Assembly: GCA_003244255.1 (NCBI GenBank)
Contig: QHCD01000053.1
Location: forward strand, 1-64,000
From: Pseudonocardiales bacterium
GTDB taxonomy: Bacteria; Actinomycetota; Actinomycetes; Mycobacteriales; QHCD01
Length of the DNA: 64,000 bases
Direction: 5' to 3'
Position numbers and translations under genes: made by a program. This document shows, piece after piece, positions 1 to 64,000 of the stretch; the first letter of the stretch is position 1, and each line of letters begins with the position of its first letter. The notes beneath the pieces are model-generated. The model made no database searches and was not told the origin of the DNA. It saw only the letters and a program-made list of their open reading frames with translations.

Positions 1-732
1 TGCGAGGGCAAGGGACCGTTCCGGTGGGTCGCTCTGTCCGGCGACCCCGCCGACATCGCGCGCACCGACGACGCCATCCTCGAGCTCTTCCCGCAGAACG
101 AGTCGCTCGCCCGGTGGATCCAGCTCGCGCGCGAGAAGGTGCGCTTCCAGGGCCTGCCGGCTCGCATCTGCTGGCTGGGCTACGGCGAGCGAGACAGGGC
201 CGGGGTCGTGTTCAACGACCTGGTGGCACGTGCTGAGGTCCGGGCGCCGATCGTGATCGGCCGCGACCATCTCGACTGCGGATCGGTCGCGTCGCCGTAC
301 CGGGAGACCGAGGGCATGGCCGATGGCTCCGACGCGATCGCCGACTGGCCGCTGCTGAACGCGATGGTGAACGTCGCGTCCGGTGCGACGTGGGTGTCGA
401 TCCACCACGGTGGCGGTGTCGGCATCGGGCGGTCCATCCACGCCGGGCAGGTGTGCGTCGCGGACGGGACGCCGCTCGCGGCGGCCAAGATCGAGCGGGT
501 GCTCAGCAACGACCCCGGCATGGGCGTGATCCGCCACGTCGACGCGGGCTACGACGAGGCGCGCAAGGTCGCCCGGTCCCGTGGCGTGCAGGTGCCGATG
601 GCCGCCGACGCAATCGGTGCCGCGGAGGCGGAGGGGGATGAGGCCGCCGACGCAATCGGTGCCGCGGAGGCGGAGGGGGATGAGGCCGCCGACGCAATCG
701 GTTTCGCGGAGGCGGAGGGGCACCGCGCGTGA
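1..732 (+). CDS. hutU: urocanate hydratase (urocanase), C-terminal part
   Basis: Urocanase converts urocanate to imidazolonepropionate in histidine degradation, using tightly bound NAD. The window opens inside the gene, so the N-terminal part is missing. The visible 243 residues match the urocanase C-terminal domain: ALSGDPADI, the [17 protein letters not shown] stretch, the [11 protein letters not shown] and [20 protein letters not shown] stretches, and the [13 protein letters not shown] loop. After the normal end of the family (near VQVPMAA) there is an extra Ala/Glu-rich tail made of three 14-residue repeats, which is not expected in HutU. The stop overlaps the next start by 4 bp, so this is the upstream gene of a coupled hut operon. 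The identity is clear; the tail is unexplained. Confidence 0.95.
601..726 (+). repeat. 42-bp tandem repeat, three copies, at the hutU 3' end
   Basis: Units start at 601, 643 and 685. The first two are identical, and the third diverges after the phrase encoding AADAIG. The unit is a multiple of three and adds in-frame copies of [14 protein letters not shown] to the urocanase C terminus, ending at the GTGA junction with the next gene. Confidence 0.9.
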
Positions 733-1937
733 ACGCGTCGTTCGCGACCATGTGGGCCGAGCTCGCCCCGATCGGCCGTGATGCGCGTACCGGCGGGTAC
801 CGGCGCTTGGCGTGGACCCCGGCCGAGCGCGAATGCCGTTCGTGGTTCTACGGCCAGGCGCAGTCGCGCGGACTGATCGTCGACGCCGACGGTAACGGCA
901 ACGAGGTGGCCTGGTGGTTCCCCGACGGCGCACCGGCCATCGGCGGCGTCGTCACCGGCAGCCACCTGGATTCCGTTCCCGACGGCGGCGGCTACGACGG
1001 TCCGCTCGGCATCGTCTCGGCGTTCGCGGCGATCGACCAGCTGCGCTCACGCGGCGTGCTGCCGACCCGGCCGATCGGCGTCGCGGCATTTGCCGACGAG
1101 GAGGGCTCGCGGTTCGGCATCGCCTGCCTCGGGTCGCGGCTGCTCACCGGCGCCGTCGACGCCGACCGAGCAGCGGCGCTGCGCGACGGCGACGGGAGAT
1201 CGCTTCCAGACGCGATGCGCGATGCCGGATTCGACCACCAGCTAGGCGAATCGCAGCTTCTCGGCGGCGTGGCTGCCTTTGTCGAGCTGCACGTGGAACA
1301 GGGTCGCGCACTGGCCGACGTCGACGCGGCGGTGGGGATCGCGACCGAGATCTGGCCGCACGGCCGGTGGCGGTTCGACATCGACGGCGAGGCCAACCAC
1401 GCCGGCACCACGCCCCTCTCCGACAGGCACGACCCGATGCTCACCTACGCCGAAACGGCCCTCGCAACGCGGAAGAAGGCGCTGCTCGCGGGGGCCGTCG
1501 CGACCTTCGGCCGGATCGAGGTGCTGCCCAATGCCGCCAACGCGATCCCGTCGTGCGTGCGAGCGTGGCTCGACGCCCGCGCGCCCGATGAGTCCACCCT
1601 GCACGCGCTGATCGCCGACCTGCTGGCGCACGCCGTCCGGCGCGCGGATCGAGACGGTACGGCCCTGCAGGTCACGGCCGAGTCGATCAGCCCGGCGGTG
1701 TCCTTCGCCGGCCCGCTGACCGACCGCATCCGGCGCGTCCTGCCCGTCGCGCCGCTGCTGCCCACCGGGGCAGGTCACGACGCCGGAATCCTTGCCGCAG
1801 CGGGCATTCCGACCGCGATGCTCTTCGTGCGCAATCCCACCGGCATCTCGCATGCACCCGCCGAGGCGGCGACCGAAACGGACTGTCTCGCCGGGGTCGA
1901 CGCCCTCGCCGGCGTGTTTGCCGATCTGGCCGTCTGA
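729..1937 (+). CDS. M20-family Zn amidohydrolase of the hut operon (allantoate amidohydrolase / carbamoylase type)
   Basis: This 402-residue protein belongs to the hydantoinase/carbamoylase branch of the M20 metallopeptidases. The metal-binding and catalytic motifs appear in order: [36 protein letters not shown] in the dimerisation part, and GAGHDAG followed by [10 protein letters not shown] near the C terminus. Homologues are usually named allantoate amidohydrolase. No other allantoin gene is nearby. It sits between hutU and hutF, overlapping hutU by GTGA (729-732) and hutF by one base. HutF makes N-formylglutamate, and no HutG-type deformylase is visible here. I infer that this enzyme removes the formyl group from N-formylglutamate. 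The family is certain; the substrate is inference. Confidence 0.85.
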
Positions 1938-3274
1938 TGGAAGTCCACCCGCCGCAACTGCACGCGGAGTTCGCCTGGATCGGCGACGCCGTCCGGCGCG
2001 ATGTGCTGATCGATATCGAGGGCGACCGGTTCGAGACCGTGGCGCCCGATACCGCCTGCCCTCGGGGCGTTCCGCGGCTGCGCGGCCTGAGCGTTCCCGG
2101 CTTCGCCAACGCGCACTCACATGCCTTCCACCGCGCGCTGCGCGGCCGCACACAGGCGGCCACCGGCAACTTCTGGACCTGGCGCGAGCAGATGTACGGG
2201 GTCGCGGCCGGACTCGATCCAGACAGCTACCTGGCTCTCGCGCGGGCGACCTATGCCGAGATGGTGCTCGCCGGATTCACCTGTGTCGGCGAGTTCCACT
2301 ACCTGCATCACGACCGCGACGGCACCCGGTATGCCGACCCCAACGCGATGTCGGCGGCGCTGGCCGAGGCGGCGAGAACGGCGGGTATCCGGCTCACCCT
2401 GCTCGACACCTGCTACCTGCGGGGCGGGATCGGCGCACCGCTGGACGGCGTGCAGCACCGCTTTGACGACGGCAGCGCCGACGACTGGGCGAGCCGGGTG
2501 TCGTCGTTCCGCCCGCCGGGCAACGGGATCCGCGTCGGGGCCGCCGTGCACTCGGTTCGCGCCGTACCGCGCGAAGAGATCGGTGAGGTGGCGCGGTGGG
2601 CGGCGGCGTCCGGAGCACAGTTGCATGTCCACGTCTCGGAGCAACAGGCCGAGAACGATGCGTGCGTCGGAGCCTACGGACTGAGCCCGGTTGCGCTGCT
2701 CGACGCCGAGGGCGCGCTCGGGCCGCGCTCGGTCGCCGTGCACGCGGTGCGTGTCGATGCGGCCGACATCGCAACTCTTGCCGCCTCCGGCACGGCCGTC
2801 TGTGCCTGCCCCACAACCGAACGCGATCTCGCTGACGGCGTGCTTCCGGCAGGCGCGCTGGCCGCAGCGGACGTGCCGATGTGTCTGGGCACCGACAGTC
2901 ATGCCGTCGTCGATCCGCTCGCGGAGGCGCGGGCGCTGGAGATGGACGAGCGGCTCGCGAGCGGAGTCCGGGGCACGTTTCCTGCGGCCGTGCTGCTCTC
3001 GGCGGCGAGCCCGGCCGGGCACCGCGCGCTCGGCTGGACCGACGCCGGCCGCATCGCGCCCGGCGCGCTTGCCGACGTCGTAACGATCGGGCTCGAATCC
3101 GTGCGTCTCGCCGGTGCGGCCGATCCGCTGGCCGCGGCCCTGTTCGCCGGCACGGCTGCCGACGTGCACAGCGTGGTGGTCGGCGGACGACTCGTGGTGG
3201 ACGACGGCCAGCACCTGGCGATGGACGACGTCGCCCGCAGCCTCGCCACCTCGATCGCGGCCGTGACGACGTGA
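1937..3274 (+). CDS. hutF: formimidoylglutamate deiminase
   Basis: HutF hydrolyses N-formimidoyl-L-glutamate to N-formylglutamate and ammonia. It belongs to the amidohydrolase superfamily with one divalent metal. The 445-residue protein shows the metal-binding [15 protein letters not shown] at about residue 56, [12 protein letters not shown] in the middle, and the TDSHAVVDP strand-8 motif with the metal-ligand Asp. The length fits the family. Its ATG overlaps the preceding TGA by one base, and its own stop overlaps the hutI GTG, so translation is coupled through the operon. A deiminase rather than a formiminohydrolase means the pathway should end in formate plus glutamate. Confidence 0.9.
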
Positions 3275-4425
3275 GCAGCCTGCTGATCACTGGCATCGGC
3301 GAGCTGGTGACCAACGACGATGCCGGGATCCTGCGCGCTGCCGCCGTCGTCATCGAGGGCGAGCAGATCTGGTGGACCGGTCCCGCCGCGCGGGCGCCGA
3401 CAGCCGACACCTGCGTCGACGTCGCGGGTGCGGCGGTGATTCCTGGGTTCGTCGATTCGCACACGCACCTGATCTTCGCCGGCGACCGCAGCGCCGAGTT
3501 CGCGGCCCGTATGGCCGGTAACACCTATACAACAGGCGGAATCAACTCGACGGTCGCCGCGACCCGCGACGCCTCGGACAGCGACCTGCGGTCGGCGACG
3601 GCGCGGCTGGTGAGCGAGGGCCGCCGGCAGGGCACGACGACGTTCGAGTGCAAGAGCGGCTACGGCCTGAGCGTCGAGGACGAAGCACGGTGTCTGCGCA
3701 TTGCCGAGGAGTTCACTTCGGAGACGACCTTTCTTGGTGCACACGTCGTGCCCGCCGGCGCCGACCGCGGCGATTACGTCGACCTGGTGTGCGGGCCGAT
3801 GGTCGCCGCGTGCGCCGGCCACGCACGATGGATCGACGTCTTCTGCGACCGCGGCGCCTTCGACGCCGACGAGACCCGCACGGTGCTCGACGCCGGGGTG
3901 GCGCACGGCCTGCAGCCGCGGCTGCACGCCAACCAGCTCGAGGCCGGACCCGGCGTGCAGATCGCCGTCGAGTACGGCGCGGCGTCCGCCGACCACTGCA
4001 CGCACCTCACCGATGCCGACGTCGACGCACTGGCCGGATCAGACACCGTCGCCACGTTGCTGCCGGCCGCCGAGTTCTGCACCCGCTCGAAGTTCCCGAA
4101 CGCCCGCCGGCTGCTCGATGCCGGAGTAACGGTCGCGCTGGCCACCGACTGCAATCCGGGCTCGGCATATACGACGTCGATGCCGCTGTGCATCGCGCTG
4201 GCGGTGCGCGAGATGGGGATGACGCCGGCCGAGGCGCTGAGCGCCGCGACCGAAGGCGGGGCACGCGCGCTGCGCCGCGACGACGTGGGCCGGGTGGTTG
4301 CTGGCGCGCGCGCCGATCTCGTGGTGCTGGCCGCGCCGAGCCATGTCCACCTGGCCTACCGGCCGGGTGTGCCGCTGGTCGATGCCGTCGTCCACAGTGG
4401 ACAGTGGGAAGGGAGAACGAGGTGA
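3271..4425 (+). CDS. hutI: imidazolonepropionase
   Basis: HutI opens the imidazolone ring, giving N-formimidoyl-L-glutamate. The GTG start at 3271 overlaps the hutF stop by 4 bp and yields a 384-residue protein starting [16 protein letters not shown], a normal HutI N terminus; reading further upstream only adds out-of-frame hutF sequence. Visible motifs are [14 protein letters not shown] (metal His pair), [27 protein letters not shown] and [16 protein letters not shown], all characteristic of imidazolonepropionase. The stop overlaps the hutH GTG by 4 bp. Confidence 0.93.
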
Positions 4426-5960
4426 CGACCATCGTCATCGGCGCCGACGGCGTCAGCCCCGCAGAGGTCCTCGCCGTAGCGCGCGGCTCAGTCGCTCTGG
4501 CGCTCACCGACGACGCGATCGCGGCGATCGAGCGCAGCCGCGCGATCGTCGACGCGATCGAGGACGGCGACCGCGCGGTCTACGGCGTCTCTACCGGATT
4601 TGGTGCGCTGGCCTCGACGCCGGTCCCCCGCGAACGGCGAACCGAGCTGCAGGAGGCGCTGATCCGCTCACATGCGGCCGGCACCGGCGATCCGATGCCG
4701 CGCGAGGTCGTGCGCGCCATGCTGATGCTGCGCGTGCGCTCGCTGGCGATGGGGTACTCCGGCGTTCGCCCGCTGGTGGTGCACGCGCTCGTCGAGCTGC
4801 TGAACAACGACATCACGCCGTGGGTGCCGCAGCACGGATCGCTCGGTGCGAGCGGCGACCTCGCCCCGCTGGCCCACTGCGCGATCGTCGCGCTGGGCGA
4901 CGGCTGGGTGCTGGGGTCCGACGGCGAGCGGGTCACCGGCGCCGACGCGCTGTCCGCGGCCGGGTTGTCGCCGATCACGCTGTCGAGCAAGGAAGGGCTG
5001 GCGCTGATCAACGGAACCGACGGCATGCTCGGAATGCTGTTGCTGGCCTGCGCCGACGCTCGACACCTGCTCACGATGGCCGACGTCACGGCTGCGCTGG
5101 CGATCGAGGCGATGCTCGGCAGCGAACGCCCGTTCGACCCAGCCCTGCATCGCATCCGCCCGCACCCCGGGCAGGTGGCGAGCGCCGCCAACATCCGGGC
5201 GCTGCTGCAGAACTCCGGCGTGATGGATTCACACCGCGACGACATGACGCATGCCGTGCAGGATGCGTATTCGATGCGATGCGCGCCGCAGGTAGCCGGC
5301 GCCGCGCGGGACACCCTCGGTTTCGCCGACCAGGTAGCCGCTCGAGAGCTCAAGTCCATTGTGGACAATCCCGTCGTCCTGCCCGACGGGAGGGTCGAAA
5401 CCACCGGAAACTTCCACGGCGCGCCGCTCGGGTTTGCCGCCGACTATCTCGCCATCGCCATCGCCGAGGTCGGCTCCATCGCCGAGCGCCGCATCGATCG
5501 GCTGCTCGATGTCACCCGCTCGCGCGGGCTGCCCGCGTTCCTCGCGCCTGATCCCGGCGTCAACTCCGGACTGATGATCGCGCAGTACACCGCGGCCGCA
5601 CTGGTGGCGGATAACCGCCGGCTGGCCGCGCCGGCGTCGGTCGACTCGCTGCCGACATCGGGCATGCAGGAGGACCACGTGTCGATGGGGTGGTCGGCAA
5701 CGGTCAAGCTGCGCACGGTGCTCGACAACGTCCGGCGGGTGCTGGCCGTGGAGTTGCTGGCCGCCGCCCGTGGCCTCGCGCTGCGCGAGCCGCTGGCGCC
5801 GAGCCCCGCCGGAGCGGTCGCGGTGCGCCGGATCGTCGCGGCCGGTGGCGCGCCCGGCCCTGACACATTCGTCGCCCCCGTGCTCGAGGCGGCCGTCGAG
5901 ATGGTCGGCGACACGGCGTTCCGGGCCGAGATCGAGGCCGCAGTCGGCACCCTGCGCTGA
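4422..5960 (+). CDS. hutH: histidine ammonia-lyase
   Basis: HutH removes ammonia from L-histidine to give urocanate, the first step of the pathway. The GTG at 4422 overlaps the hutI stop and is preceded by a GGGAG Shine-Dalgarno sequence at about 4411. The 512-residue length is typical. The Ala-Ser-Gly triplet that cyclises to the MIO cofactor is at residues 143-145 inside [14 protein letters not shown], and the catalytic Tyr54 lies in YGVSTGFG. Other signatures are [22 protein letters not shown] and the late QEDHVSMG. It is the last gene of the hut operon and converges on dedA across an 84-bp gap. Confidence 0.97.
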
Positions 5961-6044
5961 CGCCGCGACCTCCCAGCCCGCGCCGTGACGATCGAGGTGC
6001 CGGTGGCTGAGAACCACGTGGGTGCGGGCGGGTCCGTCGGCGGG

Positions 6045-6692
6045 TCAGTCGACCGACGGCGCGGACCGCTCTCGCCGAGAGCGGATCTGCCGCATGACCA
6101 GCGGCACGGCGCTGACCGCGACGGCGGTGACGACGCCGAGGATCAGGATGACGTCGACGTGCTCGCGGATGATCTTGATCTGGCCGAGGTAGTAGCCCGC
6201 GGTCGTTACCCCGGCGCACCAGACGATCCCGCCGAGCACGCTGAACGCAGCGAAGGTCGAGAACCGCATCCGACTCGCACCAGCCATCACGGTTACGAAG
6301 GTGCGTACGACCGGCACGAAACGCGCCATCAGGATCGTCGCGGCGCCGTAGCGCTCGAAGAAGCCGTGCGCGCGGTCGACGTGCTCGCGGCGGAACAGCT
6401 TGGAGTCGGGCCGGTCGAAGACCGCGGGGCCGGCCTGGCGACCGATCCAGTAACCCACCAGGTTCCCGGCCACGGCAGCGATCGGCGTCAGCACGATGAT
6501 CAGCCAGAGCGGCTGATGGAAGATGTGGTTGGAGATCAGCAGGCCGGCCGTGAAGAGCAGGGTGTCGCCGGGCAGGAAGAACCCGATGAGCAGCCCGCAT
6601 TCGGCGAAGATGACGGCGAGCAGACCGAGCAGGCCGAACGTGTCGATCAGGTAGTGGGGGCTCAGCAACTGCGGCGCGGACAGCGTCGTCAT
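6045..6692 (-). CDS. DedA-family membrane protein
   Basis: This 215-residue polytopic inner-membrane protein belongs to the DedA (SNARE-associated/VTT) family, which is linked to lipid flipping and membrane homeostasis. The sequence shows the family hallmarks: ECGLLIGFFLPGDTLLFTAG near residue 30, GYWIGRQAG, the ERYG and ARFVPVVRTFVTVMAGASRM block, and a C-terminal hydrophobic helix followed by a basic tail. Four to five hydrophobic segments are visible. It converges with hutH. Mycobacteria keep a dedA-like gene next to fba, so its presence upstream of fbaA here fits, although the two are well separated. The transported substrate cannot be told from sequence. Confidence 0.88.
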   Translation of the reverse strand: MTTLSAPQLLSPHYLIDTFGLLGLLAVIFAECGLLIGFFLPGDTLLFTAGLLISNHIFHQPLWLIIVLTPIAAVAGNLVGYWIGRQAGPAVFDRPDSKLFRREHVDRAHGFFERYGAATILMARFVPVVRTFVTVMAGASRMRFSTFAAFSVLGGIVWCAGVTTAGYYLGQIKIIREHVDVILILGVVTAVAVSAVPLVMRQIRSRRERSAPSVD

Positions 6693-7284
6693 CGGGCCAG
6701 CCTATCGGGACCACAGTGCAACCCATCGGTGTGCACAACGTGGGGAGAATCTGTGGACGGCGTGATGCGCGTGGTGGAGAAGCTGGGGGCTACCTGTGAC
6801 TTGCCGCTCGGCGCCAAGAATGTTGTCCGAAGCCCTCGTGCAGCAAGGATTTCAGGCGGTACAAATTCCGCACTCGCTTCTTCGGGAGTGAGGGATCGGA
6901 TCGAGAAACCAGGCCCTTGTGACCACTCGGCGCAAGTCGGGGCGGTCGGCCGGCCGGTGACGCGGCTCGGCGGAGGTGGAGAACGGTCCGTGAGGTGGTC
7001 GTGACCTCGCGGTGCAGAAGTCGTGCAGAACCGGTGGATAACCTGGGGACCTCCTGTGGGCCCAGCCGTGGGCCAGAACTTTCTCGGCCAAGATCGCCGA
7101 AAAGGCTTGTGCCACAGCGCAATCGCGGTGTACAAAGTTGGCACTTGCTTCCTCGGAAGTGAGGGATCGGATCGGAAGGCGCGTCTAGGCATGCGGTGCG
7201 AGCCGCGAGCCAGCTGGCCGGTGACGCGACCGGCGGGCGGGCCGGATGATCCGGGAGATCGGGAGCGTCACGCTCGATCACGGC

Positions 7285-7315
7285 AAGCCCCGCGGACTCA
7301 TACTCCGCGGGGCTT
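7285..7315 (+). terminator. 12-bp perfect stem, loop CTCATAC, end of repeat unit 2
   Basis: The arms AAGCCCCGCGGA (7285-7296) and TCCGCGGGGCTT (7304-7315) pair perfectly around a 7-base loop. The hairpin looks like an intrinsic terminator but lacks a long T tract. A small GAGCG/CGCTC hairpin sits just upstream at 7262-7274. Confidence 0.55.
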
Positions 7316-7622
7316 CGTCGTATCTGCGCCCGTCCTGATCCTGTGCACGGTGATGGGGACATGTTGTGGACCTGGCCGCGCGTGGTGTGTACAACATGTG
7401 AGTGTCGTGTGGATTGCAGGAAAGTTGGCGGAAACCGCCGGAAACACTTGTGCCGCAGGCGAATGAGCGGGTAGACATCTCCTTACTCGCTTCTTCGGGA
7501 GTGAGGGAACGGACTGAGGACCAGGTTCGTGGCAGGCGGCGCAAGTCGCGTGCCGGCCGGCCGGTGACGAGGCTGGTGGACTTGGGGAGAGGTCCGGGAG
7601 GTCGGGAGTGTCACGCTCGGCC

Positions 7623-7665
7623 AAGGCGAGGCCCCGCGCACTCATACTGCGCGGGGCCTCGCCTT
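7623..7665 (+). terminator. 18-bp perfect stem, loop CTCATAC, end of repeat unit 3
   Basis: The arms at 7623-7640 and 7648-7665 pair perfectly (AAGGCGAGG... with ...CCTCGCCTT). The stem sequence differs from that of unit 2, yet the loop CTCATAC is identical. This is the pattern expected when the structure, not the stem sequence, is kept. Confidence 0.6.
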
Positions 7666-7768
7666 AATTGTGTATTAGACGACGTCGTCAGCCCGATCCT
7701 GCGTAGCGACACGCGCTCGCGGCGCCCGGCGGGACGAAGCAACCGCCCGAGGACCGGACCTTCGATCT

Positions 7769-7791
7769 TGTAGCACTTGAGGTGCTACAGT
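7769..7791 (+). promoter_or_regulatory. palindromic operator and -10 of the toxin-antitoxin operon
   Basis: A perfect 8-bp inverted repeat, TGTAGCAC (7769-7776) and GTGCTACA (7782-7789), flanks a 5-base spacer. It overlaps the -10-like hexamer TACAGT (7786-7791), which lies 7 bases before the antitoxin GTG. This is the expected layout for autorepression by an antitoxin or toxin-antitoxin complex, and it predicts a leaderless transcript. Confidence 0.6.
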
Positions 7792-7798
7792 ATCGGAG

Positions 7799-8062
7799 GT
7801 GGAGCGGATTGGGGTTCGAGAGCTTCGGCAGCACGCGAGCCGCTACCTCGACCGGGTCAAGTCAGGTCACACCGTCGAGATCACCGAGCGCGGGCAGTTG
7901 GTAGCGCTGCTCGTGCCGCCTGACCCGGCCCGCGGCGCGCGGGAGCGGCTGATCGCGCAGGGTCGGCTGATCCCGTCGGCCGAAGCGTTGCGATTGCCGC
8001 AGCGGGTCGAGGCCGGCAGGACAAGCGAGGCGGTGCTCGACGAGTTGCGCGAGGATCGGTGA
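7799..8062 (+). CDS. type II antitoxin, Phd/YefM-like (VapB partner)
   Basis: This 87-residue protein starts VERIGVRELRQHASRYLDRVKSG, followed by EITERGQLVALLVPP, the typical N-terminal DNA-binding fold of Phd/YefM antitoxins. The C-terminal part is the likely toxin-neutralising tail. The GTG at 7799 directly follows GGAG, too close for a standard ribosome binding site, and lies 7 bases after a -10-like hexamer, so a leaderless mRNA is likely. Its stop overlaps the toxin start by 4 bp (GTGA), so the two proteins should be made in coupled fashion. A palindrome upstream is a probable autoregulatory operator. Confidence 0.85.
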   Translation: MERIGVRELRQHASRYLDRVKSGHTVEITERGQLVALLVPPDPARGARERLIAQGRLIPSAEALRLPQRVEAGRTSEAVLDELREDR

Positions 8063-8454
8063 TATACCTCGATTCCTCGGCACTGCTGAAGCTGCTGTTC
8101 GAGGAGGACGAGAGCGCCGCCTTGGAGCGGTGGATGTCCGAACGGGCAGGTGCACCGACGCTGAGCAGCGAACTGGCGAAGGTTGAGGTCGTCCGCGCCA
8201 CGCGACGTCTCGATACGGACGCGGTCCCCGCAGCACGAGCGCTGGTGTCCCAGCTCGACCTGATCCCGCTGAGTGGAGGCCTGATCGATGCGGCCGTGGA
8301 TGCCGGTGGACCCGCGCTGCGCACCCTTGACGCGCTCCACCTCGCAAGCGCGCTGTCGATTCGCACCGAGCTGACGGCCTTTGTCGCCTACGACAACCGA
8401 CTGATTGCCGCCGCTGAGGCAGCCGGCCTCGAACCCACCCGGCCCTGTTGTTGA
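8059..8454 (+). CDS. vapC: PIN-domain ribonuclease toxin, VapC family
   Basis: This 131-residue PIN-domain protein has the acidic residues of the Mg-dependent nuclease site: Asp5 in IYLDSSALLKL, the Glu of SSELAKVEVVRA, the Asp of LRTLDALHLASAL, and a late Asp in FVAYDNRLI. VapC toxins cleave tRNA or rRNA and are held inactive by the cognate antitoxin encoded just upstream. The GTG start overlaps the antitoxin stop. The length is normal and no damage is visible, so the pair looks functional. The RNA target cannot be predicted. Confidence 0.9.
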   Translation: MIYLDSSALLKLLFEEDESAALERWMSERAGAPTLSSELAKVEVVRATRRLDTDAVPAARALVSQLDLIPLSGGLIDAAVDAGGPALRTLDALHLASALSIRTELTAFVAYDNRLIAAAEAAGLEPTRPCC

Positions 8455-8489
8455 CAATCGCGGCTCGCCACGAAGGGCGCACCGCGGCC

Positions 8490-8495
8490 TACGGT
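8490..8495 (+). promoter_or_regulatory. -10-like hexamer TACGGT before the flavoprotein gene
   Basis: TACGGT ends 7 bases before the ATG at 8502, the spacing expected for a leaderless actinobacterial transcript. A TTGACA at 8451-8456 lies too far upstream to be its -35 and overlaps the vapC stop. Confidence 0.4.
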
Positions 8496-8501
8496 GGACA
8501 G

Positions 8502-10052
8502 ATGACCGAGCTGATGCATCCGCGCGAGACGGCGGTCGCCACCGCCGGCCCGACCCGGACCGACCCGCGCGCCGCCGACACTGTGATCGCCGAGCTGACC
8601 GCCGGTCTTCCCACCGACGCCGTGGAGAGCGACCCGGACGTCGTCGCGAGTTACGCCCGCGACATGGCCGCGTTCGCGCCGTCGGAGCAGCCGCGCGTCG
8701 TGGTACTGCCGCGCACGACGGCCGAGGTGCAGCACGTCCTACGCGTCGCCGCGCGGCACCGGGTGCCGGTGGTCCCGCGCGGCGCCGGGAGCGGCCTGGC
8801 CGGCTCGTCCAACGGCATCGCCGGCGGCATCACCCTCTCCCTCGCCCGCATGAACGCCGTGCTGGAGGTCGACCCGGCGAATCGGCTCGCGGTGGTGCAA
8901 CCGGGCGTGGTGAACCTGGACTTCCGCCGCGCGGTCGAGGAGCACGACCTGTTCTATCCACCCGATCCCAGCAGCTACGACTGGTGCACGATCGGCGGGA
9001 ACCTCGCGACCAACGCCGGCGGGCTGTGCTGTGTGAAGTACGGCGTCACCACCGACTTCGTGCTGGCGCTCGAGGTAGTCCTCGCCGGCGGCGAGGTGCT
9101 GCGCACCGGGCGGCGAACGGTCAAGGGCGTCGCCGGCTACGACCTGTGCCGGCTCCTCGTCGGCTCCGAAGGCACGCTGGGTGTGATCACCGAAGCGACC
9201 GTCGCGCTGCGTCCGAAGCCGATGGCGCCGGTGACGATGGTCGCCTCGTTCGCCTCGACGGGGATCGCCGGGCGGGCCGTGGCGTCGATCGTGACGGCCG
9301 GGCTGGTGCCGTCGCTGATGGAGATCATGGACCAGACCTGCATCGTCGCCGTCGACGACTGGAAGCGGATGGACCTCGATCGCGATTGCAAGGCGATGCT
9401 GCTGGCGCAGTCCGACGCGGGCGGTGAGGCCGCCGTCGCCGAGATCGCCGAGCTCGCCCGCCTGTGCGAGGAGGCCGGAGCATCCGAGGTTTACCAGACC
9501 AGCGACCTCGACGAGGGCACGATGCTCGCCACCGCGCGGCGGCTGGCCCTCCCGGCGCTAGAACGGCTCGGCGCGACCCTGATCGACGACGTGTGCGTGC
9601 CGCGGTCGCGGATCGGCGACCTGCTCGCCGGCACGGCGGCGATCGCGGAGCGGACCGGTCGCACGATCGGGGTCGTCGGCCACGCCGGCGACGGCAACAT
9701 GCACCCGACGATCATCTTCGAGCCGAACGACGAGGCGGCGAAGGCGGCGGCGTACGACGCCTTCAACGCGATCCTCGAGCTGGGGATGCAACTCGGCGGC
9801 ACCATCACCGGGGAGCACGGCGTCGGCTCGTTGAAGGTCGACTGGCTCGAACGGGAGATCGGGCCGGTCGCCCTGCGGGTGCATCGGTCGATCAAGCACG
9901 CGCTCGATCCACTCGGCATCCTCAACCCCGGCAAGGTCTTCGCCCCAGCCAACACAGCCAACACAGCCAACACAGCCAACACAGCCAAGACAGCCAACCC
10001 AGCCAACACAGCGAACCCAGCCGACCCAGCCAACGCGGCGGGGGCGCCGTGA
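8502..10052 (+). CDS. FAD-linked oxidase, glycolate/D-lactate dehydrogenase type (GlcD-like)
   Basis: This protein of the FAD-binding type 4 / FAD-linked oxidase C family oxidises 2-hydroxy acids such as glycolate or D-lactate. I chose the ATG at 8502 (MTELMHPRE) because it follows a -10-like hexamer by 7 bases; a TTG at 8448 in the same frame would add 18 residues overlapping vapC. The FAD-binding part shows PRGAGSGLAGSSNG, DPSSYDWCTIGGNLATNAGG and GSEGTLGVITEATV. The C-terminal domain has GHAGDGNMHPTI and GEHGVGSLK. No GlcE/GlcF-like subunits follow. After the family end (ILNPGKVFAP) comes a low-complexity Ala/Asn/Thr/Pro tail of about 30 residues. The stop overlaps the next GTG by 4 bp. 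The exact substrate is unknown. Confidence 0.88.
   Translation: MTELMHPRETAVATAGPTRTDPRAADTVIAELTAGLPTDAVESDPDVVASYARDMAAFAPSEQPRVVVLPRTTAEVQHVLRVAARHRVPVVPRGAGSGLAGSSNGIAGGITLSLARMNAVLEVDPANRLAVVQPGVVNLDFRRAVEEHDLFYPPDPSSYDWCTIGGNLATNAGGLCCVKYGVTTDFVLALEVVLAGGEVLRTGRRTVKGVAGYDLCRLLVGSEGTLGVITEATVALRPKPMAPVTMVASFASTGIAGRAVASIVTAGLVPSLMEIMDQTCIVAVDDWKRMDLDRDCKAMLLAQSDAGGEAAVAEIAELARLCEEAGASEVYQTSDLDEGTMLATARRLALPALERLGATLIDDVCVPRSRIGDLLAGTAAIAERTGRTIGVVGHAGDGNMHPTIIFEPNDEAAKAAAYDAFNAILELGMQLGGTITGEHGVGSLKVDWLEREIGPVALRVHRSIKHALDPLGILNPGKVFAPANTANTANTANTAKTANPANTANPADPANAAGAP
9945..10035 (+). repeat. 9-bp tandem repeat in the flavoprotein 3' end
   Basis: About ten imperfect copies of a 9-base unit of the form CCAACACAG run in frame and encode the repeating tripeptides NTA, NPA and DPA. 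The array ends just before the GTGA overlap with the next gene. Confidence 0.85.
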
Positions 10053-11407
10053 GCCGGGAACGCCTGATCATCGTCGGTGGTGACGCGGCGGGCATGTCGG
10101 CCGCTTCGCAGGCCCGCCGCCGCCGTGGCGCCGACGAGCTCGAGATCGTCGTTCTCGAACGCGGCCGGTACACCTCCTACTCCGCATGCGGAATCCCCTA
10201 CTGGATCGCCGGCGACGTCGAGCAGCGCGACGACCTGATCGTGCGTTCGCCGGAGAAGTTCCGCGAGCAGGACATCGACGTGCGCATCGGCCACCGGGTC
10301 ACCGAGCTCGACGTCGACGCCGGTCGGGTCCTCGCGCATTCCGATGGTGGGAGCGGCCTCCTCGACTTCGACCAGCTGGTGATCGCGACGGGCGCCGAGC
10401 CGGTGCGGCCGGACATTCCCGGCCTCGACGCCACCGGCGTCTACGGCGTGCAGAGCCTCACCGACGGCGTCGAGGTGCAGCGAGCCCTCGAGAGCCGGCC
10501 CGAACGCGCCGTCGTCGTCGGGGCGGGCTACATCGGGCTGGAGCTGGCCGAGGCGCTGGTACGCCGCGGGCTGTCGGTCACCGTCGTCGAGGCGGCCGAC
10601 CAGCCGATGTCGACCGTCGATGCCGAGATCGGCGCGCAGATCGCCGTTGCGCTGCGTGGGATCGGCGTCGACCTCCGGCTCGGGGTCGCGGTGAAGGGCA
10701 TCGAGGCGGCCGGTCGCGTCGTCGGCGTCGCCACCGACGACGGCGAGATCCCGGCCGACATCGTCCTGCTCGGGCTCGGCGTGCGCCCCAACAGCTCGCT
10801 CGCCGTGGACGCCGGCATCGAGTGCGGGCCGACGCACGGCATTCGTACCGACGCCCGCATGCGCTCCACCTCGCACCAGAACGTGTGGTCGGCCGGCGAC
10901 TGCGTCGAGACACATCATCTGGTGAGTCACCGCGCCGTGCACATAGCGCTCGGCACGCACGCGAACAAGCAGGGCCGGGTGGCGGGCATCAACCTAGGCG
11001 GTGGTTATGCGACGTTCGCCGGCGTAATCGGCACGGCGGTCACCAGGGTGTGCGATCTGGAGATCGCGCGCACCGGGCTCGCCAGCCGCGAGGCCGACGA
11101 CGCCGGTCTGGAGTACGTTGCCGTGTCGGCTGATTCGACGACGCGGGCCGGGTACTTCCCCGGTGCGCAGCCCATCACCACCAGGCTGATCGCCGAGCGC
11201 GGCACCGGACGCCTGCTCGGCGGGCAGATCGTCGGCAGGGAGGGCGCGGCCAAGCGCATCGACGTCCTCGCCACCGCGATCTGGAACGCGATGACGGTCC
11301 GCGCACTCGTCGACGTCGACCTCTCCTACGCGCCACCGTTCTCGCCCGTGTGGGACCCCGTGCTGATCGCCGCCCGCAAGACCGCCGACGCGCTCAGCGA
11401 CGGGTAG
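10049..11407 (+). CDS. FAD/NAD(P)-dependent disulfide oxidoreductase, CoA-disulfide reductase / NADH oxidase type
   Basis: This 452-residue flavoprotein begins at the GTG overlapping the preceding stop (VSRERLIIVGGDAAGMSAASQ). It has the FAD dinucleotide-binding GGDAAG motif, the single redox Cys in YSACGIPYWIAGD at about residue 45, a second Rossmann motif VVGAGYIGLELAE for NAD(P)H, and the STHQNVWSAGDCVE-like segment closing the FAD site. The single-Cys layout is that of CoA-disulfide reductases and NADH oxidases (Nox/CoADR), not of glutathione reductases with a CxxxxC pair. The C-terminal dimerisation domain is complete. Coupling to the GlcD-like gene suggests joint expression. A redox role with CoA or another low-molecular thiol is inferred. 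Confidence 0.85.
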   Translation: MSRERLIIVGGDAAGMSAASQARRRRGADELEIVVLERGRYTSYSACGIPYWIAGDVEQRDDLIVRSPEKFREQDIDVRIGHRVTELDVDAGRVLAHSDGGSGLLDFDQLVIATGAEPVRPDIPGLDATGVYGVQSLTDGVEVQRALESRPERAVVVGAGYIGLELAEALVRRGLSVTVVEAADQPMSTVDAEIGAQIAVALRGIGVDLRLGVAVKGIEAAGRVVGVATDDGEIPADIVLLGLGVRPNSSLAVDAGIECGPTHGIRTDARMRSTSHQNVWSAGDCVETHHLVSHRAVHIALGTHANKQGRVAGINLGGGYATFAGVIGTAVTRVCDLEIARTGLASREADDAGLEYVAVSADSTTRAGYFPGAQPITTRLIAERGTGRLLGGQIVGREGAAKRIDVLATAIWNAMTVRALVDVDLSYAPPFSPVWDPVLIAARKTADALSDG

Positions 11408-11595
11408 TGGTGCCGGTTGTCACTTGGCCGCGTACGCCCGAAGCTCGCGCCAGCGCGGACCAGGACGACGGGGTGTTGTGCGTTGACGGCGCGTCAGCGC
11501 TGTCGCGTTCACCGGCACGCCGTCGATAGGAGACTGACTGGGCCGGTCTGGCCGCGGGTCATGACGTCCAGGCGACGAAGGCGGGCGATCGCTGG

Positions 11596-12900
11596 TCAGG
11601 AAGCGGGAGCTCCGGGCTGGGGCTGGTCGATGGGGAGGTCGACGCTGGCGATGGTGCGGTTGCGGCCGGCGGCTTTGGCGGCGTACATGGCTGCGTCGGC
11701 GGCGGCGAGGAGTTCGGTGGGATCGATGCCGTCGGTGTGCAGGGTCGCGATGCCGATGGAGGCGGTGATGCGCAGGCCGTCGGGGCGGCCGAGGTCGAAG
11801 CGGTGTCCGGCGATGCGGTGCCGGAGCCGTTCGGCGGTGGTCTTGGCCCGGTGCGGTCCGCCGGTGACGGCGACGGCGAACTCGTCGCCGCCGAAGCGGG
11901 CGAGGATGTCGATGCTGCGCAGCTCGGCGCCGAGCAGGTCGGCGACCTCGGCCAGGACGCGGTCACCGACGAGGTGTCCGTAGGCGTCGTTGATGGTCTT
12001 GAACCGGTCGAGATCGATCAGCAGGACGGACAGGTCGCGCTGGTCGCGGGCAGCGCGATCGATGTCGCGTTCGACCTCGCGGTGCCAGGCGGTGGCGTTG
12101 AGCAGTCCGGTCTTGGTGTCCGTGCGCGCCGCCGCTGTGAGCTGGGCGTGCCACAGCGATCGGTGCAGCAGGATCATCGGGGGCAGCGCCACCACGATGA
12201 GCGCCGGTGACTGGGCGGCCAGCACGGTGACCGCGAGGCCGGTGGACACCTCGACGGCGGAGAGGACGAGCATGTCGCGGTCGGCGAGCATCGCCGCCCA
12301 GCTGACGTCCGGGGTGGACAGCCGCCTCGCCGCTGCCACCAGCACCGTGTTCGCGGCCGCGCCGGTGCAGCCGGCGAGCATCGCGGCCGGCAGCAGCACC
12401 GCCGTGTGCTGCCCCCACGCCGCGCCCAGCACCTGCCCGCCGGCCAGGGCGTGGAACAGCCGGCCCGACCCGCCGAGCGTCAGCCCGATCGATGCCGTGC
12501 TGAACACCCGACGATAGAGGGCGCCGCGGCGGATTCGCCACTGCGCCCAGGCCCGGTCCGGCACCGGGGCGAGCACGGCGAACGGCGCCGGCAGCAGCAG
12601 CGCGATCGGCAGGGTCCACACCGTCATCAGGTCCTGGAAGAGGCCCCTGGGCGGCTCCCCCATCCGGCGGATGACCTCCACGCAGACCAGCCCGGCCGCG
12701 ATCAGGCACCCGAACACGATCAGGTCCCGCGTGCCGCCGAACCCCGACGTCACCGCGGACCAGGCGAAGAACGCCACCGCGGCGGCATCCACGACCAGCA
12801 CCAGCGTGAGCGCGGCCGACGGCAGCCTCCATATCGGCCAGGACCGCACTACCCACGACCGGGACGGCCCGACCGCTGGCTGCGCTGCCGCGTCCGCCAT
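11596..12900 (-). CDS. membrane-anchored diguanylate cyclase (GGDEF)
   Basis: This 434-residue protein makes the second messenger c-di-GMP. Residues 1 to about 250 hold several hydrophobic segments, forming a membrane sensor region with no named domain that I recognise. The C-terminal GGDEF domain has the intact catalytic motif at residues 337-341 (RFGGDEFAVAV), preceded by RSID. That is an RxxD inhibitory site at the usual five-residue distance, so product inhibition is expected. The DRFKTINDAYGH substrate/metal segment is also present. No EAL domain is fused. The gene stands alone with its own putative promoter and converges with the flavoprotein gene across 188 bp. Confidence 0.92.
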   Translation of the reverse strand: MADAAAQPAVGPSRSWVVRSWPIWRLPSAALTLVLVVDAAAVAFFAWSAVTSGFGGTRDLIVFGCLIAAGLVCVEVIRRMGEPPRGLFQDLMTVWTLPIALLLPAPFAVLAPVPDRAWAQWRIRRGALYRRVFSTASIGLTLGGSGRLFHALAGGQVLGAAWGQHTAVLLPAAMLAGCTGAAANTVLVAAARRLSTPDVSWAAMLADRDMLVLSAVEVSTGLAVTVLAAQSPALIVVALPPMILLHRSLWHAQLTAAARTDTKTGLLNATAWHREVERDIDRAARDQRDLSVLLIDLDRFKTINDAYGHLVGDRVLAEVADLLGAELRSIDILARFGGDEFAVAVTGGPHRAKTTAERLRHRIAGHRFDLGRPDGLRITASIGIATLHTDGIDPTELLAAADAAMYAAKAAGRNRTIASVDLPIDQPQPGAPAS

Positions 12901-12935
12901 CTGCTACCTCGGTGTCGTCGACCCTGTGCTCACAG

Positions 12936-12962
12936 TGAGTATGCGCCCCGAGGGTATGTCAA
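12936..12962 (-). promoter_or_regulatory. putative promoter of the diguanylate cyclase gene
   Basis: On the minus strand, TTGACA (12962-12957) is followed after 15 bases by TACTCA (12941-12936). The start codon lies about 35 bases further on. The small palindrome CTCACTGTGAG (12938-12928) overlaps the -10. The spacer is shorter than the ideal 17 bases. Confidence 0.35.
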
Positions 12963-13116
12963 GCACTCGAAAGGGTGGAACAATCAACAGGTTCCGCTTC
13001 GGACCTCGACCCCCCACGAGGAGGACCTGATGCGTCACACAAATTGGGCCTGATCACCACCGCGCCGGTCGGGCGCTGCCGATCGTACCGGCGCCCGATC
13101 CGGCGCCCGTCAGTCA

Positions 13117-14850
13117 TTAGGCGGGCACCTTCCACACAGCGACCCCGCCGGCCTCGGCGCCCGGGCCGTGTCTGAACGCGAGCGTAAACAGCTCCATCAC
13201 CGCAGCCTGCCGATACGACGGCGCGACCAGCACCCGGGTGACGTGGGTCGCGTGGAGATAGCCGGTGAGCGCGTTCAGGTCTGCTGAGTCGGCGGGCACC
13301 GGGTCGCCCCTGACCTCGACGTCGTAGAGGATCGTCGCGGCCGGCGTCGGCTCGCCCCAGTGCTGCCCGGGCACGATCAGCCAGCCGTCGACCATCCGGT
13401 AGCGCATGCCGGCCTCGGCCTGCCAGAGCATCGGTTGCTCGCTTGCCGGCCCGAAGATGTACGGCGAGACCAGGACGACCTCGTCCTGGCCGACGTTGTG
13501 CCGCACCGCCGCGGAACGGAAGAACGCCGGCGTGGCGATCGACGTCGTCGGCAACCCCCAGGGAATCGCGGTCGCGACGACGGCGCCGACGAGCGCGCTG
13601 GCACCGGCCATCATCATCGGCCGCTGCACGGCGATCACCCGGTCCACGAAGACGGCGACCAGCACCGCGGCGCACAGCGCGACACCGATCGAGAGCCGGG
13701 CCGGCAGCAGCTGCGACACCACCGGGATGTGGGTCACCACACGCCACGGCATCGGGATGCCGGTGTCGTGACCGTTCACGTGCAGCGACTCGCCGAGCGA
13801 GCACACGGCCAGCACCACAGCCCCGATCGCGGCGAGCCGCACGGCGCCGCTGCGCCGCCAGCACCACATCGTGACGGCAACCAACGTGATCACCAGCGGG
13901 ATGCCGAGATAGCTCGTCCACTCGCTCGAGTTGCCGGTGAATGGCAGCGCGGATCCGTGCGCGCCGAAGCGCAGCAGCATGTCGACCGGGCGGACGAAGT
14001 TGGCGAGATCGGCGACGTAGACGTTTTTTGCGTGCGGGCTCGGCGCGTGCCGTCGCCCGAACACCTGCACCACGAGCGGGTAGGCGGCGAGCGGCACGAA
14101 GACCGCGCCGGCGAGGCCGAACGCCCGCAGCGCGTACGGCACCCGAGCCCGGATCTCGGTGCGGCGCCGCCAGTTCAGCCCGAGCAGGATCGCGACGGCG
14201 ATGACGCCGAGCAGCGCCTCGATGAACAGCAGCTCCTCGCCGGTCAGCAGCTGAGCCACCGCGAGCAGGCCAAGCGTCACGCCGCATCGCGCGACCGGCC
14301 AGCGCTGCCGGATCAGTGCCTCGTCACCGACCAGCAGCAGCAGCGGCAGCAGCGCGGCGAGCGCGATCTGTAGGTGTCCGCCGGTCGCGTGCGCCACGAT
14401 CGACGGCGTGAACGCGAACAGCAGCGCGCCGACGGCCGCCGACGCCTGGTGGTCGACGTACCGACGCAGCGCCAGCTGCGCCGCCCACGCCGTCGTCGCG
14501 GGAGCGGCGACCAGCAGCAGGTTGTACGTCGTCACCGGCCCGAGCGTGAGCGTCACCGGCGCCATCACCAGCGCCGGCAGGATCACCGCCGTGTTCCACA
14601 TCAGGTTGGCGCCGTTGGGGTAGAGCGCGAAGTCGGTGTATAGCGGGTTGTGGCCGTGCATGATTGCGTGCGGCACGTACGCGAGCCACCAGATGGCCTG
14701 TTCGGGATCGCCGGCGTTGCCACGCCAGGTGTCCTGGTGCAGCAGGCCGTTGCCGAGCAGCAGCATCGACAGCCCGGTCGCGACGACGGCGACGGCGGCT
14801 GGCCAGCGCCATCGGCTCGCGGAGCTCAGCCCGAGGCGGTGACGTGCCAC
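13117..14850 (-). CDS. polytopic membrane protein, GT-C glycosyltransferase-like (paralogue B)
   Basis: This 577-residue protein has an N-terminal membrane helix, a first extracellular loop with WRGNAGDPEQAIWWL and ALYPNGANLMWN, then about ten further hydrophobic segments and a C-terminal soluble part (DGWLIVPGQHWG, HATHVTRVLVAPSYRQ). The topology and the acidic pair in the first loop resemble GT-C enzymes that use polyprenyl-phosphate sugars, but I cannot assign a named family. It is a clear paralogue of the upstream neighbour, sharing GDPEQ, LYPxGxNxMWN, WTSYLGIPL/WTGYLGIPL, PxHVNGHDTGxPMPW and DGWLIVPGQH. The GTG start lies inside the end of that gene (25-bp overlap). Together with sqdB they form one transcription unit. 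Confidence 0.75.
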   Translation of the reverse strand: MARHRLGLSSASRWRWPAAVAVVATGLSMLLLGNGLLHQDTWRGNAGDPEQAIWWLAYVPHAIMHGHNPLYTDFALYPNGANLMWNTAVILPALVMAPVTLTLGPVTTYNLLLVAAPATTAWAAQLALRRYVDHQASAAVGALLFAFTPSIVAHATGGHLQIALAALLPLLLLVGDEALIRQRWPVARCGVTLGLLAVAQLLTGEELLFIEALLGVIAVAILLGLNWRRRTEIRARVPYALRAFGLAGAVFVPLAAYPLVVQVFGRRHAPSPHAKNVYVADLANFVRPVDMLLRFGAHGSALPFTGNSSEWTSYLGIPLVITLVAVTMWCWRRSGAVRLAAIGAVVLAVCSLGESLHVNGHDTGIPMPWRVVTHIPVVSQLLPARLSIGVALCAAVLVAVFVDRVIAVQRPMMMAGASALVGAVVATAIPWGLPTTSIATPAFFRSAAVRHNVGQDEVVLVSPYIFGPASEQPMLWQAEAGMRYRMVDGWLIVPGQHWGEPTPAATILYDVEVRGDPVPADSADLNALTGYLHATHVTRVLVAPSYRQAAVMELFTLAFRHGPGAEAGGVAVWKVPA

Positions 14851-16649
14851 AGGTCCACGCCGCCGGACTGCACGTCGGAGCTATGGCCGAAGAGCTGGCT
14901 GAAGAACGCGATCACGCGATCCCTGTGGGGCATCGGCGCGACCAGCACGTTCGCCACCTGCCGGGCGTGCAGCTCGCCGACGAACTGGCTGCGCAGCGAC
15001 GGCGTGAGCTGTACCGGCCTGGTCTGCAGTTTCTCCAGCGTCGTCGCCAGGATGTGGCGGGTGCCGTAGTGCTGGCCGGGGACGATCAACCATCCGTCGA
15101 CCATCTCAAAGCGCATGCCCGTATTGGCCTGCCAGAGCATCGGGTGCTCCGCGGCGGGCCCGAAGATGTAGGGAGCGATCAGCACGACGGAGCCCTTGGG
15201 CACGTACCGGTCCAGCGCGGCTGAGGAGAAGAAGGACGGCGTTGTGACGGTGGTGCTGTGCATGCCGTTGGGCACCAGCGACAGGCCGACCAGCGCGGTC
15301 AGCAACGCCCCGCCGAGCCGCACGGCCAGCACCCTGCTCTGCACGATCTCGTCGACGAAGACGGCGAGCAGGATCGCGGCCGCGAATGCGACGGCGAGGG
15401 ACAGCCGGTCGGCGAGGACGTTGTTGACCAGCGGCACCTTGTCGGCGATCGCCCACGGCATGGGGACTCCGGTGTCGTGGCCGTTGACGTGCAGCTTGGG
15501 TCCCAGCGAGCACACCGCGAATATCACCAGCAGCAGCAGCGGGATGACGACGACGAGCCGCCTGCGCCGCGCGACCCAGACCAGCGTGATCACGATGACG
15601 AGCAGCAGCGGAATCCCGAGGTACCCGGTCCACTCCGCGGCGTTGCCGGTGTAGGACAGGTTCTGGTTGAGGTGGCTGTTCGTGCCGAAGAGCTGCAGCA
15701 CCGGCCGGATGAAGTTCATCGCGTCGGTGACGTAGACGGAGGTGTCGTGGGCGCCGGGTGCCCGCCGCGGGCCGCGGACCTGCAGGTAGAGCGGGTATGC
15801 GCTGAGGATCGCGAACGTCACCAGGGCCGCTGCCCCCGCCCGCAGCACATGCGGCGTGCGTGGCCCGATCTCGCGCGGGCGGAACAGCATCAGCAGTACC
15901 AGCCCCGCACCGCCCAGCAGGGCCGTGATGGCGAGCACTTCTTCTGATGTCAGCAGCTGGCAGGCCACCAGGAAACCCAGCGCGGCGCCGGTGATGACCG
16001 GTGCGAACCGCTGGCGGATAACGATCTCGTCGAGGGCGACGATGATCAGCGGGACCAGCGCGAGCAGCACGATGTGCAGGTGGCCGAACGAGTGGATCAG
16101 CACGAACGGGCAGAACGCGAACGTCAGCGCACCGACGCCGGCGGCGATGCGGGTGGCGACGTAACGGCGGAACGCGAAGTAGGCGGTCAACGACGTCGCG
16201 ATCGGCCCGGTGACCAGCAGCGCGTTGTAGCTCACGACCGGACCGAAGACGAGCGTGATCGGCGTGACGAGCACGCCCGGCGTGATGATGGAGCCGTTCC
16301 ACATCATGTTGACGCCGTCGGGATAGAGCGCCAGGTTGTTGAGGAACGGCGAGTGGGCGGTGGAGACCGCGCGGGCGGTGGCGGCGAGGAACCACATGAT
16401 CTGCTCGGGGTCGCCCGGGTTGCCCCGCCATGTCGAAGTCGAGGCCTCGAGCAAGCCCCGGCCGAGGTAGCTGACGCTCGCCGCCGATGCGAGCACCAGG
16501 ATCACCAGATAGCCCAGCACGTCGCGGGCACGCGCCGATCGCCCGGCCGGCGCGGTCGGCGGCCCTGAGACGGCGACGGGCTCGGTGCGCGCGTCGCCGG
16601 AGCGGTGCGTCACCGGGTCCGGCCGGGTTACCCGTCCTCGGTCGGCCAC
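14826..16649 (-). CDS. polytopic membrane protein, GT-C glycosyltransferase-like (paralogue A)
   Basis: This is the larger paralogue of the pair, about 607 residues if it starts at GTG 16649, which lies 7 bases after the sqdB stop; GTG 16613 is also possible. After a basic, Pro-rich cytoplasmic N terminus comes a membrane helix (YLVILVLASAASVSYLG) and the conserved loop WRGNPGDPEQIMWFL, then ALYPDGVNMMWN, many hydrophobic segments and a soluble C-terminal region ending VDLWHVTASG. Its position directly behind UDP-sulfoquinovose synthase suggests that one or both paralogues handle a sugar or glycolipid at the membrane. That link is inference from context, and no catalytic assignment can be made. 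Confidence 0.75.
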   Translation of the reverse strand: MADRGRVTRPDPVTHRSGDARTEPVAVSGPPTAPAGRSARARDVLGYLVILVLASAASVSYLGRGLLEASTSTWRGNPGDPEQIMWFLAATARAVSTAHSPFLNNLALYPDGVNMMWNGSIITPGVLVTPITLVFGPVVSYNALLVTGPIATSLTAYFAFRRYVATRIAAGVGALTFAFCPFVLIHSFGHLHIVLLALVPLIIVALDEIVIRQRFAPVITGAALGFLVACQLLTSEEVLAITALLGGAGLVLLMLFRPREIGPRTPHVLRAGAAALVTFAILSAYPLYLQVRGPRRAPGAHDTSVYVTDAMNFIRPVLQLFGTNSHLNQNLSYTGNAAEWTGYLGIPLLLVIVITLVWVARRRRLVVVIPLLLLVIFAVCSLGPKLHVNGHDTGVPMPWAIADKVPLVNNVLADRLSLAVAFAAAILLAVFVDEIVQSRVLAVRLGGALLTALVGLSLVPNGMHSTTVTTPSFFSSAALDRYVPKGSVVLIAPYIFGPAAEHPMLWQANTGMRFEMVDGWLIVPGQHYGTRHILATTLEKLQTRPVQLTPSLRSQFVGELHARQVANVLVAPMPHRDRVIAFFSQLFGHSSDVQSGGVDLWHVTASG

Positions 16650-16656
16650 CCGCAGA

Positions 16657-17874
16657 TCAGCCGGCGGTCGAGGGCTGATCCGCGTCCGCAGGCAGGCCCG
16701 CGCCCACCGAGGCGGCGCGCCACTGCGACCGGGCCGGTATCTTGTCGCGGTCGCACCGCTCGGCATACTTCTGCGCGATCTCGGTGACCTCGGTCAGCAG
16801 GCCGTTCGCGAGGGTGACCGGCTCGAGACCCATCTCCAGGAACTGCCGGTTCTCGACGAACAGGTCGTTCTCGGCGTCCTCGTTTCGCGGGTTGTCGACG
16901 TAATCGACGGATGCGCCGGTGATGTCCGAGACGATCTTCGCGAGGTCGCGGACCCGGTGCGTCTCGGTCATCTGGTTGAGGATCTTGACCCGCTCACCGT
17001 GCTTGGGCGCGTTCTCGATTGCGAGCTCGATGCAGCGCACCGTGTCCTGGATGTGGATGAACGCGCGGGTCTGCCCGCCGGTGCCGTGCACCGTCAACGG
17101 GTAACCCACCGCGGCCTGCATCAGGAACCGGTTCAGCACCGTGCCGTAGTCGCCGTCGTAGTCGAAGCGGTTGATCAGCCGGTCGTCGCGCTGCGTCTGC
17201 GGCGTCTGCGTCCCCCACACGATGCCCTGGTGCAGGTCGGTGACCCGGACCTTGTCGTTCTTGTTGTAGTAGGCGAACGCGAGCTGATCCTGCGTCTTCG
17301 TCATGTGATAGACGCTGCCCGGATTGGCGGGGTAGAGGATCTCCTGCTCGATCCGGCGGCCGTCGTCGGTGCGGATCTCGACCCGCAGGTAGCCCTCGGG
17401 GATTTTCATGCCAGCGGTGCCATAGCCGTAGACACCCATCGTGCCGAGGTGGACGACGTGGATGTCCAGACCCGACTCGACGACAGCGGCGAGCACGTTG
17501 TTGGTGGCGTTGAGGTTGTTGGTCACCGTATAGCGCTTGTGCCAGGAGCTCTTCATCGAGTACGGCGCCGCCCGCTGCTCGGCGAAGTGCACGACGGCGT
17601 CCGGTGCGAACTCGCGCAGCAGCGACAACAGCCGGTAGTAATGCTGGGCGACGTCGAAGCGGTGGTAGTCGATCTCGTTACCGGTGGCCTCCCGCCAGGC
17701 CGCTAGCCGCACCCGCATCGGCTGGATCGGGGTGAGGGAGCTGACCTCGAGCTCGTTGTCGATGTTGCGACGGGACAGGTTGTCGACGATGACGACTTCG
17801 GCCCCCGCCTCTGACAGGTGCAGCGCCGTCGGCCAGCCGCAGAAACCGTCACCGCCGAGAACAAGAACGCGCAT
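16657..17874 (-). CDS. sqdB: UDP-sulfoquinovose synthase (SqdB/SQD1 family)
   Basis: The enzyme converts UDP-glucose and sulfite to UDP-sulfoquinovose, the head-group donor of sulfolipid SQDG. The ATG at 17874 has a strong GGAGGAG ribosome site and gives 405 residues starting MRVLVLGGDGFCGWPTALHL, the SQD1-type NAD-binding motif. Further SQD1 hallmarks are VVHFAEQRAAPYSM, TNNLNATNNVL, the catalytic Thr145 in LGTMGVYG, Tyr189-x3-Lys193 (YHMTK), DLHQGIVWGTQT, RFDYDGDYGTVLNRF and QAAVGYPLTVHGTGGQTR. This is much closer to SQD1 than to generic epimerases. No SqdX-type transferase is recognisable. Archaeal Agl3 shows that such enzymes can also serve glycans. The membrane-protein genes behind it are probably co-transcribed. 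Confidence 0.88.
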   Translation of the reverse strand: MRVLVLGGDGFCGWPTALHLSEAGAEVVIVDNLSRRNIDNELEVSSLTPIQPMRVRLAAWREATGNEIDYHRFDVAQHYYRLLSLLREFAPDAVVHFAEQRAAPYSMKSSWHKRYTVTNNLNATNNVLAAVVESGLDIHVVHLGTMGVYGYGTAGMKIPEGYLRVEIRTDDGRRIEQEILYPANPGSVYHMTKTQDQLAFAYYNKNDKVRVTDLHQGIVWGTQTPQTQRDDRLINRFDYDGDYGTVLNRFLMQAAVGYPLTVHGTGGQTRAFIHIQDTVRCIELAIENAPKHGERVKILNQMTETHRVRDLAKIVSDITGASVDYVDNPRNEDAENDLFVENRQFLEMGLEPVTLANGLLTEVTEIAQKYAERCDRDKIPARSQWRAASVGAGLPADADQPSTAG

Positions 17875-18239
17875 GGGGTGTCTCCTCCTGCGTTGCTGTG
17901 GTGTGCCGCTCGGTCGCCGGTATGCCCGCCGTGCGACCGCATGTCGCCCGCGCGACCGGCCGTGGCCACCCACAGGTGCTGTACCGTATGCGGTGGCCCG
18001 AGACGTGCGCGGCGCCTACGGCGGTGTCGAAGACAGCAGCCTACCCTGACCAGCCGGCCAGAGTCGGCCAGCTCGGATCACGCGACGGTCAAGGTGGCGC
18101 CCGACACACTCGCACGCGATCAACCACGATCCGCTGGAGGACGAGCGCTGAACCAGCAGATGGCACGGTGGTGACCCCCGGACCTCCGCACGGTCACCGC
18201 CGGGGCGAGCATCACTACGCACACCGGCTCGAAGTCGCG
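17875..18239. other. intergenic region between divergent sqdB and flippase-like genes
   Basis: This 365-bp region must hold both promoters. On the minus strand a TACGGT hexamer lies near 17985. On the plus strand a GGAGG at about 18136 precedes a tiny frame (ATG at 18160 to TGA at 18172) whose stop overlaps a GTG at 18171, in frame with the downstream gene, so that GTG could be an alternative start. No RNA gene or longer reading frame is convincing. Confidence 0.4.
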
Positions 18240-19205
18240 ATGGAGGGCGCGGTCGATCACGCCCTGGATGTCAGCGACATCGAGGACACCGGCCGCACCA
18301 GGCTGCGCACGGGCGTGCCGCGCGTCGACGCGACGATCGAGGGGTTCAAGGCGCGGTTCCCGCACCTGCTGCGCTGGCTCCGGCTGATCGGGTACGCCGC
18401 GGCCGTCGGCACGGTCGCGTTCGTGGGCTGGCGCGCGAGCCACCGCACGGATTTCAGCCAGCTGTCGTGGCGCTGGATACCGGTCTCCGCTGCCACCGAC
18501 CTCGTGTACTGGCTCTGCCTCGCGATCGGCTGGTCCGCGGTGTGCGGCGGCCGGCCGAGCCTCGTCGGCGTGGGGCTGTGGTGCAAGACGCAGGCGCTGC
18601 GTTACATCCCCGGCGGGTTCCTGGCGCCCGCCGCCCGGGCGACCGCCGTCGCCGGTCGCAAGCGCGACAAGCTGGCGGCGATCATCGGCGAGGCGGTCAA
18701 TCAGCTCTGCGTCGCGGTCGCGCTTGGCGGGCTGCTGCGAGCCGCTGGCGGTAAGCCGTTCTACGCCGTTCTGGTGGTGGCGCTCGCGGTGCCGTTCGTC
18801 CTGCAGCACGTGATGCGTGGCCGTACCAGCCTGACGGTTGGGCGGATCGCGGTGTCGATGTGCTGGTACGTCGTCGCGTTCTCCGCCTACGCCGGGTCGA
18901 TCTATGCCGCCCAGGCCGCCGTCGGCCCGACGCCGCACGGGTTGCGGATCGCCGGTGCCGGCGTGCTCGCGTGGGCGATCGGCCTGGTGATCGTCTTCGC
19001 TCCCGGTGGGGTCGGGGCCCGGGAGGCCGCCTACGTCGGTTTCCTCTCTGGTGCCGGCCTGGCGGTCGGTCTGCCGGCGAGCGGCGCCGTCACCGCTCGG
19101 CTGGTCTCGATCGTCGTCGAGCTGCTGGTGTTGGTCGTCGTCGTCGTTCCCTGGCGACGCCGGAGCGCCGCATCGCTGCAGCCGTCGAAAGCCGGAGCCC
19201 GATAG
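18240..19205 (+). CDS. flippase-like integral membrane protein (UPF0104 / lysylphosphatidylglycerol synthase TM type)
   Basis: This membrane protein of about 321 residues has seven to eight hydrophobic segments. It shows the UPF0104 features: a TQALRYIPGGFLAPAARATA-like segment (residues about 115-135) and an FAPGGVGAREAAYVGFL motif near the C terminus. Such proteins are thought to act as lipid or glycolipid flippases or integral membrane partners of glycosyltransferases. The start is uncertain: ATG 18240 gives a short cytoplasmic lead, while GTG 18171 would add 23 residues. Divergent from sqdB and next to a methyltransferase and a GT2 enzyme, it most likely belongs to the same surface-glycolipid pathway. 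That role is inferred. Confidence 0.75.
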   Translation: MEGAVDHALDVSDIEDTGRTRLRTGVPRVDATIEGFKARFPHLLRWLRLIGYAAAVGTVAFVGWRASHRTDFSQLSWRWIPVSAATDLVYWLCLAIGWSAVCGGRPSLVGVGLWCKTQALRYIPGGFLAPAARATAVAGRKRDKLAAIIGEAVNQLCVAVALGGLLRAAGGKPFYAVLVVALAVPFVLQHVMRGRTSLTVGRIAVSMCWYVVAFSAYAGSIYAAQAAVGPTPHGLRIAGAGVLAWAIGLVIVFAPGGVGAREAAYVGFLSGAGLAVGLPASGAVTARLVSIVVELLVLVVVVVPWRRRSAASLQPSKAGAR

Positions 19206-19232
19206 AGCAGACCAGTAGGTCAGGCCAGTAGG

Positions 19233-20006
19233 TCAGGCAGGCTTGCGCGCGATGCACAGCACGGACTGGCCGAACGGCGGCCGGATGAATCGCTCTGCGG
19301 CCCGGGTCAGCGGGATCGCGATCTTGTCGAAGATCCACACCAGCTGCTTGCGGGGCTGCTGCACGCCGCCCCGGTGGACGGCGAGCCACCAGCCGATGCC
19401 GCCGAGGAAGTTGATCGGTCGCAGCGTCTCGACCCTCAGCCCGGCCTGCTCGACGACGGTGCGCATCATCGCGGGCGTGTACCGGCGGTAGTGCCCGATC
19501 TTGCGGTCGAAATCGCCGTAGAGCGCCATGTACGCCGGCACCCAGTGGATCATCACCCCGCCGGGGGTAAGGGCGGCGGCGAGATCGCGAACGGCGGCGG
19601 CATCGTCCTCGATGTGCTCGATCACGTTCATCGCGACGATGGCATCGACCGGCTCGATGTCGACGGTGCCGGGCAGCGCCAGGTCAACCACCTCGACGCC
19701 GGGTTCGCCGCCGTAGGTCGCGCGCAGGGTCGACAGGCAGTCCGGTGCGGTGTCGCTGAGGACCAGCCGCCGCAGGCCGAGTTTGACCAGCTGCTTGGAG
19801 AAGTGGCCCGCGCCGGAACCGACCTCCAGGACCGATCCGGTGCAGTACGGGGCAACGGTGTCCAGTTCCCACCGCCGGTAGGCCGTCGCCTCCGTCACGC
19901 CGACGCCGGCCTCAGCGTTGAATCCCTCCTGCTGGCCGACGTTGAAGTCGGCCTGTTCGTGGACTGGAACGTCGGAGGTGTTGCGCCGTCGAGTGTTGCG
20001 GCCCAT
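19233..20006 (-). CDS. class I SAM-dependent methyltransferase
   Basis: This 257-residue methyltransferase has motif I VLEVGSGAGHFSKQL (about residue 60), an acidic end of strand 2 (LVLSDTAPDCL), motif VDAIVAMNVIEHIEDD and post-motif LTPGGVMIHWVPAY, all of the Methyltransf_11/25 type. The long insertion YGDFDRKIGHYRRYTPAMM is typical of enzymes in sugar or polyprenyl-lipid clusters. The C-terminal helix lies close to hydrophobic sequence, hinting at peripheral membrane association. It lies 3 bp after the GT2 gene, so the two are co-transcribed. The methyl acceptor is unknown. Confidence 0.85.
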   Translation of the reverse strand: MGRNTRRRNTSDVPVHEQADFNVGQQEGFNAEAGVGVTEATAYRRWELDTVAPYCTGSVLEVGSGAGHFSKQLVKLGLRRLVLSDTAPDCLSTLRATYGGEPGVEVVDLALPGTVDIEPVDAIVAMNVIEHIEDDAAAVRDLAAALTPGGVMIHWVPAYMALYGDFDRKIGHYRRYTPAMMRTVVEQAGLRVETLRPINFLGGIGWWLAVHRGGVQQPRKQLVWIFDKIAIPLTRAAERFIRPPFGQSVLCIARKPA

Positions 20007-20009
20007 TGC

Positions 20010-20867
20010 TTAGCTCCTGCTCGTCGAGGCGTTCCGCTCGCGGGCGCGCGCGGTGCGGCGCTCGCGCAGCCAGGTCGAGACGACGACCCGGGTGTAGCGG
20101 GCGCCGTAGAACATGTTGCCGCCCTTCTTGCTGTGCCCGGAGATACGGCGCCGCATCACGGTCGGCACCTCGGCGACCCGGTAGCCGTGGCTGATCGCGC
20201 CGATCAGCAGCTCGGACGTCTGATACTGCGGCTGCACCTGGGTGACCACGGCCGTGATCTCGGTGCGCATCACCCGCAGCCCGCTGGAGGAGTCGGTGAT
20301 CTTCGAGCGGGTCAGCGTGCTGATGAGACGGCCGAAGAATGCCATGCCGACGTTGCGCACGTGGTCGGTGTTCTCGGTCGAGCCGAGCTTGCGTGAGCCG
20401 ATGACGAAGTCGGCCTGATCGGCCTCGAGCAGCGCCACCATCGCCGGGAGATCGGCCGGGTTCCACTGGCCGTCGGCGTCCAGGGTGGCGATGTAGCGCG
20501 CGCTGCCTTCGCGGGCGATCCGGTAGCCCAGCCGGAGCGCGACGCCGTGGCCGCGGTTGATCGGGAGCCTGCATACCAGCGCGCCATGGCTGGCGGCGAT
20601 CTCTGCCGTGTCGTCGGCGCTGCCGTCGTCGATCACCAGCAGGCTCACGGGCACGCCGGCGATCTTCTCGGGCACCTCGTCGACCACCTGGGCGATGTTG
20701 TCGGCCTCGTCGTACGCCGCGATCAGGACGACGAGCGGCGCGATGGTCAGGTCGGGGTGGTCGTGGTGGAAGCTGCGCAGCGCCGCGTTGACGACGGCCG
20801 GCGTGTCGGCCATCTCGTGCAGGGCGCGGACGTTTCCGTCATCGGGTCGGTGTCCGGCCCTGCTCAC
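20010..20867 (-). CDS. GT2 glycosyltransferase, dolichol-phosphate mannosyltransferase-like
   Basis: This 285-residue family 2 glycosyltransferase has a GT-A fold: VVLIAAYDEADNIAQVVDEVP at the N terminus, LLVIDDGSADDT, NRGHGVALRLGYR, TLDADGQWNPADLP with the DxD-type metal site, and a GSRK...SSSGLRVMR segment. It ends in a short amphipathic basic tail without membrane helices, as in DPM1-like enzymes that charge polyprenyl phosphate from a nucleotide sugar. GTG 20867 is used here; ATG 20813 is a possible shorter start. With the adjacent methyltransferase and the nearby GT-C-like proteins it could supply a lipid-linked sugar donor. Confidence 0.87.
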   Translation of the reverse strand: MSRAGHRPDDGNVRALHEMADTPAVVNAALRSFHHDHPDLTIAPLVVLIAAYDEADNIAQVVDEVPEKIAGVPVSLLVIDDGSADDTAEIAASHGALVCRLPINRGHGVALRLGYRIAREGSARYIATLDADGQWNPADLPAMVALLEADQADFVIGSRKLGSTENTDHVRNVGMAFFGRLISTLTRSKITDSSSGLRVMRTEITAVVTQVQPQYQTSELLIGAISHGYRVAEVPTVMRRRISGHSKKGGNMFYGARYTRVVVSTWLRERRTARARERNASTSRS

Positions 20868-21038
20868 TGGTGCCTCACTGCTCGCCTTCGGGCTCGATTG
20901 ATGGTCGCGGTACCGGCCCCAGCCGAGCGCGCCCGAGCCGACACGCTATCAGCTCGGGCCGGTGGGTCCGGTCGCCCCGAACCTGCGGAATACTCGGGTG
21001 TCACCGATGTACTGACGTCGTCACGCCGGAGGACTGCC

Positions 21039-22076
<1,038 letters not shown>

Positions 22077-22123
22077 CCGCCGCGGTGCCGCCCCCTGCCA
22101 CCCCGCGCCCTGCGGGAATCCCG

Positions 22124-22181
22124 CGAGTGGTGAGGTTTGCGGGGTATCCGGCGCGAGAAACCCCGCAAACCTCACCACTCG
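22124..22181. terminator. 22-bp perfect inverted repeat between fbaA and hypB
   Basis: The arms 22124-22145 (CGAGTGGTGAGG...) and 22160-22181 (...CCTCACCACTCG) pair perfectly around a 14-base loop. It lies between convergent genes and would serve as a bidirectional terminator. There is no T tract. Confidence 0.65.
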
Positions 22182-22211
22182 GCGAGATGGCACGCGGCGA
22201 GGGCGTAGGCG

Positions 22212-23069
22212 CTACTGAGCCGGCGCGGTCTCGCGGGCGCGCAGCTGGCGGAGCCAGTCGTACCAGTCGGAGAGGCCGTCACCGGTGGTCGCCGACACCT
22301 GCAGCACCCGGGCGTGGTGACTCACCCTGTGGACGGCGTCCGCGAACTGGTCGAGGTCGAAATCGACGTAGGGCAGCAGGTCGATCTTGTTCAGCAGCAC
22401 CAGCGAGGCGGTATGGAACATCGTCGAGTACTTCAGCGGCTTGTCGGCGCCCTCGGTCACCGACATGATCACGATCTTCGCGGACTCGCCGAGATCAAAG
22501 AGCGCTGGGCAGACCAGGTTTCCGACGTTCTCGACGAACACCAGGCTGTCCGGCGCCGGTTCCAGCTTGCGCAGGGCGTTGTCGAGCATCTCGGCGTCAA
22601 GGTGGCAGCCCGAGCCGGTGTTGACCTGGATCACGGGGGCGCCGGTGGCCGTGATGCGGTCGGCGTCCAGGGTCGTCTCCTGGTCGCCTTCGACGACGCT
22701 CACCGCCAGCTCGGATCCGAGCTCACGCACGGTGCGCTCCAGCAGGGTGGTCTTGCCGGCCCCCGGGGAGCTCATCAGGTTCACCGCGTGAATGCCGCGG
22801 CTCGCCAGCCAGTCGCGGTTCCGCCGCGCCAGGGAGTCGTTCTTGGCGAGGATCTTCTCCTCCAGCGTGATCACCGTGCCCGGTTCGAGGCCGGCGCCGA
22901 TCCCGGCCCCGGCCGGACCGTGCTCGTGCGGATGGTCGTGCTTGTGCGGATGGTCGTGGCTGTGCGGATGATCGTGCTCGTGCAGGTGGTCGTGCGGATC
23001 GACCGACGTCGCCGACGGGTCGATGACGCGGACGTTCTCCTGGTCAGAACAACCACAGGTAAGGCACAT
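22212..23069 (-). CDS. hypB: hydrogenase nickel incorporation GTPase HypB
   Basis: HypB is the GTPase that delivers nickel to [NiFe]-hydrogenase together with HypA. The 285-residue protein opens MCLTCGCSDQE, the N-terminal high-affinity nickel motif, followed by a His-rich stretch of alternating His/Asp/Pro/Glu that should store or chaperone nickel. The GTPase domain has the P-loop MSSPGAGKTTLLE, VVEGDQETTLDADR, NTGSGCHLDAEML, ENVGNLVCPALFDLGE and LLNKIDLLPY. All key residues appear intact. Its ATG overlaps the hypA stop by one base, so hypA-hypB is a coupled pair. Confidence 0.95.
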   Translation of the reverse strand: MCLTCGCSDQENVRVIDPSATSVDPHDHLHEHDHPHSHDHPHKHDHPHEHGPAGAGIGAGLEPGTVITLEEKILAKNDSLARRNRDWLASRGIHAVNLMSSPGAGKTTLLERTVRELGSELAVSVVEGDQETTLDADRITATGAPVIQVNTGSGCHLDAEMLDNALRKLEPAPDSLVFVENVGNLVCPALFDLGESAKIVIMSVTEGADKPLKYSTMFHTASLVLLNKIDLLPYVDFDLDQFADAVHRVSHHARVLQVSATTGDGLSDWYDWLRQLRARETAPAQ

Positions 23070-23398
23070 CAGCAGACCTCCGCGGAGAGAATTCGTAGCT
23101 CCTGGCCACTGGTGACGGCGACGTCGGCGCTGCCGCAGGAGCAGAGCAGCACCAGATCGGATACGCCGAAGTCACGGTCGCACGTCCGGCAGTGCGCCTC
23201 GCCGACCGGCTCGCTGATCTCCAGCATGGCCCCGGCGAGGGGAGTGTCCTCTGCGGCCAGCTCGAAGCAGAACCGCAGCGCACCGCTGACGACGCCGGAC
23301 AGCTGCCCGATCTCCAGCCGGAGGGTCTTCACGTTCGCGGTTCCCGTGCGGGCGGTGACGGCGTCGATCACGCTCTCGGCGATCGACAGCTCGTGCAC
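23069..23398 (-). CDS. hypA: hydrogenase nickel/zinc chaperone HypA
   Basis: HypA binds nickel through its N terminus and carries a structural zinc site. It works with HypB in [NiFe]-hydrogenase maturation. The GTG at 23398 gives VHELSIAESVID, the canonical MHELS start with the nickel-binding His2, and has a GAGGAAGG ribosome site upstream. Reading further upstream would only add unrelated low-complexity sequence. The zinc loop shows CRTCDRDF and LLCSCGSADV, two Cys pairs as expected. The 109-residue length is normal. Confidence 0.93.
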   Translation of the reverse strand: MHELSIAESVIDAVTARTGTANVKTLRLEIGQLSGVVSGALRFCFELAAEDTPLAGAMLEISEPVGEAHCRTCDRDFGVSDLVLLCSCGSADVAVTSGQELRILSAEVC

Positions 23399-23837
23399 TC
23401 CGGTCACCTTCCTCGGCGGCGCGATCCGTTCATCCACACTAGTGGCACGACTTGTGGACTCGTCTGTTAGGTCGTCGGGTCGGGCCGGGAGCAGCGGCGG
23501 CTGCTGCAGCCGCCCGGTTGAGCCCGAAGGGATGTCCCTCGCGAGACGCTTGTCTCTGCCCCGCCTCGCGGGGCAGAGTCGGGTTCTGGCCCGTCTGGTG
23601 GGGCAGAGACAAGGCGCGCAGAGACGTCCTCCGACCCCAGCGCGCGGGCGTCGCAGGAGATCCGGACTGCTGGTGCTGGCCGGCATCGGGAGAGGCGGCG
23701 CGCTGTGATCGCGGTGTCCGATGCCGTCCAGCAGCACTCCGAACGGGAGATTCGACTGGTGTGCGAACATGGTCAGGCTGCGGGTGCCGGGCGGCGATCG
23801 CCGTGCGCCGCGCGCGATCTAGCGGAGAGGTCAGCCC
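23399..23837. other. intergenic region between divergent hypA and hypC
   Basis: This 439-bp region holds no convincing gene. It carries a perfect hairpin at 23554-23578 (CTCTGCCCCGC and GCGGGGCAGAG with a 3-base loop) and copy 1 of a dispersed repeat at 23588-23649. Promoters for hypAB and hypC must lie here, but none stands out. Confidence 0.5.
23588..23649 (+). repeat. dispersed intergenic repeat, copy 1
   Basis: This 62-bp sequence recurs with few changes at 44834-44897, including GTGGGGCAGAGAC, GGCGCGC and GACGTCCTCCGACCCCAG. It lies upstream of hypC. An inverted GTCTCTGCCCC at 23553-23563 can pair with GGGGCAGAGAC inside the repeat. Confidence 0.75.
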
Positions 23838-24080
23838 ATGTGCCTGGGAATCCCTGGGACCGTCGTCGACGTCGAGGCCGGTTGTGACACGGCGCGGGTC
23901 GACGTCGCGGGTCTCGTGCGGGACATCAATATCGCCCTGCTCGAGCCGCGGGTCGAGCCCGGCGAGCACATCCTGATCCACAGCGGCTTCGCGCTGGAAC
24001 GGATGACGGCCGACGAGGCGCGCGACGCGCTCGAGGTCTTCATCGACGGCGCCGAGCCCTCGACCGGCGGCAGCTCATGA
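23838..24080 (+). CDS. hypC: HypC/HypG-family hydrogenase maturation chaperone
   Basis: This 80-residue OB-fold chaperone escorts the iron-cyanide/CO moiety, with HypD, to the hydrogenase large subunit. The N terminus MCLGIPGTVVDVEA carries the essential Cys2 and the family signature; DVAGLVRDINIALLEP and VEPGEHILIHSGFALERM complete it. The start is certain because Cys2 must follow the initiator Met. It overlaps the next gene by 4 bp (ATGA) and is divergent from hypA-hypB. HypD, HypE and HypF are not in the window. Confidence 0.93.
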   Translation: MCLGIPGTVVDVEAGCDTARVDVAGLVRDINIALLEPRVEPGEHILIHSGFALERMTADEARDALEVFIDGAEPSTGGSS

Positions 24081-24862
24081 CCGCGCCGCAGCGGGTCACG
24101 CCCGGCCCGATCCTCTTCGTGCGGTATGCATACCCGCCGAACCGGCACGGGTACTGCGGACCAGCCGACAACCAGAGCTTCTTCGAATACGGCGCGAGCG
24201 ACGTCGTCGATCCCGGCCTGCGGACTCTCGCCAGCCAGTTCGCCGGCGCCTGGCCGTACCTCGAGCTGATCGCGGGTGCCACCGGCATCCCGGATCCGTT
24301 GGATCGACGCGTCGTCGAGGCGTACTGGGTCGGTAACGGCCTGCTCGACTCCGTCGGCGTGCAGGCGCTGGGCGACTCGATGGAGGAGCGGTTCCGCCGC
24401 CGCACCGGCCGCCAGTTCCCGGCGCTGGCGCAGAGCGTGGTCGCCGGCGGCGTCCCGCACCACAGCTATCACGTGTTCTGCATCTACCCGTGGGTCGGCC
24501 TGCTCGGCGCCGACCGGCACGGCGAGCATGCGCTGCACGTCCTGGACCGGTGCCGGATCCGGTGGGGCAAGGTGCAGCAGGTCATCGGCGACGAGGTCGT
24601 CGTCGAGTCGCAGCCGCTGACCTGGGACGGCCGCCGGCTCTCCCTCGGCCCGGCCGGGACCGAGACCGTCGTGCGCTCGGTCGACGGCGTCGGCATGATT
24701 ACCGAACTCGCCCCGGGTGACTGGGTGTCGATGCACTGGGAATGGGTGTGCGACCGGCTCGACCGGCGTCAGCTGACGGCGCTGCGGCAGTTCACCGCGC
24801 GACACCTCTCGCTGGTCAACGACCGGCTGGATCAGCCGGGCGCGACGATCGCGCTCGGCTGA
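24077..24862 (+). CDS. hydrogenase-locus protein of unknown function (DUF6390-like)
   Basis: This 261-residue soluble protein overlaps hypC by 4 bp. I recognise it as the type often found beside hypC in actinobacterial hydrogenase loci (DUF6390, name tentative). Conserved-looking stretches are RYAYPPNRHGYCGPADN near the N terminus, AYWVGNGLLD, VPHHSYHVFCIYPWVGLL and the C-terminal SMHWEWVCDRLD. The His and Cys content could suit metal or cofactor handling, but no catalytic motif is recognisable. Translational coupling to HypC argues for a role in [NiFe]-cofactor assembly or quality control. Its 3' end overlaps the convergent ABC ATPase gene by 31 bp. Confidence 0.65.
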   Translation: MTAPQRVTPGPILFVRYAYPPNRHGYCGPADNQSFFEYGASDVVDPGLRTLASQFAGAWPYLELIAGATGIPDPLDRRVVEAYWVGNGLLDSVGVQALGDSMEERFRRRTGRQFPALAQSVVAGGVPHHSYHVFCIYPWVGLLGADRHGEHALHVLDRCRIRWGKVQQVIGDEVVVESQPLTWDGRRLSLGPAGTETVVRSVDGVGMITELAPGDWVSMHWEWVCDRLDRRQLTALRQFTARHLSLVNDRLDQPGATIALG

Positions 24863-25944
24863 CCTGCGCCGGCGGTGCCGGTCGGGACGGCCCACCCGCG
24901 GGCAAGGCCCCATTCGATCTGCTCGCCGATCGCGTGCCGCTGCTGCCCTGACCGGCGGAGTGTGACGGTCCCGAATCGACCCTCGACGACGTAGTCGGTG
25001 TGCGCGCCGTGGAACCACGCCTCGGTCACCGTGCCACGAAACGGTCCCCGCTCGATCGTCCACTCCGGGCGGACGACGACGTGCGCCGCACCGGTGATCC
25101 CCGGCCCGCCGGGGACGGCCACGAGCTCGCCGCCGATTCGCAGCACCAGCTCGGCACCGTCGCCGGTTCCGGCCGACTCGAGGCGAGCGTCGAGGACCGA
25201 CGCCGCGCCGGTCAACCGGGCCACGGCGATGCTCGCCGGGTGCCCATAGACCCCAGCCGGAGGCGCGAGCTGCGCAAGGTGTCCGCCGACGAGCACGGCG
25301 ACGCGGTCGGCAAGCGCCAGCGCCTCGCCCGCGTCGTGCGTGGCGTACAGGGCCGCGGCGCCCGCTGCCCGCTGGCGGCGGCGTACCTCGGCCTGGAACG
25401 CGAGCCGCTGCTGCGGATCGAGGTGCGCCGTCGGCTCGTCGAAGAGGTAGACGGCGGCGTCGCGGGCGAGCGCCCGGGCCAGGCCCACCCGCTGTTGTTC
25501 ACCGCCGGACAATTCGGCCGGGCGCCGATGCGCCAGATGTCCGACGCCCAGCTGGTCGAGCAGGGCCGCGGCCCGTGCACGCGCCGCTGGTCGGGCTTGA
25601 CCGGCTCGGCGCATCGGGTAGGCGACTGTGTCCAGCGCGCAGAGGTGCGGCCAGAGCGCGTACTGCTGGAACACCATGCCCACGGCGCGATGCTCGGGCG
25701 GCACGTCGCGCCCCGGGCCGGCGACCTGGCGGCCGGACAGCCAGATCTCGCCAGCGGCCAGCGGCACCAGCCCGGCAACCGCGGCGAGCAGGGTGGACTT
25801 TCCGGCGCCGGACTCGCCGAGCACGGCCACCAGCTCGCCCGGAGCGATCGCCAGGTCGACGTCGTCGACCGCCGGCCGGCCGGCGTATTCGACACGCAGC
25901 CGGGCGCACCGCAACGCCGGTGTGCGGGCGTCGTCAGCGGGCAC
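24832..25944 (-). CDS. ABC transporter ATPase, ferric iron/FbpC type
   Basis: This is the nucleotide-binding subunit of a binding-protein-dependent importer. GTG 25944 has a GGAGG ribosome site and overlaps the permease stop by 11 bp, giving 370 residues. It shows Walker A GESGAGKS, Q-loop VFQQYALWPH, signature LSGGEQQR, Walker B AVYLFDEPTAHLD and the switch His in YATHD, followed by a C-terminal TOBE-like regulatory domain. It is the last gene of the three-gene importer operon. The best functional guess is Fe3+ or a related oxyanion/thiamine-type substrate, based on family resemblance of all three subunits. Confidence 0.87.
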   Translation of the reverse strand: MPADDARTPALRCARLRVEYAGRPAVDDVDLAIAPGELVAVLGESGAGKSTLLAAVAGLVPLAAGEIWLSGRQVAGPGRDVPPEHRAVGMVFQQYALWPHLCALDTVAYPMRRAGQARPAARARAAALLDQLGVGHLAHRRPAELSGGEQQRVGLARALARDAAVYLFDEPTAHLDPQQRLAFQAEVRRRQRAAGAAALYATHDAGEALALADRVAVLVGGHLAQLAPPAGVYGHPASIAVARLTGAASVLDARLESAGTGDGAELVLRIGGELVAVPGGPGITGAAHVVVRPEWTIERGPFRGTVTEAWFHGAHTDYVVEGRFGTVTLRRSGQQRHAIGEQIEWGLARGWAVPTGTAGAGQPSAIVAPG

Positions 25945-27619
25945 CCGCGACCTCCAGCAACGGTTCAGGAACGGCGGCACCGGTCCGGCGGGAGCTCGCC
26001 GTGGTGGCCAGCCGGAACAGCCCCCACGCTGCGCCGGCGGCCACCACGACCAGCAGGGTGAGCAGCAGTGCCAGCGCAGCGGTGGGTCCGATGTCGCCAA
26101 GGCCCTCGCTGTTCAGCACGGCGACGGCGAGCGTCTGGCTGCCGGTCGAGTAGAGCAGACTCGACATCGTCACCTCGTGCAGGGCGGTCACGAAGACCAG
26201 CAGCCAGCCGCCGGCCAGCGCCGGCGCCAGCGCCGGGAGCACCACGGTGCGCACCGCTGTGGGCGGGCCGGCGCCGCTGGCTCGCGCCGCCTGCCGTTCC
26301 GCATCCGGCAGCCGATCCAGCGCGCCTGAGATCGGCCGCAGCGCGAGCGCCCACATCTTCGCGAGGTAGGCAAGCAGGATCAGCGTCAGCGTCCCGGCCA
26401 GGTAGCGGCCGTAGGCGATCAGCACCGCGACGGCGAGCGCGGAGCCGGGCACCACGAGCGTGAGGGTCGCCACCGCACCGAGCACCCGGCCGCTCCGCCG
26501 CTGCCCGAGCATCGCCACCAGGGTTCCCAGCAGCGTCAGGATGCACGCCGCCGCGGCCGCCAGCTCGACGCTGTGCGCCAGCTCAGTGCCCGTCGTCGAG
26601 GTCAGCAAACCCCGCAGGTTGGCGAGGGTCCAATTGCCCGGCGTCGGGGAGACACCGATCGCCGGGGTCACGGCCGCAGCGAGCAGGGCGATGCTCGGTA
26701 GGCCGACCGCGAACAGCAGATATCCGACGACGCCCGCCACCGCGACCCACGGCCCAGCACCACGATGTCGCATCAACCGCACGGCGGCCGATTGCGGCGT
26801 CCGAACGGACCGCAGTCGTGGCGTGAGGACGACGTCGGCCGGCAGCAGGATCACGGTCGCGAGGACGACCAGGCCGAGCGAGAGTGCCAGTGCCTGATCG
26901 AACGTCGCAGGATCGCCGCCGAGCGCGACGTCGGCGTAGATCCGGGTGGTGATCGTCGCGAAGCCTGCCGGCGTGCCGAGCACTTGTGGCACGGCGAAGC
27001 TCTCCAGCGTCCCGACGAACGTGATCACACCGGCCGCGGCGAGCACGGGGCGCAGCAGCGGCAGGGTCACCGTGGACAGCGCGGTCCATGCCGAGGCGCC
27101 GGACATGCGGGCAGCGCGTTCGGTGTCCGGCTGCGCGCGGGTGGCGAGACCGGCGGCCACCAGCAGGTAGACGATCGGTGTGGCGTCGACGACGAGTACG
27201 GTCGCGACACCGGCCGGCCCGTAGAGCCCGGACCAGTGCACGCCGGCGACGCTATCGCTGAACCCGGCGCGGCCGTATGCCTGTCCCCAGCTGTACCCGA
27301 GCACGAACTGCGGGGTAACCAGGGGCAGCAGGACACCGGCCACCAGAGTGCGCCGCAGCGGCAGTCCTGGCGCGGCGAGCAGCAACGCCAGCCCCGCGCC
27401 CATCGGCACGGCGACGGCAGTCACGACCCCGGCCAGCGCCACCGTGTGCCAGGCGACCGTCGCGAGGCCGGGCGTGTGCCAGGCGTGCACGATCGCCTGC
27501 CCACCCGCGCTCTGTGCCAGCCGCACCAGTGGGTACCCGACCAGGCCCGTGACCGCGACCACGGCAACCACGAGCGGCCCCCGATCACCGAACCGGGTCG
27601 GGTGCCGCCGACGCAGCAT
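25934..27619 (-). CDS. ABC transporter permease, ferric iron/FbpB type (two fused permease halves)
   Basis: This 561-residue protein has about twelve hydrophobic segments in two homologous halves, as in FbpB/AfuB permeases that form the whole channel from one chain. Each half carries an EAA-type coupling loop: ERAARMSGASAWTALSTVTLPLLRP in the first half, and ERQAARASGAGPPTAVRTVVLPALAP in the second. The gene follows the substrate-binding protein by 6 bp and overlaps the ATPase gene, so this is a compact operon. No regulator site (for example an IdeR box) was identified. Confidence 0.88.
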   Translation of the reverse strand: MLRRRHPTRFGDRGPLVVAVVAVTGLVGYPLVRLAQSAGGQAIVHAWHTPGLATVAWHTVALAGVVTAVAVPMGAGLALLLAAPGLPLRRTLVAGVLLPLVTPQFVLGYSWGQAYGRAGFSDSVAGVHWSGLYGPAGVATVLVVDATPIVYLLVAAGLATRAQPDTERAARMSGASAWTALSTVTLPLLRPVLAAAGVITFVGTLESFAVPQVLGTPAGFATITTRIYADVALGGDPATFDQALALSLGLVVLATVILLPADVVLTPRLRSVRTPQSAAVRLMRHRGAGPWVAVAGVVGYLLFAVGLPSIALLAAAVTPAIGVSPTPGNWTLANLRGLLTSTTGTELAHSVELAAAAACILTLLGTLVAMLGQRRSGRVLGAVATLTLVVPGSALAVAVLIAYGRYLAGTLTLILLAYLAKMWALALRPISGALDRLPDAERQAARASGAGPPTAVRTVVLPALAPALAGGWLLVFVTALHEVTMSSLLYSTGSQTLAVAVLNSEGLGDIGPTAALALLLTLLVVVAAGAAWGLFRLATTASSRRTGAAVPEPLLEVAGAR

Positions 27620-27625
27620 CCGCCG

Positions 27626-28618
27626 TCAGCTCGGGAAGATCGCGGCGTAACGCCGCAGCAGGTCCTTCGATTGACCGGCCAGCTGCGGCCAGGGCGGCGC
27701 GACGACCGGACTCCCGGCCGGCATCTTGGGGCCGGGCACACCCGCGGCGGCGGGGTAGGCACCGTGCTGCCCCAGGATCGTCTGCCCGGCGCGGCTCGCC
27801 GCGAACGTGACGAACGCATGCGCGAGCGGTGAGAGGTTCTTGCGAGTGGTCACACCTATTGGCCCGTACACGGTGATCGCGCCCGGGCGCGGCCAAACGA
27901 CCTGGATCGGCGATCCCTTCTTCTGGGCGGCGTAGGCAGCGTTGGCGAGCGCGATCCCCGCCCTGTACGTCCCCTGGGCGACGCCGCTCAGCACCTCGTC
28001 GGGGCTGTCGACCTGCTTGGCCCCGTTGCTCTTCAGCCGCTGGTAGAACGGCAGGCCGTAGTCGGGGGCGCTGGCGAAATAGCCGAGCATGCCCAGCGCG
28101 GATGCGGCAAAGGTTGGGCTCGGTATCGCGACGGCGTTGCGGTATTTGGCACCGGCGAGGTCCGCCCACGTCGTCGGCGGCGGTGTGCCCTTGTGCACCA
28201 CGGCGACGAGATAGAGCAGCGCGACGCCGACGAAGTGGTCGGTGCGGTATGCGGCGCCGATCCCGGACTGCGACGTCGGGGGTGTCCACGCTGCGATCAG
28301 CCCCTGCGACTGGAAGCCGTACATCGTGAGCGGGTCGCACGCCCAGATCACGTCCGCCCGGATCCCCCCGCTGCGGGAGTCCCCGGCCACCCGCGCGTTC
28401 AGCTGCCCGGTCGGCGCGCGGAACACGTGCACGGTGCCACCATGCTGTTTCTCGAACGCGGCGACGACGGCCTGTTCGATCGTGTCGGTTGCGCAGGTGT
28501 AGAGCGTCATCGACGACGACGACGAGCCGGTCGCTCGGCTCGAACAGGCCGCGGTGATGGTCAACGCCAGGACGAGGCCGGCGACCGGCAGCCGCACGCG
28601 GGATCGCATCGGCGTCAC
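27626..28618 (-). CDS. extracellular solute-binding lipoprotein, iron(III)/FbpA type
   Basis: This 330-residue periplasmic-binding-protein-like lipoprotein has an N-terminal signal RLPVAGLVLALTITAACSS with lipobox Cys. The mature part shows the type 2 binding-protein pattern TLYTCATDTIEQAVVAAFEK, AGDSRSGGIRADVIWA, YRTDHFVGVALLYL and VAQGTYRAGIALANAAYAAQ. It belongs to the ABC importer downstream. The GTG at 28618 or the ATG at 28609 may start it. Although the family is FbpA-like, the ligand (iron, or another small ligand such as 2-aminoethylphosphonate) cannot be set from sequence alone. Confidence 0.85.
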   Translation of the reverse strand: MTPMRSRVRLPVAGLVLALTITAACSSRATGSSSSSMTLYTCATDTIEQAVVAAFEKQHGGTVHVFRAPTGQLNARVAGDSRSGGIRADVIWACDPLTMYGFQSQGLIAAWTPPTSQSGIGAAYRTDHFVGVALLYLVAVVHKGTPPPTTWADLAGAKYRNAVAIPSPTFAASALGMLGYFASAPDYGLPFYQRLKSNGAKQVDSPDEVLSGVAQGTYRAGIALANAAYAAQKKGSPIQVVWPRPGAITVYGPIGVTTRKNLSPLAHAFVTFAASRAGQTILGQHGAYPAAAGVPGPKMPAGSPVVAPPWPQLAGQSKDLLRRYAAIFPS

Positions 28619-28622
28619 GCTG

Positions 28623-29096
28623 CTACCGCGACCCCGAGTCGGCGAGCACGCCGATCCGGCGGTCGGGGATGTCGGCGCCGAGGATGAGGCAGCGCCCCGA
28701 TCCGGGCGCTTCGCGGCCGATGCCGGCCGGCTGAGCGGGTCCGGCGGACTGACCGGCGGGTCCGGCCAAGCCGTGATGGGCTACCGGCCGCCGAGCGCCG
28801 TGCGGTGCCGCACTAACGGGCCAGCTGTCCGGGTCCCACCGGTTCGGGGCATCGGTCAGCCCGAGCAGGTAGGTGACGGTGCAGTCCAGCGCGACGGCGA
28901 GTTCCGGCAGCTTGGCGACGTCGACCCCCGTGCCGTGCTCCAGGCTGGACACCGTGCGGTTGGTCGTCTGGACGCCGATGCGCCCCAGCCGGGTGACCAC
29001 CTGCTGCTGGGTCAGTCCCAGGTCCCGGCGTCGTAGCCGAATTCGTTGGGGCACGACCAGTTGACGGCCCGACCATGCCTCACCCACTGCGCTCAT
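28623..29096 (-). CDS. XRE-family helix-turn-helix regulator
   Basis: This small DNA-binding protein starts at ATG 29096 (157 residues), with GGAGG 8 bases upstream; ATG 29102 is too close to that site. Residues about 15-80 form a Cro/CI-type HTH: RIRLRRRDLGLTQQQVVTRLGRIG, NRTVSSLEHGTGVDVAKLPELAVALDCTVTYLLGL. The C-terminal half is Gly/Ala/Pro-rich and looks disordered, with no sensing domain. It ends 5 bp before the solute-binding protein start and may be the first gene of that operon, hence a candidate local regulator. Confidence 0.8.
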   Translation of the reverse strand: MSAVGEAWSGRQLVVPQRIRLRRRDLGLTQQQVVTRLGRIGVQTTNRTVSSLEHGTGVDVAKLPELAVALDCTVTYLLGLTDAPNRWDPDSWPVSAAPHGARRPVAHHGLAGPAGQSAGPAQPAGIGREAPGSGRCLILGADIPDRRIGVLADSGSR

Positions 29097-29175
29097 CCGC
29101 ATCGCCTCCGGTGATCTGCACAGTGCACACTGGCAGCGATGGGGAAGTCCGTCAATCACCGATTACGGTGAACCG

Positions 29176-29472
29176 TCATTCGCCGGACGGGTGCACGGCT
29201 GCGGCCGCGACGGCGCCCATGTCGGCGAGCGCGAGCACTTCGTAGCGAGCGAAATTGAAGACCGGCGAGCGTGCTAGCAGCCGCTCGAACTCCTCGTGGC
29301 TATCGACCTCGTAGATCCAGGCGCCGCCGTGCGCGCCGACGATGTGATAGCGGGCGAGCACCTTGCCATCGCGCTCGAGGGTGGACCCGTAGTCGGCCAT
29401 GTTGCCGATCGCCCGCGCCATCTCCTTCGACAGCAGGGCGAGCTCGATCCGCCACAAGACGAGAAACTTCAC
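29176..29472 (-). CDS. muconolactone Delta-isomerase-like protein
   Basis: This 98-residue ferredoxin-fold protein resembles muconolactone isomerase (MIase domain). GTG 29472 has a strong AAGGAGAG ribosome site and gives VKFLVLWRIELALLSKEMARAIG. The longer upstream frame is not supported by a ribosome site. The segment YHIVGAHGGAWIYEVDSHEEFERLL and the end FARYEVLALADM match the family. No other catechol-pathway gene is present, so it may be a stand-alone member rather than a true catabolic isomerase. Confidence 0.75.
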   Translation of the reverse strand: MKFLVLWRIELALLSKEMARAIGNMADYGSTLERDGKVLARYHIVGAHGGAWIYEVDSHEEFERLLARSPVFNFARYEVLALADMGAVAAAAVHPSGE

Positions 29473-29734
29473 GCTCTCTCCTTCGTTTTCCTCGATTCGG
29501 CGCCGCTGCGCGCGCAGCATGCATCGGGTGTGGCCCACAGCCTGCCATGCGACGACGGCGCCCCGGCGTGTCGCTACCGCCGAGGCGGCACGGGGCGGGT
29601 GATACTGAAGGTTTCAGTGGGGCTCTTGTGAAAACGCGCCGAGGGCCCTAGGTTTGGCCTCGGCCGCGCAGAGCGGCCCGTCCAGGCCGTTGCACGCCGA
29701 GTTCCGCCTCAGCGACCGGGCGACCAGCGATACC

Positions 29735-29981
29735 AACGAGGGCGGGAGCAGGGAAGACACGGTCCGGCCACCAGCCAGCTGGCCGATCCGAGTGCCGGCG
29801 CAGCCCGGGCCAGTCCGGGCTCTTGATGGGTCACGCGGTGGGGAAGCCGTTCGTGACCCCCCGCGCCGGTTCGGGGCGCAGTGCGGGCTCGGACGGGCCT
29901 TGGACGGATCCAGATGCAGGTCAATCGTGCCTGCAGGTTGATCTCGTCGTGCTCGCGTCCGACCCGCCGTCTTCGTAGGCG
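29735..29981 (+). promoter_or_regulatory. candidate c-di-AMP (ydaO-type) riboswitch upstream of the rpf-like gene
   Basis: The 5' part has GGGAGCAGGGAAGACACGG (29744-29762), close to the element's GGGAGC-GGGGAACCCA block. The 3' end has TCCGACCCGCCGTCTTCGTA then GGCG (29958-29981), close to the conserved CCGACCCGTCAGCTCACCTC-GTAGGCG end. In actinobacteria this riboswitch class commonly precedes rpf and cell-wall hydrolase genes. Some conserved positions are missing, so a covariance-model search is decisive. The remaining 29473-29734 shows only a hairpin around 29640-29663. Confidence 0.45.
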
Positions 29982-29999
29982 TTGGGGAAGGACCTGTCC

Positions 30000-30770
30000 A
30001 TGTTCGGACAGACTGTGCTCGAACGGCGTGGGCTCGATCAGCGTCGGCTCGACCGGCGTGGGCTCGACCGGCGTGGGCTCGACCGGCGTGGGCGCCGCCT
30101 GCGACGCATCCTCGGCGCGGTCGGCGTCACGGCTGCCATGGTGATCGGTGAGGTTGCGCTGGTCGGCACCGGCTCGGCGAGTGCCGACCCGGCTGCGAAC
30201 GACTGGTATCGGCTGCGCATGTGTGAGTCGAGCGATACCTACTCGATCGACACCGGCAACGGTTACTACGGCGCGTATCAGTTCGACCTGCCGACCTGGC
30301 GCAGCGTTGGAGGGCAGGGCTACCCGAACCAGGCCGCGCCCGCCGAGCAGGACTACCGCGCCCTCTACCTCTACCGGATGCGCGGCTGGGAGCCGTGGAC
30401 GTGCGCCCGGATTCTGGGCCTGCACCAGGACCGCGACGGCGGCTCCGGTGTGGTGCCTCCGCGCGGTGGCAACCCGAATCCGCCCGCGCCTCCTGCGCCT
30501 CCCGCGCCACCGGCGCCACCGGCGCCACCCGCTCCGCCAGGGTCGGCGGCACCCGCATGGCCCGGTGTGCAGTACTTCTACGGCGACTACAGCGCGAACC
30601 TGCGCACCTGGCAGCTGCAGATGCGCAACCGCGGTTACCCGTTCGTCGGGACCGGCTATTTCGGTGACAAGACGCTGAAGTATGTGAAGGTCCTGCAGGC
30701 AAGGAATGGATTGTGCGTCTGCGGGTTCATCGGCCCGAAGACATGGAAGGCGGCCTGGGACGGCCGCTGA
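30000..30770 (+). CDS. resuscitation-promoting-factor-like transglycosylase with C-terminal peptidoglycan-binding domain
   Basis: This secreted cell-wall enzyme starts at ATG 30000, with GGGGAAGGA 7 bases upstream, and has 256 residues. The signal peptide has an unusually long, Arg-rich n-region built from tandem RRGLD repeats, then LGAVGVTAAMVIGEVALV and a cleavage site near ASADPAA. The Rpf-like transglycosylase domain reads NDWYRLRMCESSDTYSID, NGYYGAYQFDLPTWRSVGG and ALYLYRMRGWEPW; the catalytic Glu is in MCESS. A Pro/Ala linker (PPAPPAPPAPP) leads to a domain resembling peptidoglycan-binding repeats (YFGDKTLKYVKVLQ, GFIGPKTWKAAW). Candidate c-di-AMP riboswitch control fits growth-linked wall remodelling. 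Confidence 0.85.
   Translation: MFGQTVLERRGLDQRRLDRRGLDRRGLDRRGRRLRRILGAVGVTAAMVIGEVALVGTGSASADPAANDWYRLRMCESSDTYSIDTGNGYYGAYQFDLPTWRSVGGQGYPNQAAPAEQDYRALYLYRMRGWEPWTCARILGLHQDRDGGSGVVPPRGGNPNPPAPPAPPAPPAPPAPPAPPGSAAPAWPGVQYFYGDYSANLRTWQLQMRNRGYPFVGTGYFGDKTLKYVKVLQARNGLCVCGFIGPKTWKAAWDGR
30016..30090 (+). repeat. 15-bp tandem repeat, five copies, in the rpf-like gene
   Basis: Units start at 30016, 30031, 30046, 30061 and 30076; the last three are identical (GGCTCGACCGGCGTG). They extend the basic n-region of the signal peptide with repeats of GLDRR. Confidence 0.9.
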
Positions 30771-30801
30771 TCGACACCGAGCGCACAACGCTCACGGCAC
30801 A

Positions 30802-30840
30802 CTGCGGGGCCCGGGCCAGAAGACGGCGCGGGCCCCGCAG
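30802..30840 (+). terminator. terminator-like hairpin after the rpf-like gene
   Basis: The arms CTGCGGGGCCCG (30802-30813) and CGGGCCCCGCAG (30829-30840) pair perfectly around a 15-base loop, 32 bp after the stop codon. A second weaker stem (CCCGGC/GCCGGG type) lies at 30968-31004. Nothing else is seen in 30841-31013. Confidence 0.6.
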
Positions 30841-31013
30841 CCGTCGGACACGGGGTCGAGGAACAACGGAACAGCCATTAGCGGCGAGAATAATCTTGCG
30901 AGCGGTCAACCTGTTCTCGCGGAGCGCACACACTTGCTGCAGCCTGTTGCGTTGAGCTTCAGGAAGTGAGCCCGGCTCCTCTCCGGACGGTGAGCGGCCG
31001 GGCTTCGCGCTAT

Positions 31014-31250
31014 TCACGGCCGGTCAACGTCCTGGGAGATAGTGATCGCGTCCATGCGTTCTTGCCAGGGTCCGCTGGCTGACGAGCACCGGGCGAAGGC
31101 ATCGGCGATCCAAAGAAGCGGATCACCGTGCGGTGGCATGTGGTCGTAGAGGAAGGCATCGCTGCGCTTCGCGTGCTGACACGGGACAAGTGCCGTCCGT
31201 TGACTCGGCACAAATACCGCCGACTCCAATTCACCGACATCAGTGCCTGT
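31014..31250 (-). pseudogene. C-terminal remnant of an unidentified conserved protein
   Basis: On the minus strand, about 79 codons up to the stop at 31014 read FVPSQRTALVPCQHAKRSDA, then PLLWIADAFARCSSASGPW. This resembles the common actinobacterial C terminus with an LLWIPDAVAWC-like segment found in certain hypothetical proteins. The reading frame continues upstream only as an out-of-frame overlap with the histidine kinase gene, so the 5' part is gone. It probably marks an old insertion or deletion next to the kinase gene. The identification rests on pattern memory and is weak. Confidence 0.35.
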
Positions 31251-31345
31251 GCTCGGTTGTGGCCGGATTCGGGCGGCGGCCAGCGAGGATCGGGGTGCCG
31301 ACGCTGAGCCCAGCGAGGAGCCACCTGGACCGCGGACGAGATCGT

Positions 31346-32563
31346 CTAACGGCGTGGCGTGATCAGGGTGACCCTCGTGCCCTGTCCGGGTTGGGACCAG
31401 ATGTCGACGGTGCCGCCGAGTTCGGTGATGCGGGCCGTGACGCTCTGCGCCAGGCCATAGCCGGCTGCTCGGGCGCCGGGGGTGAACCCGGTTCCGTGGT
31501 CGCGGACGACGAGCTCGACCGAGTCTTGATCGTCGGGCCGGGTCGCTGGGATGTTGGACAGTGACACGGTGACCTGGTGGGTGTGGGCGTGTTTGATCAC
31601 GTTGTTGAGTAGTTCGCGGACCGCGTCTAGGGTAGCTGGCCATGCGGGGACTTCGGCGGTCCCGGTGAGATCGACGACCTCGACCGACAAGGTCGGGAAC
31701 TCCGCGCTCAGGTGCTCCAGTTGGGTGAGCAGCGTGGCGGGCATCGGACTCTGGTCGGAGTCGGCCAGCAGCGCACGAAGCTGGACTGCCTCGTGAGCGG
31801 CTAGCTGACGTGCATGACTGTGATCGTTCGCGTGGCCGGCTGCCAGCGCCTCCAGGGTCTGCAGGACCGAGTCGTGCATCTTCCGGAATTGCGTGGCCCG
31901 CTCCCGCAACGTGGCCCGCTCTCGTTCGTGCTGCAGGCTGGTGAGCCGTTGCAGTCGGCTGGTGGCCGCGAGCGCACGCAGGACCGGGGTAATCAGGGCT
32001 GCGAACAGGTAGAAGGTTGCGACGCTCACGCCGTTGATGAGTACGCCCGCCGCGGCGTGATGGGTCAGTGCGGGTGTTTGACTGAGCAGGTAGGCGCCGA
32101 TGAGGAGCGCGGTGCCGGCCACAGTCCGCCGTCTGGCTGTTCTGCACAGGGCCAGCGCGACGGCGGAGCCCTGGATGAACGGCAGCATCCACAGCAGCGG
32201 CATCCCGACACGGCCCGAGGCGGGGCAGTCGAGTGCGAGTACGACTATCCCTCCGCAGCCCACCGCGGTGTCGACCCACGCGTGCCAGGTTTGCATCCCG
32301 AATCGTCGCCACGCCCCGACCGTGATCAGCACCGACTCGCCCGTGGCTACCGCGAGAACCGTGCCCGCGACTGCGCCGTTACGGTAAGCGTTGCCACCGG
32401 CCACCGTGATCAATGCTTGTAGCAGCAACTCACCGCGCAGCAGCGCCCACACCACCAGCAGAATCTGGTCGACCTGCTCGACCTCATCATCGGACAGATG
32501 CACCGCACGCCGACCAGCAGCGGTAGTTATGCCGATGCGCCGCCACGGCGATACGTCCATCAT
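31346..32563 (-). CDS. membrane sensor histidine kinase (LuxR-system type)
   Basis: This 405-residue kinase pairs with the divergent LuxR-type regulator. Residues about 35-200 carry six hydrophobic segments forming a membrane sensor region. The dimerisation segment REREERATQ-like RERATQFRKMHDSVLQTLEAL contains the phospho-accepting His in KMHDSVLQ, the HDxxxQ variant of HisKA_3 kinases. The ATP-binding part shows LDAVRELLNNVIKHAHTHQV (N box), VVRDHGTGF (G1) and GYGLAQSV, LITPRR ending. ATG 32563 lies 11 bases after GGAGG; ATG 32572 is also possible. Its 5' end meets or overlaps the start of the divergent gene. Confidence 0.85.
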   Translation of the reverse strand: MMDVSPWRRIGITTAAGRRAVHLSDDEVEQVDQILLVVWALLRGELLLQALITVAGGNAYRNGAVAGTVLAVATGESVLITVGAWRRFGMQTWHAWVDTAVGCGGIVVLALDCPASGRVGMPLLWMLPFIQGSAVALALCRTARRRTVAGTALLIGAYLLSQTPALTHHAAAGVLINGVSVATFYLFAALITPVLRALAATSRLQRLTSLQHERERATLRERATQFRKMHDSVLQTLEALAAGHANDHSHARQLAAHEAVQLRALLADSDQSPMPATLLTQLEHLSAEFPTLSVEVVDLTGTAEVPAWPATLDAVRELLNNVIKHAHTHQVTVSLSNIPATRPDDQDSVELVVRDHGTGFTPGARAAGYGLAQSVTARITELGGTVDIWSQPGQGTRVTLITPRR

Positions 32564-32570
32564 GGATGTC

Positions 32571-32867
32571 ATGACCTCCGCCGGTGGAGCTGTCGTGGCC
32601 ATCATCGCCGACACGGCGCTGGCCCGTAAGGGCCTGACGTATTTCGCTGACGCGGCCGGGGTCGGTGTTGTGGACGCGCAGGACGCCCCGGAGATTGTGC
32701 TGCGCGCCCCGGAAGCCGGTTCGGAGGTCGATGCCGCGGTGCACATCGTCGTGGGTATCCGGTCGGTCAGCATCGAGCAACGCCACCCTCCGACCATCGC
32801 GGTCGTCCAAGCCGCTGCGCGGATGGTCGACGAACTGCTCACGTCCTGGACCGTCGAGGATGACTGA
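32571..32867 (+). CDS. small protein of unknown function upstream of the response regulator
   Basis: This protein of 98 residues or fewer has regular alternation of short hydrophobic strands (VVAIIADTALARKGLTYF, VDAAVHIVVGIRSV) and a helical end (AVVQAAARMVDELL). I do not recognise the family; a distant likeness to Asp23/Gls24-type folds is possible but unproven. The start is unsure: ATG 32562 or 32571 lacks a ribosome site, whereas GTG 32595 follows GGTGGAG by 5 bases and would give 90 residues. It overlaps the regulator gene by 8 bp, so coupled translation with the regulator is likely. Its start region abuts that of the kinase on the other strand. Confidence 0.6.
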   Translation: MTSAGGAVVAIIADTALARKGLTYFADAAGVGVVDAQDAPEIVLRAPEAGSEVDAAVHIVVGIRSVSIEQRHPPTIAVVQAAARMVDELLTSWTVEDD

Positions 32868-33525
32868 CAGCGCCGGGTCGGTGCCCGTGGCGGTGCTCGT
32901 GGTGGAAGACCACCCGGTGTTTCGGGAAGGGTTGAGCCGCACCGTACAGGAAGATCCGAGCCTGCATCTGATCGGCGCGGCAGCCTCGGTCGAGCGCATC
33001 GACTGGCGTGCCCTGTCCGCGGCCGGTGCGGGCGTGGTTGCGCTGCTGGATCTCAACCTGCCGGGTGTCTCCGGCGCTGCGGCGGTACGTCAACTCTGCA
33101 CCACCGGAGTCCAGGTGCTGGTCGTGTCCGCGCAGGAGACCCGCGACACCGTCATCGATGCCCTCGCCGCAGGCGCTCTCGGCTATCTCACCAAGTCCAG
33201 CGACGCCAGCGAGATCCTGCGCGCGATCCACCTGGTTGCTGCGGGGCAAAGCTACATCTCACCCACTCTCGCCTCGTTCCTGCTCGCCGCCGACCACGCC
33301 AACTCGCCGGCCGAGCAGCTGACCGGGCAGGAACGACGGGTCCTTGCGCTGCTCGCCCGCGGTGAACGCGACCTGGACATCGCCGCGCACCTGAACATGT
33401 CGATCCGGACCGTCCGTACACACCTGGAACGAATCCGCGACAAGACCGGCCGCCGCCGCCGCGTTGAACTCGCGCAACTGGTCGCTACGACTGATGAGGA
33501 CGCCACCGGTCCGAGACGTCGCTGA
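32860..33525 (+). CDS. NarL/LuxR-family response regulator
   Basis: This 221-residue two-component regulator starts at ATG 32860 inside the end of the preceding small gene. The receiver domain has the acidic pair Glu16-Asp17 (VVEDHPVFREGL), phospho-acceptor Asp64 in ALLDLNLPG, and the Lys of LTKSSDASEI. The C-terminal LuxR HTH reads LTGQERRVLALLARGERDLDIAAHLNMSIRTVRTHLERI. The kinase partner is encoded divergently, an uncommon layout for this family, in which pairs are usually co-directional. Target genes could be the secreted-protein cassette immediately downstream; this is inferred only from position. Confidence 0.9.
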   Translation: MTDSAGSVPVAVLVVEDHPVFREGLSRTVQEDPSLHLIGAAASVERIDWRALSAAGAGVVALLDLNLPGVSGAAAVRQLCTTGVQVLVVSAQETRDTVIDALAAGALGYLTKSSDASEILRAIHLVAAGQSYISPTLASFLLAADHANSPAEQLTGQERRVLALLARGERDLDIAAHLNMSIRTVRTHLERIRDKTGRRRRVELAQLVATTDEDATGPRRR

Positions 33526-33714
33526 ACCGATGATCTCGACCGCACACGTGTCCTCGCATCGGAGCGGTTGTGGGTATTTCCGCCGAGTACACCAGATCGA
33601 AACGGCGCTACGGTCACCATCACGATCCGCGACCACCGTTTGGGGCTGGCCAGCCGCTGTGCCGACAGGACCGCTGCCGCCCGCGACGTGCCCGTAAACG
33701 AGAAGGAACAGACG

Positions 33715-34218
33715 ATGAGCAGACGATCACGACTATGCGTCGCTGTGATGGCGATCGTGGTGCCGTCCACGTTCCTGGCGGCGTGCGGAGGAGGCGGTGG
33801 CGGGAACGGCGGCGGCGGCGGGGGTCGCTGCTCGGATCCCAATCCGAGCAACCTTGCCCTGACCTTCGCGGCCGTCGTGTGCGTGACAGGTCAGGCGAGC
33901 GTGACCCAAAGCGACGGGTCCACCGAGCTGAAGGTCCGGGTGATGATCACTAACAAGGACCCCAACGAGTTCAACGTCACCACCAGCGACTTCAAGGTCC
34001 TCGACTCGGCAGGGCACGACACTGCAGTCGATCCAGCGACGAGCAACAGCCGCACCGGGTCCAGCGACTGCGTCTACCAGCAGCCAACCGACAACGGCTG
34101 GCCCGTCAGTCCGGGAGCGTCGTTCACCGTGCCTGGACCGATCTGCTTCAACCTGCAGCCCGGCCAGCAGCCCCACCAACTGGTGTGGCAGGGCGACGTC
34201 GCAGTAACTCTGAGTTGA
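33715..34218 (+). CDS. secreted lipoprotein, DUF4352/telethonin-like beta-sandwich
   Basis: This 167-residue lipoprotein starts at ATG 33715 after GAGAAGGAA. A signal peptide ending FLAAC supplies the lipobox Cys, followed by a Gly-rich flexible linker. The remaining domain reads ELKVRVMITNKDPNEFNVTT, then DFKVLDSAG, resembling the DUF4352 immunoglobulin-like fold seen in extracellular lipoproteins. There is a Cys pair that may form a disulfide (SDCVYQQ and GPICFNLQ). It is followed by two more genes on the same strand, the last encoding an S53 peptidase, and may act with it at the cell surface. Confidence 0.65.
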   Translation: MSRRSRLCVAVMAIVVPSTFLAACGGGGGGNGGGGGGRCSDPNPSNLALTFAAVVCVTGQASVTQSDGSTELKVRVMITNKDPNEFNVTTSDFKVLDSAGHDTAVDPATSNSRTGSSDCVYQQPTDNGWPVSPGASFTVPGPICFNLQPGQQPHQLVWQGDVAVTLS

Positions 34219-34233
34219 ATCGAGGACCGACCG

Positions 34234-34692
34234 ATGCCTGACGGGAACACTCCATTCACAGGAGGATCTGGGCCGACCTGGAACGACGCCATGATGTGGG
34301 GTGAAGCCCGCAGGTTCCAGGCGAACAACCCCAACTATATTCCTGGGCCGGGTGAGCCCGACTTCTTCGGCCGGCGACCCCCGCCCACCCCAGAGGAACT
34401 GGGCGAACAGGCGGCGTACCGGCGCGGTGTTCGCTGGATGATGATCTGCCCACTGATCGGGATCATCCTCCTGCGGACAAAAGCCAAGACGCCTCGGCAG
34501 GCGCTCAGACCTGCCCTCTGGACTGCGCTGGCATTCATCTTCGGGTGCTACACCGTCTCCGACCTAGTTCGGGGTGACCTGATCGACCTGCCGGTCGCTC
34601 TCGCCATAGCTGCCGTCGCGACCTGGCGGGCGTGGCGCAACGTCAATCGACTCGGAGCGAAGACGGCAGCCCACGAGCAGGTGGTGCGATGA
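34234..34692 (+). CDS. small membrane protein of unknown function
   Basis: This 152-residue protein has a hydrophilic Pro-rich N-terminal half (PPPTPEELGEQAAYRRG) and a C-terminal half with two or three hydrophobic segments (MMICPLIGIILL, ALWTALAFIFGCYTV, VALAIAAVATW). No family is recognised. ATG 34234 lies 15 bp after the lipoprotein stop, and the gene overlaps the peptidase gene by 4 bp (ATGA), so translation is coupled. The three genes look like one cassette. Confidence 0.6.
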   Translation: MPDGNTPFTGGSGPTWNDAMMWGEARRFQANNPNYIPGPGEPDFFGRRPPPTPEELGEQAAYRRGVRWMMICPLIGIILLRTKAKTPRQALRPALWTALAFIFGCYTVSDLVRGDLIDLPVALAIAAVATWRAWRNVNRLGAKTAAHEQVVR

Positions 34693-37382
34693 AACGACTC
34701 ACAGCCATAGTGGCTGCAATCGTTCTCGTCGCAGCCGCCGCCCTCGTCGTTGTTCACCTGGTCGGAGCCGGCCACTCGGGCAAGGCAACCACTTTCACCG
34801 GCGCCGACGTTCCGCCGCTCGTCGGCCAGTCACGGCGTCTCGGCGACCTACCGCCAGACCGGAGGCTGTCCGTTCAAGTCCTCCTGGCGACGCCCGTCAA
34901 CCTGCGCCCGGCGGAGGACTTCCTTCGTGGCAGGAAGCTTGCGGTGACCGACCTCCCCCAGGTGGGTCTCGTGCTGGTGACCGGGACGGTCCGGGCACTG
35001 AACGCCACCTTCGGTGTTCGCCTCGACAACTGGCAGTACCCACCGACCGGTGAGATATTCTACGCTAATGACCGCCCAGCCACCCTGCCGTTCAGGATCG
35101 CCGGCATCTTCGGCCTCGACAACGCCGTCCGCCTCAAGCCGCTCTCGTCAGGGCCATGTAACTCCTCCTTAGCTCATCTACAGGTCTGTACTGCTGGTCG
35201 TTCGGCGGCGCAGCTGCGCGCGGCGTACAATGCCGACATCCCGGGTATTGATGGCGCCGGTCAGCGTGTCGCCGTCTACGCGCAGGGTGGTTTCTCGATG
35301 GATAACATCAAGGCATTCGATCAGGACATGGGACTACCTGATCCGCAAATTAATGTTCATAGCTTCAGTGGCCCGTTGATGCTTCCGCCTTCGCACGACC
35401 CGTATTCCGCCCCGGTCCCGGGAGCGGGACCTAGCAACCCGCCGAGCGGTGACGGCTCTGAGTCTGAGGCCGAGCTAGACATCGAGGCCGTCCACGCCAT
35501 GGCGCCGGGGGCAGTCATTGACGTGTACCAGATGGCACCTGACGGCCCCGATGGGGGCGTTGGCATTTTTCTCCTTGCGGCCGCCTGGTTCCACGAGCAC
35601 GTCGCCTCCATCAGTTGGGGCACCTGCGAAACTGATCTCGGTGTCAACAACGCGGCCAGGTACGCCGACCTGACTAACCGGATCGTTACCGGGTTTCAGA
35701 TGTCCATCTTTGCAGGCTCGGGCGACACCGGCAAGTTCTGTCAGAGCTCAGCTAATGGGGAACAAAACCAGCTGGGGGTCAATTACCCGGCGAGCGCCCC
35801 GTCCGTCACGGCCGTCGGCGGAACGCACCTCGACCTAAAGCAGAACGGCACCCTGAACTCTGAGCAGGCCTGGGATACCCCTAATAGATACCAAGGCACA
35901 ACCAACAAACATCAGGCTTCGGGAGGCGGTGAGTCACTGTTCCCCCGGCCTTCGTGGCAAACCGGGGCGGGCGCGTCGGCTGGTATGCGGCGGATGGTTC
36001 CCGATGTAGCTGCTGACGCAGACCCCAGCGGTGGGCTTAGGGTATATCAACTTGGCAGGGTGGAGGTTGGCGGAGGAACGAGCCTGGCAGCGCCGCTATG
36101 GGGGGGCGTCGCGGCACTGTACGACCAGTACGCCGCGAACAACCACGCGCCCCCTCTGGGTCTGGCCAATCCTCTGCTGTATCGGATCGCGAGCCAGAAT
36201 GACAGACCGCTACTCGACGTAACGACCGACCAGAACGGCGGTCCCGACCTGGCTGGTCACGCCGGGCAGGGGTGGGACCCAGCAACCGGTCTCGGCACGC
36301 CCAACGCGCAGGTGTTGATACAAGACGGCGTCGGGCGACCACCTCTCGACATCCGCAAGGTCGACTGGACCCAGTTCACCCTGCCTGCGGGTACGTGCGG
36401 ATCAACCGGGCCGGTACAGTTGCACGACGCGGAGGCGACCGTGACCCCGCCGGGTGGCTACAGGGGATTTCCGACAGTCAAGGCCATCTTCTACAACGAC
36501 CTGCCCGGCGGGCCCGGCCCCACATACGGCGACCTAGCCGGCGACGGACGAATCCAGGCGGCCTTGGACATAGGGTGTGACACGGGCGGCGGCACAGCCG
36601 GCAACGACCTCGGTGACACGCTGTTCGTCTATAGCGTCACGCCCGAAAACCAGGTGCTGTTGCTCGGAACGCTTCCATCGACGAATCGGGACGCTTTGGG
36701 CTGCCAGGTAACCGGCTCTTTGGACAACGTCAAAGTCGTGTTAGGCGCAGTCACGGCTGACGAGCACTACCACAAGGCGGGAGATGCCCTGGCGAACGCC
36801 ACTGGAGTCGAACATCACGTCTGGCCGTGGACGGCCAACGGCGGTTTCGCACCGCCACCCCAACCCGCTCCGACATGCCAGCCCGGGCCCCCAACCCAGA
36901 CAACCCAGCCGTCTCAGCCGTCCCCTGGCCCAGTGCAAGGAGGCGGCGCGAACTGCGACGGCATCTCGGTCTTCGACTACGAGCAGGGGGACCAGTGCTC
37001 CAACATCGGCGGGCTGCTCAACGCAAACGGGGTCCAACTGACTGTGGGCGACCTAGCGTCGGGCACGAGCGGCGACGGACGACCGGAACTCTGCGCGCGT
37101 GTTACGGGGACCAACACCACGACGACCGAGTCGTTACTCACGACCTTGGGGTTCTATCTCGAAACGGTCGGCCCGGGACCAGGCGTCCCGCTAGACAAGA
37201 ATGGCGTCACCGTGAACCTGCAGAATCCGATCGGCGGGACACTCAACAAGCTTGCCTATCTGGTCGCGGGAGCCTCGGGAAGCGGGACCGTCTGTTTTGC
37301 CGCCGTTCCCATCGCGCCGGGCCAGCAGGTGTTGATCATCTACACGCCGGCTGCCCAGGGTCGCTCGATCTGGGTGAAATGA
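34689..37382 (+). CDS. S53-family serine-carboxyl peptidase (sedolisin / pro-kumamolisin type)
   Basis: This large secreted or membrane-anchored acid protease has 897 residues. ATG 34689 starts a signal anchor (MKRLTAIVAAIVLVAAAALV). Residues about 35-165 form the pro-kumamolisin activation domain. The catalytic domain has Glu260-x3-Asp264 in ESEAELDIEAVHAMAPGA and the nucleophile Ser465 in GGTSLAAPLWGG, with correct S53 spacing and order; a calcium-site-like end (GQGWDPATGLGTPN) follows. The last 300 residues are an extra region containing a Pro/Thr/Gln-rich linker. Codons with A or T in third position are clearly more common between about 35.0 and 36.1 kb than in the surrounding genes, hinting at separate ancestry. 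Confidence 0.87.
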   Translation: MKRLTAIVAAIVLVAAAALVVVHLVGAGHSGKATTFTGADVPPLVGQSRRLGDLPPDRRLSVQVLLATPVNLRPAEDFLRGRKLAVTDLPQVGLVLVTGTVRALNATFGVRLDNWQYPPTGEIFYANDRPATLPFRIAGIFGLDNAVRLKPLSSGPCNSSLAHLQVCTAGRSAAQLRAAYNADIPGIDGAGQRVAVYAQGGFSMDNIKAFDQDMGLPDPQINVHSFSGPLMLPPSHDPYSAPVPGAGPSNPPSGDGSESEAELDIEAVHAMAPGAVIDVYQMAPDGPDGGVGIFLLAAAWFHEHVASISWGTCETDLGVNNAARYADLTNRIVTGFQMSIFAGSGDTGKFCQSSANGEQNQLGVNYPASAPSVTAVGGTHLDLKQNGTLNSEQAWDTPNRYQGTTNKHQASGGGESLFPRPSWQTGAGASAGMRRMVPDVAADADPSGGLRVYQLGRVEVGGGTSLAAPLWGGVAALYDQYAANNHAPPLGLANPLLYRIASQNDRPLLDVTTDQNGGPDLAGHAGQGWDPATGLGTPNAQVLIQDGVGRPPLDIRKVDWTQFTLPAGTCGSTGPVQLHDAEATVTPPGGYRGFPTVKAIFYNDLPGGPGPTYGDLAGDGRIQAALDIGCDTGGGTAGNDLGDTLFVYSVTPENQVLLLGTLPSTNRDALGCQVTGSLDNVKVVLGAVTADEHYHKAGDALANATGVEHHVWPWTANGGFAPPPQPAPTCQPGPPTQTTQPSQPSPGPVQGGGANCDGISVFDYEQGDQCSNIGGLLNANGVQLTVGDLASGTSGDGRPELCARVTGTNTTTTESLLTTLGFYLETVGPGPGVPLDKNGVTVNLQNPIGGTLNKLAYLVAGASGSGTVCFAAVPIAPGQQVLIIYTPAAQGRSIWVK

Positions 37383-37494
37383 CCAGGCCCAAGAACCTGG
37401 CTGGAGCGTGGCTCAACCGGGCGGGCATAACCTGACAGACACCGAGGCGGGGATCGCCATGGGGTCAGGCCCGTGTTACAAGCCGAACCGATCG

Positions 37495-37547
37495 GGACGA
37501 CCAACAACCGTTCCGCCGATCGGAACCGCCATGATCTTGGTCGTTCC
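37495..37547. terminator. nested hairpin after the S53 peptidase gene
   Basis: The outer arms GGACGACCAA (37495-37504) and TTGGTCGTTCC (37537-37547) pair with one bulged base. An inner perfect hairpin, GTTCCG and CGGAAC (37510-37526), sits between them. It lies just outside the IS30 left end. Confidence 0.45.
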
Positions 37548-37569
37548 ACAACGGGAACCTTGGGTTCTC

Positions 37570-38767
37570 GCGGTGATCGCAACGCCTGACTGAGTGGGGG
37601 TGTTGATCATCCGGTTCGCTAATCACATGATCACGGATAACGTGCAGGTGTTCTGGACTGAGCTGCAGCGTGGCGAGTTCATCAGCGATGCGGCGGTGGC
37701 GGCGGGCACGTATCGCAAGCAAGGCACTCGATGGGTGGTCGCCAACGGCGGTGTCCGTCCTCGTGGTGGGCGTGGCCTGAGGGGCCGGTGTCTGTCGTTC
37801 GTCGAGCGGGAGCAGATCGCGATCTCTTGCGCGGCGGGCGGGTCGGTGCGGACGATCGCCGCGCAACTGGGTCGGAGCCCGTCCACGATCAGCCGGGAGC
37901 TGCGGCGTAACCGGGAGGCCGGCGGCGGCTGCCGGGCGAGTTCGGCGCACGCGATGGCCTACCACCGCGCGTCGCGGCCCAAGCCGGCGAAGCTGGCGGT
38001 GAACATGGCGCTGCGGGAGAAGGTCGAGCAGGATCTGGAGAAGTAGTACTCGCCGGAACAGATCACCGGCCGGCTGCTCGTGGAGTTCCCCGACGACCCG
38101 GAGATGTGGGTGTCAGCCGAGACCATCTACCAGTCGCTCTACGTGCAGTCCCGTGGTGCGTTGCGCCGCGATTTAGCGGTGTGTCTGCGCACCGGGCGGG
38201 CGCTGCGGCGTCCGAGCCGCAAGGTCGGGCAACGCAAGAACCGCATCCCGAACATGATCAATATCGCGGAACGTCCGGCTGAAGTCGAGGACCGGGCGGT
38301 GCCTGGGAACTGGGAGGGGGATTGATCATCGGTAAGCGCAACCAGACCGCGATCGGGACTCTGGTCGAACGGCAAACCGGCTACACGATGTTGCTGGCAT
38401 CTGCCCAACGGTTACAGGCCCGAGCAGGTCCGCGACGCTCTCGCCGCGAAGATCCAGACGCTGCCCGACTCGCTGCGCCTATCGCTGACCTGGGACCAAG
38501 GACCGCAGATGCGCGACTGGGAACACGTCTCCATCGACGCCGACATCGACATCTACTTCTGCGACCCGCACTCACCCTGGCAGCGCGGCACGAATGAGAA
38601 CACCAATGGCCTGCTGCGCCAGTACTTTCCGAAAGGTACCGACCTGTCGATTCACTCCGCCGAGGACCTCGACTGGATCGCCCAAGAGCTCAACGACCGA
38701 CCCCGCAACCGACTAGCGTTCAAGAAGCCGATCGAACTCATCGGCGACCTGCTGTTGCAATGACCGC
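37570..38767 (+). mobile_element. IS30-family insertion sequence, decayed
   Basis: The element is about 1.2 kb. The left end GCGGTGATCGCAACGCC (37570-37586) matches, in inverted form, the right end around GTTGCAATGACCGC (38754-38767), with 12 of the first 14 bases alike. One transposase gene fills it, with its stop close to the right inverted repeat as usual for the family. No clear target duplication was found. It lies directly beside a Tn3-transposase relic. Confidence 0.8.
37594..38763 (+). pseudogene. IS30-family transposase, inactivated
   Basis: The N-terminal HTH reads LSFVEREQIAISCAAGGSVR and AAQLGRSPSTISRELRRN. The DDE core follows: VPGNWEGD (first Asp), then LIIGKRNQTAIGTLVERQTG, TWDQGPQM (second Asp), FCDPHSPWQRGTNENTNGLL (catalytic Glu) and the end RPRNRLAFKKPIELI. 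Three lesions are visible. An in-frame TAG at 38044-38046 interrupts EK-YSPEQI. One base is missing after GGGGAT at about 38322. One extra base lies at about 38395, which restores the frame. Function is therefore lost unless sequencing errors are responsible. Confidence 0.85.
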
Positions 38768-38832
38768 CAGGATCCGCCCGCCGATCCGCGTACGGGCCGG
38801 TCGCGCCTCGGCGTCGGTGTCGTCGCGGCGGT

Positions 38833-39036
38833 CGGGTCTCGCAGTGGTCGTAGCCCGTCGATAGCCCCGGCGGTGAACGCGTAGCGGCCCAGGCAGTCGA
38901 GGTGCGCGTGTCCGAGCGGGGAGAGCCGGGCGACGTCCTCGTCGCGGACGGGGAGGTCCTTCGCGCGCAGGTCATCGACGATCGGGTCAAGGTAGCGGGT
39001 GTTCCATAGCACGACCCCCCGGACACAGGTGTTGAA
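38833..39036 (-). pseudogene. C-terminal fragment of a Tn3-family transposase
   Basis: On the minus strand, codons read FNTCVRGVVLWNTRYLDPI, then DEDVARLSPLGHAHLDCLGR YAFT, then GLRPLRDP. These match the C-terminal block of TnpA (VLWNT-Y-D, RDEDVARLSPL-H-H-N-LGRY-F, LRPLRDP). The fragment has no start, ends about 65 bp from the IS30 right end, and is abutted by the DUF3151 gene. It is a relic of a Tn3-type transposon, probably truncated by later rearrangement. Confidence 0.75.
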
Positions 39037-39043
39037 TGCAGGC

Positions 39044-39475
39044 ATGACGCAGTTCTCGAACCTGATGCCCGAACCCTCGGCGACGCTGTTGCCGGAGAGC
39101 CCCGACGCCGCGGCCGCGCTCGCGCGGGCCGGGGACGATCCGGCTGCCGCCGTCGCGAATTTCCCCACCTACAGCGCGGCATGGGCCGTCCTCGCCGACC
39201 GCGCGTACGACGACGGCCGCGTCGTCGACTCATATGCCTACGCGCGGGTGGGCTACCACCGCGGCCTGGATTCGCTGCGTCGCGCGGGTTGGAAGGGCTT
39301 CGGGTCGGTGCCCTGGTCACACCAGCCGAATCGCGGCTTCCTGCGCTGCGTTTTCGCGCTCGCGCGGGCCGCCGGTGCGATCGGCGAGGCGGACGAGGCC
39401 GCTCGCTGCTCGGAGTTGCTCACCGAGTGCGACCCGGGTGCGGCCAGTCATCTGTCTGGACAGACCACCGGTTAG
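39044..39475 (+). CDS. DUF3151 family protein
   Basis: This 143-residue conserved actinobacterial protein of unknown function has the family pattern: SNLMPEPSATLLPESPDA at the N terminus, then YSAAWAVLADRA, VDSYAYARVGYHRGLDSLRR, WKGFGSVPWSHQPNRGFLR and ALARAAGAIGEADEAARC. ATG 39044 gives MTQFSNLMPEP; an internal ATG lies seven codons later. In mycobacteria the homologue lies between fba and purA. Here it retains purA nearby but has a transposon relic immediately upstream, so its native promoter may have been replaced. Confidence 0.88.
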   Translation: MTQFSNLMPEPSATLLPESPDAAAALARAGDDPAAAVANFPTYSAAWAVLADRAYDDGRVVDSYAYARVGYHRGLDSLRRAGWKGFGSVPWSHQPNRGFLRCVFALARAAGAIGEADEAARCSELLTECDPGAASHLSGQTTG

Positions 39476-41175
39476 ACCACCCGCATCGTCAGCACCGAGA
39501 AGCCGGTGCCGGACAGGGTCGGCATGGTCACTGGCGCGGCCACCTGGATCCGGTGTCCCGATCCGAGCCCGCGCCAGGCGTAGGACCGCATCGAGCCGCC
39601 GGATGCGTCGAGGAGTGCGCCGACGTCGCCGTGGTGGTCCCCGTCGAGATCGCCGGCGTAGGGCATCAGCCGGGTCGAGTCCCAGCCGGTGCCCGCCCAC
39701 AGCAGGACCTTGCCCGCGGGTGTGGGCGTCGCCCCTGCGCTGCCCATGGTCGGCCAGCCCCAGAGCTGCTCGAGGCCCGGCGAGGGGCTGACGAAGGCAA
39801 CCATCTCCGGCTTGCCGTCGCCGTCGAGATCGGTCGCCATCGGCTGCACCGTGTCGACCGACCAGCCGGCGACGACGCCGGTGCGGATCAGTGCCGGGCT
39901 CGCCAGCGAGTGACCACCGAGTGAGCGCCAGTACCAGCCCTGCACCAGGCTGCCGCCGCGGTCGTAGAAGGCGATCAGGTCGTCCTTGTGGTCGCCGTCG
40001 AGGTCGCCCGCGAACGGCCGCAGCCTGCTCACCGACCACTGGCCCTGCGCGGCGAGCGGAACAAGCGGCCCGACGGACGGGAGCCCAGGGCTCGACGTCG
40101 AGGCGAACGCGACGATGCCGAGCCAGTCCGACCGGTAGTTGACGAAGGCGACCAGGTCTTCGCGGCCGTTGCCGTCCAGGTCGGCCATCGTCGTGCGGAT
40201 GGTGGTTGCCGACCAGCCGGAGCGCACTGCGCTGTTGAGCAGCACCGGACCGGTCACCGAGGGCGTCGATGTTGTCGACGTCGACCGCCAGACGTAGGTC
40301 GAGATGCGGCCGTTGCCGCCGTCGTAGAGGGCGACGACGTCGGCCCTGCCGTCGCCGTCGAGATCGCCGACGCTGGGTCGCAGCTTGCCGAGGCTGAGCG
40401 TGTTGCCCTGCCACACCAGCACGCCGGTGCCGGTGCCCATCGGCTTGCCGGCGACCGAGACCGACGGCCAGATCCACAGCTGCGTCGAGGTCGGCCAGTG
40501 GGAGACGAACGCGGCGAGATCGGCCCTGCCGTCGCCGTTGAAGTCACCGGTCAGCCGGGCCGCCGCTGCCGGTGCCGGCGCTCGCGGCGGCGACGGGGGC
40601 GGTGGTGGTGGCGGCGGAGGTGGTGGCGGCGGTGGTGGCGGCGCCGCGAGGCCGTACGGCCGGGTCGCGGCGAGGTAGTCACCGTAGTAATAGGAGTCGT
40701 GGTAGCCGACCGGCACGCCGTCCTGCTGCGCGTCGAGGATCTCGGCGTGCCCCGGGCTGCTCCAGTAGGCGAACAGGCCGACATGGTGGATCGACGCCGC
40801 CGTCGACCCGAAGAAGAGCAGGTCGCCCGGCTGCAACTGGCTGGCCGTGACCCGGTACTGGTCGGTGGCGGCGTACTGTGCGGCCGAGTTGTGCGGCAGG
40901 CTGAGGCCGGCCTGCTGGTAGGCCCGCATCGTCAATCCGGAGCAGTCGTAGGTATTGGGTCCCGCCCCGCCCCACTGGTAGGCCTTGCCGATCTGGGTCG
41001 TCGCCCACGACAGCGCCGTCTGACCCCTGGTGGCGGCCGAGGCGGTGCTCGGAACGGCGAGCACGAATCCGGCCAGCACGGCGGCGATCGCGCCGAGCCG
41101 CCCGGTGACCGTCCATCGACGCGGCGGTTGACCCGGCCGATCGTCCACTGCGGGCACGGAGGGCTGCACGGACAT
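39472..41175 (-). CDS. secreted NlpC/P60 (C40) peptidase with FG-GAP/VCBS repeats
   Basis: This 567-residue secreted cell-wall hydrolase (ATG 41175; a TTG at 41223 could extend it) has a signal peptide around TGRLGAIAAVLAGFVLAVPS. The NlpC/P60 domain shows AYQWGGAGPNTYDCSGLTMR with the catalytic Cys, QPGDLLFFG and SIHHVGLF with the catalytic His. A 16-residue poly-Pro linker follows. The C-terminal half consists of about six FG-GAP-like repeats with calcium-binding DxDGDGxxD loops (DFNGDGRADL, DLDGDGRADVV, DLDGNGREDLV, DLDGDHKDDLI, DLDGDGKPEMV, DLDGDHHGDVG), likely a beta-propeller for binding. Its stop overlaps the convergent DUF3151 stop by 4 bp. Cleavage of peptidoglycan stem peptides is the family function. 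Confidence 0.88.
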   Translation of the reverse strand: MSVQPSVPAVDDRPGQPPRRWTVTGRLGAIAAVLAGFVLAVPSTASAATRGQTALSWATTQIGKAYQWGGAGPNTYDCSGLTMRAYQQAGLSLPHNSAAQYAATDQYRVTASQLQPGDLLFFGSTAASIHHVGLFAYWSSPGHAEILDAQQDGVPVGYHDSYYYGDYLAATRPYGLAAPPPPPPPPPPPPPPPPSPPRAPAPAAAARLTGDFNGDGRADLAAFVSHWPTSTQLWIWPSVSVAGKPMGTGTGVLVWQGNTLSLGKLRPSVGDLDGDGRADVVALYDGGNGRISTYVWRSTSTTSTPSVTGPVLLNSAVRSGWSATTIRTTMADLDGNGREDLVAFVNYRSDWLGIVAFASTSSPGLPSVGPLVPLAAQGQWSVSRLRPFAGDLDGDHKDDLIAFYDRGGSLVQGWYWRSLGGHSLASPALIRTGVVAGWSVDTVQPMATDLDGDGKPEMVAFVSPSPGLEQLWGWPTMGSAGATPTPAGKVLLWAGTGWDSTRLMPYAGDLDGDHHGDVGALLDASGGSMRSYAWRGLGSGHRIQVAAPVTMPTLSGTGFSVLTMRVV

Positions 41176-41339
41176 CTGCACGGCGCACAGCTCCCAACCG
41201 GACCGGTGCCGCACCCGCGACAACCTGTCGTTCCGTCGGCGTGTCGTACACCGAACGTGACCGGGATTAAGGTATAAGAGAAAGTTTCATCTGTCACCTC
41301 AGTCACTCGCATCTCTCGTGCCACGACGGTGCCGGCGGG

Positions 41340-42050
41340 TTACACCTGCCGGTAGATCGACCACACATCCGGGTCGCACCACCAGGTGCGCCTGGTCTGC
41401 GGTCGGGGCTGTGCCACGCCGTCGATCACCAGCCGGGCTGGCTCGCAGCTGACGGTGACGGCGCGACCTCCGACCAGCCGCCGCAGGCCACGGATCGAGC
41501 GCAGGGTGCCTTCGCGCCGGCGAGCGGTCCGGGCCCGCACCCGCCCCCCGTTGGTCTCGTCGATCGAGGCGTACACGAGCAGCCGCTCGATGTGGGCGTA
41601 GACAAGTTCCGCGTCGTCGACATGGGCGCGCACGCCGAAGGTGTCGCCCTCCCACGGGGTGAGTTCCGCCTCGTCCAACAGCACGTCGCCGTGGTCGTCG
41701 CGCACGAGTGCTACCGGCCGGACCGGTGCGGTGAGGATCTCGTCGGCGGCGGCGTCGGGATCGGCGGCACAGCCGAGCTCGGCCGCAATCGCATCGGCGC
41801 CCGAACGCACCAGTCCCAACGGGGTATCCGCGAGTTCGCCGAGTCGCCACAGCGTCCGGGTCAGCGCGTGCAGGCCGGTCGTGTCGGCCGACACCGCGAG
41901 ACGCCGGCCGTCGGCGCCGGCGAGAACCCGCTCGATCACGGCCCGCTCGGCCGGTACGGATAGCCGCTCGACGTCGGCGTGCCGGTGCAGCGCTGCGACG
42001 ACGTCGTCGTCGGGGACGGCATCGCCGATGACGAGGAGCAGCAGCCGCAC
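41340..42050 (-). CDS. conserved actinobacterial protein, Rv0358-like
   Basis: This 236-residue soluble protein starts at GTG 42050 (VRLLLLVIGDAVPDDDVV) with a GAGAGGG ribosome site. It is divergent from purA, the same arrangement as mycobacterial Rv0358 next to purA. Recognisable stretches are HALTRTLWRLGELADTPLG, VRPVALVRDDHGDVLLDEAE and VYAHIERLLVYASIDETNGG, with an Arg-rich part and a C terminus RTWWCDPDVWSIYRQV. No catalytic motif is evident and the function is unknown. Confidence 0.75.
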   Translation of the reverse strand: MRLLLLVIGDAVPDDDVVAALHRHADVERLSVPAERAVIERVLAGADGRRLAVSADTTGLHALTRTLWRLGELADTPLGLVRSGADAIAAELGCAADPDAAADEILTAPVRPVALVRDDHGDVLLDEAELTPWEGDTFGVRAHVDDAELVYAHIERLLVYASIDETNGGRVRARTARRREGTLRSIRGLRRLVGGRAVTVSCEPARLVIDGVAQPRPQTRRTWWCDPDVWSIYRQV

Positions 42051-42116
42051 GTCGGCTACCCTCTCACCGGCGCCCGCGGGGCAACCAGCGGTGCAGCAAC
42101 CCGACCGACGGAGTAG

Positions 42117-43406
<1,290 letters not shown>

Positions 43407-44456
43407 TCAGATCGCCTCGCGGGACGCCGATCCCGCGAGCGCCGCGCGTGCTTCGATACCTGTGTCGGGGAAGTCGGTGAACAGGCCGTCGATTCCCATC
43501 CGCAGGAAGGCGAGCTGCTCGGCGACGGCGTTGCCATGGGCGGACGGATCGGTGCCGACACCGAAATCGGCTGGCAGATAAGCGTTCTCGTTGCGAAACG
43601 TGTAGGCGTGCACGGCCAGTCCGGCGTCGTGGGCGCGGTCGACGAAGGCCGTCGGCCGATCGAGCTGGCCGTCGGCGCGGCGCGGGATGAGCAGCGGCTT
43701 TGCCGGACCGACGGCATCGGCGTACGCCGCGATGTCGGCGAGCGATTCGGCCGCTTCGACGTCGAGCAGGAGCACGAACGGCACGGCCAGCCTGCTACGC
43801 AGCCGCCGCAGGGTTTCGGCCTCGAAGCACTGCACCACCAGCGGCACGCGTGGACTGCCACCGAACGCGTGGTTCTCCAGGGTGCGGACGAACGCGCGCT
43901 CGAGCGGCTGGCCGATGTCGCGGAAATAGCGCGGGTGCTTCAGCTCCGGATAGACACCAATCGGCCGGCGCCACCGGCGACTCTCCCACCGGGCGAGCTC
44001 CAGGATCTCGCCCAGCGTCACGATCCGGTAGCGGCCGTCGCGAGCGCTGCCGCGCAGTGCCGGCAGCCGTTCGGTCGCGCGTAGCGACTTCAGCTCGGCC
44101 AGTGTGAAGTCTTCGGCGAACCAGCCGGTTACCGCGACGCCGTCGATCTGTTTCGTTGTCCGTCGGCCGGCGAACGCGGGCCTGTGCGCGACGTCGGTGG
44201 TTGCTGCGATCTCGTTCTCGTGCCGGGCGACCAGCACGCCGTCGCGGGTGGCAACCAGGTCGGGCTCGATGTAGTCGGCCCCCATCGCGATCGCCAGCCG
44301 GTAGCCCGCGAGGGTGTGTTCGGGTCGGTAGCCACTCGCGCCGCGATGCGCGATCACGGCTGGCAACGACGGATCGCGCAGGCAGCGCAGCCAGGACGTC
44401 GGGCGACCACCGACGCGATCTGTCCCGCGCAGGCGGCGGAAGCACGCGAGCGGCAC
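43407..44456 (-). CDS. glycerophosphodiester phosphodiesterase
   Basis: This 349-residue GDPD-family TIM-barrel enzyme hydrolyses glycerophosphodiesters to glycerol-3-phosphate and an alcohol. Active-site motifs are VIAHRGASGYRPEHTLAGY (catalytic His and Arg), GADYIEPDLVATRDGVLVARHE (metal Glu/Asp and the second His), and GVYPELKHPRYF. No signal peptide is present, so the enzyme is probably cytoplasmic. The GTG at 44456 starts just behind a decayed gene region. The stop abuts that of purA with no gap, so no dedicated terminator separates the two genes. Confidence 0.88.
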   Translation of the reverse strand: MPLACFRRLRGTDRVGGRPTSWLRCLRDPSLPAVIAHRGASGYRPEHTLAGYRLAIAMGADYIEPDLVATRDGVLVARHENEIAATTDVAHRPAFAGRRTTKQIDGVAVTGWFAEDFTLAELKSLRATERLPALRGSARDGRYRIVTLGEILELARWESRRWRRPIGVYPELKHPRYFRDIGQPLERAFVRTLENHAFGGSPRVPLVVQCFEAETLRRLRSRLAVPFVLLLDVEAAESLADIAAYADAVGPAKPLLIPRRADGQLDRPTAFVDRAHDAGLAVHAYTFRNENAYLPADFGVGTDPSAHGNAVAEQLAFLRMGIDGLFTDFPDTGIEARAALAGSASREAI

Positions 44457-44459
44457 ACC

Positions 44460-44822
44460 TCAATAACACCCGACTCGGGCGACCAGTAGGCGAACTCGAC
44501 GTGTGCGGCGCTCGACGATCGCGCGATCACTTCGCGGCGTGCCCTCGAGACGGCGTGCTCGTCGTCGTTGCTCAGTGGGCGCCGATGTCGCGGTCGTGCG
44601 GCGGTTCGGCAGCGATCCGGTCAGTGGCGGCGAGCATCTGCGAGCGCGGCCAAGGTGGAGGTGAGGAAATCGACCAGCCACCGGCCCACCGAGGCGCGGG
44701 ACGAGGAGCTTCAGCACGGCAGGCGCCCCGTCGGCCATGGTCGCCTCGGCGACGTAAGCCTTGGTTGCGTCGCTGTACGTCCTGCCGACCGTGATCGACC
44801 AGTCCCGTTCCAGCTCGGCCAC
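44460..44822 (-). pseudogene. decayed gene remnants, including an aminoglycoside-phosphotransferase-like N terminus
   Basis: On the minus strand from 44822 the first 43 codons (LERDWSITVGRTYSDATKAY, then ADGAPAVLKLLVP) match the N-lobe of streptomycin-6-kinase/APH-type enzymes. The frame then continues only as low-complexity sequence to the stop at 44460. In another minus-strand frame between about 44570 and 44470 a protein-like segment HVEFAYWSPESGVIEVCRS appears. It could be a fragment of a second gene. No intact frame covers either, so both look like leftovers. Confidence 0.45.
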
Positions 44823-44833
44823 CCGTAGCGGCT

Positions 44834-44897
44834 GGCCCGAGCCGTGGGGCAGAGACTAGGCGCGCGAAGAGACGTCCTCCGACCCCAGTGCGCGGGC
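44834..44897 (+). repeat. dispersed intergenic repeat, copy 2
   Basis: This 64-bp sequence is nearly the same as 23588-23649, with two added bases and a few substitutions. It lies just upstream of the purD operator and promoter, in the same orientation as copy 1. Confidence 0.75.
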
Positions 44898-44898
44898 A

Positions 44899-44923
44899 CT
44901 AGTGGTGCCGACACCACTAGGCT
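44899..44923 (+). promoter_or_regulatory. palindrome overlapping the purD -10
   Basis: A perfect inverted repeat, CTAGTGGTG (44899-44907) and CACCACTAG (44912-44920), has a 4-base centre. It overlaps the -10-like hexamer TAGGCT (44918-44923). The purD GTG follows 6 bases after the hexamer, so the mRNA should be leaderless. The arrangement suggests a repressor-controlled start of purine synthesis genes. Confidence 0.5.
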
Positions 44924-44929
44924 GCGCGG

Positions 44930-46174
44930 GTGAGGGTGCTCGTCGTCGGGTCCGGGGCGAGGGAGCATGCGCTCTGCCTCGCGCTGGCCCGTGACACCGC
45001 CGTCGACGATCTGATCTGCGCGCCGGGAAACCCTGGTACCGAAGCCATTGCGCGATCGGCGGTGCTTGACGTCCGCGACCCTGACGGCCTTGCGGGGCTG
45101 GCTGCCGAACTGGGCGCGGATCTGGTCGTGATCGGCCCCGAGCTGCCGCTGGTCGCCGGCGCGGCGGACGCCGTCCGCGCGGCCGGCATCGCCTGCTTCG
45201 GGCCTTCGGCCGCGGCGGCCCGCCTCGAGGGTTCGAAGGCGTTTGCGAAAGGGGTGATGAGCGCGGCCGGCGTGCCGACGGCGGCCGCGCGCCTGTGTGA
45301 GACGCCGGAATCCGCGGCGGCCGCGCTGGCGGAGTTCGGCCGGCCGTATGTGGTCAAGGCCGATGGCCTCGCCGCCGGCAAGGGCGTCGTGGTCACCGAT
45401 GACCGCGACGCGGCGTTGGCACACGCGGCCGAGTGCGGACGAGTGGTCATCGAGCAGTTCCTCGACGGCCCTGAGGTGTCGATGTTCTGCGTCACGGATG
45501 GGACGGCCATCGTCCCGCTGCTGCCGGCGCAGGACTTCAAACGCCTGCAGGACGGCGATTGCGGCCCCAACACCGGTGGCATGGGTGCCTACTGTCCGCT
45601 GCCCTGGCTGCCGGCCGGCTTCGTCGACGATGCCGTCGCGCGCATCGCCCGGCCGACGATCACCGAACTCTCCCGCCGCGGTATCCCGTTCGTCGGGCTG
45701 CTCTACGTCGGCCTCGCCCTGACCAGCGACGGACCGAAGGTGGTCGAATTCAACGCGCGGTTCGGCGACCCGGAGACGCAGGTCGTGCTGGCGCTGCTGG
45801 AGACACCGCTCGCCGGCCTGCTCCAAGCCGCGGCAACGCGACGGCTCGCCTACCATCCGGCGCTGCGCTGGCGTTCCGGGGCCGCCGTCACGGTGGTGCT
45901 CGCGGCCGACGGCTATCCGGCGTCACCGCGATCCGGCGCCGACGTCGGCGGTGGCGACCTGCCCGGTGTGCTGCACGCCGGAACGCGGCGACGCGCCGAC
46001 GGCCGCCTGGTCAGCGCCGGCGGCCGGGTGCTCTCGGCGACGGCGACGGGCGCCGATCTGGCCGCGGCCCGGTCGGCGGCATACGACGTCGTCGACCGTA
46101 TTAGCTTTGCTGGCATGCAGTTCCGACGCGACATCGCGCTGGCCGCGAGTGGGGCTCTGGCGTCGCGTGCCTGA
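44930..46174 (+). CDS. purD: phosphoribosylamine-glycine ligase (GAR synthetase)
   Basis: PurD joins phosphoribosylamine and glycine with ATP in the second step of de novo purine synthesis. The 414-residue ATP-grasp protein starts VRVLVVGSGAREHALCLALA; it also shows LVVIGPELPLVAGAADAVR, GPSAAAARLEGSK, YVVKADGLAAGKGVVV, EVSMFCVTDG, PAQDFKRLQDGDCGPNTGGMGAY and VEFNARFGDPETQ, all typical. It begins a unit with purB, selB and purC. A palindrome overlaps the predicted promoter. Its end overlaps the purB start by 8 bp. Confidence 0.96.
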   Translation: MRVLVVGSGAREHALCLALARDTAVDDLICAPGNPGTEAIARSAVLDVRDPDGLAGLAAELGADLVVIGPELPLVAGAADAVRAAGIACFGPSAAAARLEGSKAFAKGVMSAAGVPTAAARLCETPESAAAALAEFGRPYVVKADGLAAGKGVVVTDDRDAALAHAAECGRVVIEQFLDGPEVSMFCVTDGTAIVPLLPAQDFKRLQDGDCGPNTGGMGAYCPLPWLPAGFVDDAVARIARPTITELSRRGIPFVGLLYVGLALTSDGPKVVEFNARFGDPETQVVLALLETPLAGLLQAAATRRLAYHPALRWRSGAAVTVVLAADGYPASPRSGADVGGGDLPGVLHAGTRRRADGRLVSAGGRVLSATATGADLAAARSAAYDVVDRISFAGMQFRRDIALAASGALASRA

Positions 46175-47591
46175 GATCCCGAATGTTCTCGCCGCGCGCT
46201 ATGCCTCGCCCGGCTTGATCGCCATCTGGTCGCCGACGGCGAAGATCGTCGCCGAGCGACGGTTGTGGCTCGCCGTGCTGTCCGCACAGCGCGATCTCGG
46301 CATCGACGTGCCGGACGGCGTACTAGAGAACTACGGGCGGGTCGTCGAGCAGGTCGACCTCTCCTCGATCGCCGAGCGGGAACGGCTCACCCGACACGAC
46401 GTCAAGGCGCGGATCGAGGAGTTCAACGCGCTGGCGGGACACGAGCACGTCCACAAGGGACTGACCAGCCGCGACCTGACCGAGAACGTCGAGCAGATGC
46501 AGATCCGGCGGTCCCTCGAGCACGTGCGCGATCGGGTCGTGGCGGTACTCGCCCGGCTGGCGGGGATCGCGGCCGAGAATGCCGAGCTGGTGGTCGCCGG
46601 CCGGTCTCACAACGTGCCGGCGCAGGCAACCACGATCGGCAAGCGATTTGCCAGCGCGGCGGATGAGATGCTGGTGGCATTCGAGCGATGCGAGAACCTG
46701 CTCGCGCGGTATCCGCTGCGCGGCATCAAGGGGCCGGTCGGCACCGCGCAGGACATGCTCGACCTGCTCGACGCCGACGCCGGGAAGCTCACCGACCTCG
46801 AGCACCGGATCGCCGCGCACCTCGGCTTCGAGCGCACGCTGTCCAGCGTCGGACAGGTCTATCCGCGATCGCTGGACTACGACGTCGTCAGCGCGCTCGT
46901 CCAACTCGCCGCCGCGCCCGCGAGCCTCGCGACGACGATCAGGCTGATGGCCGGTGCGGAGCTCGCCACCGAGGGCTTCCGGCCCGGCCAGGTCGGATCG
47001 TCGGCGATGCCGCACAAGATGAACAGCCGCTCGTGCGAGCGGGTGTGCGGCCTCGCCGTCGTGCTGCGCGGATACGCCTCGATGGTGGGCGAGCTCGCCG
47101 GCGCGCAATGGAACGAGGGCGACGTCTCCGACTCCGTCGTCCGCCGGGTCGCACTGCCGGATGCGTTCTTCGCCTTCGACGGGCTCATCGAAACCTTCCT
47201 CACCGTGCTGGACGAATTCGGGGTGTATCCCGCCGTCGTCGCCCGCGAGCTCGACCGCTACCTGCCGTTTCTCGCCACCACGAAGGTGCTGATGGCGGCG
47301 ATCCGAGCGGGCGTCGGCCGGGAGATCGCACACGAGGCGATCCGCGAGCACGCCGTCGCCGTTGCGCTGGCGATGCGCGAGCAGGGCACGGTGGCGAACG
47401 ACCTGATCCCACGGCTGGCTGGCGATGCCCGCTTGCGGCTGTCGGCCTCGGTGCTGGATTCGCTGCTGGCGCAGCCGATGTCGTTCACCGGCGCGGCGCG
47501 TGCACAGGTCGTCGATGTCGTTGCCGCCGTCGAAAAGGTGGTGGCGCTCCATCCCGGTGCGGCGGCCTACTCGCCAGGTCCGATCCTGTGA
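46167..47591 (+). CDS. purB: adenylosuccinate lyase
   Basis: PurB cleaves SAICAR to AICAR and adenylosuccinate to AMP, releasing fumarate. GTG 46167 (VPEIPNVLAARYASP) lies inside the purD end (8-bp overlap), and the 474 residues suit the family. Motifs are HEHVHKGLTSRDLTENVEQ, GRSHNVPAQATTIGKRFAS (catalytic His region), the superfamily signature GSSAMPHKMNSRSCERV with the catalytic Ser, and NEGDVSDSVVRRVALPDAF. It is coupled to selB by a GTGA overlap. Confidence 0.96.
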   Translation: MPEIPNVLAARYASPGLIAIWSPTAKIVAERRLWLAVLSAQRDLGIDVPDGVLENYGRVVEQVDLSSIAERERLTRHDVKARIEEFNALAGHEHVHKGLTSRDLTENVEQMQIRRSLEHVRDRVVAVLARLAGIAAENAELVVAGRSHNVPAQATTIGKRFASAADEMLVAFERCENLLARYPLRGIKGPVGTAQDMLDLLDADAGKLTDLEHRIAAHLGFERTLSSVGQVYPRSLDYDVVSALVQLAAAPASLATTIRLMAGAELATEGFRPGQVGSSAMPHKMNSRSCERVCGLAVVLRGYASMVGELAGAQWNEGDVSDSVVRRVALPDAFFAFDGLIETFLTVLDEFGVYPAVVARELDRYLPFLATTKVLMAAIRAGVGREIAHEAIREHAVAVALAMREQGTVANDLIPRLAGDARLRLSASVLDSLLAQPMSFTGAARAQVVDVVAAVEKVVALHPGAAAYSPGPIL

Positions 47592-49510
47592 CCGCAGCCG
47601 AGCCGATCCAGCCGGTCAACGCCGCCGGCGCGCCGCCGACACAGGTGATCTGCACGGCCGGACACGTCGACCACGGAAAGTCGGCGCTGATCCGCGCGCT
47701 CACCGGCACGGAACCCGATCGCTTCGAGGAGGAACGGCGACGCGGGCTCACCATCGACCTGGGATTCGGCTGGCTGGACTCGCCGTGCACGGCCGACGGA
47801 CGGACCGTCCGACTGGCCTTCGTCGACCTGCCCGGACACAGTCGGTTCATCGGCAACATGCTGGCCGGGGCCGGCCCCTCGCCCGCGTGCCTGTTCGTCG
47901 TCGCGGCCGACGAGGGATGGATGCCGCAGAGCCAGGAGCACGCCGAAATCCTTACCCTGCTGGGAATCCGGCGTGCCGTCGTAGCGATCACCAAGGCCGA
48001 TCTGGTGGACGGCGACACACTCGATCTGGCGGTCGAGCTGGTGCGCGCCGAACTCGCGACGACGAGCTTCGCCGACGCGCCGATCGTCGCCGCGAGCGCC
48101 CGGACCGGCGAGGGGCTCGACCAACTGACGGCCACGCTCGGCACGCTCGTGCATGTCAGCCCGGACGAGGGCCGGCCGCGGCTCTGGGTCGACCGGTCGT
48201 TCTCGATCCGCGGCTCCGGCACGGTCGTCACCGGAACGCTCGCCGGCGGGTTCCTGTCGGCCGACGACGACGTCGTCCTCGCGCCCTACGGCCGTCCCAT
48301 TCGCATCCGCGGCATGCGCAGCCAGCAGGAGACGATCACGGTCGCGCCGCCGGGCAGCCGGGTCGCCGTCAACCTCAGCGGTACGCCGGCGGCGGACATC
48401 GTGCGCGGCGACGCGATCGTGCTCGACGGGCAGTGGACCGAGACGGCCTGCTTCGATGCCGAGCTGGTTGCCTTACCCGGCCGGTCGATCCAGCGGCGCG
48501 GCGCCTGGCAGCTCTGCGCCGGTGCCGGGGAGTGGCACGCGGCCGTCGCGCCGATCGACGGGCCGCCGGTGCGTGCCGGGCAGCCGGGCTTCGCCCGGAT
48601 CGAGATCGACCGTGCGGCGCCGCTCGCGCCGGGCGATCGGTTCGTGCTGCGTGAATCCGGCCGCAGCATGACGATGGGCGGCGGCCGCGTGCTCGACGTC
48701 GTCCCGGGTCCGGCCGTGCGGGGCCGACCGCGTCGGGATCGGCGACTGCGCGAGCTGGTTGACCTCGCCGGCGCGCTGGATGCCGGCGATCGTGCGCGCT
48801 TCGCGGCTGCACTGCTGAGTGCGCACGGAGTGATCCCCGCCGCGTCCCTCGACGGCGCCGTCGGCCGATCGCCGTCCGCTCCGCTCGCCGAAGCAGCGGG
48901 CGCCCGACTGCTCGCGCGCAGCTGGGTCGACGCGGCCACGATGGACACGTGGTCGGCGACTGCGCTCGGCGCGGTGGCCGATTATCACGCGGCGCACCCG
49001 TTTCGGCGGGCCGCGCCTGCCGACGTCGTCGCCACCGCGGTGGCCGCCGTCGGCGTCGAGATGGCCATCGCGGAGGGGGTCGCCGCGGTGCTGATCGAGC
49101 GGGGACGCTTGGTGGCCGAATCGGGCCGGCTGCGACTGCCCGGGCACCGGGGCGCGGTCGGTGTGCCCGAGCGGGCGGAGTTCCTGCGCCTGCTCGACGA
49201 CCGGCCGTTGCGGCCACCGCCGTTGGCGCAGGCGATGGTCGAGGCCGGAATCGGCCTCGACGCCGTCCACGAGCTGATCAACGGTGGCGAGGTCGTCCTG
49301 ATCGAGGACGACATCGCGATGACGGCGGCCACGATCGAGGGCGCGCACCAGCGATTGCGCCAGACCTACGACGAGGAAGGACCGCTGTCGGCCGCGCGCG
49401 CGAAGCAGATCCTGCAGACGACGCGCAAGTACGCGATGCCGCTGCTCGCCGAGCTCGATCGCCGTGGCCACACGCGCCGACGGGGCGACGTTCGTGAGGT
49501 GCTGCCCTGA
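47588..49510 (+). CDS. selB: selenocysteine-specific elongation factor SelB
   Basis: SelB is the GTPase that carries Sec-tRNA to UGA codons marked by a SECIS hairpin. GTG 47588 overlaps the purB stop by 4 bp; the protein has 640 residues. The G domain shows GHVDHGKSALIRALTGTEPD, RRRGLTIDLGFGWL (switch I), DLPGHSRFIGNML and ITKADLVDG, which distinguishes SelB from EF-Tu. The C-terminal part has winged-helix segments that bind SECIS and ends KYAMPLLAELDRRGHTRRRG. selA, selC and selD are not in the window. Lying within a purine operon is unusual. The 3' end runs into a tandem repeat shared with purC. Confidence 0.9.
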   Translation: MTAAEPIQPVNAAGAPPTQVICTAGHVDHGKSALIRALTGTEPDRFEEERRRGLTIDLGFGWLDSPCTADGRTVRLAFVDLPGHSRFIGNMLAGAGPSPACLFVVAADEGWMPQSQEHAEILTLLGIRRAVVAITKADLVDGDTLDLAVELVRAELATTSFADAPIVAASARTGEGLDQLTATLGTLVHVSPDEGRPRLWVDRSFSIRGSGTVVTGTLAGGFLSADDDVVLAPYGRPIRIRGMRSQQETITVAPPGSRVAVNLSGTPAADIVRGDAIVLDGQWTETACFDAELVALPGRSIQRRGAWQLCAGAGEWHAAVAPIDGPPVRAGQPGFARIEIDRAAPLAPGDRFVLRESGRSMTMGGGRVLDVVPGPAVRGRPRRDRRLRELVDLAGALDAGDRARFAAALLSAHGVIPAASLDGAVGRSPSAPLAEAAGARLLARSWVDAATMDTWSATALGAVADYHAAHPFRRAAPADVVATAVAAVGVEMAIAEGVAAVLIERGRLVAESGRLRLPGHRGAVGVPERAEFLRLLDDRPLRPPPLAQAMVEAGIGLDAVHELINGGEVVLIEDDIAMTAATIEGAHQRLRQTYDEEGPLSAARAKQILQTTRKYAMPLLAELDRRGHTRRRGDVREVLP

Positions 49511-49682
49511 GCACCGACGATGCGATCCCCGCCGGCCGAGTCGCCTTGAGCAGCGACGACGCGATCCCCGCCGGCCGAGTCGCCTTGAGCAGCGACGACG
49601 CGATCCCCGCCGTGGAGTCGCCTTGAGCAGCGACGACGCGATCCCCGCCGCGGAGTCGCCTTGAGCAGCGACGACGCGATCC
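49507..49682 (+). repeat. 38/39-bp tandem repeat, five units, across the selB/purC junction
   Basis: Units start at 49507, 49546, 49585, 49623 and 49661. Spacings are 39, 39, 38 and 38 bases, so frames shift. Each unit begins with CTGAGC or TTGAGC, where TGA (a stop) overlaps TTG (a start). The first unit contains the selB stop and the last contains the purC TTG start. Each copy repeats the first codons of purC (SSDDAIPA). Confidence 0.9.
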
Positions 49683-50569
49683 CCGCCGGCCGGCCCGGAC
49701 CGGCCGGTGCGCCGGTGCTCGCCGACCTGCCGCTGGTGCACTCGGGCAAGGTGCGCGACCTCTACCAGCTGCCGGGCGACCGGCTGCTGATGGTCGCCTC
49801 TGACCGCGTATCGGCATTCGACGTCATCCTGCCGACACTGATCCCGGACAAGGGCGCGATCCTCACCCAACTCTCGCTCTGGTGGTTCGGACAGCTGGCC
49901 GACCTCGCGCCCAACCACGTCGTGTCCACCGACGTGCCGGCCGAGGTGTCCGGTCGGGCGATCGTGTGCGAGCGCCTCGCGATGGTGCCGGTGGAGTGCG
50001 TCGCGCGGGGCTACCTCACCGGATCCGGGCTCGCCGACTACGCGGCGGGCGGCGCGGTGTGCGGCATCTCCTTGCCGGCCGGCCTGGTTGACGGCTCGCA
50101 CCTGCCCGAGCCGATCTTCACGCCGACGACCAAGGCTCCGAAGGGCCGGCACGACACCGCGATGACCTACGCCGACGTCGTCGAAGCTGTCGGCGCCGAG
50201 CTCGCGGCCGAACTTCGCCGGCTCACCCTGGCCGTCTACGATCGTGGCGTCGCCGCCGCGGCCGCCGCCGGAGTCCTGCTCGCCGACACGAAGGTCGAGA
50301 TGGGGCGCCGCGCCGATGGCACGCTGGTGCTCGCCGACGAGCTGCTGACCCCGGATTCGTCCCGGTTCTGGCCGGCTGCGAGTTGGCGGCCGGGCGGGCC
50401 ACAGCCGTCCTATGACAAGCAGTTCGTGCGCGACTGGCTGCTGACGTCTTCGGGCTGGCGACGCGACTCCGGCGAACCCCCGCCGCCGCTGCCGGATCAG
50501 ATCGTCGAGGCGACGCGGGCCAGATACGTCCAGGCCTACGAACGGCTGACCGGCGACTCCTGGCGCTGA
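49661..50569 (+). CDS. purC: SAICAR synthetase
   Basis: PurC (phosphoribosylaminoimidazole-succinocarboxamide synthase) couples CAIR and aspartate with ATP. The TTG at 49661 gives 302 residues; the true domain begins at LADLPLVHSGKVRDLYQLPG. Further motifs are LMVASDRVSAFDVILP, IPDKGAILTQLSLWWF, VECVARGYLTGSG, FTPTTKAPKGRHD, LADTKVEMGRR and DSSRFWPAASW. Start choice is uncertain because the upstream tandem repeat offers four near-identical initiation sites; only the last is in frame with purC without an intervening stop. The 3' end overlaps the convergent membrane-protein gene by 34 bp. Confidence 0.93.
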   Translation: MSSDDAIPAGRPGPAGAPVLADLPLVHSGKVRDLYQLPGDRLLMVASDRVSAFDVILPTLIPDKGAILTQLSLWWFGQLADLAPNHVVSTDVPAEVSGRAIVCERLAMVPVECVARGYLTGSGLADYAAGGAVCGISLPAGLVDGSHLPEPIFTPTTKAPKGRHDTAMTYADVVEAVGAELAAELRRLTLAVYDRGVAAAAAAGVLLADTKVEMGRRADGTLVLADELLTPDSSRFWPAASWRPGGPQPSYDKQFVRDWLLTSSGWRRDSGEPPPPLPDQIVEATRARYVQAYERLTGDSWR

Positions 50570-51054
50570 GTCCGGTGGTGGTAGCGGTAGAGCACCAGCG
50601 CCGCGCCGATGAGGGCGATGAGGAACATCTGGCGACCCTGCTGGTCGAGCGGGTTCGCCGGCAGGCTGTGGGTGAACGCCGCTACCGCGCCGATGCCGAC
50701 ACCGGCCGCGGACAGCTTGGGCACCCGGCGCGCGACGCCGACGGCGATCAGCGGGACGGCGGCCAGCAGCATGGCACCGGCGGGCTCGTCGTAACCGACG
50801 GTCGATGCGCCCGGGCCGTAGAGGCCGACGCCGACGAAGCCGGGCGTGAAGTCCAAGGAGCCGTCGTACGGGTCGTACGTCGTATATCCCGGCACGTAGT
50901 AGCCGGGGATGTAGGTGGCGGGGGTGCGATCCCAGGCGAAGCTGAGGGAGATCACGGCGACCACTGCGAAGCCGAGCAGCGCGAATGCCGTCGGCGTCAG
51001 TCGCCGAGCCCGCGGGGCCGGTCGCTCGACGGTCGGGGTCGCGCCGGTCATCAT
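50536..51054 (-). CDS. small membrane protein of unknown function
   Basis: This 172-residue protein has one N-terminal hydrophobic segment (FALLGFAVVAVISLSFAW), an external Tyr/Gly/Pro-rich stretch (YIPGYYVPGYTTYDPYDG), and three further hydrophobic segments ending YRYHHRTQRQ. No family is recognised. Its ATG overlaps the stop of the preceding Pro-rich membrane gene (ATGA), so the two form a coupled pair; they probably function together in the membrane. Confidence 0.65.
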   Translation of the reverse strand: MMTGATPTVERPAPRARRLTPTAFALLGFAVVAVISLSFAWDRTPATYIPGYYVPGYTTYDPYDGSLDFTPGFVGVGLYGPGASTVGYDEPAGAMLLAAVPLIAVGVARRVPKLSAAGVGIGAVAAFTHSLPANPLDQQGRQMFLIALIGAALVLYRYHHRTQRQESPVSRS

Positions 51055-51632
51055 GGCCGGCCGGGGGCGAAGTACAGGCCGAGGCAAGCAAGGAGCGTGG
51101 CCGCCGTGTAGCCGAAGCCACGGTTGCTGTCCACGTAGCCGAGGCCGATCAATAACCAGAAGGCGACCAGCCCGCCGGCTGCGATGGCGCCGGCCATCCA
51201 GGCCTGCTGCGCCGAGCGAAGGCCGACGACCGGGCCGAACACGGGCGCCAGGACACCGATGACGCAGGCGGTGGCGAAGAGCGCCCAGGCGAGGTTGTGC
51301 TGGTACTCGTCCTGCTTCGCGACCCGGATCGCGAGCGCCAGTATCAGCGGGATCGGCGCGATGAGCAGGGGCAGCGCCCACGGGCCGAACTGCAATCCCC
51401 CGCCGGCCGGGGCAGCGTGCTGGCCGGGGTGCGGTCCCTGCATTGATCCTGGGGGCGGGCCCGGCATTGGTCCCGTTTGCGCGCCCGGCATCGGTCCTGG
51501 TGGCGGCTGGTGGGCTCCGGGGAGCGGGCTCCAGCCACCCTGCGGGCGCGCGCCGGGGCTCGGCCGCACGCCACCCGGCGGACCACCCGGCGCGCCGTAC
51601 GGTGGTCCAGGCGGCGGTGCGCTGGTGGTCAT
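51051..51632 (-). CDS. Pro/Gly-rich membrane protein of unknown function
   Basis: This 193-residue protein has a cytoplasmic N-terminal half of low-complexity Pro/Gly/Gln sequence (PPPGPPYGAPGGPPGG and repeated GPMPG) followed by four hydrophobic segments (PLLIAPIPLILALAI, LAWALFATACVIGVLAPVFG, MAGAIAAGGLVAFWLLIG, FGYTAATLLACLGLYF). A conserved-looking AKQDEYQHNLAWALFA lies between the first two. It is the first gene of a pair divergent from purS. The function is unknown. Confidence 0.65.
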   Translation of the reverse strand: MTTSAPPPGPPYGAPGGPPGGVRPSPGARPQGGWSPLPGAHQPPPGPMPGAQTGPMPGPPPGSMQGPHPGQHAAPAGGGLQFGPWALPLLIAPIPLILALAIRVAKQDEYQHNLAWALFATACVIGVLAPVFGPVVGLRSAQQAWMAGAIAAGGLVAFWLLIGLGYVDSNRGFGYTAATLLACLGLYFAPGRP

Positions 51633-51832
51633 CGAGCCTCCCTGAATGAGCTGGCGCTGAGACGTTCGGCCACGCCGGTCGGTTTCAGTCCATCATCCCT
51701 GGTGCGCGTGTGTCGCGCGTTCCGTTGCCCCAACGCGCGATCTCTGCTGACCCGGCCCGGCGGCGGCCGATAGGCTGGCGAAAGGTCGCGCCCGAGCGGC
51801 CGGATCTGCCCCTCGAGTCGCCGGGAGCACCC

Positions 51833-52066
51833 GTGGCGCGTGTCGTCGTCGACGTCATGCTCAAGCCCGAGATCCTCGACCCGCAGGGTCAGGCCATCGC
51901 GCAGGCGCTGCCCCGACTCGGCTTCGGCGGGGTGGCAGACGTGCGAGCCGGCAAGCACTTCGTCCTCGACGTCGACGACGACGTCAGCGAGCAGGCCGTC
52001 CGCGAGATCGCGGACACGTTGCTCGCCAACCCGGTGATCGAGGACTTCGAGGTCCGGGCCGAATGA
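51833..52066 (+). CDS. purS: FGAM synthase subunit PurS
   Basis: PurS is the small subunit that bridges PurQ and PurL in the three-part FGAM synthase, channelling ammonia. GTG 51833 follows CGGGAGCA, and the 77-residue product reads [20 protein letters not shown], then [22 protein letters not shown] and [19 protein letters not shown], a full PurS. A -10-like TAGGCT lies near 51771. It overlaps purQ by 4 bp (ATGA), starting the purSQL unit. Confidence 0.95.
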
Positions 52067-52797
52067 CGACGGTCGGCGCACGAGTCGGCGCAAGGGTGGG
52101 CGCAAGGGTGGGCGCAAGGGTGGGCGCAAGGGTGGGCATCGTCACCTTTCCGGGATCCCTCGACGACCGGGACGCGATGCGGGCGGTGCGGGTTGCCGGC
52201 GCCGAGCCCGTCTCGCTCTGGCACGGTGACGCCGACCTGCACGACGTCGACGCCGTGATCGTGCCGGGCGGGTTCTCTTACGGTGACTACCTTCGTGCCG
52301 GCGCGATTGCCCGGTTCGCTCCGGTGATGGGCCCGCTGGTCGTTGCCGCCCGCGAGGGCATGCCGGTGCTCGGCATCTGCAACGGGTTCCAGGTGCTCTG
52401 CGAGACGCATCTGCTGCCGGGTGCGCTGGTTCGCAACGTCGCGCAGCGGTTCATCTGCCGTGACGTTCCGCTCGTCGTCGATAATGCCGCCACCGCATGG
52501 ACATCCGCCTACGAAAACGGGCAGCACATCGTGGTGCCGATCAAGAACATCGACGGCTGCTTCGTCGGATCGAAGCGGCTGCTCGACGAGCTCGAGGCGA
52601 CCGGCCGCGTCGTCGTTCGGTACGCCGACGGCGCACCGAACGGTTCGATGCGCGACATCGCCGGCGTGTGCAACGAGACCGGCACGATCGTCGGCATGAT
52701 GCCGCATCCCGAGCACGCGATCGACGACCTCACCGGCCCCGGCGTAGGCGGTCTCGGGTTCTTCACCTCACTCGTCTCGCGGTTGGTCGACGCGTGA
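52063..52797 (+). CDS. purQ: FGAM synthase glutaminase subunit PurQ
   Basis: PurQ is the class I glutamine amidotransferase that supplies ammonia to PurL. The catalytic triad is visible: Cys in [14 protein letters not shown], and His/Glu in [10 protein letters not shown]. The 244-residue reading from ATG 52063 has an abnormal N terminus, MTT followed by five VGAR repeats, before the normal [18 protein letters not shown]. Each 12-bp unit holds a GTC or GTG codon, so internal GTG starts up to 52132 could give a normal-length protein. It overlaps purS and purL by 4 bp each. Confidence 0.94.
52072..52131 (+). repeat. 12-bp tandem repeat, five units, at the purQ 5' end
   Basis: Units start at 52072, 52084, 52096, 52108 and 52120; the later ones are GTGGGCGCAAGG. 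They encode VGAR repeats and merge into the native VGIVTF. Each later copy includes a potential GTG start. Confidence 0.92.
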
Positions 52798-55035
52798 TCG
52801 ACACCGTCGCCTGTGCGCTGGCGACACCGGACGAGGCGCAGCCGTACAAGGAACTCGGGCTCACCGACGACGAATACGCGCGGATCCGCGAGATTCTCGA
52901 CCGTCGCCCGACCAGTTCCGAGCTGGCGATGTACTCGGTCATGTGGAGCGAGCACTGCTCCTACAAGTCGAGCAAGGTGCACCTGCGGCAGTTCGGCGAG
53001 AAGCTGCCGAAGAGCGATCACCTGCTGGTGGGGATGGGCGAGAACGCCGGCGTGGTCGAGGTCGGCAACGGACTCGCCGGTGACCTTCAAGATCGAATCG
53101 CACAACCACCCGAGCTACGTCGAGCCCTATCAGGGCGCGGCCACCGGCGTCGGCGGGATCGTCCGCGACATCCTCACGATGGGAGCGCGCCCGGTAGCAG
53201 TGATGGACTCACTGCGGTTCGGGCGCATCGACGCGCCGGACACCGCCCGCGTGCTGCCCGGTGTCGTCGCCGGCATCGGTGGTTACGGCAACTGCCTCGG
53301 CCTGCCCAACGTCGGCGGCGAGGTCTACTTCGACGACTCCTACGCCGGCAACCCGCTGGTCAACGCGCTGTGCGTCGGCGTCATGCGCACCGACGGCATC
53401 AAGCTCGCCAAGGCCGACGGCCCGGGCAACCACGTGGTGCTGTTCGGCGCCCGCACCGGCGGCGACGGCATCGGCGGCGCGTCGGTGCTGGCCAGCGCGA
53501 CCTTCGACGACGACGGCAAGCCGGCGAAACGACCGAGCGTGCAGGTCGGCGACCCCTTCACCGAGAAGCTGCTGATCGAGTGCTGCCTGGCGATCTTCGC
53601 AGCGGATCTCGTCGTCGGTATTCAGGATCTGGGTGCAGCAGGACTCTCCTGCGCCATCACCGAGCTGGCCAGCGCAGGGGACGTCGGGATGCGCGTGCGG
53701 CTCGACGTCGTACCGTTGCGCGACTCCTCGCTCGCGCCGGAAGAGATCCTGATGAGCGAATCCCAGGAACGCATGTGCGCCGTCGTCGAGCCGGAGAAAC
53801 TCGCGCGGGTACTGGAGCTGTGTGAGCGGTGGGGTGTGACGGCGACGGCCATCGGAGAGGTGACCGACACCGGCCGCGTCGACATCGGCTGGCACAACGA
53901 GCAGATCGCCGACCTGCCTCCGCGATCGGTCGCACACGACGGCCCAATCTACGACCGCCCGATCCGGCGGCCGGACGATCTCGACGCGCTGCAGGCCGAT
54001 TCGCCGGCCGTGCTGCGTCGACCGTCCACAGTAGACGAGCTGCGAGAGACCCTGCTGCGGATGATTTCCGCGCCGAACCTGGCCGGCAAGCGCTGGGTCA
54101 CCGATCAGTACGACCGTTACGTGCAGGGCAATACGGCGCTCGCACATCCGCACGACGCGGGCGTGATCCGGATCGACGAGTCGACCGGGCTCGGCGTCGC
54201 CGTCGCCACCGACGGCAACGGCCGCTACTGCCGGCTCGACCCGTACGTCGGCGCGCAGCTCGCGCTTGCCGAGGCATACCGCAACGTGGCGGCCTGCGGC
54301 TCGCGACCGGTCGCCGTCACCGACTGCCTGAATTTCGGCAGTCCCGAGGATCCCACCGTGATGTGGCAGTTCGCCGAGACCGTGCAAGGGCTGGCCGACG
54401 GCTGCGTCGAACTCGGCACGCCGGTGACCGGCGGCAACGTCAGCTTCTACAACCAGACGGGCAGCACGCCGATCAATCCGACGCCGGTGATCGGAATGCT
54501 CGGCGTCATCGCCGATGTCGCCAACCGGGTGCGGATCGGCTGGCCCGAAGGCTGCCGGCTGCTGCTGCTCGGCAGCACCCGGGACGAGTTCGGCGGCTCG
54601 GAGTGGGCCTGGCACGTGCACGGGCACCTCGGCGGGCGGCCACCGACGGTCGACCTGGCCGCCGAGCGCGCGCTCGCCGACGTCCTGGTCGGCGCGGCCG
54701 ACGCCGGGCTGCTGCGCGCGGCACACGACCTCTCCGACGGCGGGCTGGCCCAGGCGCTGGTTGAGTCGGCGATCGCCGGTTGCGTCGGCGCTTCGGTGCG
54801 GCTGCCCGGCGACCCGTTCGTCGCCCTGTTCTCCGAGTCCGCGGCGCGCGCCGTCGTCGCCGTCGATCCGGCCGAGGAGGCTGCGTTCGGCGACCTGTGC
54901 GCCGGCGCCGGCGTCGTCTGCACGGTGCTCGGCGAGACGGGCGGATCGATGCTGACCGTCGACGGGGTCTTCGACGTCTCGCTCGACGAGCTGCGCGCCG
55001 CGCACAAATCGCCGCTGCCGGCACGCTTCGATTGA
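52794..55035 (+). CDS. purL: FGAM synthase large subunit PurL, apparent +1 frameshift
   Basis: PurL catalyses ATP-dependent FGAM formation with PurQ and PurS. From GTG 52794 (coupled to purQ by GTGA) the protein reads [20 protein letters not shown], then [19 protein letters not shown] and [16 protein letters not shown]. At 53079 one extra G breaks the frame. The next frame continues [20 protein letters not shown] and remains intact to 55035, including [17 protein letters not shown]-like segments, [16 protein letters not shown] and GGNVSFYNQ. The joined product would be about 746 residues, normal for this PurL type. The site (GCCGGTGACC) is not a known slippery sequence. A sequencing error, a strain mutation or recoding are all possible; I favour the first because the rest is unspoiled. 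Confidence 0.9.
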
Positions 55036-55087
55036 CCTGTCGGTTTCCGAAGAATCGGCGCTGCGGTTGATCAACTGCCCGCGCGGC

Positions 55088-55093
55088 TAGCCT
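55088..55093 (+). promoter_or_regulatory. -10-like hexamer TAGCCT before the gene at 55101
   Basis: TAGCCT ends 7 bases before the GTG at 55101, again predicting a leaderless mRNA, as for purD and two other genes in this window. Confidence 0.4.
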
Positions 55094-55100
55094 TGAGGTT

Positions 55101-55883
55101 GTGAGCGGGAAGGCGTTCGCTGCCGGCCCGGCCGGGTCAGCGGTACTGGCGCAGGCCGACATCGTCGACGGCTGGCTCGAGAGCGTCGAGGGTTCGTTCG
55201 GTGCGCCGACCCGACTGGCGGGCTGGTCGGTCGGCGACGTCGTCGGCCACCTCACCCAGACACTTCGCACGATCTGTTCGGCACTCGCCGATCCGATCGG
55301 CGCCGCGCCCGATCCGGTTGCCGCCTACCTCGGCCGGCTCGCGGCCGCGGCGCAGGAGATACGCGATCGCGAGATCGAGTCGGGTCGCGGGATCGCCTCG
55401 ACGGCGCGCATCGCCAGCTACCGCGAGGCTCTCGGTGCGGCCAGGGACGCGGTCGGCGCCGTCGAGGCCGCGACCGTCGTGCGGGCGCCGCGCGGACCAC
55501 TTCGCGTGGGCGACTTTCTCGCCACCCGAGCCATGGAGCTCGCCGTGCACTCCGACGATCTCGGGGTCGCCCTGCCAGGTGCCGAACCGGTGCTGCACCC
55601 GGACACCGTGCGAACCGGCGTCCGGCTGCTCACCGCCACCCTCGCGGCCCGCGCACCCGGTCGCACCGTCGAGGTGCGCGTGCCGCCGTTCGGCGCCGTG
55701 CAGTGCGTCGCCGGCCCCCGGCACACCCGCGGCACACCACCGGCCGTCGTGGAGATGACGCCGATCGTCTGGCTCCGGCTCGCGACCGGCCGGGTGGCCT
55801 GGCCAGACGCTGTCGCGGCCGGCGACATCGCCGCCAGCGGCGAGCGCGCCGATCTCTCCGCCCATCTACCGCTGCTTCGCTGA
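55101..55883 (+). CDS. maleylpyruvate isomerase N-terminal / sterol carrier family protein
   Basis: This 260-residue protein combines a DinB-like mycothiol-dependent isomerase N-terminal fold ([36 protein letters not shown] with the metal-type His, [14 protein letters not shown]) with a C-terminal sterol-carrier-like part ([34 protein letters not shown]). Homologues between purL and purF are common in actinobacteria (for example the position of Rv0807). The substrate is unknown; a mycothiol-dependent reaction is possible but untested. Confidence 0.8.
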
Positions 55884-55902
55884 CCTGCTCGCGTGCTATC
55901 GT

Positions 55903-56025
55903 CCGGCCGCCAACTGCACAGCTGGAAAATTGCTTGCCCAGCAGGGAAAGCCGGTGTGAATCCGGCGCTGACCCGCAACGGTGACCATCTCCTGCGAGAC
56001 GGAAGCCCGATCACCTGCCGGTGCG
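55903..56025 (+). promoter_or_regulatory. cobalamin riboswitch (B12 element) with no downstream gene
   Basis: The conserved core is clear: GGGAAAGCCGGTGTGAATCC (55944-55963) followed by GGCGCTGACCCGCAACGGT (55964-55982), and the end block GCCCGATCACCTGCC (56005-56019). This is the canonical B12 box layout on the plus strand. No plus-strand gene follows; the next feature is the 3' end of a convergent permease gene from 56097. It is either a relic of a lost cobalamin transport or synthesis gene, or it controls an antisense or small transcript. Confidence 0.88.
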
Positions 56026-56096
56026 TAGCGGCTCCGCGATCGCCGCATCGGGATCCATCGCGTCTTTGGGGGGACCCCTAGCCGCCGGGGCGCCGC

Positions 56097-58793
56097 TCAG
56101 GCCTCGGTGCGGAGAACCTCGCTGGGACGATATTGCTCACTGGAGATATGCGCCACGGCGGCCGCGACCGCTGCAACCGCAACCGCGCCAGCTGCGGACG
56201 CGGTGAGCTGGATCAGGGGTACCGATAGCAGCGGTGGCGGGGGATGGACCGGATCGACATCAAGTCTGCGATAGACGAGCTCGACAGTGGCGGCGGACAG
56301 GGCGGTCCCCAGTAAGAGTGCGGCGACGACGATCGTGAGTTGTTCAATCAGTAGCGACAGCCCGTGCGTAGCACGGCGCAGTCCCATCCGCCTGGTGAGG
56401 ACATAGGAGATAACCTGCGCACGCTGACGAGTTGCGACGTGGAGCAACAGCCCGCCGACTGCGACCGCTGCGATGAGGAGCGCTAGCACTTCGAGATAAC
56501 CGAACGTCCAGGTAATGGCGACGTAGTCGGTGAGGTCGATGACTTGAGCAGGCGAAAGGACAAACAATGCATGGACGTCCTGGGCAGCGAGTGCCGCGCG
56601 GACGGCCGGCGAGTCTGTCTTGGTCCAGAACTCATAACGGCGTTGCGCAGTTGGATCAGTGATTGCGGCGCCGAGGCGGTCGTCGTCGATGACGATCAGC
56701 GGGTCGTAGACGTCCTGAACGCCTGGGAACGCTCGAACGGTCGCGACGGATTCTACTGGGATCGTCACGGCGCCAACGTGGAGTCGCGCTGCGTTCACGT
56801 GGGGGGACCCCTGGCCGCGGGGATACCAGATCGCGATCGGTGCCGGCCCGTTGTCCTTCCCGCCGAGGCCGGAAGCGATGGTCCTCAGGGACTCGGTCGC
56901 GTACTGGTCGTGCCAGATGGCGAAGCGCACGAACGTTCGTGGATCGACGCCGATGATCTCGACCTGTTGGCCGTCCAAGTCGACACCTTGGCCGGACAGT
57001 CGGGTGACTACCGAGCCCACCCGCTCTGTCCGGGCGTTGGTGCTGATCGGCTCCACCGAGACGATGACGTGTGGCGCACCCGAGTAGACGGCCGACTTGG
57101 CGTCCACAGTCTTCTGTGTGGTGCCGGTGATTGCGCTGCTGTATAAGAAGAGACTGATGGGTAGAGCGACCACACCGAGGATGGCCGCGGATACAATGAC
57201 CGTGGCGGTGATTCGTCGTGTTGCAAGGAACGTGGGAACGGACCGCCCGGCGCCCCATGTGCGAACCAGCGGAAGGCCGGCCACGATGACCCGAATGCCC
57301 AGACCGGCGAGACCGATGATCGCGAGCAGCGGAAAGGTGACGAGGTGGAGGTTCACCTCGGCGACGCCGTTGATGACGTCTACCGGCTTCTCGTCGTGCA
57401 ATCGCCAGAAGGCAAGCGCGGCGAGGCCGAGGGGAATTAGCTCCCACGGCCACCGCGGATAGCCGATCCGGCGACGGCCACCAACCCGTTCGAAGACCTT
57501 CCTTGCCCGGATCGCTCCGGCGGCACCGACGCTGACCAGCCCGACGGCGCCAGCGAGCGCGCTGAACACTGCCGCCTGCACCGGCGCGCTGTGGTCGAGC
57601 GCCGATGACGGTCCGACCACTCGCACCAACCCGACCGCAACAGCCCAACCGGCGGCGACACCCGCGAGCGCGGGGATCGAGAGCTCCAGCACGGCCTTGA
57701 GCCCGAGGGCCGGTGCCCCTACTCCGCGCGCGAGGAGCAGGGTGACTTCCCTGCTTCGGCGGTCCGCCCAGAGCCCTCCGCAGGCGATCACCAGAAAGAG
57801 TGCGATCAGGCTGCCGACGGCGCCAATCGGCACTACCGGCGCGAGCAGGCCGCGATGGACGAGCCGGGCGCGGACCTCCATGTTCGGAAGCGAGTTCTGG
57901 GCGCCGCCGGCCTGCGCCGAGACGAACACGTCGTCCCGACGCTGCTCCTCCCGACTTCGACTTAGAGACGCGACGGCTGCGGCCGCAGCAACGTTGATGT
58001 CATGCGCGCGCGACAGAGTGAGCCCGCGCGTTTCGATCGGCGACCACCAGTCCAAGGTCATGGTCTGCGTAAGACCACCCTGGCTGGCAAGGAAAATGGC
58101 CGGCGAAGTGCAGAGTACGAGTTTCGGGACGAAGCTCTGGTTGATGTTCGTAGCGGAGAACAACGCCGTCTGTGAGCACCAGAACGGACCCGGAGCGCTC
58201 CCGTTGATGTCGGCAAAGACACCGACAACCAGGATCCGCCGAATACCAACTGCGACGGTGGACCCAATCCGAAGGCCCGCGGCGGCCGCGGCTGACTCCT
58301 GCACCCAGATGCCGTCGCGCCCCGCAAGGTCAGCGATCGGGTGCACATGCGCGAGCGCGCCGGATCTGTACATCCAGCTGACATCACGTAGTTCGGCCCG
58401 CGGGCCGGGCAGCGTTGGGGCGGCGGCTCCCGCGCTAACCCAGACCCGTTCGGGGCCTGGGAGATCGTGCGCGGCCAGCACCTGAGGGATGCGGTGGTCG
58501 AGCTCCGTTGCCGTCGCCACCGACCGCCGCTGCAGCGCAGCGGCTCGCCGGAGGTCCGCAATAGACGTCGCTGCGGGGCCGCCGCCGGCAGCCTGCGCCC
58601 GAACCACTGGGTAGGCCGCGTCGGGGCAACGCGCAGCGACCAACCGACGCAGGGTGGCAGAGGATGCCGACGACAGGAACAATGCCGGCGACGCCGCCGT
58701 CCCCACCATCACCAGCGCTGCACCAAATACCGCCGCGCAGACTAGTCTCTGCCTGAGGCCCAGCCACGGCGCCAGCCGCCACGGCGCCAGCAT
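56097..58793 (-). CDS. FtsX-like ABC transporter permease
   Basis: This protein of about 898 residues has two FtsX/MacB-type permease repeats. ATG 58793 (MLAPWRLAPWLGLRQRL) is the first good start after the upstream peptide gene; the frame is open further up to 58964. An N-terminal membrane helix is followed by a long extracytoplasmic domain, then hydrophobic clusters near 57.8-57.3 kb, a second anchor near 57.2-57.1 kb, another extracytoplasmic domain and a final three-helix bundle ending ISSEQYRPSEVLRTEA. No ATPase partner gene is adjacent. The base composition looks lower in G+C than in the pur genes. The substrate may relate to the neighbouring Cys-rich peptide. Confidence 0.8.
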   Translation of the reverse strand: MLAPWRLAPWLGLRQRLVCAAVFGAALVMVGTAASPALFLSSASSATLRRLVAARCPDAAYPVVRAQAAGGGPAATSIADLRRAAALQRRSVATATELDHRIPQVLAAHDLPGPERVWVSAGAAAPTLPGPRAELRDVSWMYRSGALAHVHPIADLAGRDGIWVQESAAAAAGLRIGSTVAVGIRRILVVGVFADINGSAPGPFWCSQTALFSATNINQSFVPKLVLCTSPAIFLASQGGLTQTMTLDWWSPIETRGLTLSRAHDINVAAAAAVASLSRSREEQRRDDVFVSAQAGGAQNSLPNMEVRARLVHRGLLAPVVPIGAVGSLIALFLVIACGGLWADRRSREVTLLLARGVGAPALGLKAVLELSIPALAGVAAGWAVAVGLVRVVGPSSALDHSAPVQAAVFSALAGAVGLVSVGAAGAIRARKVFERVGGRRRIGYPRWPWELIPLGLAALAFWRLHDEKPVDVINGVAEVNLHLVTFPLLAIIGLAGLGIRVIVAGLPLVRTWGAGRSVPTFLATRRITATVIVSAAILGVVALPISLFLYSSAITGTTQKTVDAKSAVYSGAPHVIVSVEPISTNARTERVGSVVTRLSGQGVDLDGQQVEIIGVDPRTFVRFAIWHDQYATESLRTIASGLGGKDNGPAPIAIWYPRGQGSPHVNAARLHVGAVTIPVESVATVRAFPGVQDVYDPLIVIDDDRLGAAITDPTAQRRYEFWTKTDSPAVRAALAAQDVHALFVLSPAQVIDLTDYVAITWTFGYLEVLALLIAAVAVGGLLLHVATRQRAQVISYVLTRRMGLRRATHGLSLLIEQLTIVVAALLLGTALSAATVELVYRRLDVDPVHPPPPLLSVPLIQLTASAAGAVAVAAVAAAVAHISSEQYRPSEVLRTEA

Positions 58794-58837
58794 GACGGTC
58801 GCGAGCCTGAAACCGCTGTTCCCGAGGCGACGCGCGG

Positions 58838-59047
58838 TCAACAACCACCGTAGAAGCTGTAGCACGCGCCTCGGTACGCCACACAACCCGTACAGAAATC
58901 GCACCCCGGAACCGTGCTGGTGCAGTGATACCTCGCTTTCGAGGTTCCGCAATTCTGGACGCAATCGCCATTGATGCAGCAGCTGTAGTGGATTGGATTA
59001 CCGGGCTCGGCCACCGCAACCCGTACGCCGTATTCGAGCCCCGTCAT
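58838..59047 (-). CDS. small cysteine-rich peptide (10 Cys in 69 residues)
   Basis: This unrecognised 69-residue frame runs MTGLEYGVRVAVAEPGNPIH as a possible leader, then a core with ten cysteines (YSCCINGDCVQNCG, HCTSTVPGCDFCTGC, GACYSFYGGC). The Gly/Cys/Ser/Thr-rich C-terminal part is unlike chance translation in this G+C-rich DNA. The stop lies 45 bp before the permease start, and the two probably share a transcript. There is no classical signal peptide and no strong ribosome site (GGGGCAG at -4). It could be a precursor of a modified or disulfide-rich peptide exported by the permease, or a metal-binding peptide. No modification enzyme is visible nearby. Confidence 0.5.
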   Translation of the reverse strand: MTGLEYGVRVAVAEPGNPIHYSCCINGDCVQNCGTSKARYHCTSTVPGCDFCTGCVAYRGACYSFYGGC

Positions 59048-59611
59048 GGCTGCCCCGCGTCGTTGTAAGGAGGTGACCGCTTCACTGTGATCCGGACACG
59101 ACGGGATGTCAAGACCCAGACCGGTCGAGGCGGGCATGTCGGCTCTCGGTGGTTCCGGGCGAGGATGACCCCTGGTCGGGCCAGCTCGGCGGCGCTCGCG
59201 GTGGCGTCGTAATTGCCGTTGCCGCGATGCGCGCAGCGGCCTATGGTCGGCGCCGATCGGTTCCTTCGCTGCGCCAGGAGGCATATGTGGTGATCACGCA
59301 CCGCGGCACGATGGCCTGATCCAGGGGACGACGCCGTCGCCGGTGCGACGGGATGACACCTACCGGTGGCAGCTGGCAATCGCCGGCTGACAGTGGCCGA
59401 GACAAACCCACAACCTCGGTCGAGGTCCGGATCCGGGATTGAGACATCCCGGTGAAGCGGGAACCGGAAGTAATCGCCGACCCAGCGGAACGGCGGTGAA
59501 TCGAGTCACTCGCCCGTCCAGCCCGAGAGCCGTGCCGCATCCTCGGCGCGGTGAGAACCAACGGAACCCTGCGCCTGCACGTCGAATTCGCTTCGACTGC
59601 GGGAGCAGGCC
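59048..59611. other. intergenic region upstream of the Cys-rich peptide and RNHCP genes
   Basis: These 564 bases should contain promoters for the minus-strand peptide/permease pair and the plus-strand RNHCP gene. No convincing gene, RNA or inverted repeat was found. An AAGGAGGTGA sequence at 59069-59078 on the plus strand is not followed by a plausible gene. Confidence 0.4.
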
Positions 59612-59935
59612 ATCAGCCGCACCATCGAGAACGCGGCGTTCGTATGCGAGCACTGCGCCACCCGCGTCGCGCCGTTGGCCAACGGAAGTTACCGAAACCA
59701 CTGCCCCGCCTGCCTGTGGTCCAAGCACGTCGACCGGCAGCCCGGCGACCGGGCAGCGGCGTGTCACGGCCTGATGCGCCCGGTCGGCCTGGATCACCGG
59801 CCGGGCAAGGGTTGGCTGGTCATCCACCGCTGCCTGCGGTGCCATCACACGCGCGCCAATCGGCTCGCTCTAGACGATCAACGCCAGCCTGACGACGTCG
59901 ACGTCATCGCCGGCCTGTCTGGTCTCACGCCGTGA
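59612..59935 (+). CDS. RNHCP domain protein, start codon unclear
   Basis: This Cys-rich protein of about 107 residues has the RNHCP motif: NAAFVCEHCATRVAPLANGS, then YRNHCPACLWSKHVD, CHGLMRPVGLDH, GKGWLVIHRCLRCHHTRANR and LALDDQ. Four Cys pairs suggest zinc binding. The function is unknown. By homology the protein should begin SRTIENAAF; the codon at the expected start (59612) is ATC, preceded by a good GGGAGCAGG ribosome site, while no ATG, GTG or TTG lies in frame between the upstream stop (59552) and TTG 59675, which would drop the first Cys pair. The start codon therefore appears mutated, or ATC is used. Confidence 0.7.
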   Translation: MSRTIENAAFVCEHCATRVAPLANGSYRNHCPACLWSKHVDRQPGDRAAACHGLMRPVGLDHRPGKGWLVIHRCLRCHHTRANRLALDDQRQPDDVDVIAGLSGLTP

Positions 59936-60082
59936 GGACATGGCGCCGCCGGCGCGGCCGGCGCCAACCGGCGACACGACGGCGCGCGACCGGACGCCGG
60001 CGGACATCGCAGCAGGTAGGGTGGTGGCGTTCGCGTCGCAGCCGGCCTGTACCGATCCGTGAGGGGACGCAGGGACAGCCTC

Positions 60083-61648
60083 GTGCACACCGACAGCACC
60101 GCTGACGGCAGCCTGAACGGCGGGACAGCTGACTACCGGCCTGCCGACGACTCCGGAGTTCCCTACGACGACGTGCCCCGTGAGGAGTGCGGGGTCTTCG
60201 GTGTCTGGGCGCCCGGCGAGGACGTCGCGAAACTCACCTACTTCGGTCTCTACGCCCTGCAGCACCGCGGCCAGGAGGCGGCCGGGATCGCCGTCGCAGA
60301 CGGCGGCACGATCGTCGTCTACAAGGATCTCGGCCTGGTTGCGCAGGTCTTCGACGAGTCGACGCTCGCCAGCCTGCGGGGACACATCGCCGTCGGCCAT
60401 ACGCGCTACTCCACGACCGGTTCCGACACGTGGGTCAACGCGCAGCCGACCTTCCGCACCACCTGCGCCGGCACCGGAATCGCCTTGGCGCACAACGGAA
60501 ATCTCGTCGGCACGCGCGAGCTCGCCCGGCGCGCGAGCGCCGACGGCGTCGCGGGACTGTCCGGCGTGTCGACCGACTCCGACCTGATCACCAGCCTGCT
60601 CGCCGCCAGGCCGGACGTCTCGCTGACCGCCGCGGCAACCGACGTGCTGCCGACCCTCGCCGGCGCCTATTCCCTGGTCTTCTGCGACGAGCACACCCTC
60701 TACGCCGCCCGTGATCCACACGGCGTGCACCCGCTCGTGCTCGGCCGGCTGGAGCGCGGCTGGGTGGTGGCGAGTGAGACGGCGGCGCTGGACATCGTCG
60801 GCGCTTCGGTCGTCCGCGAGGTGGAGCCGGGCGAGCTCATCGCCGTCGACGCCGACGGTCTGCGCTCGGAACGGTTCGCGCCCGCGACGCCGGCCGGATG
60901 CCTGTTCGAATACGTCTACCTGGCCCGGCCCGACACCGCGATCGCCGGCCGCGGCGTGCACGCGACCCGCGTGCAGGTGGGCAGGGTACTGGCCCGGGAG
61001 CACCCCGCCGAGGCCGATCTCGTCATCCCGGTGCCCGAATCCGGCACGCCGGCTGCCATCGGCTACGCCGAGACGTCGGGCATCCCGTACGGCCAGGGGC
61101 TGGTGAAGAACTCCTACGTCGGCCGCACGTTCATCGAACCCAGCCAGACGATCCGCCAGCTCGGCATCCGGCTGAAGCTCAACCCGTTGCGGGACGTGAT
61201 CCGAGGCAAGCGGCTGGTCGTGGTCGACGACTCCATCGTCCGCGGTAACACCCAGCGGGCACTGGTGCGGATGCTCCGCGAGGCCGGCGCGGTCGAGGTG
61301 CACGTGCGCATCTCCAGCCCGCCCGTGCGCTGGCCGTGCTTCTACGGCATCGACTTCGCGAGCCGGGCCGAGCTCATCGGTGATGGCCTCGACGTCGACG
61401 GGGTGCGGGCATCGATCGGCGCGGACTCACTCGGCTACGTCTCGCTAGGCGGGCTCATCGGCGCCGCCGAGCAACCCAAGAACCGGCTCTGCCGGGCCTG
61501 CTACGACGGCGACTACCCCATCCCACTACCGGATTCCGAGCTGATGGGCAAGCACGTGCTGGAAGGGATTGGAAGATCCGTCGACGGGGAACTCGGGTCG
61601 GTACAGCCAGCGAGTGTCGGTGCCAATGATGCCCTCCGGCGGCCCTAG
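60083..61648 (+). CDS. purF: amidophosphoribosyltransferase
   Basis: PurF makes phosphoribosylamine from PRPP and glutamine, the first committed purine step and main feedback point. GTG 60083 has AGGGACAG upstream and gives 521 residues; GTG 60059 would add eight residues. A propeptide ends at PREE, so the nucleophile is Cys36 (CGVFGVWAPGED), as in the iron-sulfur PurF type; Cys residues near the end (NRLCRACYDGDYPIPLP) support a cluster. The PRPP loop is VVVDDSIVRGNTQRA. It is separated from purM by 9 bp. Confidence 0.96.
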   Translation: MHTDSTADGSLNGGTADYRPADDSGVPYDDVPREECGVFGVWAPGEDVAKLTYFGLYALQHRGQEAAGIAVADGGTIVVYKDLGLVAQVFDESTLASLRGHIAVGHTRYSTTGSDTWVNAQPTFRTTCAGTGIALAHNGNLVGTRELARRASADGVAGLSGVSTDSDLITSLLAARPDVSLTAAATDVLPTLAGAYSLVFCDEHTLYAARDPHGVHPLVLGRLERGWVVASETAALDIVGASVVREVEPGELIAVDADGLRSERFAPATPAGCLFEYVYLARPDTAIAGRGVHATRVQVGRVLAREHPAEADLVIPVPESGTPAAIGYAETSGIPYGQGLVKNSYVGRTFIEPSQTIRQLGIRLKLNPLRDVIRGKRLVVVDDSIVRGNTQRALVRMLREAGAVEVHVRISSPPVRWPCFYGIDFASRAELIGDGLDVDGVRASIGADSLGYVSLGGLIGAAEQPKNRLCRACYDGDYPIPLPDSELMGKHVLEGIGRSVDGELGSVQPASVGANDALRRP

Positions 61649-61657
61649 GGAGCGCCC

Positions 61658-62761
61658 GTGACGTCACGCGGAACGGCGCCCGGGGCGGGCTCCGAGTCCC
61701 CATCTGGAGAAACTGCGGCTACCTACGCCGAGTCCGGCGTCGACATCGCCGCTGGCGACCGCGCCGTCGAGCTGATGCGCCCGTGGGTCGAGAAGGCCAG
61801 CCGGCCGGAGGTGATCGGCGGCCTTGGCGGCTTTGCCGGCCTGTTCGACCTCGACCCCAGCCGCTGGCGGCATCCGGTGCTCGCGGCGTCGACCGATGGC
61901 GTCGGGACCAAGCTGGTGATCGCGCAGGCACTCGGCCGCCACGACACCATCGGGCTCGACCTCGTGGGCATGGTCGTCGACGACGTCGTCGTGTGCGGCG
62001 CCGAGCCGCTGTTTCTGCAGGACTACGTCGCGTGCGGTCGGGTGGTGCCCGAGCGGATGGCCGAGATCATCGGTGGCGTCGCCGAGGGCTGCCGGCAGGC
62101 TGGATGCGCGCTCGTCGGCGGCGAGACAGCCGAACATCCCGGCCTGCTGAGCCAGGACGAGTACGACCTCGCGGGCACTGCCGTAGGTGTCGTCGAGCGC
62201 GACAAGCTGCTCGGACCCGACCGCGTGCGCGCCGGGGACGCCGTCATCGCGCTGGGCTCGTCCGGGCTGCACTCCAACGGTTACTCGCTGGTGCGCCACG
62301 TGCTGCTTGGGCCTGGCCGGATGCACCTTGACGCCATCGTCGACGACCTCGGCAGCGACCGGACCCTCGGCGAAGAACTGCTCACACCGACCCGCATCTA
62401 CGCCAAGGACTGCCTTGCGCTGATCGAAGAGGTCGACGTCCACGCCTTCGCGCACGTCACCGGCGGCGGCCTCGCGACCAACCTCTCCCGGGTGCTGCCC
62501 GCGCACCTCGACGCCGTCGTCGAGCGCCGCACCTGGCGGCCGCAGCCGATCTTCGACCTGATCGCCGGCCGGGGCCGGGTCGAGCCGGAGGAGATGGAGC
62601 GCACGTTCAACATGGGCGCGGGCATGGTCGCGATCGTCGGGCGCGACGACGCCGACCGCACGCTTGCCGTGCTGATTGCGCGGCACCTGCCGGCCTGGGG
62701 TGCCGGCGAGATCGCCGACGGCAACGGGACGGCGCGCCTCGTCGGCAGCTATCCGTCCTGA
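61658..62761 (+). CDS. purM: phosphoribosylformylglycinamidine cyclo-ligase
   Basis: PurM (AIR synthetase) closes the imidazole ring of AIR from FGAM with ATP. GTG 61658 has GGGAGC upstream. The 367-residue protein has TYAESGVDIAAGDRAVELM, STDGVGTKLVIAQAL, VGMVVDDVVVCGAEPLFLQD, LVGGETAEHPGLL, SSGLHSNGYSLVRHVL, HVTGGGLATNLSRVLP and MERTFNMGAGMV, all family hallmarks. Co-transcribed with purF. Its stop codon lies within the first unit of a 16-bp tandem repeat. Confidence 0.96.
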   Translation: MTSRGTAPGAGSESPSGETAATYAESGVDIAAGDRAVELMRPWVEKASRPEVIGGLGGFAGLFDLDPSRWRHPVLAASTDGVGTKLVIAQALGRHDTIGLDLVGMVVDDVVVCGAEPLFLQDYVACGRVVPERMAEIIGGVAEGCRQAGCALVGGETAEHPGLLSQDEYDLAGTAVGVVERDKLLGPDRVRAGDAVIALGSSGLHSNGYSLVRHVLLGPGRMHLDAIVDDLGSDRTLGEELLTPTRIYAKDCLALIEEVDVHAFAHVTGGGLATNLSRVLPAHLDAVVERRTWRPQPIFDLIAGRGRVEPEEMERTFNMGAGMVAIVGRDDADRTLAVLIARHLPAWGAGEIADGNGTARLVGSYPS

Positions 62762-62832
62762 GGGGTGGCCGCCCTAAGGGGTGGCCGCCCTGAGCGGTGG
62801 CCGGGCTGAGCGGTGGCCGCCTGAGCGGTACC
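62757..62832 (+). repeat. 16-bp tandem repeat, four units plus a partial, at the purM stop
   Basis: Units start at 62757, 62773, 62789 and 62805, with a partial at 62821. The form is CCTGAGSGGTGGCCGC; the purM TGA is bases 3-5 of unit 1. All units except the second keep TGA. The array fills the gap to the DUF3073 gene. Confidence 0.88.
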
Positions 62833-62840
62833 CCGACCGG

Positions 62841-63026
62841 TCACCCTCGAGCGGCTGGGTCCGATATGTCGTCGGTGTCGTCAGCGTCCTCATCGGAATC
62901 GCCCTCGGTGCCGTCCTCGGCGCCAGAGAGCTCGCGCTGCAGGCGGAGCAGATCTGGTTCTTGACTGCTGTATTTCAAGGCTCGGGCGACCTTCGTCTGC
63001 TTGGCCTTGGCACGGCCGCGCCCCAT
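62841..63026 (-). CDS. DUF3073 family protein
   Basis: This 61-residue basic-acidic protein starts at ATG 63026, with GAGGGGG upstream. MGRGRAKAKQTKVARALKYS, then LLRLQRELSG, is the strict DUF3073 signature, followed by an Asp/Glu-rich tail. The family is conserved across actinobacteria next to purM, as here; its function is unknown. A longer in-frame reading to 63113 adds sequence not seen in the family. Confidence 0.9.
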   Translation of the reverse strand: MGRGRAKAKQTKVARALKYSSQEPDLLRLQRELSGAEDGTEGDSDEDADDTDDISDPAARG

Positions 63027-63167
63027 GGCTCGACCCCCTCGCGCAGGCGGGCTTCCGCTAAGCGGTGCCGGCATCTTGTCAATGTCTCGTGCTGACAACG
63101 GTACCGTGCCCATCCGCCGCAGGCACGCGGGCCAGCGACCGGACGCGCCGCGGCAGCGTGCTGCCGG

Positions 63168-64000
63168 TCAGCTGCGCGGCAGCAGGATGGCGCGCAGCCG
63201 GCCGACCTCCGCCATCCGCCGCTCGGCGACCCGGTCGGCGGCGGTCGCCGGAGACATGCTCTCGGTAGCGGCGACGTCGTAGATCCGCAGCGTGGTGTCG
63301 AAGATCTGGGTCGCCTTGGCCTTGGCGCGGTCGAAACTGAAGCCCTCGATCTCGTCGGCGACCTGGATCACGCCGCCTGAGTTGACGACGTAATCCGGTG
63401 CGTAGAGCACGCCTCGGTCGGCGAGCAGCTTTTCGATACCGGGATGGGCCAGCTGATTGTTCGCGGCACCGCAGACCACCGCGGCCGAGAGCGCGTCGAC
63501 GGTGTCGTCGTCGAGCGCGCCACCGAGCGCGCACGGGGCGTAGACGTCGATGCCGGCGCCGATCAGCTCGGTGACGTCTCTCGCCACTTCGACGTCGGCG
63601 TGGGTGGCCCGCAGCCGCCCGATCGCGGCGACGTTTGGGTCGCACACGACGATCGTCGCGCCGTCGTCGAGCAGATGCTCGACCAGATGCCGACCGACCT
63701 TCCCGACGCCGGCGATGCCGACCCGGCGGCCGCGCAGCGTCGGTGATCCCCAGACCTGCTGGGCGCTCGCGCGCATCCCCTGGAACACCCCGTATGCCGT
63801 GAGGATCGACGAATCACCGGCACCGCCGTGCTCGGGCGACCGGCCGGTGACGAACCGGGTCTCCCGGGCGACGACGTCCATGTCCTGCACGTAGGTGCCG
63901 ACGTCGCAGGCCGTGATGTACCGGCCGCCGAGGGAGGAGATGAACCGTCCGTAGGCGCGCAGCAGTGACTCGGTCTTGTCGCGGTCCGGGTCGCCCCAGA
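63168..64000 (-). CDS. vdh: Leu/Val/Phe dehydrogenase (valine dehydrogenase type), 5' end outside the window
   Basis: This NAD-dependent amino acid dehydrogenase reversibly deaminates branched-chain amino acids to keto acids. The visible 277 residues cover part of the catalytic domain ([20 protein letters not shown], with [14 protein letters not shown]) and the full Rossmann domain ([58 protein letters not shown]). In Streptomyces, vdh follows purM and the DUF3073 gene, the same order as here. The start lies beyond base 64000. Confidence 0.92.

Follow-up and report, generated by a model that had tools for sequence, protein, structure and literature searches.

Three tandem units in the window

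The DNA analysed here comes from a Pseudonocardiales bacterium (GCA_003244255.1, contig QHCD01000053.1, positions 1-64,000, forward strand), and this whole 64-kb stretch is referred to as the window. Between positions 6730 and 7675 it carries three tandem units with a common order of elements, in which an array of short boxes is followed by a -35/-10 promoter-like pair and by the region of a predicted RNA. The neighbouring genes encode DedA and a Phd/PIN toxin-antitoxin pair. The latter, a Phd/YefM antitoxin with a PIN-domain toxin, occupies positions 7799-8454 and starts about 125 bp past the last sRNA terminator. The elements of the units are listed below; distances of boxes are given from the -35, RNA starts of units 2 and 3 were inferred from the -10, and bit scores refer to the covariance models R1 and R2 introduced further on.

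6730-6757, plus strand: unit 1 box array, TGTGCA at 6730, TGGGGA at 6741, TGTGGA at 6752 (-106, -95, -84); fourth box at 6773
6836-6865, plus strand: unit 1 putative promoter, -35 TCGTGC (6836-6841), 18-bp spacer, -10 TACAAA (6860-6865)
6871-7010, plus strand: unit 1 RNA, decaying copy with 5' hairpin and central stem region, terminator missing and pseudoknot partner lost (R1 108.5 bits; R2 45.3 bits)
7033-7060, plus strand: unit 2 box array, GGTGGA at 7033, TGGGGA at 7044, TGTGGG at 7055 (-74, -63, -52)
7107-7136, plus strand: unit 2 putative promoter, TTGTGC (7107-7112), 18-bp spacer, TACAAA (7131-7136)
7142-7325, plus strand: unit 2 RNA (R2 134.6 bits, E 1e-32, this copy being part of R2)
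7342-7370, plus strand: unit 3 box array, TGTGCA at 7342, TGGGGA at 7354, TGTGGA at 7365 (-106, -94, -83); further box at 7408 (-40)
7448-7477, plus strand: unit 3 putative promoter, TTGTGC (7448-7453), 18-bp spacer, TAGACA (7472-7477)
7484-7675, plus strand: unit 3 RNA, about 190 nt (R2 141.9 bits, E 1.3e-34, this copy being part of R2)

The units seem to be three tandem sRNA genes, two putatively intact and one decaying. A terminator hairpin with a CUCAUAC loop closes units 2 and 3, and unit 1 is without such a terminal stem. Units 2 and 3 fold much more stably than their dinucleotide shuffles (z -4.6 and -6.5, respectively), and unit 1, the decaying copy, is no different from them (z 0.2). 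The possibility of a coding relic was ruled out, as the copies have no common reading frame and their indels are not in threes.

A preliminary description of this stretch had reported short stems at 6871-6890 (CACTC/GAGTG), 7142-7161 (CACTT/AAGTG) and 7484-7503 (TACTC/GAGTG), with the loop GCTTCYTCGG in all three, and two terminal stems sharing the loop CTCATAC. All of these were found again, the two CTCATAC loops being located at 7297-7303 and 7641-7647. The compensatory changes that it had invoked are real double changes in the terminator stems, but the short stem has only one of them among the three copies (C-G to U-A), the other change being C-G to U-G. If the short hairpin is instead folded as a stem of 8 bp closed by a YNMG tetraloop, the three copies differ by one-sided changes only. 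Taken from the window copies alone, the argument from compensation is thin, or at best modest, and only the addition of homologues from further genomes makes it strong.

Putative promoters and upstream box arrays

The promoters proposed for the window units consist of a -35 hexamer TYGTGC, an 18-bp spacer and a -10 hexamer TACAAA or TAGACA, which ends about 6 bp before the 5' hairpin. A sigma-70 consensus scan of the units returned no promoter, because the hexamers are non-consensus. A matching -35/-10 layout is present at a fixed distance before dozens of homologous units, and the terminator hairpin is likewise present in dozens; the U tracts behind the terminators are weak. At the level of sequence features, the units have a putative promoter and a putative intrinsic terminator of their own, as a stand-alone sRNA gene would. 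One of the readings first offered for this locus, that of an array of small RNAs with terminators, is supported by the promoter-like hexamers lying in the same place before each hairpin and by the terminators that follow two of the three.

Each window unit has three TGTGGA-type boxes, 11-12 bp apart, and paired boxes occur within the 64-kb window only before these units. Between the boxes and the -35 there are whole numbers of helical turns, and the array of unit 2 is displaced by three whole helical turns compared to those of units 1 and 3. Among 61 nonredundant units, 114 boxes have the orientation of the RNA and 29 the reverse one. Measured from the -35, they cluster at -42, -53, -64, -74, -85, -95, -106 and -118, with a period of 10.7 bp and a resultant length R of 0.83, a phasing statistic that overstates independence, the units being related, and whose nominal p-value is not to be taken literally. 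Box density is 0.098 per kb near the hairpins, compared to 0.003 per kb elsewhere.

The array consensus, C-TGTGGA-C/T-A-A-C, resembles the DnaA box (TTGTCCACA / TTATNCACA), a likeness of sequence alone, and the box consensus CTGTGGACAAC corresponds, when read on the opposite strand, to the actinobacterial DnaA box together with flanking bases. A copy of TTGTGGACAAC lies near dnaA in the Pseudonocardiales genome to which the window belongs. A sizeable share of units has no box array, or has it replaced by a palindrome, GCGTGTC-N-GACACGC, so that no single activator explains all of them. These palindromes, which precede a subset of units and are absent before those of the window, contain GACAC, a known WhiA motif (PMC3781837). 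DnaA and WhiA are both putative regulators. The GACACGC motif also recurs 55-75 nt past the CTCATAC loop, at a near-constant distance, in many homologous loci.

Consensus fold and covariation

The consensus fold consists, in order, of a 5' hairpin (H1), a three-way junction in which P2 encloses P3 (with a GNRA-type loop) and P4, a further hairpin (P5) and the terminator hairpin, and the loops of P4 and P5 pair with each other as a loop-loop (kissing) pseudoknot. In units 2 and 3 these elements were placed as follows.

7144-7163, plus strand: unit 2 H1, 5' hairpin with a YNMG-type tetraloop
7168-7253, plus strand: unit 2 three-way junction, P2 7168-7174/7247-7253 with 7182-7186/7235-7239, P3 7191-7208, P4 7214-7233
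7221-7271, plus strand: unit 2 pseudoknot, P4 loop GUGACG (7221-7226) with P5 loop CGUCAC (7266-7271)
7257-7280, plus strand: unit 2 P5 hairpin
7284-7316, plus strand: unit 2 terminator hairpin, invariant loop CUCAUAC (7297-7303)
7486-7505, plus strand: unit 3 H1
7510-7596, plus strand: unit 3 three-way junction, P2 7510-7516/7590-7596 with 7524-7528/7578-7582, P3 7534-7551 (GNRA loop GCAA), P4 7557-7576
7564-7614, plus strand: unit 3 pseudoknot, GUGACG (7564-7569) with UGUCAC (7609-7614)
7600-7623, plus strand: unit 3 P5 hairpin
7628-7660, plus strand: unit 3 terminator hairpin, loop CUCAUAC (7641-7647); the inverted repeat extends over 7623-7665

In an alignment of 15 full-length units (A6), double changes were found in 36 of the 57 pairs, compared to 20.3±2.7 for shuffled and 12-18 for slid versions, with 88.5% of cells paired and a covariation score of 0.389 versus 0.185. 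Since the fold is partly derived from the 15 sequences it is scored on, the pseudoknot provides the decisive test, the covariance model R2 having been built without it. Among units not used to build R2, 171 of the 174 pseudoknot cells are paired, a count which omits rows gapped at those columns (mostly variant cores). Over all 44 distinct sequences, 256 of 264 cells are paired, while shuffling gave a mean of 236 and a maximum of 244, and none of 100,000 shuffles did as well. Double changes occur at all six pseudoknot positions, as illustrated by the pairs GAGACG/CGTCTC, GTAACG/CGTTAC, ATGACG/CGTCAT, GTGGCA/TGCCAC and GTGATG/CATCAC. The terminator stem varies in sequence, while its CUCAUAC loop is unchanged throughout 44 homologues.

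Homologues and their distribution

Plain DNA searches of the same family (2 genomes) and the same order (200 genomes) gave only chance fragments beyond the window, hence the need for a covariance model. R1, built from the three window copies with the terminator left out, had a single full-length match (E 1.7e-12), which belongs to another family and lies at a locus with two tandem units whose terminators also have the CTCATAC loop, even though R1 contained no terminator. A pattern scan of GTDB species genomes for the CTCATAC loop with six fixed stem bases on each side returned 92 stretches, overwhelmingly from Nocardioidaceae, the remaining ones being from a few Pseudonocardiales and Frankiales MAGs, Propionibacteriaceae, a Micrococcales MAG and Saccharibacteria, in addition to a few chance matches; R1 detects full units in many of these stretches (E 1e-5 to 2e-18). 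The hairpins of two Candidatus Saccharibacteria loci (L054 and L096) are perfect and have the CTCATAC loop; Saccharibacteria live on Actinobacteria.

At E<=1e-3, R2 matched 26 of the 299 genomes sampled from the same order, a few of the lowest-scoring matches being unrelated terminators; at E<=1e-4, it matched 57 of the 395 genomes sampled from the class Actinomycetes, in at least 15 families. The RNA-bearing taxa include Nocardioides and other Propionibacteriales, N. iriomotensis having one clear unit (L074). Almost no matches were obtained in a phylum-wide sample of 297 genomes, and no convincing unit in the sampled genomes of two families tentatively labelled Mycobacteriaceae-like (f8) and Streptomyces-like (f33). 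Weak R2 matches in four f8/f16 genomes (G066, G077, G206 and G265) have neither the CUCAUAC loop nor the rest of the unit and were rejected as unrelated terminators. No match was obtained either in the closest relative with a sequenced genome (G001, same family, 97% complete), so the RNA would be dispensable or fast evolving. Genomes often carry two to four loci, and tandem copies are present in the window, at L071 and L127, and in G107. The covariance models thus built brought up homologous units elsewhere with abundant compensatory changes, and no match to a transposon end or a coding relic was seen, which bears out the selection on structure proposed in the preliminary description.

CTCATAC hairpins are rare and linked to the present family: in genomes G000 and G107 they occur only at units, and other sampled genomes have a few solitary ones. 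Counted over five sampled genomes, they are mostly at units, the rest being similar solitary hairpins or unpaired chance matches. This hairpin census, together with genome pattern counts, ruled out CTCATAC as a generic terminator loop. Viral carriage was also rejected: five viral contigs match the terminator pattern, with only two weak model matches and no clear unit.

Variant forms and gene context

In a second RNA type, which keeps the promoter and the terminator, GNRA-capped hairpins form part of a 5' three-way junction. Behind this junction comes a hairpin domain which is absent in L195 and present as a threefold tandem in L166 (genome G152, minus strand of the match region). A short form in Nocardioides, adjoining add, contains little beyond the 5' hairpin and the terminator. 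Such modular gain and loss of hairpin domains would be easier to reconcile with an RNA that binds protein than with an antisense RNA that has a single seed. Solitary CUCAUAC hairpins, with no full unit, are found at the 3' end of protein genes at L055, L062, L211, L216 and other Nocardioides loci, and several of these genes encode adenosine deaminase.

In Nocardioidaceae, the neighbours of the units are an oligoribonuclease-type exonuclease (orn), a DsbA-like protein and adenosine deaminase (add). In the G085 group, the unit adjoins dcd and in some genomes lies just upstream of it. What lies downstream differs widely from locus to locus, and in several cases (e.g. L107) the downstream gene is convergent, which indicates a stand-alone RNA rather than the leader of a particular gene.

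Comparison with known RNA families

The preliminary description knew of no named RNA family with this layout, and this is in agreement with Rfam 15, which at gathering thresholds gave no relevant match over the units of the window and of 17 homologous loci. The same was true of 9 loci at E<=0.05, the relaxed-E matches over the units (Cgb105, sodF and miRNA models) being noise. A search of the literature on the loop, on Nocardioides RNAs and on phased DnaA boxes, which was not exhaustive, found no description of the family.

By size and range, the closest described actinobacterial RNA is Ms1 (MTS2823 / scr3559), a stand-alone sRNA of ~200-300 nt which is reported from many of the same groups, including Nocardioides, and whose defining traits are synteny with a HAD hydrolase and binding to RNA polymerase (PMC9130861). 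Ms1 is described as 6S-like and HAD-linked, whereas the present RNA has other neighbours, a pseudoknotted junction, multiple or tandem copies and an invariant end loop; the two are set apart by description, not by sequence. No HAD hydrolase or "inhibition of morphological differentiation" gene was identified beside the window units or at 19 homologous loci, where neighbouring ORFs were checked, ten of their proteins by Pfam. 6S RNA (RF00013) is similar in size and in its stand-alone transcription (predicted for the present RNA), but it is a single long hairpin with a large central bubble, while the present consensus is a three-way junction with a pseudoknot and has no Rfam match. CoRP of corynebacteria, which binds RNA polymerase as 6S does, is likewise a lineage-specific structured RNA of Actinobacteria (PMC11077062); in contrast, the sampled Mycobacteriaceae-like family gave no convincing unit of the present RNA, the comparison being one of descriptions only. 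Csr/Rsm-type sponge RNAs share the repetition of hairpin modules seen in the variant cores, but the present RNA does not have the GGA loops that recur regularly in them, and CsrA is not known as a typical protein of Actinobacteria.

Proposed mode of action

The units probably represent a family of stand-alone structured sRNAs of about 190 nt, absent from Rfam and present in many Actinomycetes. Comparative data give good support to the existence of a conserved family of structured RNAs preceded by an unusual promoter array; the transcription, partner and function of the RNA are what we infer from them. Most likely, the RNA would be abundant and bind protein, with a phased activator array of DnaA-box-like sites driving its promoter. 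The RNA would be transcribed from its own sigma-70-type promoter, which a protein bound to the array would activate from the DNA face used by RNA polymerase. The boxes read like DnaA boxes (CTGTGGACAAC), and DnaA-like activation through them is proposed tentatively, with somewhat more doubt than confidence. The RNA itself would be compact, would work in trans and would bind protein, for which the exposed CUCAUAC loop would serve as a fixed recognition element, and the chances that protein binding is its mode of action may be put at just short of even. That all parts hold together, i.e. that this is an unrecognised class of Actinobacteria RNA in which helically phased DnaA boxes let replication-initiation status set the level of a modular, pseudoknotted, CUCAUAC-recognised protein-binding RNA, is a speculative and rather unlikely proposal. 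Points against the main reading are the solitary CUCAUAC hairpins that follow protein genes, the missing match in the nearest relative, the weak U tracts, the non-consensus hexamers and the units whose box array is absent or replaced.

The invariant loop could instead belong to a base-pairing regulatory RNA, in which it would pair with GUAUGAG in target mRNAs, start codons being one possible place, and the remaining fold would be a scaffold for stability. Seed loops are the typical invariant part of base-pairing sRNAs, and here the 7 nt are unpaired and unchanged in the 44 homologues while the stem changes; the short Nocardioides form, which has little more than this loop's hairpin and the 5' hairpin, fits as well. 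However, the elaborate junction and pseudoknot are conserved too, which is unusual for a mere scaffold, and this alternative is on balance improbable. An RNA-polymerase-binding RNA, i.e. a functional counterpart of 6S, Ms1 or CoRP, is considered less probable still. Its length, predicted promoter and stand-alone nature would agree with such a role, and unrelated RNAs are known to replace 6S in actinobacteria (PMC11077062; PMC9130861), but there is no 6S-like long hairpin with a large central bubble, the examined neighbours are orn, dsbA-like, add, dcd and DedA and not the Ms1-linked HAD hydrolase, and several copies per genome with varying cores fit poorly.

A cis-acting attenuator or riboswitch, consisting of an aptamer plus terminator in tandem, was rejected on gene context and is very improbable: the pseudoknotted junction followed by a terminator does have the layout of a transcriptional riboswitch, and some units stand just before dcd, but there is no consistent set of downstream genes in the same direction, convergent ones occur as at L107, and the folds showed no antiterminator partner for the terminator arms. 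Equally improbable is a structured DNA element, the other reading of the preliminary description (e.g. a DnaA-titrating locus or a mobile-element end), which would account for the DnaA-box-like arrays and for hairpins with a conserved loop but is weakened by pseudoknot and junction compensation that makes sense for a single strand, with G-U intermediates, by the one-sided order of promoter and terminator, and by the lack of any noticed transposase-like or target-duplication signature.

The RNA would thus form a new family within a known kind, the structured small RNAs that stand alone, and there is a real chance that its mechanism is new. Its occurrence in at least 15 families of Actinomycetes, often in several copies, and its absence from Rfam suggest a sizeable gap in the RNA inventory of this medically and industrially central class, and a whole class of RNA seems to have been overlooked. 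The phased arrays make a sharp prediction about the driving regulator, and the invariant loop offers a direct handle for finding the partner in cultivable Nocardioides.

Other features of the window

An imperfect repeat is encoded at the end of the reading frame at 139-732 (window positions 600-740). A cobalamin riboswitch (RF00174, 39.3 bits) lies at 55887-56036. At 59363-59501, an isolated match of 139 nt to the 3' part of the bacterial SSU rRNA (model positions 929-1367) was found outside an rRNA operon; it is apparently a fragment or an internally deleted piece.
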